From the NCBI GenBank assembly GCA_001600495.1, contig BCKE01000056.1:29895-93894 (forward strand): a stretch of DNA of 64,000 nucleotides. Direction: 5' to 3'. Positions 1-64,000 of this stretch are shown here, in pieces. The first letter of the stretch is position 1, and the number at the start of each line of letters is the position of its first letter. Made by a program: the position numbers and the translations under genes. The notes beneath the pieces were generated by a model, which saw nothing but the letters and a program-made list of their open reading frames with translations, was not told where the DNA came from and did not search any database. Source of the DNA: Pilasporangium apinafurcum. Lineage: Eukaryota > Oomycota > Peronosporomycetes > Pythiales > Pythiaceae.

Positions 1-3000
1 GACCTCTAATGGAAGTAAACAGATGGGAGAAGTGGATTGCCCATTTCGTGCCCAACCATTGCAGACGAGCACGAAGACGGTCAATGAAGATCTCAGCTTG
101 CTCTGGATCGATTTGGTCAATCAGTACAAGCGCATCGTTCCACCACATACTAGAACTACACAGTAGCTGTTGCCGCACTGGCAATTCCTTATCTACGGCA
201 GCCTTTACGTCTGTGAATAGGCGCAAGGCGGCTGTATGCGAAGACTCGACCTGGAACAAATAAAACCTTTTAATTCGGGTTCCGCAAGCGTCAAGAAGCG
301 CGCACTCTTGGATAATAGCCGCTCGATCGGTTGCACTCATCTCATCGGAATCAATCCCGCCAGCTGTCAGCCTCTGCTGCAAAGTTGGTAAGTTTGGCAA
401 TAAACTTTCTTTTTTTGGATTTTGATCGACCACGATGTCATCCATAAGCGCAAGAGTTCCATCTGCAGGTGTTGTCTCATCATCAATAAGTCCATCAGGC
501 TCCATCTCAAATACTGAGCGAACACACCGCGCTAGATTCTCCACGATATGCAATCGTGGCAACAGATCCGCACGATAAAGTGACCAATTCGAATTAACCG
601 TTTGAATCGACACCAGATACTTGAGAATAGCGGCAGGCACGTCCTGCATGATTACCAACAGCGATGCCAGCCCGTTCTGTGCCGCGAGGAACTTGCGTTG
701 TGCTTCTTCGCAGTCACGTTTGCTCTTGACGATCAGTTCATGCAGAAACTCATCCATCGTCAAGACATTCGTGCTAGAAAATTTACCTCGTCCGGCCAGC
801 GCGGTGTGGAGTGCACTACCGACCTGGGGATGGCAACAGATCTGACGAAGTCTGAGCACGTTGCGCCACACTGTATCAGCTACCTCAGCGTCTTCTCCTT
901 TATACCTCTCCATTTTGAGTGGTAGATCATCTGGTTCTGTTTGGACGTGTTCCTTGTCCTGCTGTTGTTGTTGTCGCTGTTGCTCGCGAACCAACGCAAT
1001 GATGCGCTTTTCTTGTTCTTCGTAGAAGTGTCGTTCAACTTTTGAGAACTGGCACCACACCACCTCACTCTTTTGCACGGGTAGTCCCAGTTGATTCAAT
1101 ACGTCCTGCTTACTTGTTCGCCATAAAATACCACCACCCGTTCGCTTTCTGATATGAGAACATCCGTCTCCACCGCTTTGATAACTCTTTCCATCCCATA
1201 GTAGCATATCGAGTACACGCTCCACGGCTCCTTTTGAAAAGCTTTGCTCGATTACTTCACGGAAGAAACGCTCGCCAAGCCACTTCTGCGCAAACGGCGG
1301 CACGCGTAAGAACTTAAAGCAGCCAAACAAATCACCAATCTGCGTCGAGAATGGCGTCCCTGTGACGACCCATTTCATCTGCGTTTGGATCTCCGCGACG
1401 GTCAATGCCGATTGTAATCGCGTGTTTTCTGCGCCGACCTGTGCTTCATCCATGCAAACGCGCCAAAATCTGAGAAACACGAGTGGCGACGCTACAAACG
1501 CGTATCGTTTCCGCTTTTGCCGTGTACTAGAACGCCGGTCTCGACCGTTTTCAGTAGGCAAGTGATGCAAGTCAGAGGCTAGTGCTTCATAGGTAGTAAG
1601 CACAATATCGTACGATGCCAAGTGTAAGCCGCCACTGGCGAGCACTTGCCACTCTGCACAGGGACCATGAGTTGCTAAACGACTACGAAGTGCCTTCACA
1701 CCTGGATATCGAAGCAGCTTCAAGGCGCCAGGTTTAACGTGCCGCTTGAATTCAAGCTCCCACTGATTGTGAATGGATTCAGGCGAGACGATTAACGTCG
1801 TTTTGCACGCAAACTGAGGCTTCTCGTGTATTTGGCAGTGAAAACACATGAACAAGTTAGACGAAAACGAATTCGATTTGCTCTTTGTGTGATATAAGCC
1901 ATTCGAGGCTACTTGGAATGATTTGCTCTGGGTGTTGTAGCCCGTACAGATTTGATGGTGCCATGTCTTGCAAAAATCACATTGGACCCATCCAAGCTCG
2001 TGTTCCGCCGAACTACCACAAATGCAATCTTGGATGTCAATGTCTTTATCATTTCCTATATCCATTTCTTGATTATTTTCATCCTTGGGTTCATATTCAG
2101 GAATGCGGTGCGATGTTTGCAATATTGGTTCAGAATTTGGATTCGGATGGCAAAGCACTAAGGTAATGACTTCAACCGTTTTGCCTAGACCCATCTCGTC
2201 AGCTAAGATTCCTCCGCTAATATTTGACAAATTTAATGAAGTGTTGAGGGATTTGGCTTCTTCTTCTTGGTCTTGTACTTGGAGTGTTCTTGAGCAATGA
2301 AACGCACCACAAAACGGATCATAAAGTAGACACGAGGGCGACGCCTTCATACCTGCTAGTGTCAACTTTCCAAACTCTACACATGTATATATCGCTTGAG
2401 ATATTGTGTCTTCTTCATCAACTTGCTCTGGTTTCTCTCGTGCCAACATCCACGACACTGCCGCTTTTTGATACTGCCGAAGCGTCGGTAATAAATTCCG
2501 ACTGCCTCCACAATCACTAGCTAAGGCGTGCTCAACATTCGTACTATCTCGCTGCAGATGCTCGTTGGAATCGATCCGCATATATATATCGTGAATATCA
2601 AACGTCGTATTCTCCAATCCAGTAATTTCTCCAACGAATCGAGTGTACAGCACGTCAATCTCCTTCCAGTACATATAGCTAACTTGAGTTGTATGCCTGT
2701 CGACATGTTTCAATAGCCATATCATCACATCGTGCATGCTGCGGTGGAGCAAAATCTGAGGCAGTGGTGTCATCGGTAGATTGTGTTCACAGAGCGTCAT
2801 GTACCTGCGCCAGTTGATACCAACTCTCCATTCAAAGCGCAACTTCTCCCTACGCTTCTTTTGCTGTTTTGCCTTGGAATTAATGTCTTCTTCTTTATCT
2901 TTGCTATTGCATTTGTGAATCTCTATTGCCAATAAATGACTTTGCGCCAAATACACTAATCGGTGTATCCATTGAGTAAATGTACCAAGGAAGAAATCGG

Positions 3001-3545
3001 CCAGTGTCAAGTCGGTTGCCATTCTGGTCTGATAACAAGAATTACTTCTCACAATCGATCGCAATAGCACCTGCGATCCATGAGCCGCAATTTCCAATCC
3101 AATTGGCGCTTTGCTGGATGGTTCGTCATCATCAAGAAACTGTATCAGCGTGTGTGTCACCTTGTCATTTGCCGATGCCAGTGGAATCGCCAGCCACAGC
3201 GCTTCTTCTCGCTCAAATACAACCGCCTTATCGTTACTTTCGTTTGTATTTTCGCTCTCGAAGCACGACAATTGCAGTGGCTGCGCGTTGGAATTGACAA
3301 ACATCTGGTCGCCTGAGTTCGCTTGTGTGCGCCTCTTCTTAGTTTTCTTTGGAGCTCCATGTTGTGTCTGGTATGGAGCACCAACTATTTCAACTTCATC
3401 ATTCGACTGCCAAGCGTCATCACTCACATCTGCGTTCTCTCCAGCACGTGCAGAAGCGTCAGCGGCAGTGGTTTCCTCCTCTCGCTGCTTCCGCTTGAGC
3501 TGCTGCAGGTTGCGCTGCACGTTTGTTGCTTTTCGTCTCGCCATT
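1..3545 (-). CDS. SHPRH/RAD5-like SNF2 helicase with PHD finger (5' part, runs off window)
   Basis: An open frame starts at ATG 3545 and stays open to base 1, so the 3' part, where a RING and helicase-C half would be expected, lies outside the window. Visible in order: a basic low-complexity N-terminus; the Walker A region GGILADEMGLGKTVE near residue 450; a PHD finger at about 507-540 (CICGSSAEHELGWVQCDFC, then WHHQICTGY) inserted in the first helicase lobe; and the DEAQ box (MDEAQVGAENT) near residue 698. This order is that of SHPRH/RAD5-type E3 ligases, which in yeast and animals act on PCNA and stalled forks. It is a diverged paralogue of the gene at 8459-13771, in opposite orientation, with the channel gene between them. 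Family assignment is firm; the role in this organism is inferred. Confidence 0.88.
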
Positions 3546-4049
3546 CAAGACAACAAATGAAATATTTGACACACCTGCAAAACGCCCACTTCATTTTAGT
3601 GACATTAGGTTAGGGTAGCAATTGCGCTTGAAATGATTCCAGAACCGAATCACAGCAGATGGTTCTTTGTTCTGGGGTGCGTCCGGAGTACCTCTTGCCT
3701 ATCCTTTCCATAAAGGCAAGTTGCAACAGCACTCGTGTGACAAAAGTGCAGCCTTCTTCTTGTTGCGCATGCATTCCATAAGTTTTTGATGGGAACCAGT
3801 TATAATATATACAAGCTGACAAATCACACCACCCAATGTCATAAAAATGAGAATTATTAGTGACACTTGCAATTTGATTTGTAGCTCGTCACTATTTCAG
3901 GTATGCTAAAAAGGATTTCCGCTTGATTCGTTCCAAAGCCCAATGTAATTCGCATTGACACATCTTGTTCTTCCAAATAAGCCTAACGTTTGACTTACTG
4001 CGTACAACTAATGAGACGAGCAGCTACAGTATGCAAAAGGCGTACAAGA
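3546..4049. other. Intergenic, no gene seen
   Basis: About 500 bases between the start of the left SHPRH-like gene and the stop of the channel gene. I see no supported gene. A TTTTAGTGACATT motif at 3593-3606 lies about 50 bases upstream of the ATG at 3545, and a similar ATTAGTGAC lies near 3850. Confidence 0.5.
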
Positions 4050-7034
4050 TTAGTGACCAACCCGATGCTGTAGGGACTGCTCCATCTTCTTCAAGTGTTC
4101 TTCCAGCTCCGCCAGCATTTTCTGCGTCTCATGACGATTATTCTCAAGCCAATCCGATATATTGTGCGTTCGCCAATGCGCAATGGTGTTCATCTGCAAC
4201 CGTTGAACGCTGTCAAATGTCTCCTTGGGTTTCTGCTTCCGCAAGACTTTGAACTGTTGCGCGATACGAAACAATTCCGCGTCCTGCTTGATAGCTTTCG
4301 CAGACGTGGAGTCTGAAATCTGTCGTTGCTGATAATGTTTCCATGCCGTGGAAATAAGCACCACACTCATGTGCCACATCTTCCGTTGCCACCGCACCTT
4401 CTCCATGGCTCCAATCATGTTGCGTTCATTTACCGATCCTTTCAAGGAATTGAGAAAGACTGACATCATGAGCGAAAGAAAAATTGCACCACCCAGCACA
4501 GCACCGAGGAAGACCGCCATGCGTCCACACGCAGTCATTGGGTAGGCATCTCCGTACCCAACAGATGTCATCGTGACAATCGTCAACCAAAGTGAATGCT
4601 CTTCGTTATCCAAAAGCGAAGGGAATGGCCGCTCAAAGATCGACACGGCCGCTGCCGTCCCTGCCCATAGAAGTGCAAACAGTGACACCAACAACTTGCC
4701 AGGTGCAAGTTTGAAAGAAATTCGGAAACTCCAGGCCAGGGAATCAATCGGAACACGCTGGAAGACACCACTCGCCATCAGTAATTGCTCCGCCAGCACG
4801 TCTTTCATCAAGTAATTACGGATCACGCGCACGAACCAATAGAGTCGCACGAGCACACACATGTTGATAATTTCGAGCGGGTAAAGATACTCCAGATAGC
4901 ATGCTTGATCATCATTGACCATGGTCATTCGCGCTGGACATTTCGTGAGTGTTGGGAGTGACGAGGAGATCGGTAGCAAATATCGTACTTCTCGCATGTG
5001 GATGTGGCCATGGACCAGCGGTGGCAAGAATAAAGCACATAGCCCCAATTCTATCACAAACGGCCCGAGGAGTTCACGTGGCGATTGGTAAAGCGCATTG
5101 CCACATTCAGGTGGAATTTCGTGACGAAGCGTCATCAACTGCATCTTGACCTGATACCGCTGATACAATTGGTATATGAGCGCCCCTGTGATCAGCACAA
5201 GAAGCGCAGCGTACGTTTCTCCTGGCGACTGTAGTGGTAGGGAATGACTTTGCATCTGCGAACGCCAAATACTTCGGATCTGTAGCATCACTGTTGTGAC
5301 TGAAAGAGCCGCGAGACAAATGCAGTAATTGTCGATTTCGGTTCGGAGTGCATACAGCTCGCGTAGTCGAGTCTGTTTACAAAGAATTTGCTTTGTGAGA
5401 TGGTCGACCTGTATATTGAGTTTTTGTTGATACGCTTGCTCATGTTGTGTTGGGAGACCCAGAAAAGCTGAATAACGCATGCTACATCGCTCTTTGCGCC
5501 ACAACCAAGTTATTCCAACTACACTAAGCAACACAACAGCAACTGCAGGCACTCGATCCCAGGCCGACCAATCAAAAAACCGACTTATAGAGCCTTCATC
5601 AAGCAGACGCAGCTGTGTGTCGCTTAACTTTGCTATTAGAACCGATGTCTCACTTGCGTTCACGTTAGCTGGAAACACGCGGAACGAAGTCGTATTGACC
5701 GATTGATCGTACTTTTGTGGTGCGTACATGACGACTTGGGCAAATTGACACAACTCGATGGGGAGAAGCACACCCACCACTAAGAAACAGGCGAACCACT
5801 TGCTCGCAAAGACAAGCCGCAAGCGACCAAATAATCGAACGGTAAGTTGATCCTTCACAAATCCAAAAAAATTGACGTGAACTGGGGTGCTCAGTGATGG
5901 GAACGTAAAGTCCTGCGCCACCCATAGCAAATCCAATCCAACCACCAGCCCGCTAAGCATCGCGCGCCACGACTCGTTACTAAACCATTTTCCTGTTGTT
6001 TCTTCACCACCTAAATGTAAATTCAGCCATTGTGACTGCATGCTATCAAATCCACCGCCATAGACACCACCCAACAAGACCAAGAGAACCAAACTCCAGC
6101 ACAAGATCACTCTTGTCATGGTATAGTTAGCGTACGTGTGGCGAACACGCACAAGCCAGTTCTGGTAGAGCGCACGACTGTAAACACGATCTTGAAGCAC
6201 AAGGTCAATCGTGACGAAGAGTTTGATGCAACTCATCGCCATCAGGAAATTGTACAACATCGTCTCAGTTTGCATTTGTGTCATTGTCAACTCTCCATTA
6301 CCAAATAGCCGATCATTGACGTCTTTAGAACTGACTGTGCTGAGTAGCTGCTGGATTACCCACACTGCTAAAGCCCAATGAAATGGATACATCAGTGCCA
6401 CAAACGTCCATGATCCTTGGGCAGTCGCACCGTTCCGCACTTCTACACGCAATTTGCGCGGTTGATCGCGGTCAGCACTGTTCACAGATGTACACAGCAG
6501 AATGGTCGTAGAATTCTCGACAGATCCGGTCGGCTCGACTTCTATTTTTCTGATGGTGGCGCTATTTGGACGTAATTCTGACATGCTGGAGAGTCGTGAG
6601 AACGTGCAGGCGGCGTGACGATACTGGTGAGCCCAATTACATTTGTGCTGGAGCCATTTCCGATACACAAACCATCGAAGAAAAGCAACAAGCAGTACAC
6701 TTAGCACCACGTGAAAGATTAACTTTACAGTCGTGATATCGGTCGTCATCACCGTGATCCATTTGCCATAGATGGGAAAATAGGGCGGCGACTGGAGTGC
6801 CCCCAGCAGTGGCGAGCTCGAGCAAAGCGCGAAGATGAATAAAAGATGCACCAGACACGCAGCGATACGTAGGAGCGGATGGCGGAGCGATGTGAGCAGC
6901 CACGTAGACTGCAAATACACATTTTCCTCTAGTTGTTGCTGCTGTGAAGAAAGCGCATGCGCTGCAGGAATGCTCTCATCGGTTGCATCCATCTCCAAGC
7001 GTTGCCACCTGATTTCTAAGCAGCATGTCATCAC
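4050..7034 (-). CDS. TMEM117-like domain fused to SK-type (KCNN-like) potassium channel
   Basis: Single-exon 994-residue polytopic membrane protein; M15 at 6992 is an alternative start. Residues about 45-470 match the layout of TMEM117: an HPLLRI start of the first membrane segment, GSWTFVALMYPF near 206, a DLVLQDRVYS motif, a GLDLLWVAQDFTFPS motif and RLVFASKWF. Residues about 530-960 look like a calcium-activated SK channel: an APGKLLVSLFALLW S5-like helix, an ERPF turn, the selectivity filter TMTSVGYGD near 824, an S6-like helix, then WKHYQQRQ and a coiled-coil tail where SK channels bind calmodulin. The S4 region is not strongly charged, as in SK channels. The expected role is a calcium-modulated potassium channel. 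TMEM117 itself has no settled biochemical function. Similarity was judged by eye from remembered family motifs. Confidence 0.8.
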   Translation of the reverse strand: MMTCCLEIRWQRLEMDATDESIPAAHALSSQQQQLEENVYLQSTWLLTSLRHPLLRIAACLVHLLFIFALCSSSPLLGALQSPPYFPIYGKWITVMTTDITTVKLIFHVVLSVLLVAFLRWFVYRKWLQHKCNWAHQYRHAACTFSRLSSMSELRPNSATIRKIEVEPTGSVENSTTILLCTSVNSADRDQPRKLRVEVRNGATAQGSWTFVALMYPFHWALAVWVIQQLLSTVSSKDVNDRLFGNGELTMTQMQTETMLYNFLMAMSCIKLFVTIDLVLQDRVYSRALYQNWLVRVRHTYANYTMTRVILCWSLVLLVLLGGVYGGGFDSMQSQWLNLHLGGEETTGKWFSNESWRAMLSGLVVGLDLLWVAQDFTFPSLSTPVHVNFFGFVKDQLTVRLFGRLRLVFASKWFACFLVVGVLLPIELCQFAQVVMYAPQKYDQSVNTTSFRVFPANVNASETSVLIAKLSDTQLRLLDEGSISRFFDWSAWDRVPAVAVVLLSVVGITWLWRKERCSMRYSAFLGLPTQHEQAYQQKLNIQVDHLTKQILCKQTRLRELYALRTEIDNYCICLAALSVTTVMLQIRSIWRSQMQSHSLPLQSPGETYAALLVLITGALIYQLYQRYQVKMQLMTLRHEIPPECGNALYQSPRELLGPFVIELGLCALFLPPLVHGHIHMREVRYLLPISSSLPTLTKCPARMTMVNDDQACYLEYLYPLEIINMCVLVRLYWFVRVIRNYLMKDVLAEQLLMASGVFQRVPIDSLAWSFRISFKLAPGKLLVSLFALLWAGTAAAVSIFERPFPSLLDNEEHSLWLTIVTMTSVGYGDAYPMTACGRMAVFLGAVLGGAIFLSLMMSVFLNSLKGSVNERNMIGAMEKVRWQRKMWHMSVVLISTAWKHYQQRQISDSTSAKAIKQDAELFRIAQQFKVLRKQKPKETFDSVQRLQMNTIAHWRTHNISDWLENNRHETQKMLAELEEHLKKMEQSLQHRVGH

Positions 7035-7290
7035 AACAAAAACCTCGCTTTTGTGGCCGTAATAAGAGGTACATGTCTCACTTTAGTGCCGATGTGCATT
7101 TGTGTTTGGACTACTTGAACCTTTGATCAAGTTCTTTGCAAGAGTGCATGAAATATGTCTAGTAAAAAACAAAAGAAAGAAATGATATGTCTTGATTTTC
7201 TGCTCAGATATGCAGCTACATCTCTTCTATCACTCACTAAGCTGAGTTTTTCTCTGATTTTTGACAATTGTGGGGATTTTAACACATTGG

Positions 7291-7883
7291 ATGGCGGGAC
7301 GAATAGCTGCGTGCATGTAGCGCCATCTGCAGCAATTTCAGCGGAAGCAGCAAACGGATGGTGACTCTACGGAAATCTCGAATGTGAGTGAATATGTTAC
7401 GGGTTTTCTTTTTGTATGTCTTTGACTTGTTATTCATATTTACCTTGAAGACGACATCTTTTGGTACGCTGGACATCAACTTCGGTTGCAAAGGCTACTG
7501 GTTTAGATGTTCCATGATTAATTAAAAGCGAGTTGGAAGGAACTTCGATGACAAAACTCGATTTCTGCGCAAAGATAATCAAATTGAAGGATGAGGTAGG
7601 AAATGGCAAATGGAAAGCAACATTCTTTGTCAGCATGGGAAATTCTGCTCTGAAATTCACTTTAGTGTCAATGACTGAACGACCCAGAAAGTCCAAAATA
7701 GGTTTACCACTGATTTGCAAGCATACTGAAATAGGTTCTGAATTAAAAGTATGCGCATGCAATGCTCACAGCTGGAACCAATGGGTGAATGTGTGCAACA
7801 ATCCTCCAGTCCGTCACTATTTTGATATTTTAAATAATTATAGTCATACGAATGAGAAGGCTGTATGCTGGGATGCGTTATGA
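7291..7883 (+). pseudogene. Decayed third copy of the SHPRH-like N-terminus
   Basis: ATG 7291 begins MAGRIAAC, then a stop, then RHLQQFQRKQQ, which parallels MARRKATNVQRNLQQLKRKQR of the gene starting at 3545. The DNA of the first 66 bases is also clearly alike. Further on, an open stretch at 7533-7883 keeps the pattern of the conserved N-terminal segment: W..AFF.S, then KIGLPLICKH (compare PIGLEIAAH and IGLEIKAH in the two genes), then a W..W segment. Stops and frame changes break it and there is no helicase region. It lies just upstream of the intact paralogue and in the same direction. It could be the original 5' end of that gene after decay, or a separate partial duplicate. Confidence 0.6.
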
Positions 7884-8458
7884 GCAAGCCACCCACCAGC
7901 CCAAATGGTTAGGTCACACCCCAAAAAGTGATCCTTGCACATCACAGTATACCAGTCACTATTGTAAATCATAAACTATTATTGGCTGAAACACACTATA
8001 TGTCACTAAATTTGCTTGCCAGATGATGAGAGGTCGCCTGACGTCAGCCATGACAAGCGTTACTCACAGAAAATTTCACTTTATAAAACAAACTGCAACT
8101 TCATTTTAATGACTTATAGTTATTTCCTATACTTAAATGAATGACAAACTTTTAAAGTGGTGTGTCATTGCTGTCGTGCGTTTGTGAGCAGCTGCTTGCG
8201 TTGAACCCAATGCCCGTTTCCCTCAACAGTGTCCAACCACAATGGTTGCCAATCATTGCCAACCAATGCAATTGTAGGCTTCTACCGCCACATAAGACAC
8301 TAAAGTGAAATCTTGACCTGCCTTGACAAGAAAATTTTGCTGCCTCAGCATGTTGCTTTCCATTCGCCGCTTTTCATCTCATTCTTCAATTTCATCGCCA
8401 CTACCAAAGTCCTCACCAAAGATTTTCTCCGTGCTTCCAGCCCATTTTCAATCAAACA
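7884..8458. other. Intergenic upstream of intact SHPRH-like gene
   Basis: No gene supported. CTTCATTTTAATGACTT at 8098-8114 resembles CTTCATTTTAGTGACATT at 3590-3606 upstream of the other SHPRH-like gene, and CACTAAAGTGA occurs near 8297. These may be shared promoter elements. Confidence 0.4.
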
Positions 8459-11400
8459 ATGGGACGCTTAAGTCGACACCCTTCGCAAGTCCACTATCAG
8501 TCTGTAGCAGCAAAGCCTACGAACTCCAAGGCTACCAAGACAACTATGCCAAAGAAGAAGACTCGTGGAAGGGCCCAAGAAGAAGACTCGAAGCAAAAAC
8601 ACACAAAAAAGCAAAAACTGAGTGACGCCAATGGCAAGTCAAGAAATAGCGATGTATGGGTGTGGTGTAATGGGTTCTATGTAAATCCACGACACTCCTC
8701 GCTCCGCCTTTCGTTCCAAGACTCCTGGACCGACGAGTACCGTGCTCAGGCACTGTGGATAGACTTTACTATTCACTCCAGTCCGGCGCTTACAACTGCA
8801 CTTTCGCATTTCTGCAAGAACCGAAATACTACTGGCAGGATTGGATTGGAAATCAAAGCGCATGAACCAGCTATTTGCTTTATCGATGGTTCGGATAAGT
8901 CAGTCTCTGCACCTACGGATTTGAAGATGGAAGATCTCTTCCCTAATACGTCTCATACATGGATGCAGCATTTGATAGCGCTGGTCAACAAAAACTTGTT
9001 GACCATGGAGATCAGTCCACCGAAAACTCACCGCCAACCTGTCAAGCGCCAACCCATCACACCGGTTATTGAGTGGCACTTCGGTATAGCCTGGCGCAAG
9101 TACGCTGAGCTTTGTCACACCCATAAAGCGACACTTCCGCCCACACCATCACTACGACTCGCTCTTCAAAAAAGCATGCATCGCGTCATGCTTTGGCTGG
9201 TTTGTCGTTCAGTTTTTCGCCGTGGAATACATTATTTTTATTGGGATGAACTGAGGGTAATGTACGCCGAGTACGTTGCGCCACCAACGATTGATCTTGA
9301 CCAGAACGAGAAACCTGTGACCAAGTTTGATATCAATGAAGTGTATGCATGCATCGATGCGAAGCAGCAGTTGCAACGCGATGTGAGCAACTACGACGAC
9401 GCGGTTAAAGGGAATGAACAACGACACAGCAACGCCCTATTGCCTACGCTGCGTAGCTACCAGAAGGCGGCCGTGTCTTGGATGCTGGCGAGGGAGACAA
9501 CAAATGCTGATCAGAGCAATGTGCCTATGCAGTATTGCGTCACATTTACGCGACCAGGAGACACTTCCTCTGATAAGCCGATGACGATACTCTACGATCC
9601 TTTTTGCGCTTATTTCCACCCACCAAAGAGCATGCAACTAGACCACTACGAGTCACTTCCACCGCCTACAACTACATTCTCGCCAATTAAAGGCGGTATC
9701 TTGGCTGATGAAATGGGATTAGGCAAGACGGTGGAGATGATTGCGCTGATCCTAGTTAACCCAAGTCAGTTGGACCATCCAATGTTTCAAACACAGCATT
9801 TTTCCACGATGTCGATCGACAATGATGAAGAAGCACTACAACCAACCAAGGCTTGCATCTGTGGCTCTAGTGACGACCACCACCTCGGATGGATCACTTG
9901 TGACTTCTGTCACACGTTGCATCACCAGCTCTGCACGGGATACAACCGCAAGACAAGCGCCTACGTGACCACAGCTACCGGCAAAGCCACACCCTGTGAC
10001 TCGTTCATGTGTTTTCACTGCCACAACCACCAACATCCACTCTCTACTTGCAAGACGACACTCATTGTTTCCCCTGAATCAATTCATGATCAGTGGGAAC
10101 TGGAATTGACACGTCACGTCAAACCAGGCGCCCTGACGCTGATGCGATACCTAGGTGTGAAGGCGATTCGTAGTCGATTGACCGGTCAAACAACCCGTCC
10201 CGAGACACCCAAGCCTAGTAGCGAATGGCAATTACTGGCAAATCCGTGGCATATGGCGAGTTACGATATCGTCCTCACAACTTATGAAGCACTAGCATCC
10301 GATCTGCACCACTTGCCGAACGAAAATGGTCATCATCGCCGCAGTAGCACACGACAAAAAAACAAAAAATACCCGTTTGTCGCATCGCCACTCGTGTTTT
10401 TGGAATTCTGGCGTGTCTGTATGGACGAAGCGCAAGTCGGTGTGGAAAACGTACATTTGCAGTCTGCATTGACCGTCGCGGAATTGAAGACACAGCGTCC
10501 GTGGATCGTCTCAGGTACGCCGTTCTCGACGCATATCGGCGACCTCTTTGGCTGTTTCAAGTTCTTGCGGCTCGAACCATTTGCTCGTGACAATGGGGAG
10601 CTCTTTTTCCGTGAAACGATCGTCAAGTGCTTTACAAAAGGTGTGAAAGGGCGTGTGATGCGTCTGCTCTTGTGGGATGGCAATAAAGAGTATAAAGCCG
10701 TTGGTGGTGGGCTATTATGGCGAACAAGTAAGCAAGATGTTCAAGATCAACTCAATATCCCCACACAGTCTACAGAGATCGTGTGGTGCACTTTCTCAAA
10801 ACTTGAACGCAGCTTTTACGACGAACAGCAGGAGAAAATCAAGGCATCACTTAGAAATCAACAACGAGAGCAAGAGCACAGTGAAGGCAAAGCGTCAATT
10901 GTCAAACTCAATGACCACGTCTGGAACGATTTGTTGGTGCTACGGCAGTTGTGTTGCCACCCACAGGTCGGTAAAATGTTCACCGCCACGTTTGGCGGTC
11001 GAAAAACCGGTAAACACCGCGGTGATGGAGGGCATGGTGTTTTGACGATGGACGAATTCCTAGATGAATTGATCACCAAAGCTCGACGTGCCTGTATTGA
11101 AGCGCAACGACGATTTCTCACGAGCCAAAACGATTTGGCAGCGATTTTAATCATCCAACAGCAACACAACACTGCCATCCAAACCTATATGAAGTCGCTT
11201 AATGCGATTCGCACGATGTGGCCTCTTGGGCATTGCGATTTAGTGACATTGCTGCATCTGGTGGGTAACTTGGCATGTGCAATACAATGGAAAGTCGAGG
11301 AAGTCTGCGGTGTCTCGATGACTAGTGAAGCACAGGATGATGCAAAAGAAGTAACGCAGTTTGATTTTGCAAACAATGAGTTTCTTTCACTACCTGCGAT

Positions 11401-13771
11401 TGAGCAAATGCTGATAGACAACAAGAAGATCGATCCACTTGCTATTTCGAAGGAATACAAACAATTAATATCACTCGCCAGCACCATCAAGAATCACTAC
11501 CTCATGCAAGTCGAATCGGTCCACACAACTGCGTTGCTGCATTTTCAATCACTTGTGAGCGCGTTGAATCCGCAGCTCATAGCTCAACAAAAACAGGAAA
11601 AGAGTTTGTCGTGGATGAATGCGCTCATGGTTATTGAACATCATGCCTCTTCCCGCCAGGTAACGGAGATGATCGATCGTCTACGTGCACGTTTGCTTTC
11701 GATCAATACATCGTGGACGACCTCGTTCTGTAAGAAATTTACAACTTTGGCAGGATTCCGAACAGCGCTGACTAAAGAATGGCAGCAGTTGCTGGTGGAG
11801 CGCCAGGCGTTGCACGATCAATTACTAAAGTTGAGCCAACAACCGCCAACTGAACAAGATATTGCCAAATCGGGCAACTGTGGTATTTGCCGCGTTGGGC
11901 GAGTCGGTGCGATATGTCGACACTGTCAGCTCTATCCGTTTGTGAAAGGTTATCATCTCCATTTGTTGGGTGTCGCACCTTCGTATGGAAATGCCAATAA
12001 ACTCGATGGAGAAGACAACGAAGTGACTGTACTGAACTGGCCCAACCAAAGAAGCAACAGCGGAGCAGCCAATCGCGCTTCCGTCTTTCGCGATATCTTT
12101 ATGCACATCACCAGTACCGCCGGGGCATTGGTTTCATCAGCAGAAATGCAAGACATAGAACAAGGGCTGAAGACAGAATTGGACCGCTTAACGTTGTTAC
12201 AGAAGGAATGGAACGCGGCCAACAAACTGTTTATCGCTCAGCACGAGCGGCTGGCGAGATTGGACGAGTTAGCCACCGCGACGCAGAAAATTTGTCTTCA
12301 AGAACCAGGTGAAATGGTCATAACAGCTCGCGATCGTTACTACAAGATCGAAGAAGACGAGGTCGATGTGCGCCGTGAACAATTTGAGCTCGAAGGTATT
12401 GCTGCTGCCCACGACATGCAGACCACACAGGCGAAATTACGGTATTTGCTACAGCTCGAATCCGAAAAACAGCAAAAATCAGACACTAAAAACAATATCA
12501 CTGCATCGGACAGTGAGGCAAACTGCCTCGTATGCCTGGAGACAGTTGGGAATGATCGCGGCATGCTACCATGTGCGCATATGTTTTGCTGGCCATGCAT
12601 GACTCATCTCATGCAGCATCAGAATGAGAAGACAAGTGAAGTGAAATGCCCAGTTTGCCGCGAAGTGTGCGCGTCCGCGAATGTTATGCATGTGAATACC
12701 GGTGGACAAGAAGAAAAAACAGCCAAAGATCAAATACTTGCGGATAAGCATATTACACTGAAGCGAAGTGGCTTTGGCTCGAAAGTTGATGCGATTTTGC
12801 GTCGTGTTGTTGCGCTGACAACTGCTAATCCTAACGTCAAGTGTCTGCTCTTCACGCAATGGCTCGATATGCTAACGGTTGTGGCGACCGCCTTGAAGCT
12901 GAACGACATTCGGTGCTTTGCCTACACAACCAAGAAGGCGTTTCCGGCGTTGGTGGACGATTTTAAGGTGTTTGACGGTCCGTGTGTGCTGGCAATGCCA
13001 TTTAAGAACGGCGCGAACGGGTTAAATGTGGTGGAAGCCACTGAAGTGCTGCTTGTAGAGCCACTGTTGACCCCCGCAGTTGAGGCACAGGCGATTAACC
13101 GTGTGCATCGCATCGGTCAGACGAAGCCTACGCGTGTGCACCGCTTTCTTGTCACCCGCTCGGTCGAAGAACGAATTTACAACCTGACTCAACAACGAAG
13201 TTCAGTGAACAAGAGCACGCCTGATACTAAAGAAAAGGAACAAAGAGAAGGCGATACTGAATCTACACCGCACGATCGATTTACCAAGAAGGAAGAGAAA
13301 GAGCGGATCACATTGTGCGATTTAGACTTGCTATTGAACGAGAATGATAAAGAAAGTGATCCTATGGACTCTTCGAGTACCCAGAAGCCAATCAATTCAA
13401 CGGCAGTGCAGGTGGAGAACGAAGCTGAGCCGATGAACGCCGATCCGCATGCGTTTTGGCTGGAGTACGTGATATTCCAAGGGAAGACGTACACGCGCGA
13501 TCAAGCGCGTCAGTTGCTAGAGACTGAGTATAATGAACAGTTGAAAGCAAACAATGCAAATAACAAGAAAATGCTGAAGAAAACGAAGAAAGATGAGCCA
13601 ATCACCTATTTATTTAACAAATACGTGAACATCTTCGTAGCGAATGACCTCATGCAACTGGAATACGCAATTGAGAACAAAGAAAATGAAGTCCGGATTG
13701 AGACCAACGTGCTGAAATTCCATCAATCCCGACTGCGCGTGCAATGCAAGGTGTGGAAAGAATCCAATTAG
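8459..13771 (+). CDS. SHPRH/RAD5-like helicase and RING E3 ubiquitin ligase
   Basis: Intact 1770-residue single-exon gene. M30 at 8546 (MPKKKTRGRAQ, a basic possibly nuclear-targeting start) is an equally likely initiator. Domains: Walker A GGILADEMGLGKTVE near 422; PHD finger at about 464-500 (CICGSSDDHHLGWITCDFC); DEAQ box near 654; a long helical insert; RING finger at about 1354-1402 (CLVCLETVGN, then PCAHMFCWPC, then CPVCRE); helicase-C lobe at about 1457-1575 with NGANGLNVVEATEV and the AINRVHRIGQTKPTRVHR motif VI. The split helicase with PHD and RING inserts defines the SHPRH family; relatives polyubiquitinate PCNA in damage tolerance. The C-terminal 190 residues are charged and poorly conserved. 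It is the better preserved member of an inverted duplicate pair. Confidence 0.93.
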   Translation: MGRLSRHPSQVHYQSVAAKPTNSKATKTTMPKKKTRGRAQEEDSKQKHTKKQKLSDANGKSRNSDVWVWCNGFYVNPRHSSLRLSFQDSWTDEYRAQALWIDFTIHSSPALTTALSHFCKNRNTTGRIGLEIKAHEPAICFIDGSDKSVSAPTDLKMEDLFPNTSHTWMQHLIALVNKNLLTMEISPPKTHRQPVKRQPITPVIEWHFGIAWRKYAELCHTHKATLPPTPSLRLALQKSMHRVMLWLVCRSVFRRGIHYFYWDELRVMYAEYVAPPTIDLDQNEKPVTKFDINEVYACIDAKQQLQRDVSNYDDAVKGNEQRHSNALLPTLRSYQKAAVSWMLARETTNADQSNVPMQYCVTFTRPGDTSSDKPMTILYDPFCAYFHPPKSMQLDHYESLPPPTTTFSPIKGGILADEMGLGKTVEMIALILVNPSQLDHPMFQTQHFSTMSIDNDEEALQPTKACICGSSDDHHLGWITCDFCHTLHHQLCTGYNRKTSAYVTTATGKATPCDSFMCFHCHNHQHPLSTCKTTLIVSPESIHDQWELELTRHVKPGALTLMRYLGVKAIRSRLTGQTTRPETPKPSSEWQLLANPWHMASYDIVLTTYEALASDLHHLPNENGHHRRSSTRQKNKKYPFVASPLVFLEFWRVCMDEAQVGVENVHLQSALTVAELKTQRPWIVSGTPFSTHIGDLFGCFKFLRLEPFARDNGELFFRETIVKCFTKGVKGRVMRLLLWDGNKEYKAVGGGLLWRTSKQDVQDQLNIPTQSTEIVWCTFSKLERSFYDEQQEKIKASLRNQQREQEHSEGKASIVKLNDHVWNDLLVLRQLCCHPQVGKMFTATFGGRKTGKHRGDGGHGVLTMDEFLDELITKARRACIEAQRRFLTSQNDLAAILIIQQQHNTAIQTYMKSLNAIRTMWPLGHCDLVTLLHLVGNLACAIQWKVEEVCGVSMTSEAQDDAKEVTQFDFANNEFLSLPAIEQMLIDNKKIDPLAISKEYKQLISLASTIKNHYLMQVESVHTTALLHFQSLVSALNPQLIAQQKQEKSLSWMNALMVIEHHASSRQVTEMIDRLRARLLSINTSWTTSFCKKFTTLAGFRTALTKEWQQLLVERQALHDQLLKLSQQPPTEQDIAKSGNCGICRVGRVGAICRHCQLYPFVKGYHLHLLGVAPSYGNANKLDGEDNEVTVLNWPNQRSNSGAANRASVFRDIFMHITSTAGALVSSAEMQDIEQGLKTELDRLTLLQKEWNAANKLFIAQHERLARLDELATATQKICLQEPGEMVITARDRYYKIEEDEVDVRREQFELEGIAAAHDMQTTQAKLRYLLQLESEKQQKSDTKNNITASDSEANCLVCLETVGNDRGMLPCAHMFCWPCMTHLMQHQNEKTSEVKCPVCREVCASANVMHVNTGGQEEKTAKDQILADKHITLKRSGFGSKVDAILRRVVALTTANPNVKCLLFTQWLDMLTVVATALKLNDIRCFAYTTKKAFPALVDDFKVFDGPCVLAMPFKNGANGLNVVEATEVLLVEPLLTPAVEAQAINRVHRIGQTKPTRVHRFLVTRSVEERIYNLTQQRSSVNKSTPDTKEKEQREGDTESTPHDRFTKKEEKERITLCDLDLLLNENDKESDPMDSSSTQKPINSTAVQVENEAEPMNADPHAFWLEYVIFQGKTYTRDQARQLLETEYNEQLKANNANNKKMLKKTKKDEPITYLFNKYVNIFVANDLMQLEYAIENKENEVRIETNVLKFHQSRLRVQCKVWKESN

Positions 13772-14549
13772 TGATGGCCGAGCTCGAGCGCCTTTCATAT
13801 TTGCATATTAATGATTTTGTTTGCATTTCATTTGTCATTGTCGCTCTACAGCTCCTCATCCGAATAGGAATGCAGCATCCAACAATAATGATCCCGCCAT
13901 GTCACTAAAGCAAAAATGCATTGATTTTATATAGTGACTTCACCTCAAGAGACCATTTGATACCAAAGTAACTCAGGGAGGAGCTCCTGTTTTTGCTTCG
14001 GTCCGATTTGACTAACAAAATCTACTTAAAACTACTAGAGCTTTATCACGGAAACAATAGATATAACAGTAGTACTTCAAAAGTCGGTTCTATTAACCTG
14101 ACTAGCTGTCCATGTACAATGAGGCTTTCTTCTTATAATATAGGAAAGTGGTCTAATTTAGCACAGCCTGTGTAGAGCATTGCGATCTATCTTGGCATTT
14201 CCGAGGGTCTAACATTGTATCGAGATTGAAGACGAGTATTATGAAGCTACCGACGATATCCCATTCAAGGGCACCGAAAATTGAAAATGAATTCGGCGAA
14301 CTGTCATTCTGTTAATATCGACTGTTGTTCCTATCCATGAACTTGATCATGATATCAAAATAACCATTTTATATATTCTCAATAATTTCGCGCCAAAAAC
14401 ATCTATTTTTGACATTTGGAAAAACTGCCATAATCATAATCAACTGGAATACTTTAGTGTGAGAGCGCAAGTCTTCACGCTAGCTAGCAAATATGAATTG
14501 TTCATTAGTTGTTATTGCACCTTCATCAGTCCGTATTAAAGACAACCAA
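13772..14549. other. Intergenic with a Fanzor-type terminal repeat
   Basis: Apart from the repeat at 13944-14038, I find no supported gene. A short open stretch near 14214-14275 on the + strand has no recognisable homology. Confidence 0.45.
13944..14038 (-). repeat. Solo right end of Fanzor-type element
   Basis: The sequence starts CTCAAGAGACCATTTGATAC and continues with the CTCCTG, TTTTTG, CTTCGGTCCG, TTGAC and AACAAAATCTA blocks. These also occur at 23841, 25938, 51212 and, inverted, at 39287 and 54720, where they follow RuvC-III codons. Here the coding part is lost and only the non-coding end remains. Confidence 0.7.
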
Positions 14550-15266
14550 CTATTCATTTGCTTCGTCGTCGTCGTCCGCGAATGTGTGCTTCCGGAGAAG
14601 AGAAGCAGACCGTGCTAAGTACTCATCACCTTTTTCTACCTGACCCTTCCATTTCATTAATTGACCCAGCTGCATCAACGCCTGCGCTTCCAATTTCCAA
14701 TCCTGCTGCTCTTGGGCAACAACCAACTTCTTCATGAGTTTGTCTTCTTCAACGACTGTATCAATCGAAGGCACGTCGTACTTCAGATACTAATACCGGC
14801 CCATAATCCACCAAGCAATTCTACATTAGTGACAACCCTTACAAATAAGCGAGTTAGTCCATTTTTTTAGATGCACATACCCGAATTCGTTCCGTAATAT
14901 ACACATGACGATTCTACAGACACACATATCATCAAAAGAGCACCATATAGCAAGTACGAATAGAACGAAACTAGACAGACTTTGTCTTTCTTCTTCTTTG
15001 ATGGCGCCTGCATCGCCATGTCAGCAATTGGCGACCAGAGCCACTACCAGACCAAGGACCAAGATGGGTTTGACACACTCTTAACACTGTTTAACCTAAT
15101 CATACGTTTTTTTTTGCTGATTGAAAAGGAGTTTCACGCAAACCTGTGCGGATGCCAATACCGAAGCCACGTCAGGAAAATAACGAACGGCCTGTCGAAT
15201 GATATCTGCATCTCTCTGCGACACATGCAACTGGTTGATGCCATGGACCTCCATCGTTCGTTTCAT
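14550..15266 (-). CDS. Small spliced gene, unknown function
   Basis: Proposed exons, reading downward: 15266-15144, 15007-14981, 14913-14881, 14789-14550. Joined, they give a 140-residue reading frame: MKRTMEVHGINQLHVSQRD at the start, a short KKKK exon, HVYITERIRYLKYDVPSID across the last junction, and an acidic tail ending DDDDEANE. Support comes from GTATGTG with an ACTAAC branch site before the last exon, TAG acceptors, and a frame kept across all joins. The last exon reads VVEEDKLMKKLVVAQEQQ and on to a Leu/Gln-rich helical, TPR-like segment. I recognise no family. The second exon (27 bases) is the weakest part. Confidence 0.45.
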
Positions 15267-15539
15267 GTTTTTACCTCACGTGCATCTTGCGCATTTATAG
15301 CACTCAAATAGCCTGTTATCATTTTATAAAGGTTTATTATTTGTTTTATTGTATATATCCGTTACCAAAATGTGTTATTTATTATGAAAGGGTTTAAGTT
15401 CACACGACCTTTCAAGATGCCATGGCCGTAGAGGAGCTCAAAGCCGACAATTTCCATCAGTCACGTAAATCTTCACGCACGAAGAAGCGAAGCGCACACA
15501 CCTGACACCAAAGGAGACAAACGAGAAAGCAACAGCACC

Positions 15540-17903
15540 ATGGCCGACGACGGTGCCGCAACTTCCCCCGCACCAGCGTCGCCAAACAAGTTGGCACAGA
15601 AAATTGAAAGTGCACAGCAAACAGATGCGAAGCTCGCGGGCTTCCCTCAATTCACCCCGCATCACCGGTCGCTCATGGCGAAGCACCTCACGCGCGAGAT
15701 ATACACCAATCTGAAGGATACGAAGACGTCAACCGGGTACACGCTTGAACGCGCGATCCAGACTGGTGTTGATAACCCGCACTTGGGCGTAGGCATCACT
15801 GCAGGTGACGAGGAGACGTATCATGTCTTCAAGGAAATCTTTGATCCGATCATCGAAGGATGGCATGGGTTTAAACCGGATGCTATCCACAAATGTGATA
15901 TGGATCCGACCCACGTCACCGACGCCAAACTGCCGGATGAATTCATCGTGTCGACGCGGATCCGTGCAGGGCGGAACATCCGCGGGTTGCCATTGCCACC
16001 AGCGACCTCACGCGCACACCGGAAGGACGTGATGAACCTGCTGCAGTCTGCTCTCTCAGCGATGGACGGAGATTTGGCTGGCAAGTTCTACAAGCTCTCG
16101 GAGATGACGCCCGAAGACGAGCAGAAGCTCATCACCGACCACTTCTTGTTCCAGAAACCCGGTGGTGGAACACTCTTGGAAGCTGCGGGAGCAGCGCGTG
16201 ACTGGCCTTCGGCGCGTGGTATCTTCCACAATAACGACAAGACATTCTTGGTTTGGTGCAACGAAGAAGACCACATGCGTGTGATCAGCATGGAAAACGG
16301 AGGAGATGTTGGCCGTGTCTTTGAGCGGTTCTGCCGCGCGATCAAGAGCGTCGAAGCGAGCATTAAAGCCCAGGGTAGAGAGTTCATGTACAATGACCAC
16401 CATGGTTTCATTGGTACATGTCCGTCCAATTTGGGTACGGGGTTGCGTGCGAGTGTCATGATCAAATTGCCCAAGCTCAGTGAAGATATTAAACGGTTTG
16501 AGCACATTTGTTCGCTGTTGCACCTGCAGCCTCGAGGGAGCGCTGGGGAGCACTCGGAGTCGGTCGGAGGGGTCTACGATGTCTCAAACAAGCAGCGCAT
16601 TGGTCATTCTGAGGCAGAGCTCGTGCAGACGATGGTAAACGGAATCAAGTTGCTCATCGCCATGGAGCAGAAGCTTGTGGCGGGTGAGTCGATCGACGCG
16701 TTGATTCCAACGGAGCCAGCACCACCTGTCGTGATTGATGCCGGTGCACCACTTGCGCCTACCGATACGAGTATCGCCGTGTTGCCATCGAATGAATGCA
16801 ATTTCCCTGAGTTCACGCCCAAGCACCGCAGTTTGATGGCCAAGCATTTGACCAAGGAACTGTATGAGAAACTCAAGGATGTCAAATCAAGCAAAGGATA
16901 TACACTTGATATGGCAATCCAAACGGGGATTGACAACGCGCATTTGGGCGTAGGCATCGTCGCTGGTGATGAAGAATGTTACGAGCTCTTCAAGGATATC
17001 TTTGACCCGGTGATTGAGGGCTGGCATGGTTTCAAACCGGATGACAAGCACCACACGGACATGGATGTGTCGAAGCTTGTCAATGCCGACAAGATCGACA
17101 GCAACTATGTGCAATCAACGCGTGTTCGGTCGGGGAGAAACATCCGCGGGCTCAGTCTGCCGCCTGGAACGACGCGTGCCGAGCGACTGGAGGTTGAAAA
17201 CTTGATCTCAACTGCACTGTCGTCGCTGACTGACGAACTCCAGGGAAAATACTATCCATTAAGCAACATGACGAAAGAAGAAGAAGATCAGTTGCAAAAA
17301 GACCACTTTCTCTTTCAGAAACCCGGGGGTGGTACATTGTTGACTGGTGCGGGTGCTGCCCGTGATTGGCCGAGCGGTCGTGGCATCTTCCACAACGACC
17401 AGAAAACGTTTTTGGTCTGGTGTAATGAAGAAGACCACATGCGCGTTATTAGCATGCAGAACGGTGGTAACATTCTCGAAGTGTTTGCGCGGTGGGTGAA
17501 AGGAGTCACTGCAGTCGAGGAAAGCATCAAGAAAAACGGCTACACGTTCATGCATAATGACCATCACGGTTTCCTTGGTACCTGTCCATCGAATTTGGGT
17601 ACTGGCTTGCGTGCCAGTATGTTTGTCAAGCTCGAGAAGCTCGGTGCTGACCCACATGCGTTGGAGGCGATTTGCGCACCATTTGGACTCCAACCACGTG
17701 GCTCGGCAGGTGAGCACTCGGCGGCCGTCGGTGGTATGTGGGACGTCTCGAACAAGGCGAGAATAGGCAAATCCGAGGTGGAACTTGTGCAAACGATGAT
17801 TGATGGCGTCAGCAAGCTCATCGAATTGGAGAAAGAATTGGAAGCGGGAAAGAGCTACGAAGATGTGCTGGCGTCCGTGGGTGTCACACCAGGAGCTCAT
17901 TAA
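15540..17903 (+). CDS. Two-domain phosphagen (taurocyamine/arginine) kinase
   Basis: Single-exon 787-residue protein made of two similar kinase domains, at about 34-395 and 421-787. Each opens with FTPxHRSLMAKHLT and carries STRIRAGRNIRGL or STRVRSGRNIRGL, TFLVWCNEEDHMRVISM with the catalytic glutamate, and GTCPSNLGTGLRAS with the reactive cysteine (near 293 and 680). Phosphagen kinases move phosphate between ATP and a guanidino compound to buffer energy. Oomycete double-domain members have been characterised as taurocyamine kinases, so taurocyamine is the likely substrate, although the sequence alone does not exclude arginine. Both domains keep the catalytic residues. No targeting peptide is evident; the Ala/Pro-rich start suggests a cytosolic or flagellar protein. 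Confidence 0.93.
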   Translation: MADDGAATSPAPASPNKLAQKIESAQQTDAKLAGFPQFTPHHRSLMAKHLTREIYTNLKDTKTSTGYTLERAIQTGVDNPHLGVGITAGDEETYHVFKEIFDPIIEGWHGFKPDAIHKCDMDPTHVTDAKLPDEFIVSTRIRAGRNIRGLPLPPATSRAHRKDVMNLLQSALSAMDGDLAGKFYKLSEMTPEDEQKLITDHFLFQKPGGGTLLEAAGAARDWPSARGIFHNNDKTFLVWCNEEDHMRVISMENGGDVGRVFERFCRAIKSVEASIKAQGREFMYNDHHGFIGTCPSNLGTGLRASVMIKLPKLSEDIKRFEHICSLLHLQPRGSAGEHSESVGGVYDVSNKQRIGHSEAELVQTMVNGIKLLIAMEQKLVAGESIDALIPTEPAPPVVIDAGAPLAPTDTSIAVLPSNECNFPEFTPKHRSLMAKHLTKELYEKLKDVKSSKGYTLDMAIQTGIDNAHLGVGIVAGDEECYELFKDIFDPVIEGWHGFKPDDKHHTDMDVSKLVNADKIDSNYVQSTRVRSGRNIRGLSLPPGTTRAERLEVENLISTALSSLTDELQGKYYPLSNMTKEEEDQLQKDHFLFQKPGGGTLLTGAGAARDWPSGRGIFHNDQKTFLVWCNEEDHMRVISMQNGGNILEVFARWVKGVTAVEESIKKNGYTFMHNDHHGFLGTCPSNLGTGLRASMFVKLEKLGADPHALEAICAPFGLQPRGSAGEHSAAVGGMWDVSNKARIGKSEVELVQTMIDGVSKLIELEKELEAGKSYEDVLASVGVTPGAH

Positions 17904-18460
17904 CACACAGGCGTGATTTTGGATGGGAGATATGCAGTCACAAGTGCTTCCCTGTCTGCTCTTTTCTTGTTCGTTCATGCGTAGATGGTCATTTGCTGTC
18001 TCTCCAGGTCTCGCGTGATTCCTAATGTGCACGAGCGTGTCCAAGCGCAACATATATCTACGGTTCCTTTTTTTCTTAGTCATCAATGCACTATGATTCA
18101 TTTGGTTTCGATTTGCTTGTCAAAGTAATGGCTACATTATAGTTCCTGGCTCACAATTCTGCATACCCGTTCTTGGCAGTCACAGGTACCCATTTTGGGT
18201 AATCTAGGATATCCCACTTCATGAGGACTAAACAGTGGGATTTGAACTATTAGAATTAACAGGTTTTGTAAATATTAAACAATATACATCTAAGAATATT
18301 ATAATTTGTTTATAAAGGGTATTTAAAAATAAAGTTTAGTTAATATGACGGCTCGACCAAAGACCGTCAACACGAAAACACGATCGACAAAAGAAGAAAA
18401 GCAAGGAAGAAAAGTGATCAATCTGCCACTTCCTCGCTCTCATTCTCTGTAATTGTCAAC
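17904..18460. other. Intergenic, no gene seen
   Basis: An AT-rich stretch between the phosphagen kinase and the lipid kinase. It holds the 3' UTR of the former and, probably, the promoter of the latter. No repeats or RNA genes are recognised. Confidence 0.5.
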
Positions 18461-20356
18461 ATGAGCACAGTAGAGACCAAAGATGACGCAACAGCTTCTC
18501 CTGCGCCTGATAATGAAGCAGAAGCGGATGTAGCTGCTGCAACTACAGCTTCTCAAACTGCATCCATCATAAACCTCTTGATCAAGTTGCAGTTTGTATA
18601 CACACAGAAGACGGTGTTCTTTCGGAAGGAATTGCACGTGAGACTGGAATTTTCGCTGCAAGAACTCTCCGCAGTCATGACGGAAGCAGATGGTGCGGCT
18701 GTCGGTGCACACAACCACCATAAACCGCTGAAATTGCAATGGGAAGATGTATTGGGCGCACATATCTTGACACAGGATGGTGTACCATTGAGCGCACCCG
18801 TTGATCCCACAACAGTGTCGAATGCAAATACATACGTATTAGGCGTGTTTGCGTGTCCAACCAAGCACAATAAGCTGAAATTACACAAGCGGCAGCTGAT
18901 GGAATGGTTCTTCCGATTTTCTGGAACTGAGATGGCGAATGTGCTGGAAGTCCAGAAATGGATCAACTACTTGGCGGATCCACGTGCGAATGCAGCAGTG
19001 GAGAAGGCGACAGAATTGGGGGATTTAACACCGGAAGTACTGCCTAAACGCAAGTTTTTAGTGGTTGTCAACCCTGTCGGTGGATCAGGTAAGTGTATAA
19101 ATGGACAATTATTGCTTCGAATGTTTGGTTATGAATCGTTAATAAACGCATACTTGCACACGTATTTATGTGCGTTTGTAGGCAAAGGTGTGCCAACGTA
19201 TGAAGACAAAGTCGCGCCAATCTTTCGTTATGCCAACATTGATGCTGAGTTGAAGATCACGGAAAGGGCGAAACATGGCGAAGAGATTGTCGCTGCGATG
19301 CCATTGAACGTATACGATTGTGTGATTGCCGTGGGCGGAGATGGTAGTCTCTACGAGCGTAAGTGAAGCCTGCTTCTGCTATCTCTTTTCCTATCTGCTT
19401 GAGTCTAACCAACCCATACATGTTCCTCTTTGCTTTCTAGTTGTCCAAGGGTTAATGCAGCGCTCGGACTGGAACTATGCGATTCGACAGCCTCTTGGAC
19501 TGATCCCTACTGGTTCAGGAAACGGCCTCTCCCACGCAATTATGCATCAATGCCAAGAGAGAACTAAGCCCATCAACGCAGCGTTTGTCTTGGTGAAAGG
19601 TTCTGCACAAGAGCTCGATGTCGCCTCCGTACGGAACGACAAGGAAATAGCATACTCTTTTTTGTCATTGGAGTGGGCAGGGATCGCAGATATCGACATT
19701 GAGTCCGAGAGATTACGTTTACTTGGCGGACTACGCTTTCCAGTCACGTTTCTACATCATATGTTGTTTGTTCGCAAAGAATACCCCGGCAAGATATCTT
19801 ACCTCGACGAAGGGCAAGAAGGGGATGCACCGGAACTGCCGCGCTATTTTGATACACACGACCCGAATTCTGCTACGCGACCGGTGATGGACGTGTTTGA
19901 CAATCCAGAAGAGACAGAACGACTCAGCGGCAAATGGAAGGAAATATCAGGCACTTTTCGCGTGCTGTGGATTATGAATGTCACTCACGCCGCCGCTGAT
20001 GTGTTTTTGGCACCACATGCCGAGTTTGATGATGGCTACAACTACATTACATTGGTGAGCGGTACCCATCCACGGAACGAGCTGATGAAGTTGTTTTTGG
20101 CAGTGGATTCGGGCAAGCATATCGAAAATGATGCAGTACAGCAAGTTCGGACGAGGTGAGTTTGAATACGGACTAGCTGTATTATATTTCTATGCTGATT
20201 AAGTATGTGCTATACAACAGAGCGTTCAAGGTGGAACCCGAACGACCGACCGACTTGCTTTGTGTGGATGGCGAATTGTTTGATGGCCCCAAGCTGGAAG
20301 CTCAAGTTTATCGAGGACTTGCGCGGATCATCACACTACGCAGGGACAAGAAGTAA
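18461..20356 (+). CDS. Sphingosine kinase-like lipid kinase (4 exons)
   Basis: Exons 18461-19088, 19182-19358, 19441-20155 and 20221-20356 join in frame to 551 residues. The introns are 93, 82 and 65 bp with GTAAGT or GTGAGT donors and CTAAC in intron 2. The first intron is a multiple of three without stops, so it could be misread as coding. Residues 1-195 form an Ala/Glu-rich start and a PH-like region. The DAGK/SphK catalytic domain follows: VVVNPVGGSGKG (C1), AVGGDGSLYELVQGL (C2), PLGLIPTGSGNGLSHAI (C3), and a late VEPERPTDLLCVDGE segment typical of sphingosine kinases. The expected reaction is ATP-dependent phosphorylation of sphingoid bases. The LCVDGE motif favours SphK over ceramide or diacylglycerol kinase. 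Confidence 0.88.
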
Positions 20357-20640
20357 AAGACCAGCCAAAAAGGAAAAGAACCTGTACATGTTGGCAAGTA
20401 TGGATCTTATAAATGACACTCGACAGGTATTTCGCTGTAGTATCGTTAAGTGCTGACAAGTAGAACTAATCGTGAATAAATGTTACTGCATTTGATAACT
20501 CAGTTGTGTACTGAATTATAATCGATTGCAAACGCTAACACGCATTTGTACGGTAGACATGTCCATTCGAGCGTAACGGTTCCAAATTCAGCACTCCACA
20601 ATTGCTTGAAAATTGTTTTCTGCAGATTCCAGAAAACAAA

Positions 20641-22057
20641 ATGGGCGGGCTCTTTACCGTTGAAGTTCCTGCTCCTGATGAGCGGATGCTGCAAATGATC
20701 GTCAAGCTTAAACGTAAGGTAACTATAAGTAATTGGTCGTTCTTGTCGCGGTGTATTTACGTGTTGCATACAGTGAAGGACAATGATCTCAAAGTGCTTT
20801 ATAGTCGCTTCTCCAAGTTTGATCAAGAGGTGAGTTAGTGGTATCAATCTTTGGTCCAGGTGTAGTCTAGCCATAATAACAAGTGTGCATTCTCGGCGTG
20901 TATGGAGTGTAGTTGAGTATTGTTAGCGCTTCGTAGCCTCAATCCAGTCCTGCTTCTTGATCCATGACACTACGTTTGCATCTTCATTGACAGTAAGAGC
21001 GGCACAATCGACCGAACCGAGTTCTACAAGTCGGTTGATGAGAAAAACTCGGAATTCGGAGACGCAATTTTTGCTCTGATCGGTACGCTTGTTATCCTTC
21101 ATAGTTATTGATGTTCACATGTTCTAGAAGTGATTTAATCACTTGAAAACCAGATGAGGATAATAGTGGCGTGCTCGATTTCAGCGAATACGTAGAGGCG
21201 CTTGGAAGTTTCTGCATCCTCAGCAAGGAGGACATTCTCAAGTGTGAGTATTTTTGTTATAGAGTAGTGGCTTTTGTAGTTCACGAATCTATATGAGAGC
21301 TCTACTCGTCATTTACTTGTTTATGGTGTGTCTGACTTTGCTCTCGTTGTCAGTTTGCTTTAATGTGTTTGATGCGGATCGCAACGGGACAATTGAAGGC
21401 CCAGAATTGACGCATTTGCTGGAGATACTGCATGAAGGCGAACAAACGAGCAATATGAAACAGGCCATGAAGAGTTTTGACTTTAATGACGACGGCAAGA
21501 TTGATTTCGCCGAATTCAAGCAATTAAATTCTTTATTCCCCAGTTTGTTGTACCCCGCGTTTCGAATTCAACAAAATATGCGTATCTTCACAATGGGCGA
21601 GAGGTGGTGGCAAAAGAAAATCGAGGAACTTCACGCCGAGAAAGTGGCTGAACTGGCCAAGCTTGAGGCTGTAGCCACAGGAGACAACGAGGGAGCGTTG
21701 AAAGCACAGCGAGAGGCGGATGCATTAGCAGCAAAGCAAAAGCGTCAGGAGCAGGCGATCAGAATCCGCATGGGCTGTTTTCAGTATCATTGCTGTCCAT
21801 GTCGACGTCATCTTTACGTTATTAATGAGAACGCGCCAGACGACAGCGATGATGATGAGGATTCGGAGGACGAAGAGGAGAAGAAAAAGAACAAGAAACA
21901 ATCCACAGTATCTACGAAGAAGAAGAAGATGGACGACAATAAGCAAAATATCGTAAAAGTCGGTCCGCGAAAGCCCTTAAGCCAGGAAGAACGACTAGAA
22001 CGTGCGCGAAAACGACGGCTGCGCGACATGCAGGATCGCCCCACGAGGAAAGATTGA
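20641..22057 (+). CDS. EF-hand calcium-binding protein (5 exons)
   Basis: Proposed exons 20641-20713, 20774-20829, 20998-21082, 21154-21243 and 21354-22057 give 335 residues. Calcineurin B-like order of four EF-hands: FDQE..SGTIDRTEF, DEDNSGVLDFSEY, FDADRNGTIEGPEL and FDFNDDGKIDFAEF. The C-terminal 170 residues are a charged helical segment with WWQKKIEELHAEK, a Cys cluster (CFQYHCCPCRR), an acidic run and a basic end. At the third exon the usual acceptor TTGACAG at 20993 would put a stop in frame. Using TAAG at 20997 keeps the frame but leaves the first EF loop one residue short. The function is likely calcium-dependent regulation; the target is unknown. Confidence 0.75.
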
Positions 22058-23139
22058 AGGAACTGACCACAAGGATACAATGAGGGCTGTAGAAGCTAAA
22101 AGCGAGAGCTGACGCATGGTGTGGAGACATGTATACTCTACGAAGGAACATACTTTTCGCTTCAGCTCCTTGAGAGTTTTCTGGTTGCATACGAAGACGC
22201 AGTAGAGATGGGAGATCGTTCTTTTGTGTCCATGCCACTTTTCTTGAGATCTGGTCGTGTTTTTTTGTGCCAAACATGGCTACACTCACTGTAAATTATG
22301 TGAAGAAATCCCGTAAATTACGGTTATTGATGATACGATGTCATAAAATTTCCATTGAGATTAGGGGGGTGTGACAAGGAAAAATACAATTTTTCTGTAG
22401 ATTTCCGGCGGCTGAGTGCGACACGAAATATTACGAGAGAAAGATATGCAGAAGGAGCTTCAAATCAGAAAGGAGAGATCCTGTCGAATGTACTAGAATA
22501 CCTGTTTTAAGTTTACATTCAAAACCTTCATTTATCATGGATGGCATTGAAGTTCAACTTTAAAGAAACAAGAGTGTACACAGTGACAAGAAAAAAACCA
22601 ATAGTGAAAATGTTGGTGATTAGTAGCCAGATGAGATGTCTGGGTTGTGCTCTTATTAGATGAATGACTGTGGCGTCTATGCAGATATCTGTTTTCGCAT
22701 TATTCTTCAATGTCGTCCACACGTTATTAACACCCACCAGAAAAAAAAAAAGAGAGAAAGAGTGTCGGTACATTCGACACAATCAACGCAGGTGACGTTG
22801 GAATAAGGACTCTATCTCTATTTTTATACCCTTTGATATATGTTCATATATAAAAATAAATCCTTTGTTATTTACATACAAGAAGTTCAATTAATATATA
22901 TACCTTTATAAAATGATATTATCATTTTGTGTCATGAGCATGTTATATTACAGGGATTTTAGAAGGACCGTCATTCTACTTTTATTAATCAACATTCCGA
23001 CATATTCCTTCACAATGGTGGTCACTCATGCGCTCTTTTTTTCTTGAGGAGGTCGATTTTTCTTTCGCTGCTCAGTTCTCAAAACGAATTATCATACACG
23101 AAACCATCGCTAGCAAACAACAGAAAGCGCAGACAAGTC
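22058..23139. other. Intergenic, one doubtful small membrane ORF
   Basis: AT-rich region. On the minus strand 22767-22528 (from MYRHSF) encodes about 79 residues with two hydrophobic segments (SFSLFFFLVGV and a longer LLITNIFTIGFFLVTVYTL). It could be a small membrane protein or a last exon, but I see no homology. Nothing else is supported. Confidence 0.3.
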
Positions 23140-23622
23140 ATGCCACGTCCATCCTCCTCCTCTATTAGTCAGCAGCTTCAGCAGCTTCAGTTGGAACCAC
23201 CAGTGACAACAACAACAGCTCAAGCACAGCTATCGTCTTCATCATCTGCATGCCCATTGCAATTCCTCCAACGGCTTAAACAGCGGATAAACAGCACAGC
23301 ATCAACAATAGCCGATAAAGACGCGTGCAGCATTTTCTGTCGAACTGGACGGAGTCAGGAGCAACAGGACGATAAAACAGCCGGAACAGCAGCGACTGCT
23401 TCCTCCTCAGTGGATATTGACGCACAGAGTCCGAATGAAAGCTGTCGGATGCTCTTCCAGCTGCCACGATTATTACACCCCACATTGGAACGACAACACG
23501 CCATACAGCTTTCTGGGAAGGAAGTAAGACCGTCACCGAGTCTACAGAGGCTCTGTCGATATCGGAAACACCCGTATGCACAGATGAGAGCCGAATCGTT
23601 GCGTAACGAACGCGCCGAGTAA
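23140..23622 (+). CDS. Hypothetical Ser/Gln-rich protein
   Basis: 160 residues from ATG 23140 (MPRPSSSSISQQLQQLQ). An upstream in-frame TTG at 23044 has no ATG. The first 60 residues are Ser/Gln/Thr-rich, followed by PLQFLQRLKQRINSTAS, a mixed middle and a basic C-terminus ending RAESLRNERAE. It has no signal peptide, membrane segment or known domain. Its length in a low-complexity frame makes it moderately likely to be real. Confidence 0.45.
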   Translation: MPRPSSSSISQQLQQLQLEPPVTTTTAQAQLSSSSSACPLQFLQRLKQRINSTASTIADKDACSIFCRTGRSQEQQDDKTAGTAATASSSVDIDAQSPNESCRMLFQLPRLLHPTLERQHAIQLSGKEVRPSPSLQRLCRYRKHPYAQMRAESLRNERAE

Positions 23623-23840
23623 ATTAGCTTTGACGCAAAAGCCCTCATCGATCGGAAGATGAGCGAGTGAAGAAGTGAAGGAAGCGATTGGAAGTTTTAA
23701 ATGCTGATACTGATAGTCGTATTTAATATTTATGCCTTAGGACGCACTTTTCCTAGCCGTTTTTGAGGATTTTGGTTGTGGGAAACTCTGAAAATAAATG
23801 CTGTGTCTGAGCTTGATAGTGATTCTTGATGCTTATCCAT

Positions 23841-24438
23841 CTCAAGAGATCATATGAGGTACCGAAATACGAGGAAGTCAGGGAGAATTTCCTGGTTTTT
23901 GTTTCGGTCCGACTTGACCAGCAAAAGCTAACTAAGGCTAGATAATCGTGGAGTAGACATCTCCGACATCTGGACTCGATGAATAAGTGTTCATTCTTGG
24001 GAAAGGTGTTCCTGGCAACCTTAACATTTCTGTCAGTGAGGCCACTTCAAGACTTTTTGATATCAAACATCTTGTTGAGAAGTTGTTTCTGTTCCTTCGT
24101 TGGATACAACCTCACTTTCAAGATGCTATTCGGACTTGGTTTATTTATCTTGCGCCTTTTCATCCTTTTGGAGGTCGAAATGTTCTGAGCATTTCTGCCT
24201 TCCTTCTATTTCTTCTGACGACGAAGATGTTAACACGAGATGAGAGATCTTCTTGACGTTCTCTTACTTTCATGTCTTCATTCTTGTCTTGATGAAGTTG
24301 TTGGTCAGTGTGAACCACGACTTGAGTGCTACACGCTTTACGCATTTGCGCGAAGAGTTCGTACCCAAATAGGTCTTGGACGGTAACCACGATCCTCAAA
24401 ATCTCCTCGCTACGTGTGAATATGCACGAGTTCGTCAA
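23841..24438 (-). pseudogene. Internally deleted Fanzor copy
   Basis: Reading downward from ATG 24163: MKRRKINKPSPNSILKVRLY, then PTKEQKQLLNKMF, the N-terminal motif of TnpB/Fanzor proteins. After a TGA, the same frame jumps straight to DRNVKVARNTFPKNEHLF, the RuvC-III end, and then to the conserved non-coding right end finishing at 23841 (CTCAAGAGATCATATGAGG). The RuvC-I, RuvC-II and zinc-ribbon regions are missing. Upstream, 24438-24160 holds an open stretch with basic residues in a shifted frame that may be an N-terminal extension. The preserved ends with a missing middle resemble a non-autonomous deletion derivative. Confidence 0.72.
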
Positions 24439-24464
24439 AACAAAGAAAAACTAACAGCCACATA

Positions 24465-24715
24465 CTGCTGAAATATCTATTACTCATTTCCTGGAAATTT
24501 CGATACCAGGTACTAAATGCTATTACTCTGGACATTCTGTGTGTGCCAAGGACAAAGTAGGGATAAGGAATAGCTAGTAGTGAATAGCTGCTGGAAAGAG
24601 CTAGCGGATTTATTAGCTGTTATAGACACGAATAACTTCTTGCCTATGCACTTTGTTACACGTATATATACCATACACACACTAGGCTCCACCAACTTTC
24701 TCTTCTGGCAATCTA
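24465..24715. repeat. Direct repeat, left copy beside SWEET gene
   Basis: Bases about 24509-24625 (ACTCTGGACATTCTGTGTG ... TAGTGAATAGCTGCTGGAA) resemble 25536-25645 on the other side of the SWEET gene. A third partial copy lies at 53480-53558, beside a Fanzor right end. The repeat class is unknown. Confidence 0.55.
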
Positions 24716-24782
24716 ATGAAGCATTTGCTCTATGAAGATCATCCTCAGACCGCCTGGATCCTTTCGCCTTGGTTTTCTGGTA

Positions 24783-25499
24783 TTACAAAATGCTCTCCAT
24801 GGGCATTTCGAGAGCGACTTGCTTCTCTATCTTTGCATATCCTTTGGTGCTTCTTTTATCGTTACTATGGCTTCCAAACCAGAACACGATCGCCAGTTGT
24901 AGCGCACCCAACGCAAGGTTGACAGCATTTGGGAGAATGACAAAGAGATCTGCCAAAATGCATCCATACGTCAGCCACGACACACTATTAAGGAATCCTG
25001 CGACGATCATGGTCAGTGGCAGTAGCTCCGTGTTCTTCGTTTGAATGACCTCCTTTACCACCACTAGTGGTGAACCGATCATCACCGCCGCCATTGTGAT
25101 TGCGATCAGCCCTATGTGGCTCTTTACTTGCTCTTGGTCCTCTGGACTCACTATGGGATAAACCGCCACAAGTGTCAAGCCACCAACTGCCCATGCGATT
25201 TGCACTTGTACAGGCCGTTTAACTGGTGCGTAGCGGTAATAGACGCCCAAATACCCTAAGGAGCACACGACGCCGACACTATTCGTGGCCACTAATGGAA
25301 AATAATCGCCGACTAAAACCCCATAAATCCCCCAGCAGATACAGTTGGCAAGCATGGAGAGAATCGGCAAGAGCGGCATCATAACGGTCGTTTGTTGGTG
25401 ATACACCTCACGGACTGCAGGAAAGAGACTCGCAAACATGTAACATGCTGCCAATGACGCGGAAAGTCGTACGACCTCAACCACTTCCGACGCGACCAT
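24783..25499 (-). CDS. SWEET (MtN3/saliva) sugar transporter
   Basis: 238 residues, single exon, seven predicted membrane helices in the 3+1+3 SWEET layout. The first MtN3 repeat has MPLLPILSMLANCICWGIYG with the pore Pro and Asn, and an NSVGVVCSLGYL helix. The second repeat has ELLPLTMIVAGFLNSVSWL with Pro, Asn and Trp, and PNAVNLALGALQLAI. SWEETs are facilitators of mono- or disaccharide movement across plasma or internal membranes; the sugar is not predictable here. The C-terminal tail is short and basic. Direct repeats flank the gene at about 24.5 and 25.6 kb. Confidence 0.93.
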   Translation of the reverse strand: MVASEVVEVVRLSASLAACYMFASLFPAVREVYHQQTTVMMPLLPILSMLANCICWGIYGVLVGDYFPLVATNSVGVVCSLGYLGVYYRYAPVKRPVQVQIAWAVGGLTLVAVYPIVSPEDQEQVKSHIGLIAITMAAVMIGSPLVVVKEVIQTKNTELLPLTMIVAGFLNSVSWLTYGCILADLFVILPNAVNLALGALQLAIVFWFGSHSNDKRSTKGYAKIEKQVALEMPMESIL

Positions 25500-25937
25500 C
25501 TCGCTGCTGCTGATGCATGTGTAGAGGTAGACAACAGGTGCTGAATGTTGTCACTTTGGACGTTCAGTGTGCCGAGGCCAAAATAGGAATAACTAGTAGA
25601 CAGTAGTGAATAGCTGCTTGGAAGAGCCAATAGATTTGCTATTTTGGTCAATGGCGGTTTATTCCTATAGCTTTATTTAGCAAATTGACTCAAAAGCAGT
25701 GGGAGTTATCTGCGAGAATTCTGTCATGATCCGCTTTTACAATAATGCAATGCCTCAAACCGACCTCGTATGAATAACTTGGATACTCCAGACGATACGC
25801 AGTCATCTTGCGTTCACGATGACGTGCTGGCACTGAAAAACATCAGACTGCAACTTAATATCTTCACTTTTGCTTATAAAGAGCCCTAGAGTATCACAGA
25901 CTCGCCTTGTTTTCTGAGCTGATTCTCACGCGGATTA
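25500..25937. other. Intergenic with right copy of SWEET-flanking repeat
   Basis: Bases 25536-25645 hold the second direct repeat (ACTTTGGACGTTCAGTGTG ... CAGTAGTGAATAGCTGCTTG). The rest shows no gene. Confidence 0.5.
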
Positions 25938-26445
25938 TCAGGAGATCATATGAGATATCAAAGTATCTCAGGGACAATCTCCTATTTTTTGTTTCGATCC
26001 GACTTGACCAGCAAAATCTAACTAAGACTAGACAACCGCGGAGTAGGTGTCTACGATACATGGACTCAATGAATAAGTGTTCATTCTTGGGAAAGATGTT
26101 TCTAACAACATTGACATCTCTATCAAGGACGAAGTTGCAGTCGAAGGCTTTTTGATGCTTCACCGGGTGGTTGATTCTCCCACACTGGGATCAAGTCTTT
26201 GTTGTATACTGTGCCTCATACTCGATCATTCTTCCTCCAGTCCTTTCCATCTTGTACTTCAGTAGCATCTTCAGCTTGTAATGCGAATTGATTATATCTT
26301 TCGACCGAAATCGATGTCGTGAGATTGGCAAGTGAGATAGATGAGAATCAGTCACCACACTACACTTGAAAGTCTATAGCTATGGGTGATATATGGAGTA
26401 ATGTATTATGGATGATGAGTCGTCACATGGCATTATTCAAGTGCT
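25938..26445 (-). pseudogene. Truncated Fanzor 3' half joined to transposon tail
   Basis: Reading downward, the segment encodes YKLKMLLKYKMERTG, a zinc ribbon broken by a TGA just before CGRINHP, then FDCNFVLDRDVNVVRNIF, and ends in the conserved right-end block at 25938. It is nearly identical to 54310-54835 in inverted orientation. Both copies begin with the same short tail (CAGCACTTGAA ... GCCATGTGA) that ends the open frame at 26423-26761, so the whole joined unit was copied. RuvC-I is absent. Confidence 0.72.
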
Positions 26446-26761
26446 GTCGTTGCTTGTTGCGGCTGACAGCAGGTTTCTTGCCACAGGTCGTGCAATAGTG
26501 ACTGCCTGAAGGTTCCATAAAATAACTCCCACCAGTTCTTGGTTTGAAAATATCACCCTCTAATGGTAGTGACGGACAGTGGTTTTCCTCATCATGTGCA
26601 CAACTCACGGTAATACCATGGGTGTGGATGCACTCAAGACTCCCGCTATCCCATATAACCTCGTATGTGTGATCTTTGCCTTCCTTTCGCACCGATACTA
26701 TCGCACCACGCTTTCTAGACAATCTCTTTGACTTAGTCATCAGCTGGATCTCCTCAGGCAT
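26423..26761 (-). pseudogene. Fragment of unclassified DNA transposon protein
   Basis: 112 residues: a basic start, a chromodomain-like GAIVSVRKEGKDHTYEVIW, a Cys/His segment HYCTTCGKKPAVSRNKQRQH and an early stop. The adjacent TTAACC at 26997-27002 and a related piece at 44698-44930 with a TTAACCTTTATTCCCCC end suggest a TTAA-inserting (piggyBac-like) element, but the protein itself does not prove that. Its 3' end overlaps the Fanzor fragment next to it. Confidence 0.4.
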
Positions 26762-27062
26762 TCATTGCCATCGCCTCGCATCCGTTCTTGAAAAGAATGG
26801 CGCTGAAAAGAGCTCATTACGGAGAATTCAAAACAAATTTCTATTTCTATCGATATGGATTGCTTCGCTTCAAAAATTAGGTCAAAGTGTATCCTACAGG
26901 CAGGAGAAATGAGATTGAGTTTATGAACCCGCATGTTGTGTACAACACGTCGTGAAACTATTGGAAGGAACTCGGGGCAAAGATTACAGGTGAAGTTTAA
27001 CCTGGGAAAAATAGTTACACTCATCCGTCCCCGGGATCATAGTAGTGAGGTCGTTTATCACC

Positions 27063-28964
27063 TCAGTTTTTGATTTCGAGTACCAATTCATTCTTTTTCC
27101 TCGTAAACGCCTCGAGTCTCCTCTTTTTCTTCACTTTGTCGATGGATAGTCTCAAAATGTTGATTGCGGTGTTGATGTCACGATCTCACATGCGCGATGA
27201 TATTCACTATTTTTGCAGTGTCGCACACCATAAAGACCGTCACTGACAACCTTTCCGTCAAGGACGAACTCCTTCATCTTCTTGTGACAAGCACAACACA
27301 GCTTGCTCGTCCTGAACTCGTCCACATCAACAACACGACACCTGGAACCAATTTTCTTCCGTAGAGTCGTTGTGGGAACAGCAACGTTGCCTTTAGCTGA
27401 GCTTGTGAAATTTGCATCTCCATACGCGATAACGATTCGTTTATTACCACCTGTAAGGTTCTTGATTATCTTCTCATACGCCTGCTGCCGACGGATATAG
27501 GTCGACCATCGTAGCCTCTTCATCCTCCTTGATGAATACACATCAAGAAGACGATNCAAATACACGAGACAAAATCTCACCCGTTCCAAATAGTAGACAA
27601 GGCTCGCAACTTTTGTCGAAGGAATGTTTTCATTGAAGGTTTTGATGTCAGGCTCAGCATCAATACACTCTTTGGTCAACTTTGTTCGTCTGTGGTAGCC
27701 GCACTCTGTAGAAACGACCCTTCGACCAGTGGATGACTTCATGCTTGGTGTTCTCTCCTTTCGGTTTTTGCAGCGTAGCCATGCTTTCCTCTTTGTAAAC
27801 AACAGCAGTGAAGATCTTCTCTCTTCCCGGGTCCAAAACGATGATCCGGTCTTCAAGAGAATATGCCTCTCTTTTTTTTCTTGTGGGAAGCTTTGGACAG
27901 GAGATTGTCACACTAACTGACATACCGTCGGTCGAGATGAAATGCTCAAACTCCTTTCGCTGGACTTTGGTCACAAGACCTATATTGAAGTACGTGCGCT
28001 ATAACTCAACTTTGTCGGCGTAAAGCTCAACAGGGTCACCCAAAGCCTTAGCAAGATGTTCCAAGACGGTGGTGTTGATCTTGATGAAAATGGGTCTGAA
28101 CTGTTTCTGTGAAAGCAGAGGCCAGACTCGGCAACCCTTCATTCCATCATCCACGTGAGCTTGTATGTCTTTCAGTATTGTATGGAGAAAAGGCATGTGA
28201 CGTTCTGGTGATTTGTTCAAGTGGAGTGGCAGCGGTCCGATCTCGTTTCTCACTCTATCCGATAATTCCTGCATCCAAACAATCTCCTCAGTAGGGATGG
28301 GATGCTCCTTGAACCTAGAGTACGCGAGCACCAGGGCGGATAAGCTATCCTGAGTTTGGATGCTTGCACGGACCAGCAGTGAAACAGTACTCTTGATTAT
28401 CTTGTCTTGGTGCTTTTCAAAATAGTCATTGTTGTGAAGATGTATCTGCAGGCGCATCCACTTACACAATCGGGAGTAGAACGTCAATCGGTTGCTGACT
28501 TGAAAACTCTGCCTTGCTTATTGAGCGATCATAACCAACATCTGAGTCATATAGGATTTCTTCTCTGTCAGTTCATAAACTGAAGGATGCTGGGTCATGT
28601 AAATATTTCGACTAGTTTCCAATTCAGGATTGGCGACCTCTCTGTTGCCGGCCAAGTTGGCTATTGCAGATGTGCATCGATTGAAGAAGTTATTATTCAA
28701 TGGAGGAAGTTCTTCGCCAGCTTCCAATAATCGCAGAACATGGACAGATGCCAGCATAGATGCCTCACATGCTATTATTGAGCAAACTCGCACAGCCTCA
28801 TCAATCTTTTCCGCCATTTGTTTGTCTTTGCAAAACTTTCGCCGCCCAGTCTTCACAGTGGTGTATACGCTTTGCTTTTGTCGAACTTTCCGTTCCGCAA
28901 AATCCGGGCGGGCTCTCCGCTTTTTAGTGGTGTTCTCTTCAATACTATCGCTCGTTGATGCCAT
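27063..28964 (-). pseudogene. Fanzor1-type RNA-guided nuclease gene, disrupted
   Basis: From ATG 28964 (MASTSDSIEENTTKKRRARP) the same frame continues past a TAA at 28518-28520 and a TAG near 27999. It then reaches RuvC-I IIVLDPGREKIFTAVVY. Near 27705 the frame shifts and runs into ECGYHRRTKLTKE, a helical region, IVIAYGDANFTSSAKG and DEFRTSKLCCACHKKMKEF (first half of the zinc ribbon). A second shift near 27190 leads to RDINTAINILRLS (RuvC-III). Order and motifs fit Fanzor1, a eukaryotic relative of TnpB that cuts DNA with a guide RNA encoded at its 3' end. The alternative relocated glutamate of Fanzors may be the E of DEFRTSK. Two stops and two frame changes make this copy inactive unless the assembly is wrong; base 27556 is an N. 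Confidence 0.78.
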
Positions 28965-29081
28965 TTTATCACAACGTTCAAAAACAAGGACGCCTCGTAA
29001 TTGTTTTGCTTTTATGATTATGCTGTCTCTCAAAGCTGCAGTTCTTTCTATCTTGGCAAATGGTGTTGAAGCGATACTCAA

Positions 29082-29678
29082 TGGATGGCCGCTAGGACGT
29101 GAGGTGATAAATACTTGAATTCAATACGCTTCGCCATTGAGACGCCCGAAACGATTCATTCAAGAGACGCCATCGAAATGAGAAACTCTCAAACTCCTGA
29201 GAAGTACCTTGTGGTGTATACTTGATTTTTCTAACTCCATATATTTTAACCTTTTTCCCCCACCCAGTGTATAATTTCATTTTTCTGGAAACGCGATTGA
29301 TCGTCAACATGGTCTTTCAAGATAATTGCGCACGCAGCAAGAGCCACCAAGGAGTCTCTCCATCCAATGAATCCTAAAGTCTACTCTCAAGGTAATCTTA
29401 GTTTTAACCTTTATTCCCCACATCATTTGTACAACGCGTTGTACAAATGATGTGGGGAATAAAGGTTAAATCCCGAGCTAATGATATAAATACCATTAAA
29501 GCGAAACTCCTTTCGGCTTTGGCACGATGCTTCCATGTGAAACCTCCCATAGCAGGATTCATTTTCGTCGCGACCATTGCAAACGTAACAGCTCCACACA
29601 AGTGATTCAAGCGCATTGATCGTCACCCTTCTTCACTGTCATCACCAAAGGATCTGCTCGTCAGTGAAGCAGCACACG
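29082..29678. other. Intergenic upstream of ABC transporter, with TTAA-ended repeats
   Basis: No gene supported. It contains a TTAACCTTTTTCCCCCAC end at 29246-29263, the palindrome at 29403-29470, and the presumed promoter and 5' UTR of the ABC transporter. Confidence 0.5.
29403..29470. repeat. Perfect 68-bp palindrome bounded by TTAA
   Basis: Each 34-base arm is the exact reverse complement of the other, with no loop. The arm begins TTTAACCTTTATTCCCCACA and the centre is ACAACG/CGTTGT. The outermost TTAA lies at 29404 and at 29466. The same TTAACCTTTATTCCCC end occurs at 44698, and TTAACCTTTTTCCCC at 29246. The structure fits two terminal inverted repeats of a TTAA-inserting element joined head to head with no interior. 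Confidence 0.85.
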
Positions 29679-32600
29679 ATGGAGGACCGTGTGGATGCCG
29701 TCATGACGGATCATGTCGTAGCGACGGACATCGACGACGAGTACAATGCTACCGGCATTGATAAGTTATCAAATAACCCTCGTATCTCTGCGACCTCATT
29801 CCTTCCAGTGGAGTCTCAAGGCGATGCTTCGACCACCGTGAGCGGGCTTGCCGATCTCAAACCTACAGAAACGTTCCACAAATCTTTTCCGGAACGATAT
29901 AGCTCACTGGACCCGTCGAATCTCGAGACACTACTTTCCGGCGGCCTTGATCGTTTCTATGGTAAGTTTAAAAACGAATGGAAGAAGAACAACCTCAGCT
30001 TTCCGACACCAGAAGTGCATTTTCAGAATCTCTCGTACACGGTCTGGCTCAGCAATGAAACGCCAGCCTCGAAGAGCTCCATTGGTGGATATTTGCGTGG
30101 AGTGATCGAGCCGTGGCGGAAGCTGAAAACAGTCAAGAAGGTGATCTTACACCCCATGACTGGTAGTATCAGCCCAGGCACGATGACGCTGATTTTGGCG
30201 AATCCAGGTGCAGGAAAATCCACGTTCTTGAAAGCTCTAGCTGGTAAACTGTCTTCTCGTAAAGGTCAACGGTCGTTCAAGGGGAATGTCACATACAGCG
30301 GACTTGCAGCAGAAGAAATCACGATCTCCAAGCTTGTTGGACTGGTAGATCAACAGGACAATCACTTTCCGACGCTCACTGTACGCGAAACTATCGAGTT
30401 CGCTGATCGTTGTTTGAATGGACCGCCTGAAAATCAACCGCCTACGCTTCGCGAAGTGGCAAGGCTGCGTACAGACCTATGCTTGCATATCCTCGGACTG
30501 ACAAAATGTGCTGATACATGTGTCGGCGATGCCTTGTTGCGTGGTGTGAGTGGGGGTGAAAGAAAACGCGTGACCATCGGCGAAATGCTTGTCGGCGGGC
30601 AGAGTGTATTCTTGTGTGATGAAATCAGCACTGGCTTGGACAGCGCAGCGACGTTTGATATCGTCAAGTCACTAAAGAGTTGGACACGAACACTCGGTGG
30701 GTCTGCAGTGGTGGCGCTGCTGCAACCTCCGCCGGAGGTAGTGGATCTATTCGATGACATCTTGATTCTTTCGGAGGGACGGCTCGTGTATCATGGTCCT
30801 CGTGTCGAAATGCTGCCGTATTTTAGCCGTCTAGGTTTTGAACGTCCAGAACAGAGTGTAGATCCAGCTGAATTCGTGCTCGATGTGGTCTCTGGACGTG
30901 GTGCACAATTCCTCGTCAAGCAAAACCGTGCTCAAGCCATCCTATCGAATCCTCCACGTCAACCAGTACAATTCGAAGAGTACTTCCAGAAATCCGAAAT
31001 TTACAAAAACACGATCTCGAGAATGGAGGAACAAAACCGAAATTGTCGCAAAATTCAAAATGAAGACGAAATGCAAGGTGTTGCCCACTTGATTGGCATG
31101 AATACGGGTTCATCTTCGCAATACAAGATTGGCTTTTTCGGGAGCTTGACATTGCTTTTGGATAGGCAGAAGAAAATTTGGATGCGTGATCGCGCATTGG
31201 TACTGGGGAAACTCGTCGAAGCAGTTCTTGTGGGCTTGTTGCTTGGTGTAATCTATTTCAACGTTACGCGGACTCTCTATCTTCGTATGCTTTTCTTTTG
31301 CGTTGCGATTTTCCAACGTCAAGCATGGCAGCAGCTCACCATCTCTTTTCAGGTGCGGAATATTTTCTATAAGCAGCGTAGTCGAAATTTCTTTCGAACA
31401 CTCGTCTACACGCTTGCAGAATCCATCGTGCAAGTCCCGCTCAACTTGTGCGTCTCTTTTACGCTCGTCGTGATTTTTTACTTTATGAGTGGGCTATCCA
31501 AGACAGGTAGCACATTCATTGTGTTCTACATCATCATTGTGTGCTTTCAGCATGCCATCTCAGCATATTTCTCGCTCGTGGCGTCAATTTGTCCAACGGT
31601 AACAGTCGCACAAGCACTTGCAAGCTTGTCAGTGAGCTTTTTTCTGCTGTTTTCCGGGAATATTATTTTACCAGACTTGATTCCAGACTATTGGATTTGG
31701 CTGTATTGGTACAATCCCGTGGCATGGACGCTTCGTGCATTGTTGCTGAATGAATTTTATGATCATCGATACACCGAGGAGATACGTAAAAAAAGTTTGG
31801 CCCGTGTTCAAGTGTCTAAGGGACCTGAATTCATCTGGATTGCGATTATCGTCTTGATCGCGTATTATGTCATCTTTACACTCCTGAACACGGCAGTGCT
31901 GCGTTTTATCCATTACGAAACAACCTCTACAGCATCCTCAGTCTTAGGTATTACGGAAGATTCATACACCACCGAAGAAAAAACGATACAAATCGGATCC
32001 AGCGACGATGTGACACCACAACCGCAATCTCATCATGAACAGCACGAGACGGCAGACGTAGTCGTTCAAGTACCGCCAGGAGGGAACAACAACAACGATG
32101 CTACATCAAATGACGAACCAACCTTCATTCGAGCCTACCTTGCTGTGAGAGACTTGGATTATTTTGTGCAAAATCCTGCTGGGAAAGGCGAATTACAGCT
32201 TCTGCATGGTATCACGGCGTCTTTTATTCCAGGCAAAATGTCTGCATTAATGGGATCGAGTGGTGCCGGGAAAACAACATTTATGGACGTACTCGCTGGA
32301 CGGAAAACCGGTGGACGCACCGCCGGAGAGATTTTGGTAAATGGAGAACCGAAAGATCCTTCGACGTTCAGCCGCATAGCAGGTTACTGTGAGCAAATGG
32401 ATATTCACTCGGGTGGCGCAACGATCTTGGAAGCGCTTCAATTTTCCGCGCGTCTTCGACTTCCACAAGAAACCACACGAGAAGAACAAGATGCAATTGT
32501 CCAGAATACCATGGAGTTGTTGGAGCTAAACGGTATCGCGCGCGAATTGGTGCGAAACTGCTCGATTGAACAAAAGAAGCGTATCACCATTGGCGTCGAA

Positions 32601-33971
32601 GTTGTGGCGAACCCCAGCATTTTGTTCCTGGATGAACCCACAAGTGGTCTCGACGCTCGATCTGCGTCGACTGTGATGAAAGGGGTGCAATCAATCGCAC
32701 GTACAGGTCGTACAGTTGTGTGTACCATCCATCAGCCCAGCAAACAAATCTTTGAACTCTTTGACTCATTATTGCTCCTTCAGAAAGGCGGTCACATTGC
32801 GTTTTTCGGAGATCTAGGAAATGGGTCCGAAAAGCTGCTACAATACTTTGCAGGGATTCCCGGCACACCACCATTCCAAACTAGCATGAATCCTGCCACG
32901 TACATGTTGGAGGTTATTGGTGCAGGCATTGCCCGAGGAAATACACGTGATTATTCGTTGGAATATACAAAAAGTGCGATCTACCAAACGAACAAAGAAA
33001 TCGCCGATCGTGTCGCAACCGGACAGATTTGCGAGGAGAGCAACACTGATAAACCACAACAATCCATAATCCCATTTTCTACACTGAAGCTGACACCAAT
33101 CGCGACAAACTTCTTCACGCAGTTTATCTGCTGCGCACGGAAGATGCGACTAACATATTGGCGGAATCCACAATACAATTTTATGCGGATGGTGGCATAT
33201 CCAATCTACGCAGTCATATTTGGCAGTGCGTTCTACAAGCTCACTGAAGGAACGACCTCAGCAGTAAACTCACATATTGGCCTCATGTACAACACACTGG
33301 ACTTCATCGGTGTCATCAACATGATGACAGTGCTTGACACAGTCTGTACCGAACGCGCTGTGTATTACCGTGAGCGTATGTCGAACTATTACGGTCCATT
33401 GCCATACGCGCTGTCACTGTTTTTAGCGGAGCTGCCATACCTCGTTCTGGTGTCGTTTCTCTTTGTAAACGTCGAGTATTGGATGATCGGTTGGGAAGCG
33501 GATGCCAGATCGTTCTTTCTCTTTTGGTTTGTCTTCTTCCTGCACGTATCGATCTGTACGACTGTGGGGCAATTCATGGCAGTGCTCATGCCCAATATCA
33601 AAGTTGGCAACGTTGCTGTTGGGGCACTTTCTGTGTTCTTTAATCTCTTCTCGGGCTTCCTCATGCCGCATGACAGCATGCGCGGTTTCTATAGTTGGAT
33701 CCGGTATCTTGTCATAACCAATTACTCGCTTGAAAGTTTGGCAGCGATCGAAATGGGACAATGTCATATTGGCGGCAACTCTCATGGCTGCATCATGGTA
33801 AAAGACACGATCGCCGACCAGGACAAGTCGTTGAAAACTTATATCGACGACTATTACGACTTTCACTACGATCACATCAAGGAGAATATTGGAATCTTGC
33901 TGGGTATGGCTGGCATCATTCAGATCTGTATCTACCTGACACTACGCTTCGTCAGTCACCTCAAGCGCTAA
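29679..33971 (+). CDS. PDR-type full-size ABCG transporter
   Basis: 1430 residues from ATG 29679; an in-frame ATG at 29616 would add 21 residues but MEDRVDAV fits oomycete relatives better. Order NBD1-TMD1-NBD2-TMD2. NBD1 has ANPGAGKST near 175, the signature GVSGGERKR near 289 and LCDEISTGLDSAA. The first membrane block is about 504-745. NBD2 has GSSGAGKTT near 859, a degenerate signature SIEQKKRITIGVE near 961, as is usual for PDR proteins, and FLDEPTSGLDARSA. The second block is about 1150-1427. These pumps export drugs, lipids and plant defence compounds from the plasma membrane. Unlike fungal PDR5, NBD1 keeps the Walker lysine. Confidence 0.94.
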   Translation: MEDRVDAVMTDHVVATDIDDEYNATGIDKLSNNPRISATSFLPVESQGDASTTVSGLADLKPTETFHKSFPERYSSLDPSNLETLLSGGLDRFYGKFKNEWKKNNLSFPTPEVHFQNLSYTVWLSNETPASKSSIGGYLRGVIEPWRKLKTVKKVILHPMTGSISPGTMTLILANPGAGKSTFLKALAGKLSSRKGQRSFKGNVTYSGLAAEEITISKLVGLVDQQDNHFPTLTVRETIEFADRCLNGPPENQPPTLREVARLRTDLCLHILGLTKCADTCVGDALLRGVSGGERKRVTIGEMLVGGQSVFLCDEISTGLDSAATFDIVKSLKSWTRTLGGSAVVALLQPPPEVVDLFDDILILSEGRLVYHGPRVEMLPYFSRLGFERPEQSVDPAEFVLDVVSGRGAQFLVKQNRAQAILSNPPRQPVQFEEYFQKSEIYKNTISRMEEQNRNCRKIQNEDEMQGVAHLIGMNTGSSSQYKIGFFGSLTLLLDRQKKIWMRDRALVLGKLVEAVLVGLLLGVIYFNVTRTLYLRMLFFCVAIFQRQAWQQLTISFQVRNIFYKQRSRNFFRTLVYTLAESIVQVPLNLCVSFTLVVIFYFMSGLSKTGSTFIVFYIIIVCFQHAISAYFSLVASICPTVTVAQALASLSVSFFLLFSGNIILPDLIPDYWIWLYWYNPVAWTLRALLLNEFYDHRYTEEIRKKSLARVQVSKGPEFIWIAIIVLIAYYVIFTLLNTAVLRFIHYETTSTASSVLGITEDSYTTEEKTIQIGSSDDVTPQPQSHHEQHETADVVVQVPPGGNNNNDATSNDEPTFIRAYLAVRDLDYFVQNPAGKGELQLLHGITASFIPGKMSALMGSSGAGKTTFMDVLAGRKTGGRTAGEILVNGEPKDPSTFSRIAGYCEQMDIHSGGATILEALQFSARLRLPQETTREEQDAIVQNTMELLELNGIARELVRNCSIEQKKRITIGVEVVANPSILFLDEPTSGLDARSASTVMKGVQSIARTGRTVVCTIHQPSKQIFELFDSLLLLQKGGHIAFFGDLGNGSEKLLQYFAGIPGTPPFQTSMNPATYMLEVIGAGIARGNTRDYSLEYTKSAIYQTNKEIADRVATGQICEESNTDKPQQSIIPFSTLKLTPIATNFFTQFICCARKMRLTYWRNPQYNFMRMVAYPIYAVIFGSAFYKLTEGTTSAVNSHIGLMYNTLDFIGVINMMTVLDTVCTERAVYYRERMSNYYGPLPYALSLFLAELPYLVLVSFLFVNVEYWMIGWEADARSFFLFWFVFFLHVSICTTVGQFMAVLMPNIKVGNVAVGALSVFFNLFSGFLMPHDSMRGFYSWIRYLVITNYSLESLAAIEMGQCHIGGNSHGCIMVKDTIADQDKSLKTYIDDYYDFHYDHIKENIGILLGMAGIIQICIYLTLRFVSHLKR

Positions 33972-34117
33972 CCTCCTCACTCTTTGTGGATGCAAAGTTC
34001 ATACAAAGATGACAAGCAACATGCATAAATATTACATCCATTTATATATATACAAACCATTCCATCCACATGCTAACTTATGTCGCCACTCTACTTACTA
34101 TTCAGCTGATTACCTTA

Positions 34118-36256
34118 TTATAAAATGGTCTCCAACGTCGATACAACGTCCAAGATTGATGCACGAACGGAGCTACCACATCCATCGACTTGGGTACACA
34201 TTCGAAGTAAATTACACGATTCGCGTGCATGCACACGATTCTGTGCACTCTTCGCTTCCAATTGTGCCACTGTGTTTTGAAGTTGTTGGCATTTCGCCTC
34301 GGCAGCTTCATAGTATGAACGAACGAACTGTTTCATCGCCTCTTTCTCCACGATATGAAGCATTAAGTCGTCTTTTGAATATTTGCTCGTCGATGTATCG
34401 GGCATGACATCTATTGGAGTTTCACGGTTCATTTTGGGGTCGTTTGTCAGTTGTCTTTTTTGTTTTTTCAATATGAGCAACTCCTCACCTATCCGGACTG
34501 TCTGTTCGGCGCGCTGGCGGTTTTCTTTCGTCAACTCATCGTTATTACGTCGCAAATCTGCTATTTCTTTGTTTGCACGCGTTTTTGACTGTTCCTGTTG
34601 TTGTTCACGTTCCTCTAGTTCAGAAACTCTCTTCTGAAGCGATATAACCTTGTCATTGACCTGTTCTTTGTGGCCATTGAGCTCTTCTGAGAGAGCATCA
34701 TTTTGCTTCTGCAGGACCATTATTTGGTCATTCAATCCCCCAATCCGAGCGACATGATCGACTACTTCGGTCTGTGATTCTTGTAGCTTCGCAGCTACAG
34801 CTTGCCATTCTTTCGTCGCGGATTTTAGCTGTCTTTCCAGTAATGAGTTTTCTTTCAAAAGTCCTTGGACTGAAGCGTCTTTTCCCTTGACATCTTCCAG
34901 TACTTTGTCGAGCTGTGTTTGCAAAAGCCTGGATTCTTCTGAGAGTTGCTTGTATTGCTCATCCTTGCCTACTTGCATAGAGTTTCTTAGCTCCATTTCT
35001 TTTGCTTTGGCTTCAGCAAGTTGTTCTTCCAGGTCTGCCAGCCGCCGCTCTTCTAATATCCGCTTTTCAAGTGCTTCAAACTCCAAAATCTCCTGCTTCT
35101 CTGCATGCCGTCGCTGCTCTTCTTCTAGACGCTGGTTCTGTAGACTGACTTGTCGAATTTCCTCATTTAAGCGAGATAGTTGCTCACTCTGCTGCTGGCA
35201 TTGTTGTCTCAATTCTTGCACTTGGTCAATGCGGCGCTGGCGCTCTTCGACTTGGGCTTGCCACTCTTGCTTGGATACAATATGACTCGTTCGTAAAAGT
35301 TCCTCTCTCCCTGCTCGTAATGTCTTCAATTCATTCTCCTTGTCTTTTTCACGTGCTGAGACCTCTTGCAATTGGATTTCCAGCTCCTTAATGCGTTCGT
35401 CTAGAAGCTTCTTTTCCAATTCAACAAATTGTTGAATGTCCTCACGTTCCTGTTGCATGCGCTGTAGCAGCTGCTGAGTATGCTCTCGCTCTTTGTTCAT
35501 CTCGAATTGCATTGTCTCAGCTTTCAACTCCATCTTTGAGATGCGTGATTCTCGTGCCGACAAATCCACAGTCGTCACCAGATCACACAGCACGGCCTTC
35601 ACTTCGTCTTCTTCAATCTTGGCGACCTGCTTCTTCAAAAGTGTCGTTGATTTCATTAACGATGCTTGCCATTGGGTACACTTGGCTGCAAACTCATCCA
35701 GTGCTTGCGTGGTTTGTGCAGATAATCCGTTCGATAGTGCTACTTGGTTCATTACTTGAAGCTGAGCGGGTGTAGAGGGAGTTGCGGGCTCTTTAGTCTT
35801 CAGTTGTGTGGTTACTTCGTCCAGCTCTCGGCGTAGTTTCTGGATTTCTTGGTCATGCTGCTCTTGCGCCTGCTTTTTTTGCCGATAAAGCCGAGCAACA
35901 TCATCTTCTAAGTGACGGATCTGCTGCTTGCGCTGTTGTCCAGTTTTCTCCATGGCTTGTAACGTCTGCTGCAGCTTCGCAAGGTCTGCTTGCAACTGCT
36001 GATTTTCGTCGCGCAGCATTTCGTTACTGATGCGCAACACCTCGGCCGATCGCGCCCCACTCTCATCGTCACGTTCGTCCGAGGAAGACGCGGAAATGGA
36101 TGATCGCATCGTCGCGCATCGCTGTCGTTTCTTTGCAGACGCCAGCCTTGCTTGCTCTGCTTCATCCTCATCGTCCATACTGACACTACGGCGGCGGTTT
36201 CCGAGACTCACTGAAGCTGGTAGCCCGCGTTCACCACGGATTGTTACTTTCTCCAT
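34118..36256 (-). CDS. Long coiled-coil protein
   Basis: 712 residues, single exon. A basic N-terminus (MEKVTIRGERGLPASVSLGN) and a Ser/acidic stretch are followed by near-continuous heptad-rich coiled coil from about 75 to 640, rich in Gln, Glu and Leu (for example EELNGHKEQVNDKVISLQKR). A less regular tail ends near STLETIL. There is no motor, kinase or membrane segment. Such proteins usually serve as cytoskeletal, centrosomal or vesicle tethers. No specific family is recognised. Confidence 0.75.
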   Translation of the reverse strand: MEKVTIRGERGLPASVSLGNRRRSVSMDDEDEAEQARLASAKKRQRCATMRSSISASSSDERDDESGARSAEVLRISNEMLRDENQQLQADLAKLQQTLQAMEKTGQQRKQQIRHLEDDVARLYRQKKQAQEQHDQEIQKLRRELDEVTTQLKTKEPATPSTPAQLQVMNQVALSNGLSAQTTQALDEFAAKCTQWQASLMKSTTLLKKQVAKIEEDEVKAVLCDLVTTVDLSARESRISKMELKAETMQFEMNKEREHTQQLLQRMQQEREDIQQFVELEKKLLDERIKELEIQLQEVSAREKDKENELKTLRAGREELLRTSHIVSKQEWQAQVEERQRRIDQVQELRQQCQQQSEQLSRLNEEIRQVSLQNQRLEEEQRRHAEKQEILEFEALEKRILEERRLADLEEQLAEAKAKEMELRNSMQVGKDEQYKQLSEESRLLQTQLDKVLEDVKGKDASVQGLLKENSLLERQLKSATKEWQAVAAKLQESQTEVVDHVARIGGLNDQIMVLQKQNDALSEELNGHKEQVNDKVISLQKRVSELEEREQQQEQSKTRANKEIADLRRNNDELTKENRQRAEQTVRIGEELLILKKQKRQLTNDPKMNRETPIDVMPDTSTSKYSKDDLMLHIVEKEAMKQFVRSYYEAAEAKCQQLQNTVAQLEAKSAQNRVHARESCNLLRMCTQVDGCGSSVRASILDVVSTLETIL

Positions 36257-36694
36257 GTGAATAGATAGCCAATGCGCGCGCGCTCTTCGCCTCTTTTCTT
36301 TTGGTTTCCCTTTGTTTTGATTAGGAAGCGGAAAGCACTTTTAAAATTCAAAAATCTTTGTATTTTTATCCAATAAAAACATTTTAATCTGCTGTGGGAT
36401 AGTTTTTAACGGATTTGATTGGTTTAAAAGTATATATTATTAATGAAAATGTTGCTAAGGCTGATAGAAATGATTAACAAACTGAGGAAGATTATGACAT
36501 TTTCCTTCCAAGCATCCAAACAATCAGCTGAAGTGGCTTCATCGACCTCCGATCCCGTCGCTAGAATACATATACCTCGATATGTGTACAAATAGTGAAG
36601 AGTCAATTACCGATTTCTACGTACATGTGCATTGGGATCTCACCTCCCACTCTGAAAATAGGCCACCTCTTCGTGACTGTATGGTATGGCAACC
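36257..36694. other. Intergenic between divergent genes
   Basis: AT-rich promoter region shared by the coiled-coil gene (-) and the cyclophilin (+). A GCGCGCGC run lies just upstream of the coiled-coil start. No other feature. Confidence 0.5.
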
Positions 36695-37566
36695 ATGCAA
36701 GCACCACGCCAGCGTCAAGACAACCCCATTGTCTTTCTTGATGTCCAGATCGGCGACAAACTTGCCGGACATTTGATCATTGAAGTAATATTACGAGTAC
36801 CTTTCAACAATTTACTGCTACATCTCTGATTTGGTCAGGCTTACCATTGCATCGTAAATCTATCGCTTAGCTACGTGCCGATATCACACCCAAGACCGCT
36901 GAGAATTTCCGTCGTTTATGCACTGGCGAGACCAAGGATCCACACACTGGGCGACGCAGACACTATGCATACTGGTGGATGTGTTTGTATGTTCTCTTTG
37001 ACTCGCATACAGTGAAACCTGATAAAATTCGATTCTGCATCTGAATAGTCCATTTCATCGTGTTGTCAAGGATAAATTCGCTCAATCGGGCGACTTCATT
37101 AACCACGATGGCTCCGGTGGGGAATGCACGTTCGATCAGCCTGGCGATGATGCATTTACTTCCCATACAACGACCGATAATGATATACTTGCCAGTGCTG
37201 CACCCGACGGAGTATGTTTTGAGGATGAGAACTTAATCCTTAGACACACCGGACCAGGAGTGCTCTCTATGGTCAATTCGGGCCCTGACAGCAATACGTC
37301 ACAGTTTTATCTTCACTTTGCAGCTGTAAGTAGGGAGTAAATTACTACTTCATTGTTTGTAGTTGTCCACCCATGAAGCTCAGATGTGTATGTGCTTGCT
37401 GCATCTGTAGCAACCAGCGTTTGATAACAAGCACGTGGTATTTGGGTGTCTAATGGGTGAAGAAAGCTTCCAGGTGCTTCATGCCATGAATAGCGTCGCC
37501 ACGCAGCGCGGGGACCCAATAGAACGTGTGAAGATTGTCAAGTGTGGTCAACTCTTCCCTTCCTGA
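36695..37566 (+). CDS. Cyclophilin-type peptidyl-prolyl isomerase (4 exons)
   Basis: Exons 36695-36784, 36871-36974, 37049-37325 and 37411-37566 join in frame to 208 residues. Motifs in order: FLDVQIGDKLAGHLIIE, TPKTAENFRRLCTGE, FHRVVKDKFAQSGDF, GPGVLSMVNSGPDSNTSQF and NKHVVFGCLMGEESFQVLHA. The catalytic Arg of FHRV and the Gln of AQSGDF are kept. The segment equivalent to the cyclosporin-contacting Trp reads AFDNKH and the SQFYLHFA strand differs from the usual SQFFI, so drug binding is probably weak. It also has a GFEDENL-like divergent loop (VCFEDENLILRH). No targeting signal is seen, so it is probably cytosolic or nuclear. All introns are GT-AG. Confidence 0.88.
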
Positions 37567-37883
37567 GCTCTTCAACATAACAAACATCCAAAGTTAAGTA
37601 CGATCATCAATCCTCTTAAGTTCGTGCAATAAATATATCGGTATTATACCGGTATTTTAATACAATACCACATATGCGAGATATATTTTATTATTTGTAT
37701 AGAACATTAAGTAGTATTTTCAACTGGTTGGCGTTGACTTGGAAAAACTCAAACAAGTGCCAGCCGAGCAGGTCCATCCATCCAATCCATTCATTGGTAC
37801 ACGACCAGCGCTAGTAATTCCGTCGGAATAGTTCTCCTTTTCACCTCTTCGAAGCAAAAGCGTCAGCAACAACTCCCGCCAAG
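37567..37883. promoter_or_regulatory. Promoter region of eS4
   Basis: AT-rich up to about 37710, then more GC-rich. TCCTTTTCACCTCTTCG about 50 bases before the ATG resembles a pyrimidine-rich oomycete start-site region. The assignment rests on position only. Confidence 0.35.
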
Positions 37884-38855
37884 ATGCCTCGTGGACCTCG
37901 TAAGCACCTGAAGCGCATGTCTGCGCCCAAGCACTGGATGCTTGGCAAGCTCGACGGTATTTGGGCGCCACGCCCATCGTCGGGCCCGCACAAGCTCCGC
38001 GAGTGCCTGCCTCTCATCATCATCTTGCGTAACCGTCTCAAATACGCGTTGACCAAGCAGGAAGTGACGATGATCTGCATGCAAAAGCACGTCAAGGTTG
38101 ACGGCAAGATTCGTGTGGACCCCAACTACCCAGCTGGTTTCATGGACGTTGTTGAATTGCCCAAGTCGGGCGACCAATTCCGTCTCTTGTACGATGTCAA
38201 GGGCCGCTTCGTGTTGCACCGTGTGAACAACGAAGAAAAGAAGTTCAAGCTCGCCAAGGTCATCCGTCAGGAATACACCAAGAAGGCCATCCCATACATT
38301 GCCACCAGCGATGGTCGCACCATCCGTTACCCAGATCCTCTCATCAAGGTCAACGACACGGTCAAGATCGACCTGGAAACGGGCAAGGTCGTCGACTTTA
38401 TCAAGTTCGAATCGGGCAACATGGTCATGATCACGCGTGGTCGCAATGCTGGTCGTGTTGGTATTCTTCACCACATTGAAAGGTATGAACACACCTTATT
38501 GACTCATTGCGAGCTGGGTGTGGTGCTTTCTGGGTTGGGTCATCATCAGATGGAAGAGTTTCTTTGGTTTTCCACCCTCCCATTCACATCTCCAAAATTG
38601 CTAGCCATCATATTTGCTGGTTGATTATTTATTGTGTACTAATTTTTTTTACTGTTTGTTGCGTGTAGACATCAAGGTTCTTTCGATATTGCTCGTGTTC
38701 GCGATGCTGTTGGTCACGACTTTGCTACACGTCTTGGTAACGTGTTCGTTATCGGTAACGAAACCCGCTCGTGGGTCTCGCTTCCTAAGGGCAAGGGCGT
38801 GAAGCTCAACATCTTGGAAGAACGTGCCATCCGTGAAAACAAGGCCAAGAACTAA
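37884..38855 (+). CDS. RPS4: 40S ribosomal protein S4 (eS4)
   Basis: Exons 37884-38482 and 38669-38855, with a 186-bp GT-AG intron, give 261 residues, matching the usual 261-263. It begins [20 protein letters not shown] and holds the S4 RNA-binding region ([11 protein letters not shown], then [12 protein letters not shown]), the central KOW region ([16 protein letters not shown]) and the C-terminal [13 protein letters not shown] with the NVFVIG strand. It is a structural protein of the small cytosolic ribosomal subunit. Codon use is strongly biased compared with its neighbours, as expected for high expression. It is transcribed in the same direction as the cyclophilin upstream. Confidence 0.98.
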
Positions 38856-39286
38856 ATAGGTTGGCTTTCTCGTTGGTAAACTGGATTGCTGTGACTAACC
38901 CAATTTTGGGTGGGTCGCGCATCTAAAACATTGCCTTCTAGCAAGGGAATGTGAAAGGAGAACAGTTGAGGAGGGTGATTATTTACTTAATATCATATGT
39001 ATCTATGATCCCTTACATTCTGGTGGGTGCTATTGTCCCATTTTATATTACCATCATGTTGTCTTTCATAATATTAATTAATGGCATCACAGAGCTGATA
39101 TTGCGGACTGAGTACTATTTGCTGTTGCCAGTGAATTCATGAGTAGGCGAGACCTATTAGTTGCAGTATTATCGCTGATGTTGCTGCTGATCAAGGGTGT
39201 TGGTGTTGATTGTTGTGGATGTGGAGCATAATACCAGAAGAGCACCACTGGGTGATTAAAAAACAAAAACAAAACCAATCATCCTA
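38856..39286. other. Intergenic, no gene seen
   Basis: This is the 3' flank of eS4. Nothing recognised before the Fanzor right-end repeat. Confidence 0.45.
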
Positions 39287-39389
39287 TCGTCTAGTCTTAG
39301 CTAGATTTTGCGGTCAAGGCAGATCGAAACAAAAACAGAAGATTCACCCCGAGTTACTCGTATTTCGGTATCTCATATGATCTCTTGAG
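39287..39389 (+). repeat. Solo right end of Fanzor-type element
   Basis: GTCTAGTCTTAGCTAGATTT, GATCGAAACAAAAAC and TATTTCGGTATCTCATATG, ending ATGATCTCTTGAG, match the 3' ends of the other copies in direct orientation. The coding part is absent. It lies between two genes that converge on it. Confidence 0.72.
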
Positions 39390-39430
39390 ATGTATGCATA
39401 TCTTTGTCTTCACATCCCCCATCGTCAATT

Positions 39431-40603
39431 CTATTCCGCTATCTTCTTCTTCTTGAGCTCTTTTTTTAGGCGATCTTTCTCCTTGGCTACTTCTGCCATG
39501 ACTTGATTGTACATGGTCGGTTCGATCTCGTCCTTCTTGGCCTTAAAGTTCCCTTCAATCTCACGCAATGATTCCAGTCGCTCGAGCATTTGCTCGGTAG
39601 TCAAGCGCTTGCTTGTGTTTCCACTATCAGACTGAGCGTGCGGATCTTCACTGTCATCTTCATCACCTTCTCCCTCGCCCTTACTCTTCAGCACACCACA
39701 ATTGAGGATCTTCACTTGGGCACTCGGTTTCCCCGATCGTCGGCCACAGCTTGAGATGATATCCACCACGTCCATACCTTCCAATACGCGGCCAAAGACG
39801 ATGTGCTTGCCATCAAGCCATGGTGTTTCGCCTGTGCAAATGAAGAACTGGCTACCGTTGGTGTTCGGGCCAGCGTTGGCCATACTGACTGTACCAGGTC
39901 CCATGTGAGGTACGCTCAGGTTTTCGTCAGGGAACCGTTTCCCATAGATAGACTCACCACCTCGACCATTGCCGTGCGTGAAATCACCGCCTTGAATCCT
40001 GTAAATGGCGTGCATGTACATAGCACCAATAATGTAAGTCAAGATTACACGGCTAGGCTGATTGTTCTGCTTGCTTACATGAATCCTGGGATGATCCGGT
40101 GAAATTCAGAACCTTTGTAGTGCAGTGGTTTTCCTAAACGTCCCACACCTTTCTCCCCAGTACACAATGACCGGAAATTCTCGACCGTGTTGGGCTGCAC
40201 TTCACCATAGAGTCCCATAATGATCTTGCCAATGTAGTCATCGTTGATTCCAATATCAAAGAACACCTTGTCAGTCACCAAGAGCTGCAAAATGACATAA
40301 CCAAACGCATACACATCGATTCAGAAAGTGTGAAAATTCCTCATTGCTGCAAAACGCAGCATATTGTTGTTGCACTACTACATTTTCACGTACATCACCA
40401 GTGTACTTTGGTGGGCTCTCGAATCCGGCAAGTTTCTTTAAATCCTCTAGAGAGGGCAACGGGCCGAAGAAGTAGCCAATCGCATACCCTCCACCAAAAG
40501 TGATTGCCAATCCCAGCGATGCTTTCTGGAGCGATGTCAGTCCCGTCGAACCAGATGCACCACTGCCTCCTGTTGAGCTGCCCGTGCTAAACTGCACAAC
40601 CAT
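39431..40603 (-). CDS. Membrane-anchored cyclophilin (3 exons)
   Basis: Exons 40603-40394, 40284-40079 and 39998-39431 join to 327 residues. The N-terminus [18 protein letters not shown] is followed by one hydrophobic segment ([17 protein letters not shown]), so this is likely an ER or other membrane-anchored isomerase. The cyclophilin domain has all key residues: FHRIIPGFM, then [34 protein letters not shown] with the Trp, and [12 protein letters not shown]. The C-terminal 90 residues are charged and coiled ([18 protein letters not shown]) and end in a lysine-rich tail. The second intron interrupts the codon for the Met of GFM. Both introns are GT-AG. Confidence 0.88.
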
Positions 40604-40915
40604 TTTACAAGAAAAGCATTTTTCGTAAATCCATAACGCCAAGCGGATAATATCACATATATATGAATCATGAGTTTGTGTCTAATGTTCATACCGGTCG
40701 ATGCAGTGCAGATGCACCAGCGCAACGGCATCCGCGCAAGAAATAGCTTGGAAGAATCATGCGTGACCTCTCCAAATGACAACCAAGAACACCAAGAGAG
40801 CAGACTCAGATCTGATTCAATAAATTATCCAATAAATTATTTATTGCAATAATCTAATATTACCGTATTATATCGAATAAAAAGAGAGTGTAGGTCATGT
40901 ACCAATGTATTCCAC
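40604..40915. other. Intergenic between two minus-strand genes
   Basis: Upstream flank of the membrane cyclophilin and 3' flank of the GPCR-PIPK. Nothing else recognised. Confidence 0.5.
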
Positions 40916-43893
40916 TCAATCGATCGGGCGGACTTGTCCGTGCATGGATGAGAGCAATATGTTGCCGACTGCATCGTCTCCGGCATTTTCTGTATGCATG
41001 TGCTCCATATTAGGTACTGCGTGGAGGATATTGGTGGTGCGGTCAGTAAAATATGCTTTATCAGCCATAGCATTGCTGCTATTTGTGGTGCTATAGTGTC
41101 GTTGTCGTGGGCTTATTGTTGGGATGACAATGGAATTGTGGCCTAAGTGAATGATTTCGTCCAGTTTTTTATGAAATCGGTCACGATACGGTTTTGGTGG
41201 CATCGCGGAGATCCCCTCGGGGTCTTTACGCATCAACACCGTTTTCATAAACCGTTCAAAACGCTTCTCCAAGTTCCACGTTTGCAGGATGTCAATGAGT
41301 CCGATGTAGTAGAAACCTGGACCAATAACCACTTCAGATGTGCGTAAACATCTCGTGGATTGTTTGATACGTTCTCTTTTTGTACTTTCATCGGGTGTTT
41401 CGAATTCAGCCGATGCCATCATGTTTTCCAAGAAGACACTACCGTCACGAGTGAGAATGTTCTGCTGGTTCACTTGGTAACTCACTTCGATCACACCAAG
41501 CAGCAGCGAGTAATCCATGATACCTTGATCACAGAGGAAATCACTGTCGCGTTTCAGCTGGTGCAGCAATTTCTTGCCCTCAGCTTTGCCGAAACGAAGC
41601 TTTGTAGTAAGATCCATATCTTTTAAAACAACATTTGGCTCATGGCTGCCTGCTCGATTCGGACAGACATTGCGACCGATGCCGCAGCGAAATGTCATGT
41701 TGCAATGCCTGCATGTAGCTTCGGAGCCTGTTTTGGCTTTTTGCGCGTTGCGATCGATCCACGAGCCCTTGATATCATACCGCTGATGAATCGAAATGCC
41801 GTGTTGGATGTCAAACACGTTCTCCATGACCACAAAATGCGCCTTCTTGCCATAAAGTACAATACAATAACTTCCTAGGAAGCGGGTAAGGAAAGTGTCC
41901 TGTTGCGACGTCATGTACTCCACGTATGCGTCCAGAAAACTATGTAAAAAATCGCTTTCTTTGCCTGTCAACGACTTGACAATGTAGCAGCGATCGCTCG
42001 AGTAAAACATGAACGACCCACTTGCTCCCTCACTCACTTTCGGGGTCGTGCAGTTCGCGAGGGACGTTAAGTATTCATCATCATTGATGCCAAAGAGCTG
42101 CCGAATCTGCAGGAATGCCTGTGATCGGAAATCCGTAAATTTACATTCGTTCAATGCAGAGGTGGATCCAGCCGATGGTCGTAATGCAAACGTATAGGAT
42201 GGTGCATGCTGGTACGGGTTGTTGGCTACCATACGAACGGCCATGGCGATGCCCTGCGTGGTATAAAACACGAGCTCTTCGAGTAACGCAATATTCATCT
42301 GTGGCCGCACAGCATCATCGTTGGCTTCATCGAGATCTTGTGTCGTGACAGAAGACCGTCGACCTGCTGCAGTTGTTGGTTGTTCTTCTTGTTGAGTAGT
42401 AGGTGTGGTTTTGGCTCTGGTTCGTTTCTTCTTTGGACGTTTGTACAGACACCAGAGTGAGAAGGCGACGCTGCCTCGGTATGAGAGAAGGAACGCAAAG
42501 ATGTGGCTGAGGATATCAGTAGCAGTTGGGGATGATACAAACCAATATGCAGCATAAAATCCCCATAGCACTGCTGAATACGCGATCAGCGTCAGGGTCG
42601 TCAAGAAACCTTCACGAAGCAGTACCTGCCGATTCTTGAGCGTGGCTGCGATGCCATCTCGAAACCGACCATAGGAGACAAATGTCACGTAGATATTTGC
42701 GCCCATGGACACTACAACAGGTGAGACGATAAAAACCCAGATGCCGCTTCGCGCGAGAACAGCGGTGCCATCTTCGTTCCGTTTCGCACCGACCCAACAG
42801 AAATTTCCTACGGCGACGGGCGAATCAAACGCCTTGAAGGCAGGCATGAGGATGGCGGCAATAGTCGCTGCTGTGTGTACGAGAAACTGGTACTTGCGTC
42901 GGTTCATCCGAGGTGACGTGAATGGGTCCGTCATCTGCGTGCATAAATATCAGCGCCAGTACATAAGACCGATAATGCATACAAATCGTACCAGATAATA
43001 AAGATCGAGCGCCATGCATGTCGTCCAGGCACTTGAACACATAATTAAATATTCGCGCACTATGGAAAGCTACAAGGAAGAGCCCGCTCATCAGCACTAT
43101 CCAGTCAGAATTAAACCATAGTCATTTGCGTACTCACCCAGTGACACGAAAGTCCAGGGCCAACTCCTTCGCCAAGAGACTTCCAAACCGGTTCCAGCAC
43201 AAACGACAACCCCAAACAGAATTCACAAAGCGCAAGATTAAGCAATAGGATATGCATGTGCCGTCGATACCATTTCGTCCAGATGAATGACCCAATTACA
43301 ACCGAACACATCAGTAACGACCCCACCGAGCCCAAGATCAGGGCTGCATTGATATCTGTCGCTTTGAAGATCTCATGCCGAAAGCACAATGAACACGCTC
43401 CAAGTACAAACGAAAAGAAAAGAACGCAGGCAGTGATGCGCATCTGGCTTTTTCCCTCGCCTGATGGCGGCTTGAGCAGCTCAAGGATGTTGTGAATCGC
43501 TTGATCGATGCTGCTACGATTCATGACTTCTCGATATCGGAGACTCGAGACTCGATTTCGTTCTCCATCTGCTCCAATTGATACAATATCTTCACTGTCA
43601 CCAATTTCTGCATTTTTGTGGCTCACTGATGATGAAGATGAAGTCTTCACTTCTGCAGTGGCACCCTTGAAGACACTGGGGATTTCTTCTTCCTGTTCAT
43701 TATTTTGTTCGTCCTCTTGAAGGTAACTTGTCGATGGTGGACGGAGCTGCTCGGCTTCTTCAGGTAAAGTTGCGGGGTTATAATATAAAGATCGGATGGG
43801 CATCGCAGTGGATGACGCCGTGGATTCAGGAGTGATAGGTGCACACTCGGCTACTCCTCGCTCTTCTTCTATGTGTTCCGCTAGAGTGGTCAT
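40916..43893 (-). CDS. GPCR-PIPK (7-TM receptor fused to phosphatidylinositol-phosphate kinase)
   Basis: Exons 43893-43138, 43069-42992 and 42934-40916 join to 950 residues. A 145-residue acidic N-terminus precedes seven or eight membrane helices at about 150-440, including MHILLLNLALCEFCLGL, the conserved SCHW, REYLIMCSSAWTTCMALD (exon 2) and LTLIAYSAVLWGFYAAYW. A Lys-rich linker leads to the kinase domain at about 530-890: GASGSFMFYSS, YDIKGSWIDR, CDQGIMDYSLLLGVIEV and YYIGLIDILQTW. The order is that of the receptor-lipid kinase fusions known from Dictyostelium RpkA and the Phytophthora GK family, which link an unknown ligand to PIP production. A Cys/His insert (CRHCNMTFRC) lies inside the kinase. 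The 26-codon exon 2 is essential for one helix. Confidence 0.92.
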
Positions 43894-44697
43894 CTACGAC
43901 ACACTATGCCTCGTATTGGTCAAGTTATGCACGAAGAGGATGATATCTATAGGCTTGGTGCAAAATGTTCACGCCCTTTCGTGTTCTTTCAAACAAGCCT
44001 ATGATGTGCGAAAATTTGTATCTATTTTCAGCCAATGCGAGGAATCCGACGACAGGTTTTGTCAAGCCTTCAAACACGACGTATATTATCGCAGAACTAG
44101 ATCACAAATGATTCTGAATCTTAAGTTGAGCGCTGTGAAACTCTGCTGTGGCATCTACTTTGGTGATAAGTAAATCTTGAATCGGTTTATCGGACCACTT
44201 GGCAGTTAATCCGTGATTTTCTTTAGCATGATGCATTGATGGAGGAATGAAAGGTGAATTATGTCTTGTGTAATGAAGATTTTCTCCTACGGGACTTATG
44301 TCGACCATCTGCCATTCCTCGTTACCGACAGGACTCATTATGTCTTGATAAATCGCTATTAGTGACTGAGACTCACGAGCTCAATCGGACCATCTGAGCA
44401 CACTGCTAAAAGTGTCTAAATCTAGACATTTGAAAGTAAATTACCAAAGCAGTGAATATATTACTTTCATTATTTTTTTCGTTCACAATTTCGGTATGAA
44501 ATTTTGTAGCTAATTTATATACAAAATATTGTCCCAAACGCATCATTTCCGCAGTTTTATCCCTTGACCTCCACACTTTATTTAATTAACAGCATTGGAA
44601 GATAGTAGAACCACTTCCAACCTATGCCGAGCTGCCGATTGAGTCATACTAGCTAGACATTTCATTGCGGTTCTAACAGACCATGCGATGGAATATT
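43894..44697. other. Intergenic, doubtful ORF only
   Basis: A 78-codon frame on the minus strand (44338-44102, MSPVGNEEWQMVDISPVGEN) has no homology that I recognise. The rest is AT-rich without a gene. GATTAGTGACTGAG-like motifs lie near 44360. Confidence 0.35.
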
Positions 44698-44930
44698 TTA
44701 ACCTTTATTCCCCCACTTGTCCCACCGGTGGGATATACTTTGACGTATTTTTTCCTTTCTATCGATAGAAGCAGAAATTTGTTTCCAGTTCTTCGCAGTG
44801 AGCGCCATTCTTTTCAAGAGTGAATGCGAAGCGATGACAGTGCATGCCCGAGGAGATCGAGTGCGTGGAGAATCAAAATGACTATCCAGAAAATGTGGCA
44901 CGGTAGTATCGGTGTGAAAGGAAGGCAAGC
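44698..44930 (-). mobile_element. End of a TTAA-flanked transposon fragment
   Basis: It starts TTAACCTTTATTCCCCCACT, the same end as the palindrome at 29403. Reading downward, it encodes ALTAKNWKQISASIDRKEK and matches the region 26745-26900 (for example CTTGAAAAGAATGGCGCT). At about 44930 it passes directly into a Fanzor 3' fragment. The inner border is therefore a junction, not an element end. Confidence 0.55.
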
Positions 44931-45230
44931 ATCATACATACGACTGTAAGGAACATTTTACAACAAAGACTTGTTCTCAGTGTGGGGAAATCAACCACAC
45001 GATCGAGCACCAGAGAGTCTTTCAGTGCCCTCACTGCAAGTTCGTTCTCGATAGGGATGTCAATGCAGCGAGGAGCATCTTTCTTAAGAATGAACATCTA
45101 CTCTCCTGGACTCGATGAGTCCAGGTATCGGAGACGCCTACTCCGCGATCGTCTAGACTAAGCTAGCTTTTGTTAGTTAAGTCGGACCCAAACAATAACA
45201 GTAAAGGAAGCACATAGGTGAATGGGCAAC
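44931..45230 (+). pseudogene. Fanzor C-terminal fragment (zinc ribbon and RuvC-III)
   Basis: From about 44945 to the stop at 45116-45118, it reads CKEHFTTKTCSQCGEI, then QCPHCKFVLDRDVNAARSIF and KNEHLLSWTR. All four zinc cysteines and the RuvC-III aspartate are present. The conserved non-coding end follows (TCCAGGTATCGGAGACGCC, then CTAGACTAAGCTAGC) and fades near 45215. The catalytic RuvC-I and RuvC-II parts are missing, so this is a 5'-truncated copy. It is joined upstream to a TTAA-ended transposon fragment. Confidence 0.78.
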
Positions 45231-46872
45231 ACAGTTCATTCCAACTCGTTGAGACACTCAATGATCCATGTGAAAGCATAGATTTTAGACTCGATTAGTA
45301 TTAGCATCTCTGCCGCAGGTGGAACCAAGGAGATCTACTGTCTGATGACGAGAACAGACGTAGTTCAGAACGGTGTCCTGTTTCGTGAGAGTGGCGTGTC
45401 TGGCCATGCGTAATTTCTTCTGTATTTTTATGCTGATGCCGACTGTCGGCAATGTCTAATCTCAGGGCAATTGTAATATCGTTCTTCTCACCAATAGGAA
45501 AAATTACAATAGTTAGTCGTGAAAAAAAAGTCGAAAGAGTATCTAATCTGGTTGCCTTTTCGTCTTTTTATGTACATAACGTGGCTGTTGCTTGTTGAAG
45601 TTGCTGTTTGTAACAAAAGATTTTATTTCTTATAGAGGGTGTGCGTATCCATTTGAAAAATGAGAAACCTAGATCCACCAAATGTTACAACATGCATCGT
45701 CTGTTGCCTATAGTGATGTTACTTCATTTTATGTTGTCAGTTTAAAAAAGTACTGGATAACTCTTTTCCATCGAAATTTGCCCACTCAGATGTAAATCAC
45801 AAAATCCAATACCCAAGCCTTATTTTAGCTAAACGAAGGCATGCACAGTGAATATCGCAGTGATCGATCTTTATCCCCATTCCTGCGTTCAGGTTGCAGT
45901 CATTCATTCTGGAACTTCCTGCCTTCAGCTCACTTCTCCCAGCGCATACGAGCAAGTTTTCAAGACTGTTGTCGATCTTCAAGCACAGAGGGCAGGAACT
46001 AGAGAAAATGGGGGATTGCTTCTACTCGCTAGCTTGGATATACCATTCTGGGTGATCATTGCAGCAAGCGGACGATTGACTGCCCATGGGAAACCTATAG
46101 AACTGGATATCGTGCGGTGAGACAGCTCGCTTTGGAACTCACTGTGTGGCGTAGCAGGAGACCCGAATGGCGATGCTTGCGTCACGCGTGTACTCGAATT
46201 TAATAATCAGCATCGAGACTCAAACGACGATGGAAACGCTTACTCTATAAGAACCTCGACTCAGAAATATAACCAATGGCAACCATTTACATCCAACACA
46301 GCCACCACATCGGAAGCCGACTTCGTCATGCCCAACATCAAGACCGAAAGTGATGCACAAGACGCTGTGCCACATCACTTCATCACCAACGAAGCCGTAC
46401 CTAACCGCGCCGACCAAAAGACTTTCTGAGTGTATCTTTGGCTGATGAAGCCAATAAAAATGAAACGACGATGATTCTGCTGCGATAGGATCAATCATTG
46501 CGTCGAATAGGCTCGTTTTTATTGCTGCGTGCTTACCTGACAAACTTTTGATGTTGTTTTGTCGTAACTCAGTATCTGTAGTACAGGTACTCGTTCATTT
46601 TGATTGCTAATTCTCATACAACAGGGAAGTACTTCATGCGTTTGATCTTGTTCTCACGGCAAATTGAGTCCACAAGTTGTCATCTCCAAGCAGACCCATA
46701 TCGACCATCCTGTATATTACAAGCCTTTTTGTGCCTGCATTCTATATTGTACAAAGAAGCCGGCACCACATCCAGAACTATCTATCAACGTATCTGCTGG
46801 AGTAATTGTTATTTGCAAGATCAATTTCAACAAGAAACACGTTACATCCGCCAACAAAATACGACCTAACCT
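45231..46872. other. Gene-poor region, possible secreted-protein remnant
   Basis: On the + strand, ATG 45691 gives a signal-like MHRLLPIVMLLHFMLS that ends at a possible donor. A downstream open frame, 45833-46117 (ending GKPIELDIVR), may be another exon, and the same frame is open again after a TGA to 46430 (ending NRADQKTF). I cannot find a splice set that joins them convincingly. No other gene is seen. The 3' flank of Nse4 occupies the right end. Confidence 0.25.
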
Positions 46873-48262
46873 CTATTCCCGATTGCCCACTAATGGCTCT
46901 GTGATCTCAAACACACTGGCGTACTCCTCCCACTGGGCCGGAGTGATACTGATAATACTCTGCGTCTGCGCTGGCAGGTCTTCTTCTGGTCGACCTTCAT
47001 GATTTTCTACATAAAACACTTCATGCTATTAAAACCCATTCTCCCTCATGATGTGCTAATCGCCTCATTATACACTGACGTACCCAGATAAGGCACCCCA
47101 TGGTCGTCAATACCGATCTCTACGGCGCCATTTCTTACCAAGAACGATGTGTCAAAGAGGTTCTCTACCGTCTATAATACCGATTAACATCACAATTCCA
47201 ATCATCATCAATCACACACACGATTGAAGTTGCATCTGTTTCCATCTCTACCTGTGTGAAGCTTCTTGGATTCACGACCACCTCAAACAAAGTCTTTCGC
47301 TGTGCTCGCTCCATTGAGTTCTGCAGCACTTCCAATCGTCGCGCCTGCGCATCCTTGCGGTCTTTCTATTATACCACAACAATAGCTTGCAAATCAGTTG
47401 CCTAGCTCTGCTTATGATAATATCCAGCCAATCACCAATGCAAGCGTACTTTGCTAGTATATTCACTTGGTCGTGCCTCTTGTCCTTCGTCATCTTCTTG
47501 TACGCGCCGTGCGCGTTTCCGTTCTTTGTGCACCACTTTTGTATCCATCAGCCCGAAGCTAATCACAGTATCGTCATCATCAAACAAACCTCATATGTTA
47601 ACCTCAAACATCTCCAACAAAAGTAGAAAAAGCTAGGATAACGCACAGAAAGCTCGTCTCAGGCACGGATCGAAAGCATGCACCGGCGGCATTACCGAGT
47701 GTATTCCAGTCGAATGTTCCTCCTGTTTCATTCACACACGCTTCTCGAGTGGACCGAATCAAATCCGACACATCGTACTACACCCAATAACAGCAACAAT
47801 CTCAGCTATCAGTCACGTTTTTTCAAATTTACGTATACCATAACCTCAGAGGCAACACACTTTGGTGAGATCGCTGGCGCCAAGTGCTTGTGATTGCTTT
47901 GCCACTGCTGAATTCAATTCGTCCAAGTTCGAGGCATCCAAATTCGCTTCACGCGGATAACAGACGTCCTCATACATATCGTTTAACTCCTGCGAAGTCG
48001 CCTGAAACCGATCGGAAGTCAATTTCGCCAATTCCGTGGCGTTTTCCTTCATCTCCTGTAGTAACTCGCGCTCCTTATACCGAACCTGCCGCCGCTCCTT
48101 TTCGGTCAAATTCGACTCATCGAGGAACTTGCGCTTCCGTCCACCACGCGATGCGGCGTCATACCGTTTACGATGGTGGTGATGGTTGTCTATGTGTTCG
48201 CGGTAGTCCTCGTTCTCCTCTTCTTCGCCGTCAGACTTGTACTCTTCTTTGTGTCGAGCCAT
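46873..48262 (-). CDS. NSE4: Nse4, kleisin subunit of the SMC5/6 complex (6 exons)
   Basis: Exons 48262-47861, 47777-47647, 47558-47450, 47365-47252, 47171-47084 and 47006-46873 join in frame to 325 residues. The introns are 77-88 bp, all GT-AG. The N-terminal part holds YKERELLQEMKENATELA and LNDMYEDVCYPREANLD. The C-terminal Nse4 domain is clear: TFDWNTLGNAAGACF, FGLMDTKVVHKERKR, KTLFEVVVNPRSFTQ, then TVENLFDTSFLVRNGAVEI, ending ITPAQWEEYASVFEI. Nse4 bridges the SMC5 and SMC6 heads in the repair and chromosome-segregation complex. It is the most intron-rich gene here. A further 5' exon is possible but not needed. Confidence 0.9.
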
Positions 48263-49019
48263 TTCGTGCTCCAATACTCTCACTCGGTATTTCTATGGAG
48301 CGTTTGATGTTTTTGTAGCTCTTCGCGCCAAAATTGTCCTAAAACCATCAAAATAGTGTGATTCACGTAAATTCGACACAATATTTAACTCTTATAATAT
48401 ATAACCTTATAAAAATGATCCTATATATTTGTGTTCAGTGCTACATTATACCTATGAAAATACATATATCAAAGAATTCATTCAACCAAACTCTCAAAAA
48501 GGGAAATGAAGAAGACAATTCAGATACTTTTGAATGGACGTCAATGTGAGCGGAAGCAACAACTGCGATCTCTTACTATAAAATGCAGCAGTAGAAGTGC
48601 AGATCTATGCGGGTAGATAGATGGAGCCTCCCATATCCAATGGGACTGTCAAGTTGCTCTCTATCTTCCTTGGTTTCTTGTACTCCTGTTCATTTGTATG
48701 AGAGTTGTTGTCTATTCCTTCATCTTGATGCGTTGAGAAAACAACCTTTAAAAATGCACCTGATCCCTTTTACATTAGCGTCGTGTTCGTCAATGGAAAG
48801 GAATGAATAAACATACCATCAACTTTATTTAAACGATATATAATTGACTGTCTATCATACTCCATACACATGAAAGCGCTCGTCGTAAGAAAAAAAAACA
48901 TACTAAACTATAGTGAAACCTACAAATAAAAAATGGTTAGCTACTATCGCTTTGTGTGAAGCTTGATGATGATCTTCCTGACGAATCATTTCCCTCTCTT
49001 TCTCTCTCTTCATCTCATA
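48263..49019. other. Intergenic, no gene seen
   Basis: AT-rich upstream flank of Nse4 and 3' flank of the receptor-like gene. Short open stretches on both strands show no domain. Confidence 0.45.
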
Positions 49020-50532
49020 CTAAAGTTCAACTGATTGAGAGTGACGCCGCGGCACATACGCATCTTGACTGCCGCGATCGAGCCCATGCAGATCTGTATA
49101 ACTGCTGCCAGTGGATGCTCGCCCAAGTCGACCGCTAGGTATTCTTTCGACACCTTCTGCAGAAGATCCCATATTATACATTGGCTCTGTGTACCCTCCT
49201 GACGACCCAGAATTTTTCTGATCACCAAAACTATCCTTCCCGGCGCTATTCTGGTTTGAATACAAGACACCGGAGACTGGCGGCTGGTAGTTCTGATGGT
49301 AAAAGCTATGGTCGTCTTCATTGCCTTCGTTTTCATACAACCGATGACGTGCACGACAATAACAGGACAGCAACGTGACCACGGCAACGATAAATACCAG
49401 CAGCGCACAGCAAATGATCAAGATGATTTGCCATGTCTCGAGACCATTGCCTGTTGAGGAGCCATCTAGAATAGAAACCACAATTTGAATATGAGCAAAT
49501 ACTCCATAAAGAAATGTCTCTGAGCATTAGCTCCCCATTCACTCACCGGTGGTATTTGCTGAAGAAGACTCACCATTAATAGTACTACCAGCGTTATCAG
49601 ACGACGCGCCGGACGACGCTTTACTTCCATTGGTGCTACCTGCTACTGTACCAGAGCCAGTTGGAGAAGAAGTAGAAATAGTTGGTGTTGGTGTTGATGT
49701 TGATGCATCTACCAGATCAATTATGAAAACCGCAATGCAGTTGTAGACATGACACAATAAATACAACAAACATTACCGGAGGAAGCAGAGGAAGTAGAAG
49801 ACGAATTGGTGGAAGTTGGCGTCGGAGTTGGTGTTGGTGTTGGTGTTGGCGTTGGTGTTGGAGTGGGAGTAGGAGAGCCCGTAATGACGTCATATCAAGA
49901 TAAAATGAAAGAAACAGCACAAGTGGTATCAGAGCCAATGCAAAGAATCGTCAGGCGTGAGCACACAGCCGATGGCACGAGCGCGAAGGAACGAGAGCTT
50001 ACTTGTTGCGGAACTACCACTGGATGCCGTTGAAGAAGTAGACGATGCAGTATCGGACCCTGAGCTGGCGATATCACAATCGCCTATTCAAATAGAAGAA
50101 CATTCCAGAGTAATTACGTCTTGCCACCATTTCAATCTGCAGCTCCATTTAACAGATCAAGCTCACCACAATTCACACCGAACGGACAGGTACCATTCGA
50201 CAAAATCGCATACCCAAGTATAGTGCCATCTGGTTGACGATAGTAGCACTGCCCACAATTGCAACCGTCGCTTCCTGATCGTGTGGCACCAGACCCAGAA
50301 CACTCACAGCCGGGCACACCACCTGGTCTAAAGCCATAAAGCGCAGTCGTCGAGCAAATGGAATCACAAGTCTTTGCATTCACTAAAACAAAATCAAGAG
50401 AAAGATTGTCCAACGACATGTCAGTCGTCCTGCCGCTCATGTAAGGTTGATTGATTGTGCTTTACCTTGGGCAACATTCATCAATACAGTCAAAGAGAGC
50501 GCCAGCAGTAGCGCGATTGATGAACGCACCAT
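49020..50532 (-). CDS. Receptor-like type I membrane protein, Cys-rich ectodomain (paralogue A)
   Basis: Exons, reading downward: 50532-50466 (signal peptide MVRSSIALLLALSLTVLMNV), 50382-50167 (Cys-rich domain), 50083-50003, a Thr-Pro exon from about 49884 to 49778, 49708-49574, and 49465-49020. The ectodomain has twelve or so cysteines in the pattern TCDSICSTTALYGF, CECSG, GCNCGQCYY, TCPFGVNC. It is followed by a Ser/Thr-rich stalk with a (TP)n run, one membrane helix (IILIICCALLVFIVAVVTLL) and a 110-residue cytoplasmic tail. The acceptor of the Thr-Pro exon has no AG. It is paralogous to the gene at 52252-53410. Family unknown; likely a surface sensor or adhesion protein. Confidence 0.7.
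49810..49884. repeat. Thr-Pro coding minisatellite
   Basis: Repeats of GGTGTTGGTGTT on the + strand (ACACCAACACC on the coding strand) encode a stalk of alternating Thr and Pro in paralogue A. A shorter related stretch lies at 49682-49704. It is a length-variable, probably O-glycosylated spacer. Confidence 0.75.
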
Positions 50533-51211
50533 CTTTCACGAAAGCAAAAGATTTCGGAGCTGCTCGTTGACTATACAACAAACTAAACACTGGAGCTTTG
50601 TCTAAGCAACCACCACGATCACTCGATAGTGTCAGTTTAAATCGTTTGACTTAAATATTCAGAGTAGATCGTTAAGACATATATAGAAACTAAACATTGT
50701 CCCAATGTGTATATAAGTAAAGAGCCTCATCATGTACACTTACCGCTCCTGGTTGATTGTGGATTGATTGCCGTTTCCTGTCCTCTCGCTCTCCCCTATG
50801 CTTCCCAATCTGTTCCTTAGCTCTCTCTCGTTATAATGGTGGGTGTGGTGTCGCAGGTGACTGCATAGGCTGGCTGTTCTTTCTATAAATCTTTCCTCTC
50901 GGTTCCCCAAACGTAAAAAAGCAAGTATAAACAATCAGAGGTCCAGCAACTGTTCTAAAGCAACTACTTCGTACATAGTCAGGACATCCCACGGATGAGC
51001 CAATCAGAAACAAAGTGGTGGAATAAACCGTCGAGGCAGAAAGGGATAAAGAACGGATGGGACGACCTTCCAACAACCTCCACCGAACCAGATCCACGTT
51101 CCTCTAAAACACAATCGATATACGTCCCTCAGCTTTGTTGATGATGGCTTGCTTGACTGACTAGTAGTAGAAATGGTATAGGGCGTTTTTGCCTTTATTG
51201 TACAAAAGCAC
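50533..51211. other. Intergenic between the two receptor-like paralogues
   Basis: Upstream flank of paralogue A; CT-rich around 50775-50830. No supported gene. Confidence 0.45.
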
Positions 51212-51400
51212 CTCAAGAGATCTTATGAGATACCAAAGTAACTTTGGGAGGATCTCCTGTTTTTTATATCGGGTTGACTTGACTAGCAAAAGCTAATTAA
51301 GACTAGACGACCGCAGCGTATGCATCTTTAGCATCTAGACTCGATGAATCCAGGCGAGTAGATGTTCACTCTTGAGAAAGATGTTCCTGAGCAACCAGGT
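51212..51400 (-). repeat. Right end and terminal codons of Fanzor-type element
   Basis: It begins CTCAAGAGATCTTATGAGAT, passes the conserved block, and ends near 51395 in sequence equivalent to the Fanzor C-terminal codons (frame of LRNIFLKSEHLL on the minus strand). The remainder of the gene is absent. Confidence 0.7.
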
Positions 51401-52251
51401 CAGATATAGTGATTATTCGAATTTTATTTCTTTTGGGGTATATGGATAGTTATGTGTTATGAGAGGGATTTTTCAAAGTCGGAAACTGAAGCGGCTGAAA
51501 CAAAGACATGAGCATCATGCCATATCGCCAATGTATGAAATTTTGTATATGGTTGTAAACTGTCCCCTTTATGTTCAATGATGTTATGATTCTTGGGAGT
51601 GTCATGGTCTTCGAGAGTCCAACTACTTTCTTCCCATGCCATAGTAAGTTGTAACTACATTTACGATCGTCTCCATGACAGTTCATTTACTAACATTCCA
51701 ATGCAGCAGTTGGTAAAGCATATATGCTTGGAGGAACTGGTGAAAAATGCGTTTCGTGGTAAGCAATTGGGCGTATCCTAGATTCTCCCCCTATACATGA
51801 TCTCATATCACAGATGCCTTGAGTAAACAAATGCATCTAAACTCCTCTATCCTGTGCTCTATAATGATTTTAGCTAAAAATCATCTCTGTGTGAATCCAG
51901 TATAAATTTTAACAGGTATTCGCATTCCGGGTCTTTGCTAGCTGCATTTTCGAACAGCGCGATTGATGGAGGGACGCGCTCACATTGAACATACACCGTC
52001 AACTCTCTTCCCTTCTTCAAGCGCATCGAGTGCACCTGTTGGAGTACACTTTGTCTGCATGCGAATGGATAAAGTATCTCTGCTCGTTGACAGCATTAAT
52101 GCGTTTCTATATTTCAGTGGGAAATTGGTGTTAGCTTGCAAGCAATATACACAAACATGTAAAAGACAAGACCTATGGCTGTGAGATCAGCTTCTTCGAC
52201 GAGCAGTCGGCTATGGGATACATATTGATGGACTTATGAATACATAACCAA
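51401..52251. other. Intergenic, unassigned
   Basis: A short + strand segment at 51714-51757 between possible splice sites reads AVGKAYMLGGTGEKCVS, which has a kelch-like look. A minus-strand frame (51642-51457, MAWEESSWTLEDHDTPKNHN) overlaps the region. Neither extends into a convincing gene. The segment may hold gene remnants. Confidence 0.25.
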
Positions 52252-53410
52252 TTAATTGTACTGTATTTGGTAGTGCACAAGGTGCATCTTCATTGATTCT
52301 GGAGATATACCATCACAACACCAATCAGAACATGATAGGAGCGAGAGTAGACGCAGACATAAGTTTTTCGTCGAAAACATGCAACAGTAACTCACCGAAA
52401 GGACTTGATTATTATGTGTCGGTGTACATGGCACGACGATGCAGTAAAATTCTTCCTGCTGCTGTTGTTGATGATGATGATGCTTCTGGGGACGATTGCG
52501 GCGACTGCACAGGCAAGTCAGCAATGCCACAATACAAAGCATGGTGACTACTCCGACAAAACCCATGATTATAACCGTCTGCCACGCACTCAAGCCACCA
52601 TCATTTTTGGTGGATGTGAGTTCTACACGACAAGAAAGAATATTGACTACACTACTCATATAGATGCAGGAAAGTCTGATTTTTTTCTCTTACCAGTGGA
52701 CGATTCACTTGAAGGGCTAGCGCTTGAAGCAGACGGACGTGGTCCATTGTTGGGAGTACTTGAGCCTGAATCAGATGAAGTCTTCTCATTAATCCCAGAA
52801 GCCTCGTCTAAGAGAAAGCAAACACAGAGAGAAACGTTCAATGAATGAAAAAGTATGGCGAAATGGTATCCAAAGCACAACGATTACTGTTTGCTGATGA
52901 CGATGATGATGAAGAAGAAGAAGATCGAAATACACAGTCTCCTATACAATACCAAATCGACCCGTTAGCTAGTCTCGACCACGCAACCTGGATTTGCATT
53001 TTCTAAGAACTTACCACAGTAGTCACCAAATGGACAAGTCGTATCTGACAGCGTCGCGTACCCATATACGACACCGTCTTCTTCGGAAAAGCACAATCCG
53101 CAGGCGCAGTTAGAACCATCGCTCGCTGTCCTACCTAGCGCTATTTCCCACGTGCATACGCAACCCATTCCGTCGTTTAAGCTAAATCCATACCAAACGC
53201 TTGTGGAGCAAATGGAAGGGCACGGTTCCGCTCTCACTATTACGAGAAAAAAGCATGTGCAAGCACAAACAGCGATGGTCAGCCAAACAGTTCGTCCAAT
53301 TAGCCCATCGTGCGCTACAGAGGATAATAGTGATTACCTTGGTGTATTCTCGTGTATGCCAGGACATATATCCCCAAACATAATCCATATACTACAGATG
53401 AGTGCGGCAT
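52252..53410 (-). CDS. Receptor-like type I membrane protein, Cys-rich ectodomain (paralogue B)
   Basis: Exons 53410-53338, 53236-53015, 52941-52888, 52807-52694 and 52622-52252 join in frame to 277 residues. The order mirrors paralogue A: signal peptide (MPHSSVVYGLCLGIYVLAYT), a phase-1 intron after the signal exon, a Cys-rich domain (PCPSICSTSVWYGF, CVCTW, NCACGLCF, TCPFGDYC), a poly-Ser exon (GDCVFRSSSS), a Ser/Pro stalk, a membrane helix (IIMGFVGVVTMLCIVALLTCL) and a cytoplasmic tail with HHHHQQQQQ. Intron positions and phases agree with paralogue A, so the pair arose by duplication. It lacks the Thr-Pro exon. Function unknown. Confidence 0.75.
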
Positions 53411-53558
53411 ACTTTTGCTTCTCTTTATGTGTAAATGTGCACAAGTTACTCAAGGCAAAGGACCGGTAGCCAGTACTACTGAAGTAGCTGTCCCCATTTC
53501 CTGAAAATTTGGGTACCACTGTCCATTTTATTGTCACTTTGGATGTTTTGTGTGCTAC

Positions 53559-54300
53559 CTCAGGAGATCGAAAAATTATCAAGAGATACCAAAGTATCAA
53601 ATAATGGCTCCTGTTGTTTGTCTTCCAATTGGTCGACTTGGGTCTGACAAGTGCTTGGGCAAGCAGATATCTCGAGAAAGACAGCCCCGATACTTGGACC
53701 AGATTGGCCCAGGAATAAACATTCGTTCTTGAGAAAGATATTTTTCACGGCGTTGATATCGCGATCCACAGCCAAATTGCACGATGAGCACAAGACTTCT
53801 CTCTGTACTTGGATACTGTGGTTGATTCTCTCACAGCAAGAACATATTTTCGACGTGTAATATTCTTTGCATTCAATCACACGTCCTCCTAATCGCTCCA
53901 TCTTGTACTCCAGTATTTTCTTGAATTTATAGTGCGAGAACGTGAGCATTGCTCTCGAAACTTTGCTGGAAATCCGTTTTTGTTTCGAAGTCATCTTAGA
54001 TGTAGCAAACGTTGGAAACAGGAATTGATTGTAATTGTCCGATAACCGCTTTGAAACCTTGTGATGCATATCTGATATCATTGCTTTCATTCGATTGTAT
54101 AATCGAACAATCAATCGTTTTATGCGATAACGTTTGCGCTTGGACTTCTCATTCATCGACATTAACTTGAGACGATCAATCAAAAGACAGCGCATGAAAA
54201 TCTTGTATTTATCCTTGGGATCATTAACGCTCAAGGTTAACCCTTGGGGGTCGTATATCGTGATAAAATTACGAACTCCAGGATCGATCGCGCACAACCG
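53559..54300 (-). pseudogene. Fanzor copy with intact RuvC and zinc ribbon, 5' truncated
   Basis: An open frame at 54297-53560 carries RuvC-I CAIDPGVRNFITIYD, a helical region, FLFPTFATSKMTSKQKR, the segment MLTFSHYKFKKILEYKM, VIECKEYYTSKICSCCE (zinc ribbon with the candidate relocated glutamate), VLCSSCNLAVDRDINAVKN (RuvC-III) and a tail to the right end. An in-frame TAG lies just upstream and the N-terminal recognition region is missing, cut off where an inverted partner copy begins at about 54310. It is the best-preserved catalytic core of this family in the window. It cannot be active as it stands without the N-terminus. Confidence 0.82.
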
Positions 54301-54309
54301 CTAGCTGCA

Positions 54310-54835
54310 ACATGCAATGACAGCACTTGAACGATGCCATGTGATGACTCTTCATCTCTGGTACGTTATTCCACGTACTATCCATAGCTGTAGACTTTCA
54401 AATGCAGTGTGGTGACTGATTCTCATCTGTCTCACTTGTCAGTCTCACGACATCGATTTCGGTCGAAAGATATAATCAATTCGCATTACAAGCTGAAGAT
54501 GCTACTGAAGTACAAGATGGAAAGGACTGGAGAAAGAATGATCGAGTGTGAGGCACAGTATACAACAAAGGCTTGTTTCCAGTGTGGGAGAATCAACCAC
54601 CCGATGAAGCATCAAAAAGCCTTCGACTGCAACTTCGTCCTTGATAGAGATGTCAATGTTGTTAGAAACATCTTTCCCAAGAATGAACACTTATTCATTG
54701 AGTCCAGATATCGGAGATGTCTACTCCGCGGTTGTCTAGTCTTAGTTAGATTTTGCTGGTCAAGTCGGATCGAAACAAAAAATAGGAGATTGTCCTCGAG
54801 TTCCTCATATTTCGGTGTCTCATATGATCGAGACA
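54310..54835 (+). pseudogene. Truncated Fanzor 3' half, inverted partner
   Basis: Near-identical inverted copy of 25938-26445. It encodes YKLKMLLKYKMERTGERMI, CEAQYTTKACFQCGRINHP, FDCNFVLDRDVNVVRNIF and then the right end TGTCTCATATGATCGAGACA. The zinc ribbon and RuvC-III are intact here. Together with 53559-54300 it forms a back-to-back pair whose right ends point outward. Confidence 0.78.
54640..54835 (+). ncRNA. Putative Fanzor guide-RNA (omega-RNA) scaffold region
   Basis: In every copy in the window, the stretch from the DRDVN codons through about 170 bases of non-coding sequence to the ATGATCTCTTGAG-type right end is the most conserved part, even where the coding region is gone. In TnpB and Fanzor systems the guide scaffold overlaps the 3' end of the gene and stops at the right end, with the guide taken from flanking DNA. 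That a transcript is made here is inference. Confidence 0.35.
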
Positions 54836-54885
54836 TATAAACCCAAAATAAAGTAAATGTATCAAGGAAGTAATCACACACCATT

Positions 54886-57159
54886 ATGCTGTTTAGCAGG
54901 TTGGACAAAGCTGGACTTTGTAGATTTTTATTGGATGAAAATAATTTAATTTATGATTTTAAGCCAATAGATATAGTTCCCGCTATTTCTGAGAAACACA
55001 TGAGAACAGGAAAACAAAAAGCGATTATGACCGATAGCTTCTTCAAGGGCCTCTGTATCTGCACCACCGGCCTCGAACTACATGTCAAGGTAGCCAACAT
55101 GACTATATTATGCATCTTAGAAATGAAAAACACCCAGCCTGAGCGGATTCTGCGCTATTGTTTTCTTTGCAGGAACAAATCCGAAAGATCGTATTAGCGT
55201 GTGGTGGCGTTTTCCAGGATGATCTGGCGTTGGAAACCACAACGCATTTGATTGCAGACGTCGTTGGTACACAGAAACATCGCGTATGGCGCATTTCATC
55301 CTTCTATTAGTATTTTGTGTATACTAAACGTGGAGTTGAATGTTTTCTAATTGTATTTGATGTGATAGGCAGCTGTGGGTCGAAATGTGCACGTATGTAC
55401 GTCTCAATGGATCTTTGACAGTTTTCGAGCACATACGCTGCTCGATAAGGACGCATACCGTTTGCAACTCTTTGAAGGATTAGTTATCTGTACGACGGGG
55501 TTAGCATCACAATCACGGGACCAAGTTGAGCGGATCGCTACTCTTCATGGTGCCATCTACGATCCAAACCTCGAAATTGGTCATACAAGCGTGCTCATTG
55601 CCCAGGTAAGACTGCTTTTCACTCGCTAACATCCTGGCTTTATTTTACAACTTAGAAGTTGGTGAACATAATGTGGTTGTAAGCGCATTGGTGGAGCGAA
55701 ATATGAGGCTGCAATTGAGCATGGCATCCCAGTGGCACACATTTCGTGGCTGCATGCCTGCATCGAACACGATACATTACTGGAAGAAACCGAGTTTTCA
55801 CTGGAAAAAATTCTCCAACCCAGTCGACTATACGTGAAATTACAGGCAGAGATCAAAGAAATTATTTCGGCACTGCCTGATTTCATCCGGCGATACAATA
55901 AACTACATGTGGCTGCTGCTCAATATTGTGGTGGCGAAGATGATGACATAGATGCTGAAGTCTGCGATTGGATGGATCTATTTGAAGACTGTGTTTTCCA
56001 CTTGCTCGGATTCCCTCCGCATACACTAGCGATGCTGCAACACATTCTTCGCTCGTGCATGGGCACTATTTACTACGAGATGAACGTCGCTCATGTCACT
56101 CATGTGCTGGTGAGTCCATCTTTACAAGATTTGAAGGAATTAACTGCGTTGGAAGAGCAGATTGCTCAGGCAAATGCAGAAGCGCGAGTTCATTTGATGT
56201 CTGCAAAATGGGTGTTGGATAGTATCAAGTGCTTGAGGATTGAGCCTGAAGAGCTCTATCCTGTGGAAATTGATGAAGAGCATCACGTTGATGTAACAGT
56301 TTCACGTAATAGCGCGGTTAACACTGATGTATTGATGCAAAACGACGAAGAGGCAGGAGATCCAGTAGAAGAACTAGGGCAAGACGAAGACAATGAACTC
56401 TCTCAAGACCCTATACGTTCGGATTACCAACGGAAGAAGTTGGAAAAAGTTTTTAGCGGCAGTGCGTTTTTGCTGATCTGCCTGGATCCAAACGATCGAA
56501 AATTAATGTATCCCATGATCAAAGATATTCGTCATCGTGGTGGCGCACAAGCGATCGCACTGGACTATCGCGATCTGCCTCATCTAGACCCCATGGAGTT
56601 CTCTTTCCTCACGCACTTTGTAATTTGTAGTGGCGTGACGATAGAAGACCAAGTAGCGATGCAGCTGCAACAGCAGTTTACCAAAAGTCAACCAGTAGAA
56701 GAAGAAGAAAATGGCAACAACGATAATCAGCCGAAAAGAAAGAGGCGCAAACGCATTCGGTTTGTCTCGGACTTATGGGTGAATTGCTGTCTCAACGCTC
56801 AAGTGGTACTTTCTCATCAATCGCACGAGTTATTCTCGCTCACAGTCGATCAGCCACGCTCTATGTTTGTGCACCCGTTACCGCTCGATTGTTTCCGCAG
56901 AATTCGCGCCAGTACATCTGTATATGTGAATGTTGATCGTGTGGTGATCATGGAGCTGCTGCGCCTTGCCGGTGCAGATGTCACAACCAAGATGAGTAAA
57001 CGCAACACGCACTTAATTTGTTTGAAGAAAATTGGCATGAAATACGAAAAGGCCAAAGAATGGGGGATCGTCATTGTAACTGCGCGATGGGTTGTACAGA
57101 GCATGATGGCTGGTGAGCTATTGGATCATCAGTTAGAAGAATTTCAAGTCCAGAATTGA
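54886..57159 (+). CDS. Multi-BRCT protein, TopBP1/Rad4-like (4 exons)
   Basis: Exons 54886-55089, 55173-55283, 55369-55605 and 55684-57159 join to 675 residues. The true start may be M48 at 55027 (MTDSFFKGLCICTTG), because the first 47 residues follow directly on transposon sequence. BRCT-like units: FKGLCICTTG ... CTSQWIFDSF; FEGLVICTTG ... VAHISWLHACIE; FEDCVFHLLGF ... MSAKWVLDSIK; FLLICLDPND ... VSDLWVNCCL; and a last one with VNVDRVVIMELLRLAGADVT and VTARWVVQSM. Repeated BRCT arrays of this type bind phosphorylated repair and replication-initiation proteins. Exon 4 uses a TTGTAAG acceptor. A link to replication checkpoint function is inferred from the family. Confidence 0.8.
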
Positions 57160-57648
57160 TACACAACAGCAAGAGCATCTAAAGCTTGCCACGTGTAGAC
57201 TAAGAAACTCACGTTATACGTAAAAACATTGGCGACATGACCCGTAGGTGATATCTCAAATCAGAATCCTGAGAATAAAAAAATGGAGCGAGATTACTGC
57301 GGTGACGATTCTCCATATACAACTGCGAATGGTACTTGTCCTTGCGGGTTAATATTCGGAAAATGCGCTTAATACAATACGGAATAAGTTATTGCGTCGT
57401 CTCACTTTTCGTATCAATGCATCTTCATCGATTCAGTGTCTCTATCGTATGGGTTTATGCAAGGTCAAAGGGCAGAAACATCATCTCTGCAATGTTAGAA
57501 CGCTATTGTAAGTTTATAGCACGACAATTAAGAGAAGCAGGAATGGCCGGTTGTGGTGCTTTAGCGAGGGCAATACAGGCGAATTATCAACGTGAGTCAC
57601 GAATGCTATTGCAAGCAATTGTTACAGTACACGGAGTGATTCTTACAT
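57160..57648. other. Intergenic between convergent genes
   Basis: 3' flanks of the BRCT gene and of the large helical gene. A + strand open stretch beginning at 57336 runs into the antisense of the latter and is not believed. Confidence 0.5.
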
Positions 57649-60600
57649 TTATAACTCCTGCAGCAATAATTGATACGCATGATGCAAGACATCGTCCAAG
57701 TCTCTCCGTCGATTGTGAATATCTGACTTCTTTAGCACAGAGGGAGTCGCGAAGCTGCTACTGTAATTGGCACTAGGTGCCCCGCTCCCGCCTCCTTGTT
57801 TCTGCAGCTTCAGCAAAAACTGTACAAATTCGGCACTCAGTTCGGCATGCTGTGCGCAGGCACCGACAGCCAGTGGTAGCACCTCCTCCAGGAAAGCAGT
57901 GATCTGTGCTTGCCGACCATCTTCGGCTGCATTACTATTCCCGCCGGAAGATGATGTTGAGAGCTGAACGACATTCCTCAGTTTCTTCCAGATGAGCTTC
58001 ATCACATGCAGCACCGAATTGCTTTGACTAGGTTGGAAATACTTACCACACAAGGAAAAGAACAGCCGCAAGCGGAATCGCCACTTGGTTAGATCTTTCT
58101 CTGATATATCCATAATAAGGAAGTCAGTCAGGATGTTCTTAGATGACGATGAGGAGCTAGATCGACCAGTTGACCCAGAGCTTGTTGATTGATGATGCTG
58201 CATCCAATACTTCCATAGCAGTTCCATCGCTGGGACGTTGGCCAGCAAAACAGAAACCAGTGCTTCATCATAGCCCTGCAGGTGGATCGTCATGATCAAT
58301 TGATGCAGTGACGTAAACCCAGTTTCATTCTGAAGTAACTCATTTATCATCCCACAGATGATTCCATGACACTCTGCGACGATCACATCTTGATCAAAGC
58401 CACCTTTGCTTGTTGTCTGACGGAGTAAATCAAGAAGACCATGGACAATCAAGCATTCCTGAACAAGGAGATGCTGCTGAATCTGTGCAGTTTTACCACT
58501 GAGTGATGATGGCGTTGAACTGGCCTCTGTACCTTGCTGAGGTTGCTTGCGAGGATTTAGTGACGGATCGCACTTGGTTATATGTACAATTGCAGCTTCA
58601 TGGAAATCCCGGACAAGATGCAGAAGCAATCGTAGCAGCGAAGGAGTTCTGTACACAGAACTATGTGCGTCCTTAAGTAACCGAAAGGGTTCTTCAAGAA
58701 CATGGGTGTATGTGATGAGCTGGAGATCGCTTGATGCTTGCGATTTACCGCTTCCACGTTTTCCGTGCTTCTGGTACTGTTGCTGGTGCTTAAGCACCAA
58801 ATCAGGAACGCAAAGCGCATGCACCAGTTTCATTTGCAATCGATCCGGTTGTGTGTGCTCTTGTCGAACGCGGGTTTCATAGAGATTGGCGACTTGGACA
58901 CAAAATTCAGCACTCCCGACCTCTGTCACATCACTTTCTCCTTCATCAGACGCGTTACTTGACTGAGGTTGCAAGGAGGGAGATATGATAACAAATGGAA
59001 GCAAGCTGTCCACTAGTACTTCGAATTCGCGAATCAAAATGTACGCAGGTGCCATCTCCAGTTCCATCACGAACAAATTCACCGCCAGCCAAGATCTGTT
59101 AACCAAGGTAATTACTTTCGCCCTCGCTTTGTCTTCCGACTTACCAGCCAAACCATTGCCTGATAATTCCAGCAGGATTTGCTCACGCCTTCGGAACCAA
59201 CTTTCTTGGATCGCCTTATGGGTAACGCATTCACTTGTTAGTGGGCGAATGCCGTCCACCAGGTGTGGGTACTCTTCAATCATTAGTCGCTGTAGAGACG
59301 AGGCCACATATTCAAAATCTCCTCCAATTCCTCTATGCTTCATCACTTGCTGCAGGATGTTCCGCAGGGGAAGATAGGTAAGCTCATAGCTCAAGATGAT
59401 ATCACCTGTCGGCTGACAGGACTCCGGGGAAATTGCGCTGATCTTTGTACCACCCACCATCATTGCATATCGAATCCGCTGATTCAGTTGTAATGCGTAG
59501 GTGAGCACTAATGCTGCTCTTGCCCAAATGTGTCGATGCTCTGAAGAAGCAGCAGGGATATACTCTCCAGTCAACGCAGGAACAGATAGCCATTTCGTCA
59601 CGATAGAGCTACGTAATGGAATGATGGAGAGTTGCAAGAATGGTGTTTGTGCAATCGGGTACTCGAATGCCATGATGTAATTCTCAATCCATTCCATCAC
59701 CACATTCATCATGAGTGGATGCATCGGTAGAGTAACCTGTTCCATTTGATTTGCGAGCCATGCTTCCAGCTGCCGGCCGTGATGATGGCGCAAAAACGAT
59801 TTCTCGCTTAGTAGTCCGTACATCCCACGCAACGTCATCTCATGCAGCAAATTATGGTCCAACACGTTCACTTCAGGAACAACAGGGAATGTCAACACTT
59901 CTCGAGCCATAATGCTCTCAGTCAAAATCGGTTTCAGTACCACGTCTCCAAATACATGCAAATATTCTGCACGCAAGCTTTGCACGATCGGAAGGCCATC
60001 ATTACCAATGACTGACGAGAGAAATGGCACGAGTGAGGAAGACTTGGTGTAAAACAGCACGGCCGAGATGATAAACAGTGGGCATGCCGCTTTGGTGTTG
60101 TACAGTGAGAAGATGCACTGCTGTGAAAGCGTAGTAATAAGTTTCGTAGACTCGTCTCGTTGACTCGGGATCTTGTTAAGCGACGGTGCCAACGGGTAGC
60201 AAAGCAAGATAACCAAAGCGTACGCTAAGGTGACCACACGCGAACTTGGAGGAGCATACCCTTGGTTCTTGGAAATCTTGTCGAACCAGCGCAGTAGTTG
60301 CATAGTTTCTTGCTCTGAAGGATGGAAATTGCCGAGCACGATCAAACCAATGTAGACATTCAGCACGCATGTAAGTTTGTAGGACGTTGTATTTGATGCC
60401 TCCAGTTCCGCTAATAATTGCCGACGAAAATCATTAAGTGACTGGATAGAAGCTAGCTGAAAAGGTGTTTTGATTTTGACTTGATCACCACTTTCTTCAA
60501 GGCCGAGCCGTAGATATGTCGTCAACATCGATGGAGTTGGTGTCCCGTTCCCTCTTCGAGCCTCTTTTTTCATCAGCTCGTAGAAAAACAGCGCAGCCTC

Positions 60601-61587
60601 TTCACGTAAAGCTGAGATAGATGTCGTCACGCGAACCAGAATTGCCATTATCCAGAGTGATTCCATGTAACCACTCTCGCTTAACTTCGCTTGGATGTGT
60701 GTCGGAGCCAGTTGAGCGAGTACTAAGCACGCATCTTGAGCATATAGATATGTCATCGGCAGGGAAGTCGATAGTGTGAAAGCGCCATTTTCACTTTCGG
60801 TATGTGCAATGGGTAGTGGTAAATGCGCGACAACCTCAATAATAGTAGTGATCACTTCATCAATGCTGGACGGATCGTTAAGCACCAGACTCTTGAGTAA
60901 ATTTACACCCAGAGGGATATTCAAGCACAGCCGAACAATCGCTGGACGAGAGAAGAATGTCGCTGCCTGTTGAACCTGGGGATCTTTCGGTTTATTTGTA
61001 TTTTCCTGCAGAATAGCGCTTGTGAGTGTGTAATTGAGGATCACCGCCAATTCGTCTTCATAAATCTCATTCGCAAATAATTCGTTGCCGCGCACAAGCG
61101 ACGACAGTTGTTGTTGCTGTTGTTGATGGTGCTGTACGTGTTGTTGCTGATACGTGTGCGTGTAGATTTCGCTCAGCACTAAACGTGCGCGATCGCGGAC
61201 AGTTCCATTCTCAAATCGACGATACGCTGGCAAGACATTCGTCCCATCCAGTTGCGCCTGCTGTTGGTCTCTGAGCTGTTGATGGATATACTGCTCAATA
61301 TCCGCAAAACTAAGTGTCTGGAACACCGTAGCATACTCTCGTAGCGTATTGACTTGCTCATAATCTACCAATATTGACCCAAGCTCGCCCTTGTGTTGAT
61401 CAAATCGAGTCGAGTGTCTCGCTGTCCGCCGCGTTTCTTCCAGCCGTGTAAGCAGTGGGAGAATGGGTGTCAGCAGTAGTTCATCATCCTTTCCTCCCGT
61501 TAGTTTAGTTTGAAGGCGCGGAATGTCTCCCGTCATCACCAGCGAGAGCACATCCTGAGTAGTCTGCTCTCCCTTCGTCCTCTCCAT
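57649..61587 (-). CDS. Large alpha-helical protein, possibly Nup188/205-like
   Basis: 1312 residues from ATG 61587 (MERTKGEQTTQDVLSLVM); an upstream in-frame ATG at 61629 would add 14. It is almost wholly helical, without signal peptide or catalytic motif, and has Gln/His repeats near 170-185 and Ser runs near 1170. The early region (VRDRARLVLSEIYTHTY, then IYEDELAVILNYTL) and overall solenoid look recall the scaffold nucleoporins Nup188 and Nup205, which are often 1300-2000 residues. I cannot make that certain; another HEAT-type scaffold is possible. Single exon; converges on the BRCT gene. Confidence 0.5.
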   Translation of the reverse strand: MERTKGEQTTQDVLSLVMTGDIPRLQTKLTGGKDDELLLTPILPLLTRLEETRRTARHSTRFDQHKGELGSILVDYEQVNTLREYATVFQTLSFADIEQYIHQQLRDQQQAQLDGTNVLPAYRRFENGTVRDRARLVLSEIYTHTYQQQHVQHHQQQQQQLSSLVRGNELFANEIYEDELAVILNYTLTSAILQENTNKPKDPQVQQAATFFSRPAIVRLCLNIPLGVNLLKSLVLNDPSSIDEVITTIIEVVAHLPLPIAHTESENGAFTLSTSLPMTYLYAQDACLVLAQLAPTHIQAKLSESGYMESLWIMAILVRVTTSISALREEAALFFYELMKKEARRGNGTPTPSMLTTYLRLGLEESGDQVKIKTPFQLASIQSLNDFRRQLLAELEASNTTSYKLTCVLNVYIGLIVLGNFHPSEQETMQLLRWFDKISKNQGYAPPSSRVVTLAYALVILLCYPLAPSLNKIPSQRDESTKLITTLSQQCIFSLYNTKAACPLFIISAVLFYTKSSSLVPFLSSVIGNDGLPIVQSLRAEYLHVFGDVVLKPILTESIMAREVLTFPVVPEVNVLDHNLLHEMTLRGMYGLLSEKSFLRHHHGRQLEAWLANQMEQVTLPMHPLMMNVVMEWIENYIMAFEYPIAQTPFLQLSIIPLRSSIVTKWLSVPALTGEYIPAASSEHRHIWARAALVLTYALQLNQRIRYAMMVGGTKISAISPESCQPTGDIILSYELTYLPLRNILQQVMKHRGIGGDFEYVASSLQRLMIEEYPHLVDGIRPLTSECVTHKAIQESWFRRREQILLELSGNGLAGKSEDKARAKVITLVNRSWLAVNLFVMELEMAPAYILIREFEVLVDSLLPFVIISPSLQPQSSNASDEGESDVTEVGSAEFCVQVANLYETRVRQEHTQPDRLQMKLVHALCVPDLVLKHQQQYQKHGKRGSGKSQASSDLQLITYTHVLEEPFRLLKDAHSSVYRTPSLLRLLLHLVRDFHEAAIVHITKCDPSLNPRKQPQQGTEASSTPSSLSGKTAQIQQHLLVQECLIVHGLLDLLRQTTSKGGFDQDVIVAECHGIICGMINELLQNETGFTSLHQLIMTIHLQGYDEALVSVLLANVPAMELLWKYWMQHHQSTSSGSTGRSSSSSSSKNILTDFLIMDISEKDLTKWRFRLRLFFSLCGKYFQPSQSNSVLHVMKLIWKKLRNVVQLSTSSSGGNSNAAEDGRQAQITAFLEEVLPLAVGACAQHAELSAEFVQFLLKLQKQGGGSGAPSANYSSSFATPSVLKKSDIHNRRRDLDDVLHHAYQLLLQEL

Positions 61588-61629
61588 TTTGCCCCCTGCT
61601 TTTCGTGAGCTGTTGTACCAGCACCTCAA

Positions 61630-62013
61630 GAATGAAGGTCATTTCTCATTAAGTACGTTTTGTTTGGTCATTAAGTTCGGTCACTCATTTGCCTGAGGAG
61701 CATATCACAACGAATTCGCTGTCTAGCCAAAGCTTAGCAGCGCTCTTGCTGATGGACAAGATCAAGACGGTAGTAACTGGAACCTGTGTAGTCGAGTTTC
61801 ACTCAAGTGTTTGTCAAGTTTGAAGGGATAAACTGAAGTCGATCTGTTTTCTCGCGACAATCATGCCGTACGTGGTCCCGCGAAAGGTGCCACTTAATGT
61901 CCATTAAATTTCGTCATAAAGAATTAAGGTTGTACTAAACGCCAGTTTGATCAAGCAGCATTCATTTTCACGCTGCAAGCCACTGTCCCCAATGTGATGC
62001 TTTAACTGAAAAT
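61630..62013. other. Intergenic, no gene seen
   Basis: Upstream flank of the helical gene and 3' flank of the dehydratase. Nothing recognised. Confidence 0.5.
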
Positions 62014-63750
62014 TCAAAGCGAATAGGACTTTCTAAACGCAATAGGATGCGGTTCCAGTGCATGTTTGAGGTTGGTGAATCGATGTGCAAACCGACAATT
62101 CCACTGCACCGTACGCCGCAATCCTTCACGCCACATCACATGCTCTTTCCATCCAAGTGCACGGAGTTTGCTCGAATCAATGGTGTACCGGAAATCATTA
62201 AACGGACGATCTTTGACGTACGTAATTAGGGGGTTGATCTGCTCCTCGCTGTGCAGATGTGGCCGCATAATGGCCAATAGAGCTAGTGCGACCTGCTTGT
62301 TCGAGATTTCGTTTGCTCCACCGATGTTGTACACCTCGCCAATCATACCTTCGTGCAGTACCAGATCGAACGCAGCGACGGCGTCTGAAATGTAGAGATA
62401 GTTGCGGGTGTTGGACCCATCACCATGAATGGTCATTGGACGGCCAGTCGCAATCTGATTGATAAACTTGGGGATCAATTTCTCTGGATATTGATGCGGT
62501 CCGTACACGTTGTTACTCCGCGTGATCACAGTAGGGAGCTGAAAAGAGCGCTGATATGCCTTGACAAGAAATTCCGCGCCAGCTTTCGTGGCGGCATACG
62601 GATTTGTGGGCTCAAGCGTATGATCTTCGCGCATTGCCACGGTGTTGGCATTGCCTTCGCCATACACCTCATCTGTGCTCACGTGAATAAACTTCTTGAT
62701 CCCGCCATGGATCCTCGCCGCTTCTAGCAGCACGTGTGTACCCAAAATATTGGTCTTACTGAACGCAATCGAATTCCCGAAAGAATTATCAACATGGGAT
62801 TGCGCAGCAAAGTGCATGATCGTGTCAATGCGCTCCGTTTGTAGAATGTATTCCACCAGGTCTGCACATTCGATGCTGCCTTTAATAAACTTGTAATTCC
62901 GCGGTAGTTGTGTTTCCCCGCGATTCTCCTCATCCCATTCACAAAAGCTTCTCCTTAAACTTCGATCCACCTCATCATCATCGATGTCTCTTTCTTCTTC
63001 CTCCTCCTCGTCCTCCTCTTCGTTCTCATCCGCTGTCATTCCATATGAAGATGAAATGGCACTATGTACATTCCGGACGCACGAACAATAATCCAGTGAG
63101 TCAAGGTTCACAATATAGTACTGTGGGTACTGCTTCACGAGATGAATCACGACGTGCGAGCCAATAAACCCAGCACCACCTGTTACCAAAATGCGTTTCT
63201 CATACTCTGTAGCTTTTTCAAATCTCAACCCAGCTGGAACAATACCATCGCTCTTAATTATGTTGGGCATCAGCAATGTCTTCGTCTTCTTTGCACCATT
63301 TTTATTCATTCTTGCAACACGCTCCACATGATACTGCTTCCCATTCATTCTTTCATCTTGATCATCGTTGTCTTCAAAGTACCGCAACTTGTCCGTCTCA
63401 GTTAAATCACAGTATTCCCGCCATCGTTGCGTATGCTGTGTGTCGTTGTGCTTTCGGTAGTTCTCTGGACGGAATGGCCGCGTAAAGTAGTGCGCGTTCC
63501 GTGTCGCCTTGCGCTTCCGACCGGGACGTTGCTCACGTGCAAACGTTTCACAGAACCGACAGACGACGCTGAGCACTTCACCCGTTTCGCTGTCACGCTC
63601 CACGACTGATAGCCCGTATTGTACAGTGTGTGCGGGCTGAAATGGGGTCTGACGCTTCTTCTTGCCACTGCCATCGACCGCTGGAGGCTGATGCTTCGCG
63701 CTTGCGCTTACCCTCATCTGTGTGCATTCTCTTTGGGGTGAGCGCGACAA
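62014..63750 (-). CDS. Zinc finger fused to dTDP/UDP-glucose 4,6-dehydratase (RmlB/RHM-like)
   Basis: 578-residue open frame. Residues 1-160 are basic and hold a BED-like zinc finger C64-x2-C67-x33-H101-x4-H106 (VVCRFCETF, YRKHNDTQH). From about 184 it is an extended SDR: KRILVTGGAGFIGSHV, HFAAQSHVDNSFGNS, HVSTDEVYGEGN, the catalytic YAATK (Y385, K389), RSNNVYGPHQYPEKLIP and GDGSNTRNYLYISDAV. These are the motifs of nucleotide-glucose 4,6-dehydratases, the first step to rhamnose. An acidic insert of about 50 residues (231-283) interrupts the Rossmann fold after the third strand. M161 (MPNIIKSDG) could start a dehydratase alone. Either a true fusion or two genes read as one. Confidence 0.85.
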   Translation of the reverse strand: MSRSPQRECTQMRVSASAKHQPPAVDGSGKKKRQTPFQPAHTVQYGLSVVERDSETGEVLSVVCRFCETFAREQRPGRKRKATRNAHYFTRPFRPENYRKHNDTQHTQRWREYCDLTETDKLRYFEDNDDQDERMNGKQYHVERVARMNKNGAKKTKTLLMPNIIKSDGIVPAGLRFEKATEYEKRILVTGGAGFIGSHVVIHLVKQYPQYYIVNLDSLDYCSCVRNVHSAISSSYGMTADENEEEDEEEEEERDIDDDEVDRSLRRSFCEWDEENRGETQLPRNYKFIKGSIECADLVEYILQTERIDTIMHFAAQSHVDNSFGNSIAFSKTNILGTHVLLEAARIHGGIKKFIHVSTDEVYGEGNANTVAMREDHTLEPTNPYAATKAGAEFLVKAYQRSFQLPTVITRSNNVYGPHQYPEKLIPKFINQIATGRPMTIHGDGSNTRNYLYISDAVAAFDLVLHEGMIGEVYNIGGANEISNKQVALALLAIMRPHLHSEEQINPLITYVKDRPFNDFRYTIDSSKLRALGWKEHVMWREGLRRTVQWNCRFAHRFTNLKHALEPHPIAFRKSYSL

Positions 63751-64000
63751 TCACTCTCAACCAGCACAGATTGGTGTAAATATTGGACGGTCTATTATTT
63801 AAGTATCATAAAGCATGGCTAACTATGAATTAATTATTTTAACAAGCAATCCGCGAGCCAACGGTGCCAGTTTTCAGTTGTTTTCCTAAACTCAAAAAAT
63901 CCGCAACTGCCTTTTAGCACATAATATTTTGGCATAGGATAGTTTTTTATTTGTAATGATGAACAAAGCAAACAGCGTTCAAATCGAACTAGTGGTTGTC
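63751..64000. other. Right-edge intergenic sequence
   Basis: AT-rich flank upstream of the dehydratase. No feature recognised. Confidence 0.5.

Follow-up and report, generated by a model that had tools for sequence, protein, structure and literature searches.

Oomycete genomes are described as favouring gene fusions, and several oomycete ion channels are built from fused genes. Phytophthora sojae has nine 'tetrameric' Ca2+-activated K+ channels that carry four motifs in a single exon (PMC2705460). Two-repeat Kv-like and CNBD channels are reported from oomycetes in a study that sets IK/SK channels aside (PMC7576140), and PKD-RyR channels are a further case (PMC4820453). The cation channels of P. 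infestans have been described by stage, with TMEM unmentioned in the available portion of that paper (PMC5322657). On the other side of the present comparison stands TMEM117. The human protein has a cytosolic C terminus and a TM7-TM8 loop glycosylated at N353 and N371 (PMC4938508), and TMEM117 affects mitochondrial membrane potential and cardiac hypertrophy (PMC10550824). The available text of the latter paper contains neither 'calcium' nor 'ion channel', and 'potassium' solely as a reagent. As far as the text of these two papers was available, TMEM117 is without a molecular mechanism (PMC4938508, PMC10550824).

The gene described here lies in a window of 64,000 nucleotides from Pilasporangium apinafurcum, the whole stretch of DNA that was analysed. 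It resembles the oomycete channels above in that a channel is fused inside one gene (PMC2705460, PMC7576140, PMC4820453). It differs from the four-repeat (PMC2705460) and two-repeat (PMC7576140) channels, in which the repeats are those of the channel itself, and from the PKD-RyR channels, in which RyR domains have been added (PMC4820453). TMEM117 is not mentioned for any of these fused channels in the available portions of the three papers, and TMEM occurs 0 times in that of PMC7576140. The supplement to PMC2705460 covers 273 fused proteins, and a TMEM117-channel gene may be among these. The open-licence literature, as far as its text was available, holds no report of a TMEM117-K+ channel fusion, and no open-licence paper pairs TMEM117 with an oomycete. 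No K+ channel appears in the titles or abstract beginnings of TMEM117 papers (best 30 of 102), and papers on potassium channels and domain architecture did not bring up TMEM117 (best 10 of 311). If real, the fusion would extend the range of fused channels in oomycetes by a further kind.

Gene model and topology

A first-pass annotation made from the letters alone had proposed one uninterrupted frame. That frame is present, with 994 codons and one stop; the annotation gave no strand for it, and the strand is minus. The features are as follows, in window coordinates.

4050..7034 (-): one open frame that encodes the fusion, 994 codons and a stop
5499..6875 (-): TMEM117-like module, residues 54-512, TM1-TM8 (Pfam PF15113, hydropathy, alignment to a provisional human TMEM117 sequence)
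5688..6422 (-): extent of the TMEM117 profile match, residues 205-449 on profile positions 101-332 of 411 (Pfam)
5652..5696 (-): two N-glycosylation sequons, N447 and N459, in the TM7-TM8 loop (sequence scan)
5325..5498 (-): linker from TM8 to S1, residues 513-570, 58 residues (hydropathy; cytosolic if both ends are inside)
4821..5324 (-): S1-S4, residues 571-738 (hydropathy; phmmer alignment from residue 722 on)
4464..4694 (-): S5, pore and S6, residues 781-857 (PDB matches, hydropathy)
4548..4565 (-): K+ selectivity filter SVGYGD, residues 824-829 (sequence)
4200..4463 (-): post-S6 region, residues 858-945, with a layout like the SK/IK calmodulin-binding helices, weak when taken alone
4053..4163 (-): helix with a heptad pattern at the C end, residues 958-994, a candidate for a coiled coil (heptad moment; helix in a low-confidence AlphaFold model)

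The frame needs no intron over its 994 residues. Its first codon as shown is GTG, an unlikely start in a eukaryote; the better candidates are the ATG codons at window 7031 (residue 2) and 6992 (residue 15). Upstream, at 7083-7085, there is an in-frame TAA, 16 codons ahead of the first codon shown. The resulting stop-free run of 1010 codons has a log10 P of about -24, calculated for one given frame and independent bases, and the longest stop-free run in the other five frames across the same bases is 112 codons. By codon usage, scored after training on six further long frames of the window, the fusion frame ranks first of the six reading frames in 11 of 17 blocks, although this score is a weak guide. 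The landmarks listed at first pass recur in the order given, once each: GSW at residue 207, LQD at 280, QDFTFP at 374, SKWF at 411 and SVGYGD at 824.

The sole hint of a seam is at residues 481-540, around TM8, where the codon score is 0.03 and GC3 is 0.35. Two donor-like words, at residues 461 and 560, are followed by acceptor-like ones. The gap from TM8 to S1 is only 58 codons, which leaves little room for the terminator and promoter that two genes would need.

Hydropathy gives 14 segments, eight ahead of the linker and six behind it, the weakest at 1.36. The method is a simple 19-residue scan with a threshold of 1.0, and it also flags three segments (1.12-1.21) within the soluble PIP5K domain of a neighbouring gene. 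With both ends assumed inside, lysine and arginine make up 67 of 458 residues in inside loops vs 18 of 256 outside, a bias that fits a cytosolic location for both ends of the predicted protein. An eight-pass module with a cytosolic C end would place S1 on the correct side of the membrane. A coiled coil in the linker was considered and dropped, since 885 of 2000 shuffles reach its heptad pattern. The idea that the two halves are repeats of one fold was likewise rejected: apart from a 10-residue match that is the overlap of the two cut pieces, BLASTP of the N-terminal against the C-terminal half gives only E-values of at least 8.7.

The TMEM117-like half

Pfam PF15113 (TMEM117), whose cut-off is 27 bits, scores 40.9 bits on the whole protein (E = 1.7e-10) and 42.8 bits on residues 15-530 alone (E = 4.3e-11). 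The reversed N-terminal half, used as a control, matches no Pfam family up to E = 10. The first-pass view of this half as TMEM117-like is borne out by these profile results. In the whole-protein search the match misses the first 100 and last 79 profile positions.

For pairwise comparison we used a provisional human TMEM117 sequence, which itself scores 778.2 bits against the full Pfam TMEM117 profile. Local alignment to it scores 113, compared with 39.9 +/- 5.3 for shuffled sequences (0 of 1000 reach 113) and 51 for the reversed N-terminal half. A MAFFT alignment retains GSW, LQD, QD-F/W-x-FP, KWF, YxPxxYxQ and SRF before TM8. Global alignment recovers the same motifs from LQD onward. Both pairwise alignments extend to TM8 and disagree over the N-terminal third, where homology to TMEM117 is less sure because the global alignment leaves GSW and the earlier segments unaligned. 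Residues 15-560 match no solved structure among PDB chains at E up to 5.

Likeness to the TMEM117 family consists of a profile match above cut-off, eight hydrophobic segments, sequons in the TM7-TM8 loop and the order of motifs in the MAFFT alignment. Of the six sequons in the predicted protein, two fall in this loop and are candidate glycosylation sites. The differences are an identity of 26% to the provisional human sequence in the MAFFT alignment, and a longer TM2-TM3 loop of 85 residues opposite which the human side is gapped. The fusion also ends in a K+ channel, whereas human TMEM117 ends in a disordered cytosolic tail (PMC4938508).

The potassium channel half

The C-terminal half matches Pfam PF07885 (Ion_trans_2) with E = 2.3e-9, 37.4 bits against a cut-off of 22.5. 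Three Pfam families come up for the reversed channel half; none of them reaches its cut-off or is a channel family. A search of PDB chains returned 173 distinct sequences at E up to 1, and the following ranking is taken from the best 60 of 173. The top solved structure is the IK channel KCNN4 (6cnm_A, 4.5e-14), which aligns to residues 722-964, from S4 to past S6. SK2 is second (9vu9_A, 1.3e-9, residues 723-983). KcsA-type chains come next, the first two at 1.6e-6 and 1.8e-6 (7mhr_C = 1.8e-6), and KCNQ2 is at 1.2e-4. Residues 717-994 searched alone leave the order KCNN4, SK2, KcsA unchanged. For the linker with S1-S4 alone (residues 521-755), PDB chains yield no match up to E = 5.

Identity to KCNN4 (alignment A2) is 14/46 in S4 and the S4-S5 linker, 24/76 in S5-pore-S6 and 16/86 in the post-S6 region. 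S4 reads VRLYWFVRVIR vs LRLYLVPRAV in KCNN4, and only 3 of 2000 shuffles of residues 722-790 (S4 and the S4-S5 linker) score as well against KCNN. With the channel half, the linker with S1-S4 or the tail as query, neither the Pfam SK_channel model nor the calmodulin-binding domain (CaMBD) model, which we take to be PF03530 and PF02888, is listed at E = 10 or better; HMMER filters can hide weak matches of this kind.

The first-pass assignment to the SK type stands in part. This half is upheld as a K+ channel whose nearest solved structures, among the matches listed, are those of IK/SK channels; the unlisted Pfam SK and CaMBD models count against an SK type. We regard this half as a K+ channel nearest the IK/SK (KCNN) group and as a candidate member of that group. 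It is like KCNN4 and KCNN2 in that these are the best solved matches from S4 through the post-S6 helices among the matches listed, and in sharing the GYGD filter, RLY in S4 and a C-terminal heptad helix. It differs in carrying an eight-pass N-terminal module and in the two unlisted Pfam models.

The tail beyond S6 bears on calcium gating. The post-S6 region aligns to KCNN4 with few gaps and with A-W-x-x-Y in register, and 54 of 2000 shuffles score as well. Searched alone, residues 856-994 find no SK chain, and their sole PDB match is a dynein regulatory subunit at E = 2.9. An IQ-like family, PF15157, also matches weakly in the tail (E = 0.036; 14.8 bits, with the cut-off at 28). Residues 868-907 show no heptad pattern (1676 of 2000 shuffles). 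The heptad moment of residues 958-994, one of three regions tested, is reached by 16 of 2000 shuffles.

Judged from its sequence, the fusion channel is likely calcium-activated. The calcium-linked K+ flow suggested at first pass keeps the argument from nearest similarity to IK/SK, with the unlisted SK and CaMBD models and a tail that is weakly SK-like alone standing against it.

Proposed mechanism, alternatives and genomic context

The domain order, the single frame, the K+ filter and the segment count can be read directly from the predicted protein. They describe what would be a 14-pass protein in which 58 cytosolic residues link an eight-pass TMEM117-like module to a complete six-pass K+ channel subunit. 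On balance we favour a K+ channel of SK/IK type in which each subunit has a TMEM117 module as a built-in partner. Four such subunits would assemble around one pore, and calmodulin on the post-S6 helices would open it on a rise in Ca2+. The four TMEM117 modules, joined one to each S1, would surround the pore and may serve as auxiliary subunits built into the protein, with an influence on gating, stability or trafficking. An action of the module on the channel is the part of this model with the least support; we put it forward tentatively, at a little under an even chance.

The halves may be truly fused and translated, with the TMEM117 module a mere passenger, used for trafficking or as a membrane anchor and without effect on gating. 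Apart from the linker, the sequence gives no sign that the halves touch. A preference for gene fusion is described for oomycete genomes (PMC4820453), and the fusions listed from Phytophthora sojae are numerous (PMC2705460). However, the frame is intact across both halves, and the module retains the TMEM117 landmark residues, TM8 and the loop sequons. The intact frame and the kept landmarks suggest that the module is still under selection, and we consider a passenger role somewhat unlikely. A real fusion could also involve a generic six-pass K+ channel that lacks Ca2+/calmodulin gating and whose post-S6 tail mimics the SK layout. The unlisted SK_channel and CaMBD models point this way, as do the weak shuffle test of the tail (54/2000), its 16/86 identities and the failure of the tail alone to find an SK chain. 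We hold this to be unlikely, given that residues 722-964 are far closer to KCNN4 than to other solved channels among the matches listed, that S4 with the S4-S5 linker is KCNN-like (3/2000 shuffles) and that the tail aligns with few gaps and keeps A-W-x-x-Y.

A false fusion, arising from two adjacent genes, a mis-assembly or a spliced model, would account for the dip in GC3 and coding signal at residues 481-540 and for the donor-like and acceptor-like words around it. It is highly improbable: no stop interrupts the 994 codons, the 58 codons from TM8 to S1 offer scant space for a terminator and promoter, and TM8 with the linker supplies the topology that both halves need. In a broader, Rosetta Stone reading, the TMEM117 proteins of animals likewise serve Ca2+-activated K+ channels as auxiliary subunits or regulators, and the oomycete gene is the joined pair; this is a long shot. 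Short of that, the gene suggests, without proving it, that potassium channels can be acted on by proteins of the TMEM117 type, and a general role of TMEM117 in K+ flow is one that we infer from the fusion alone. As an intact natural fusion, the gene provides a specific, testable hypothesis of a TMEM117-KCNN link.

Structure prediction on each half separately, a check proposed at first pass, was run with AlphaFold without an alignment and gave poor models (pLDDT 42.8 and 43.2). We made no fold search with them, because matches of such poor models carry no meaning. Searches for relatives covered collections not meant for oomycetes. No relative was confirmed among pattern matches in IMG/VR (3 + 39) or in GTDB genomes (11 + 49), pattern searches that mostly find close relatives, and tblastn found none among phages. 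PF15113 was found in 0 of 14 control genomes, a result that does not show absence.

The fusion gene is flanked by two SHPRH-like SNF2 frames on opposite strands, at 2-3544 (-) and 8459-13768 (+). They are 43% identical (491 of 1132 aligned positions) and may be an inverted duplication that encloses the channel gene. Further along the window, the gene at 40919-42949 (-) has a PIP5K domain after five hydrophobic segments. It resembles the PIP5 kinases with GPCR-like TM domains of Phytophthora sojae, a reported oomycete fusion (PMC2705460), a likeness that agrees with an oomycete origin of the window without establishing it. A 246 aa frame at 53563-54300 (-) matches Cas12f1-like TNB (1e-19), with an OrfB_IS605 match just under cut-off (29.4 vs 30.5 bits), and looks like a piece of a TnpB/Fanzor-like nuclease in a eukaryotic window. 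The remaining neighbours of note are a SWEET/MtN3 sugar transporter frame with two matched stretches at 24786-25550 (-) and a phosphagen (guanidino) kinase frame at 15540-17900 (+), in which the N domain and the C domain are each matched over two stretches.
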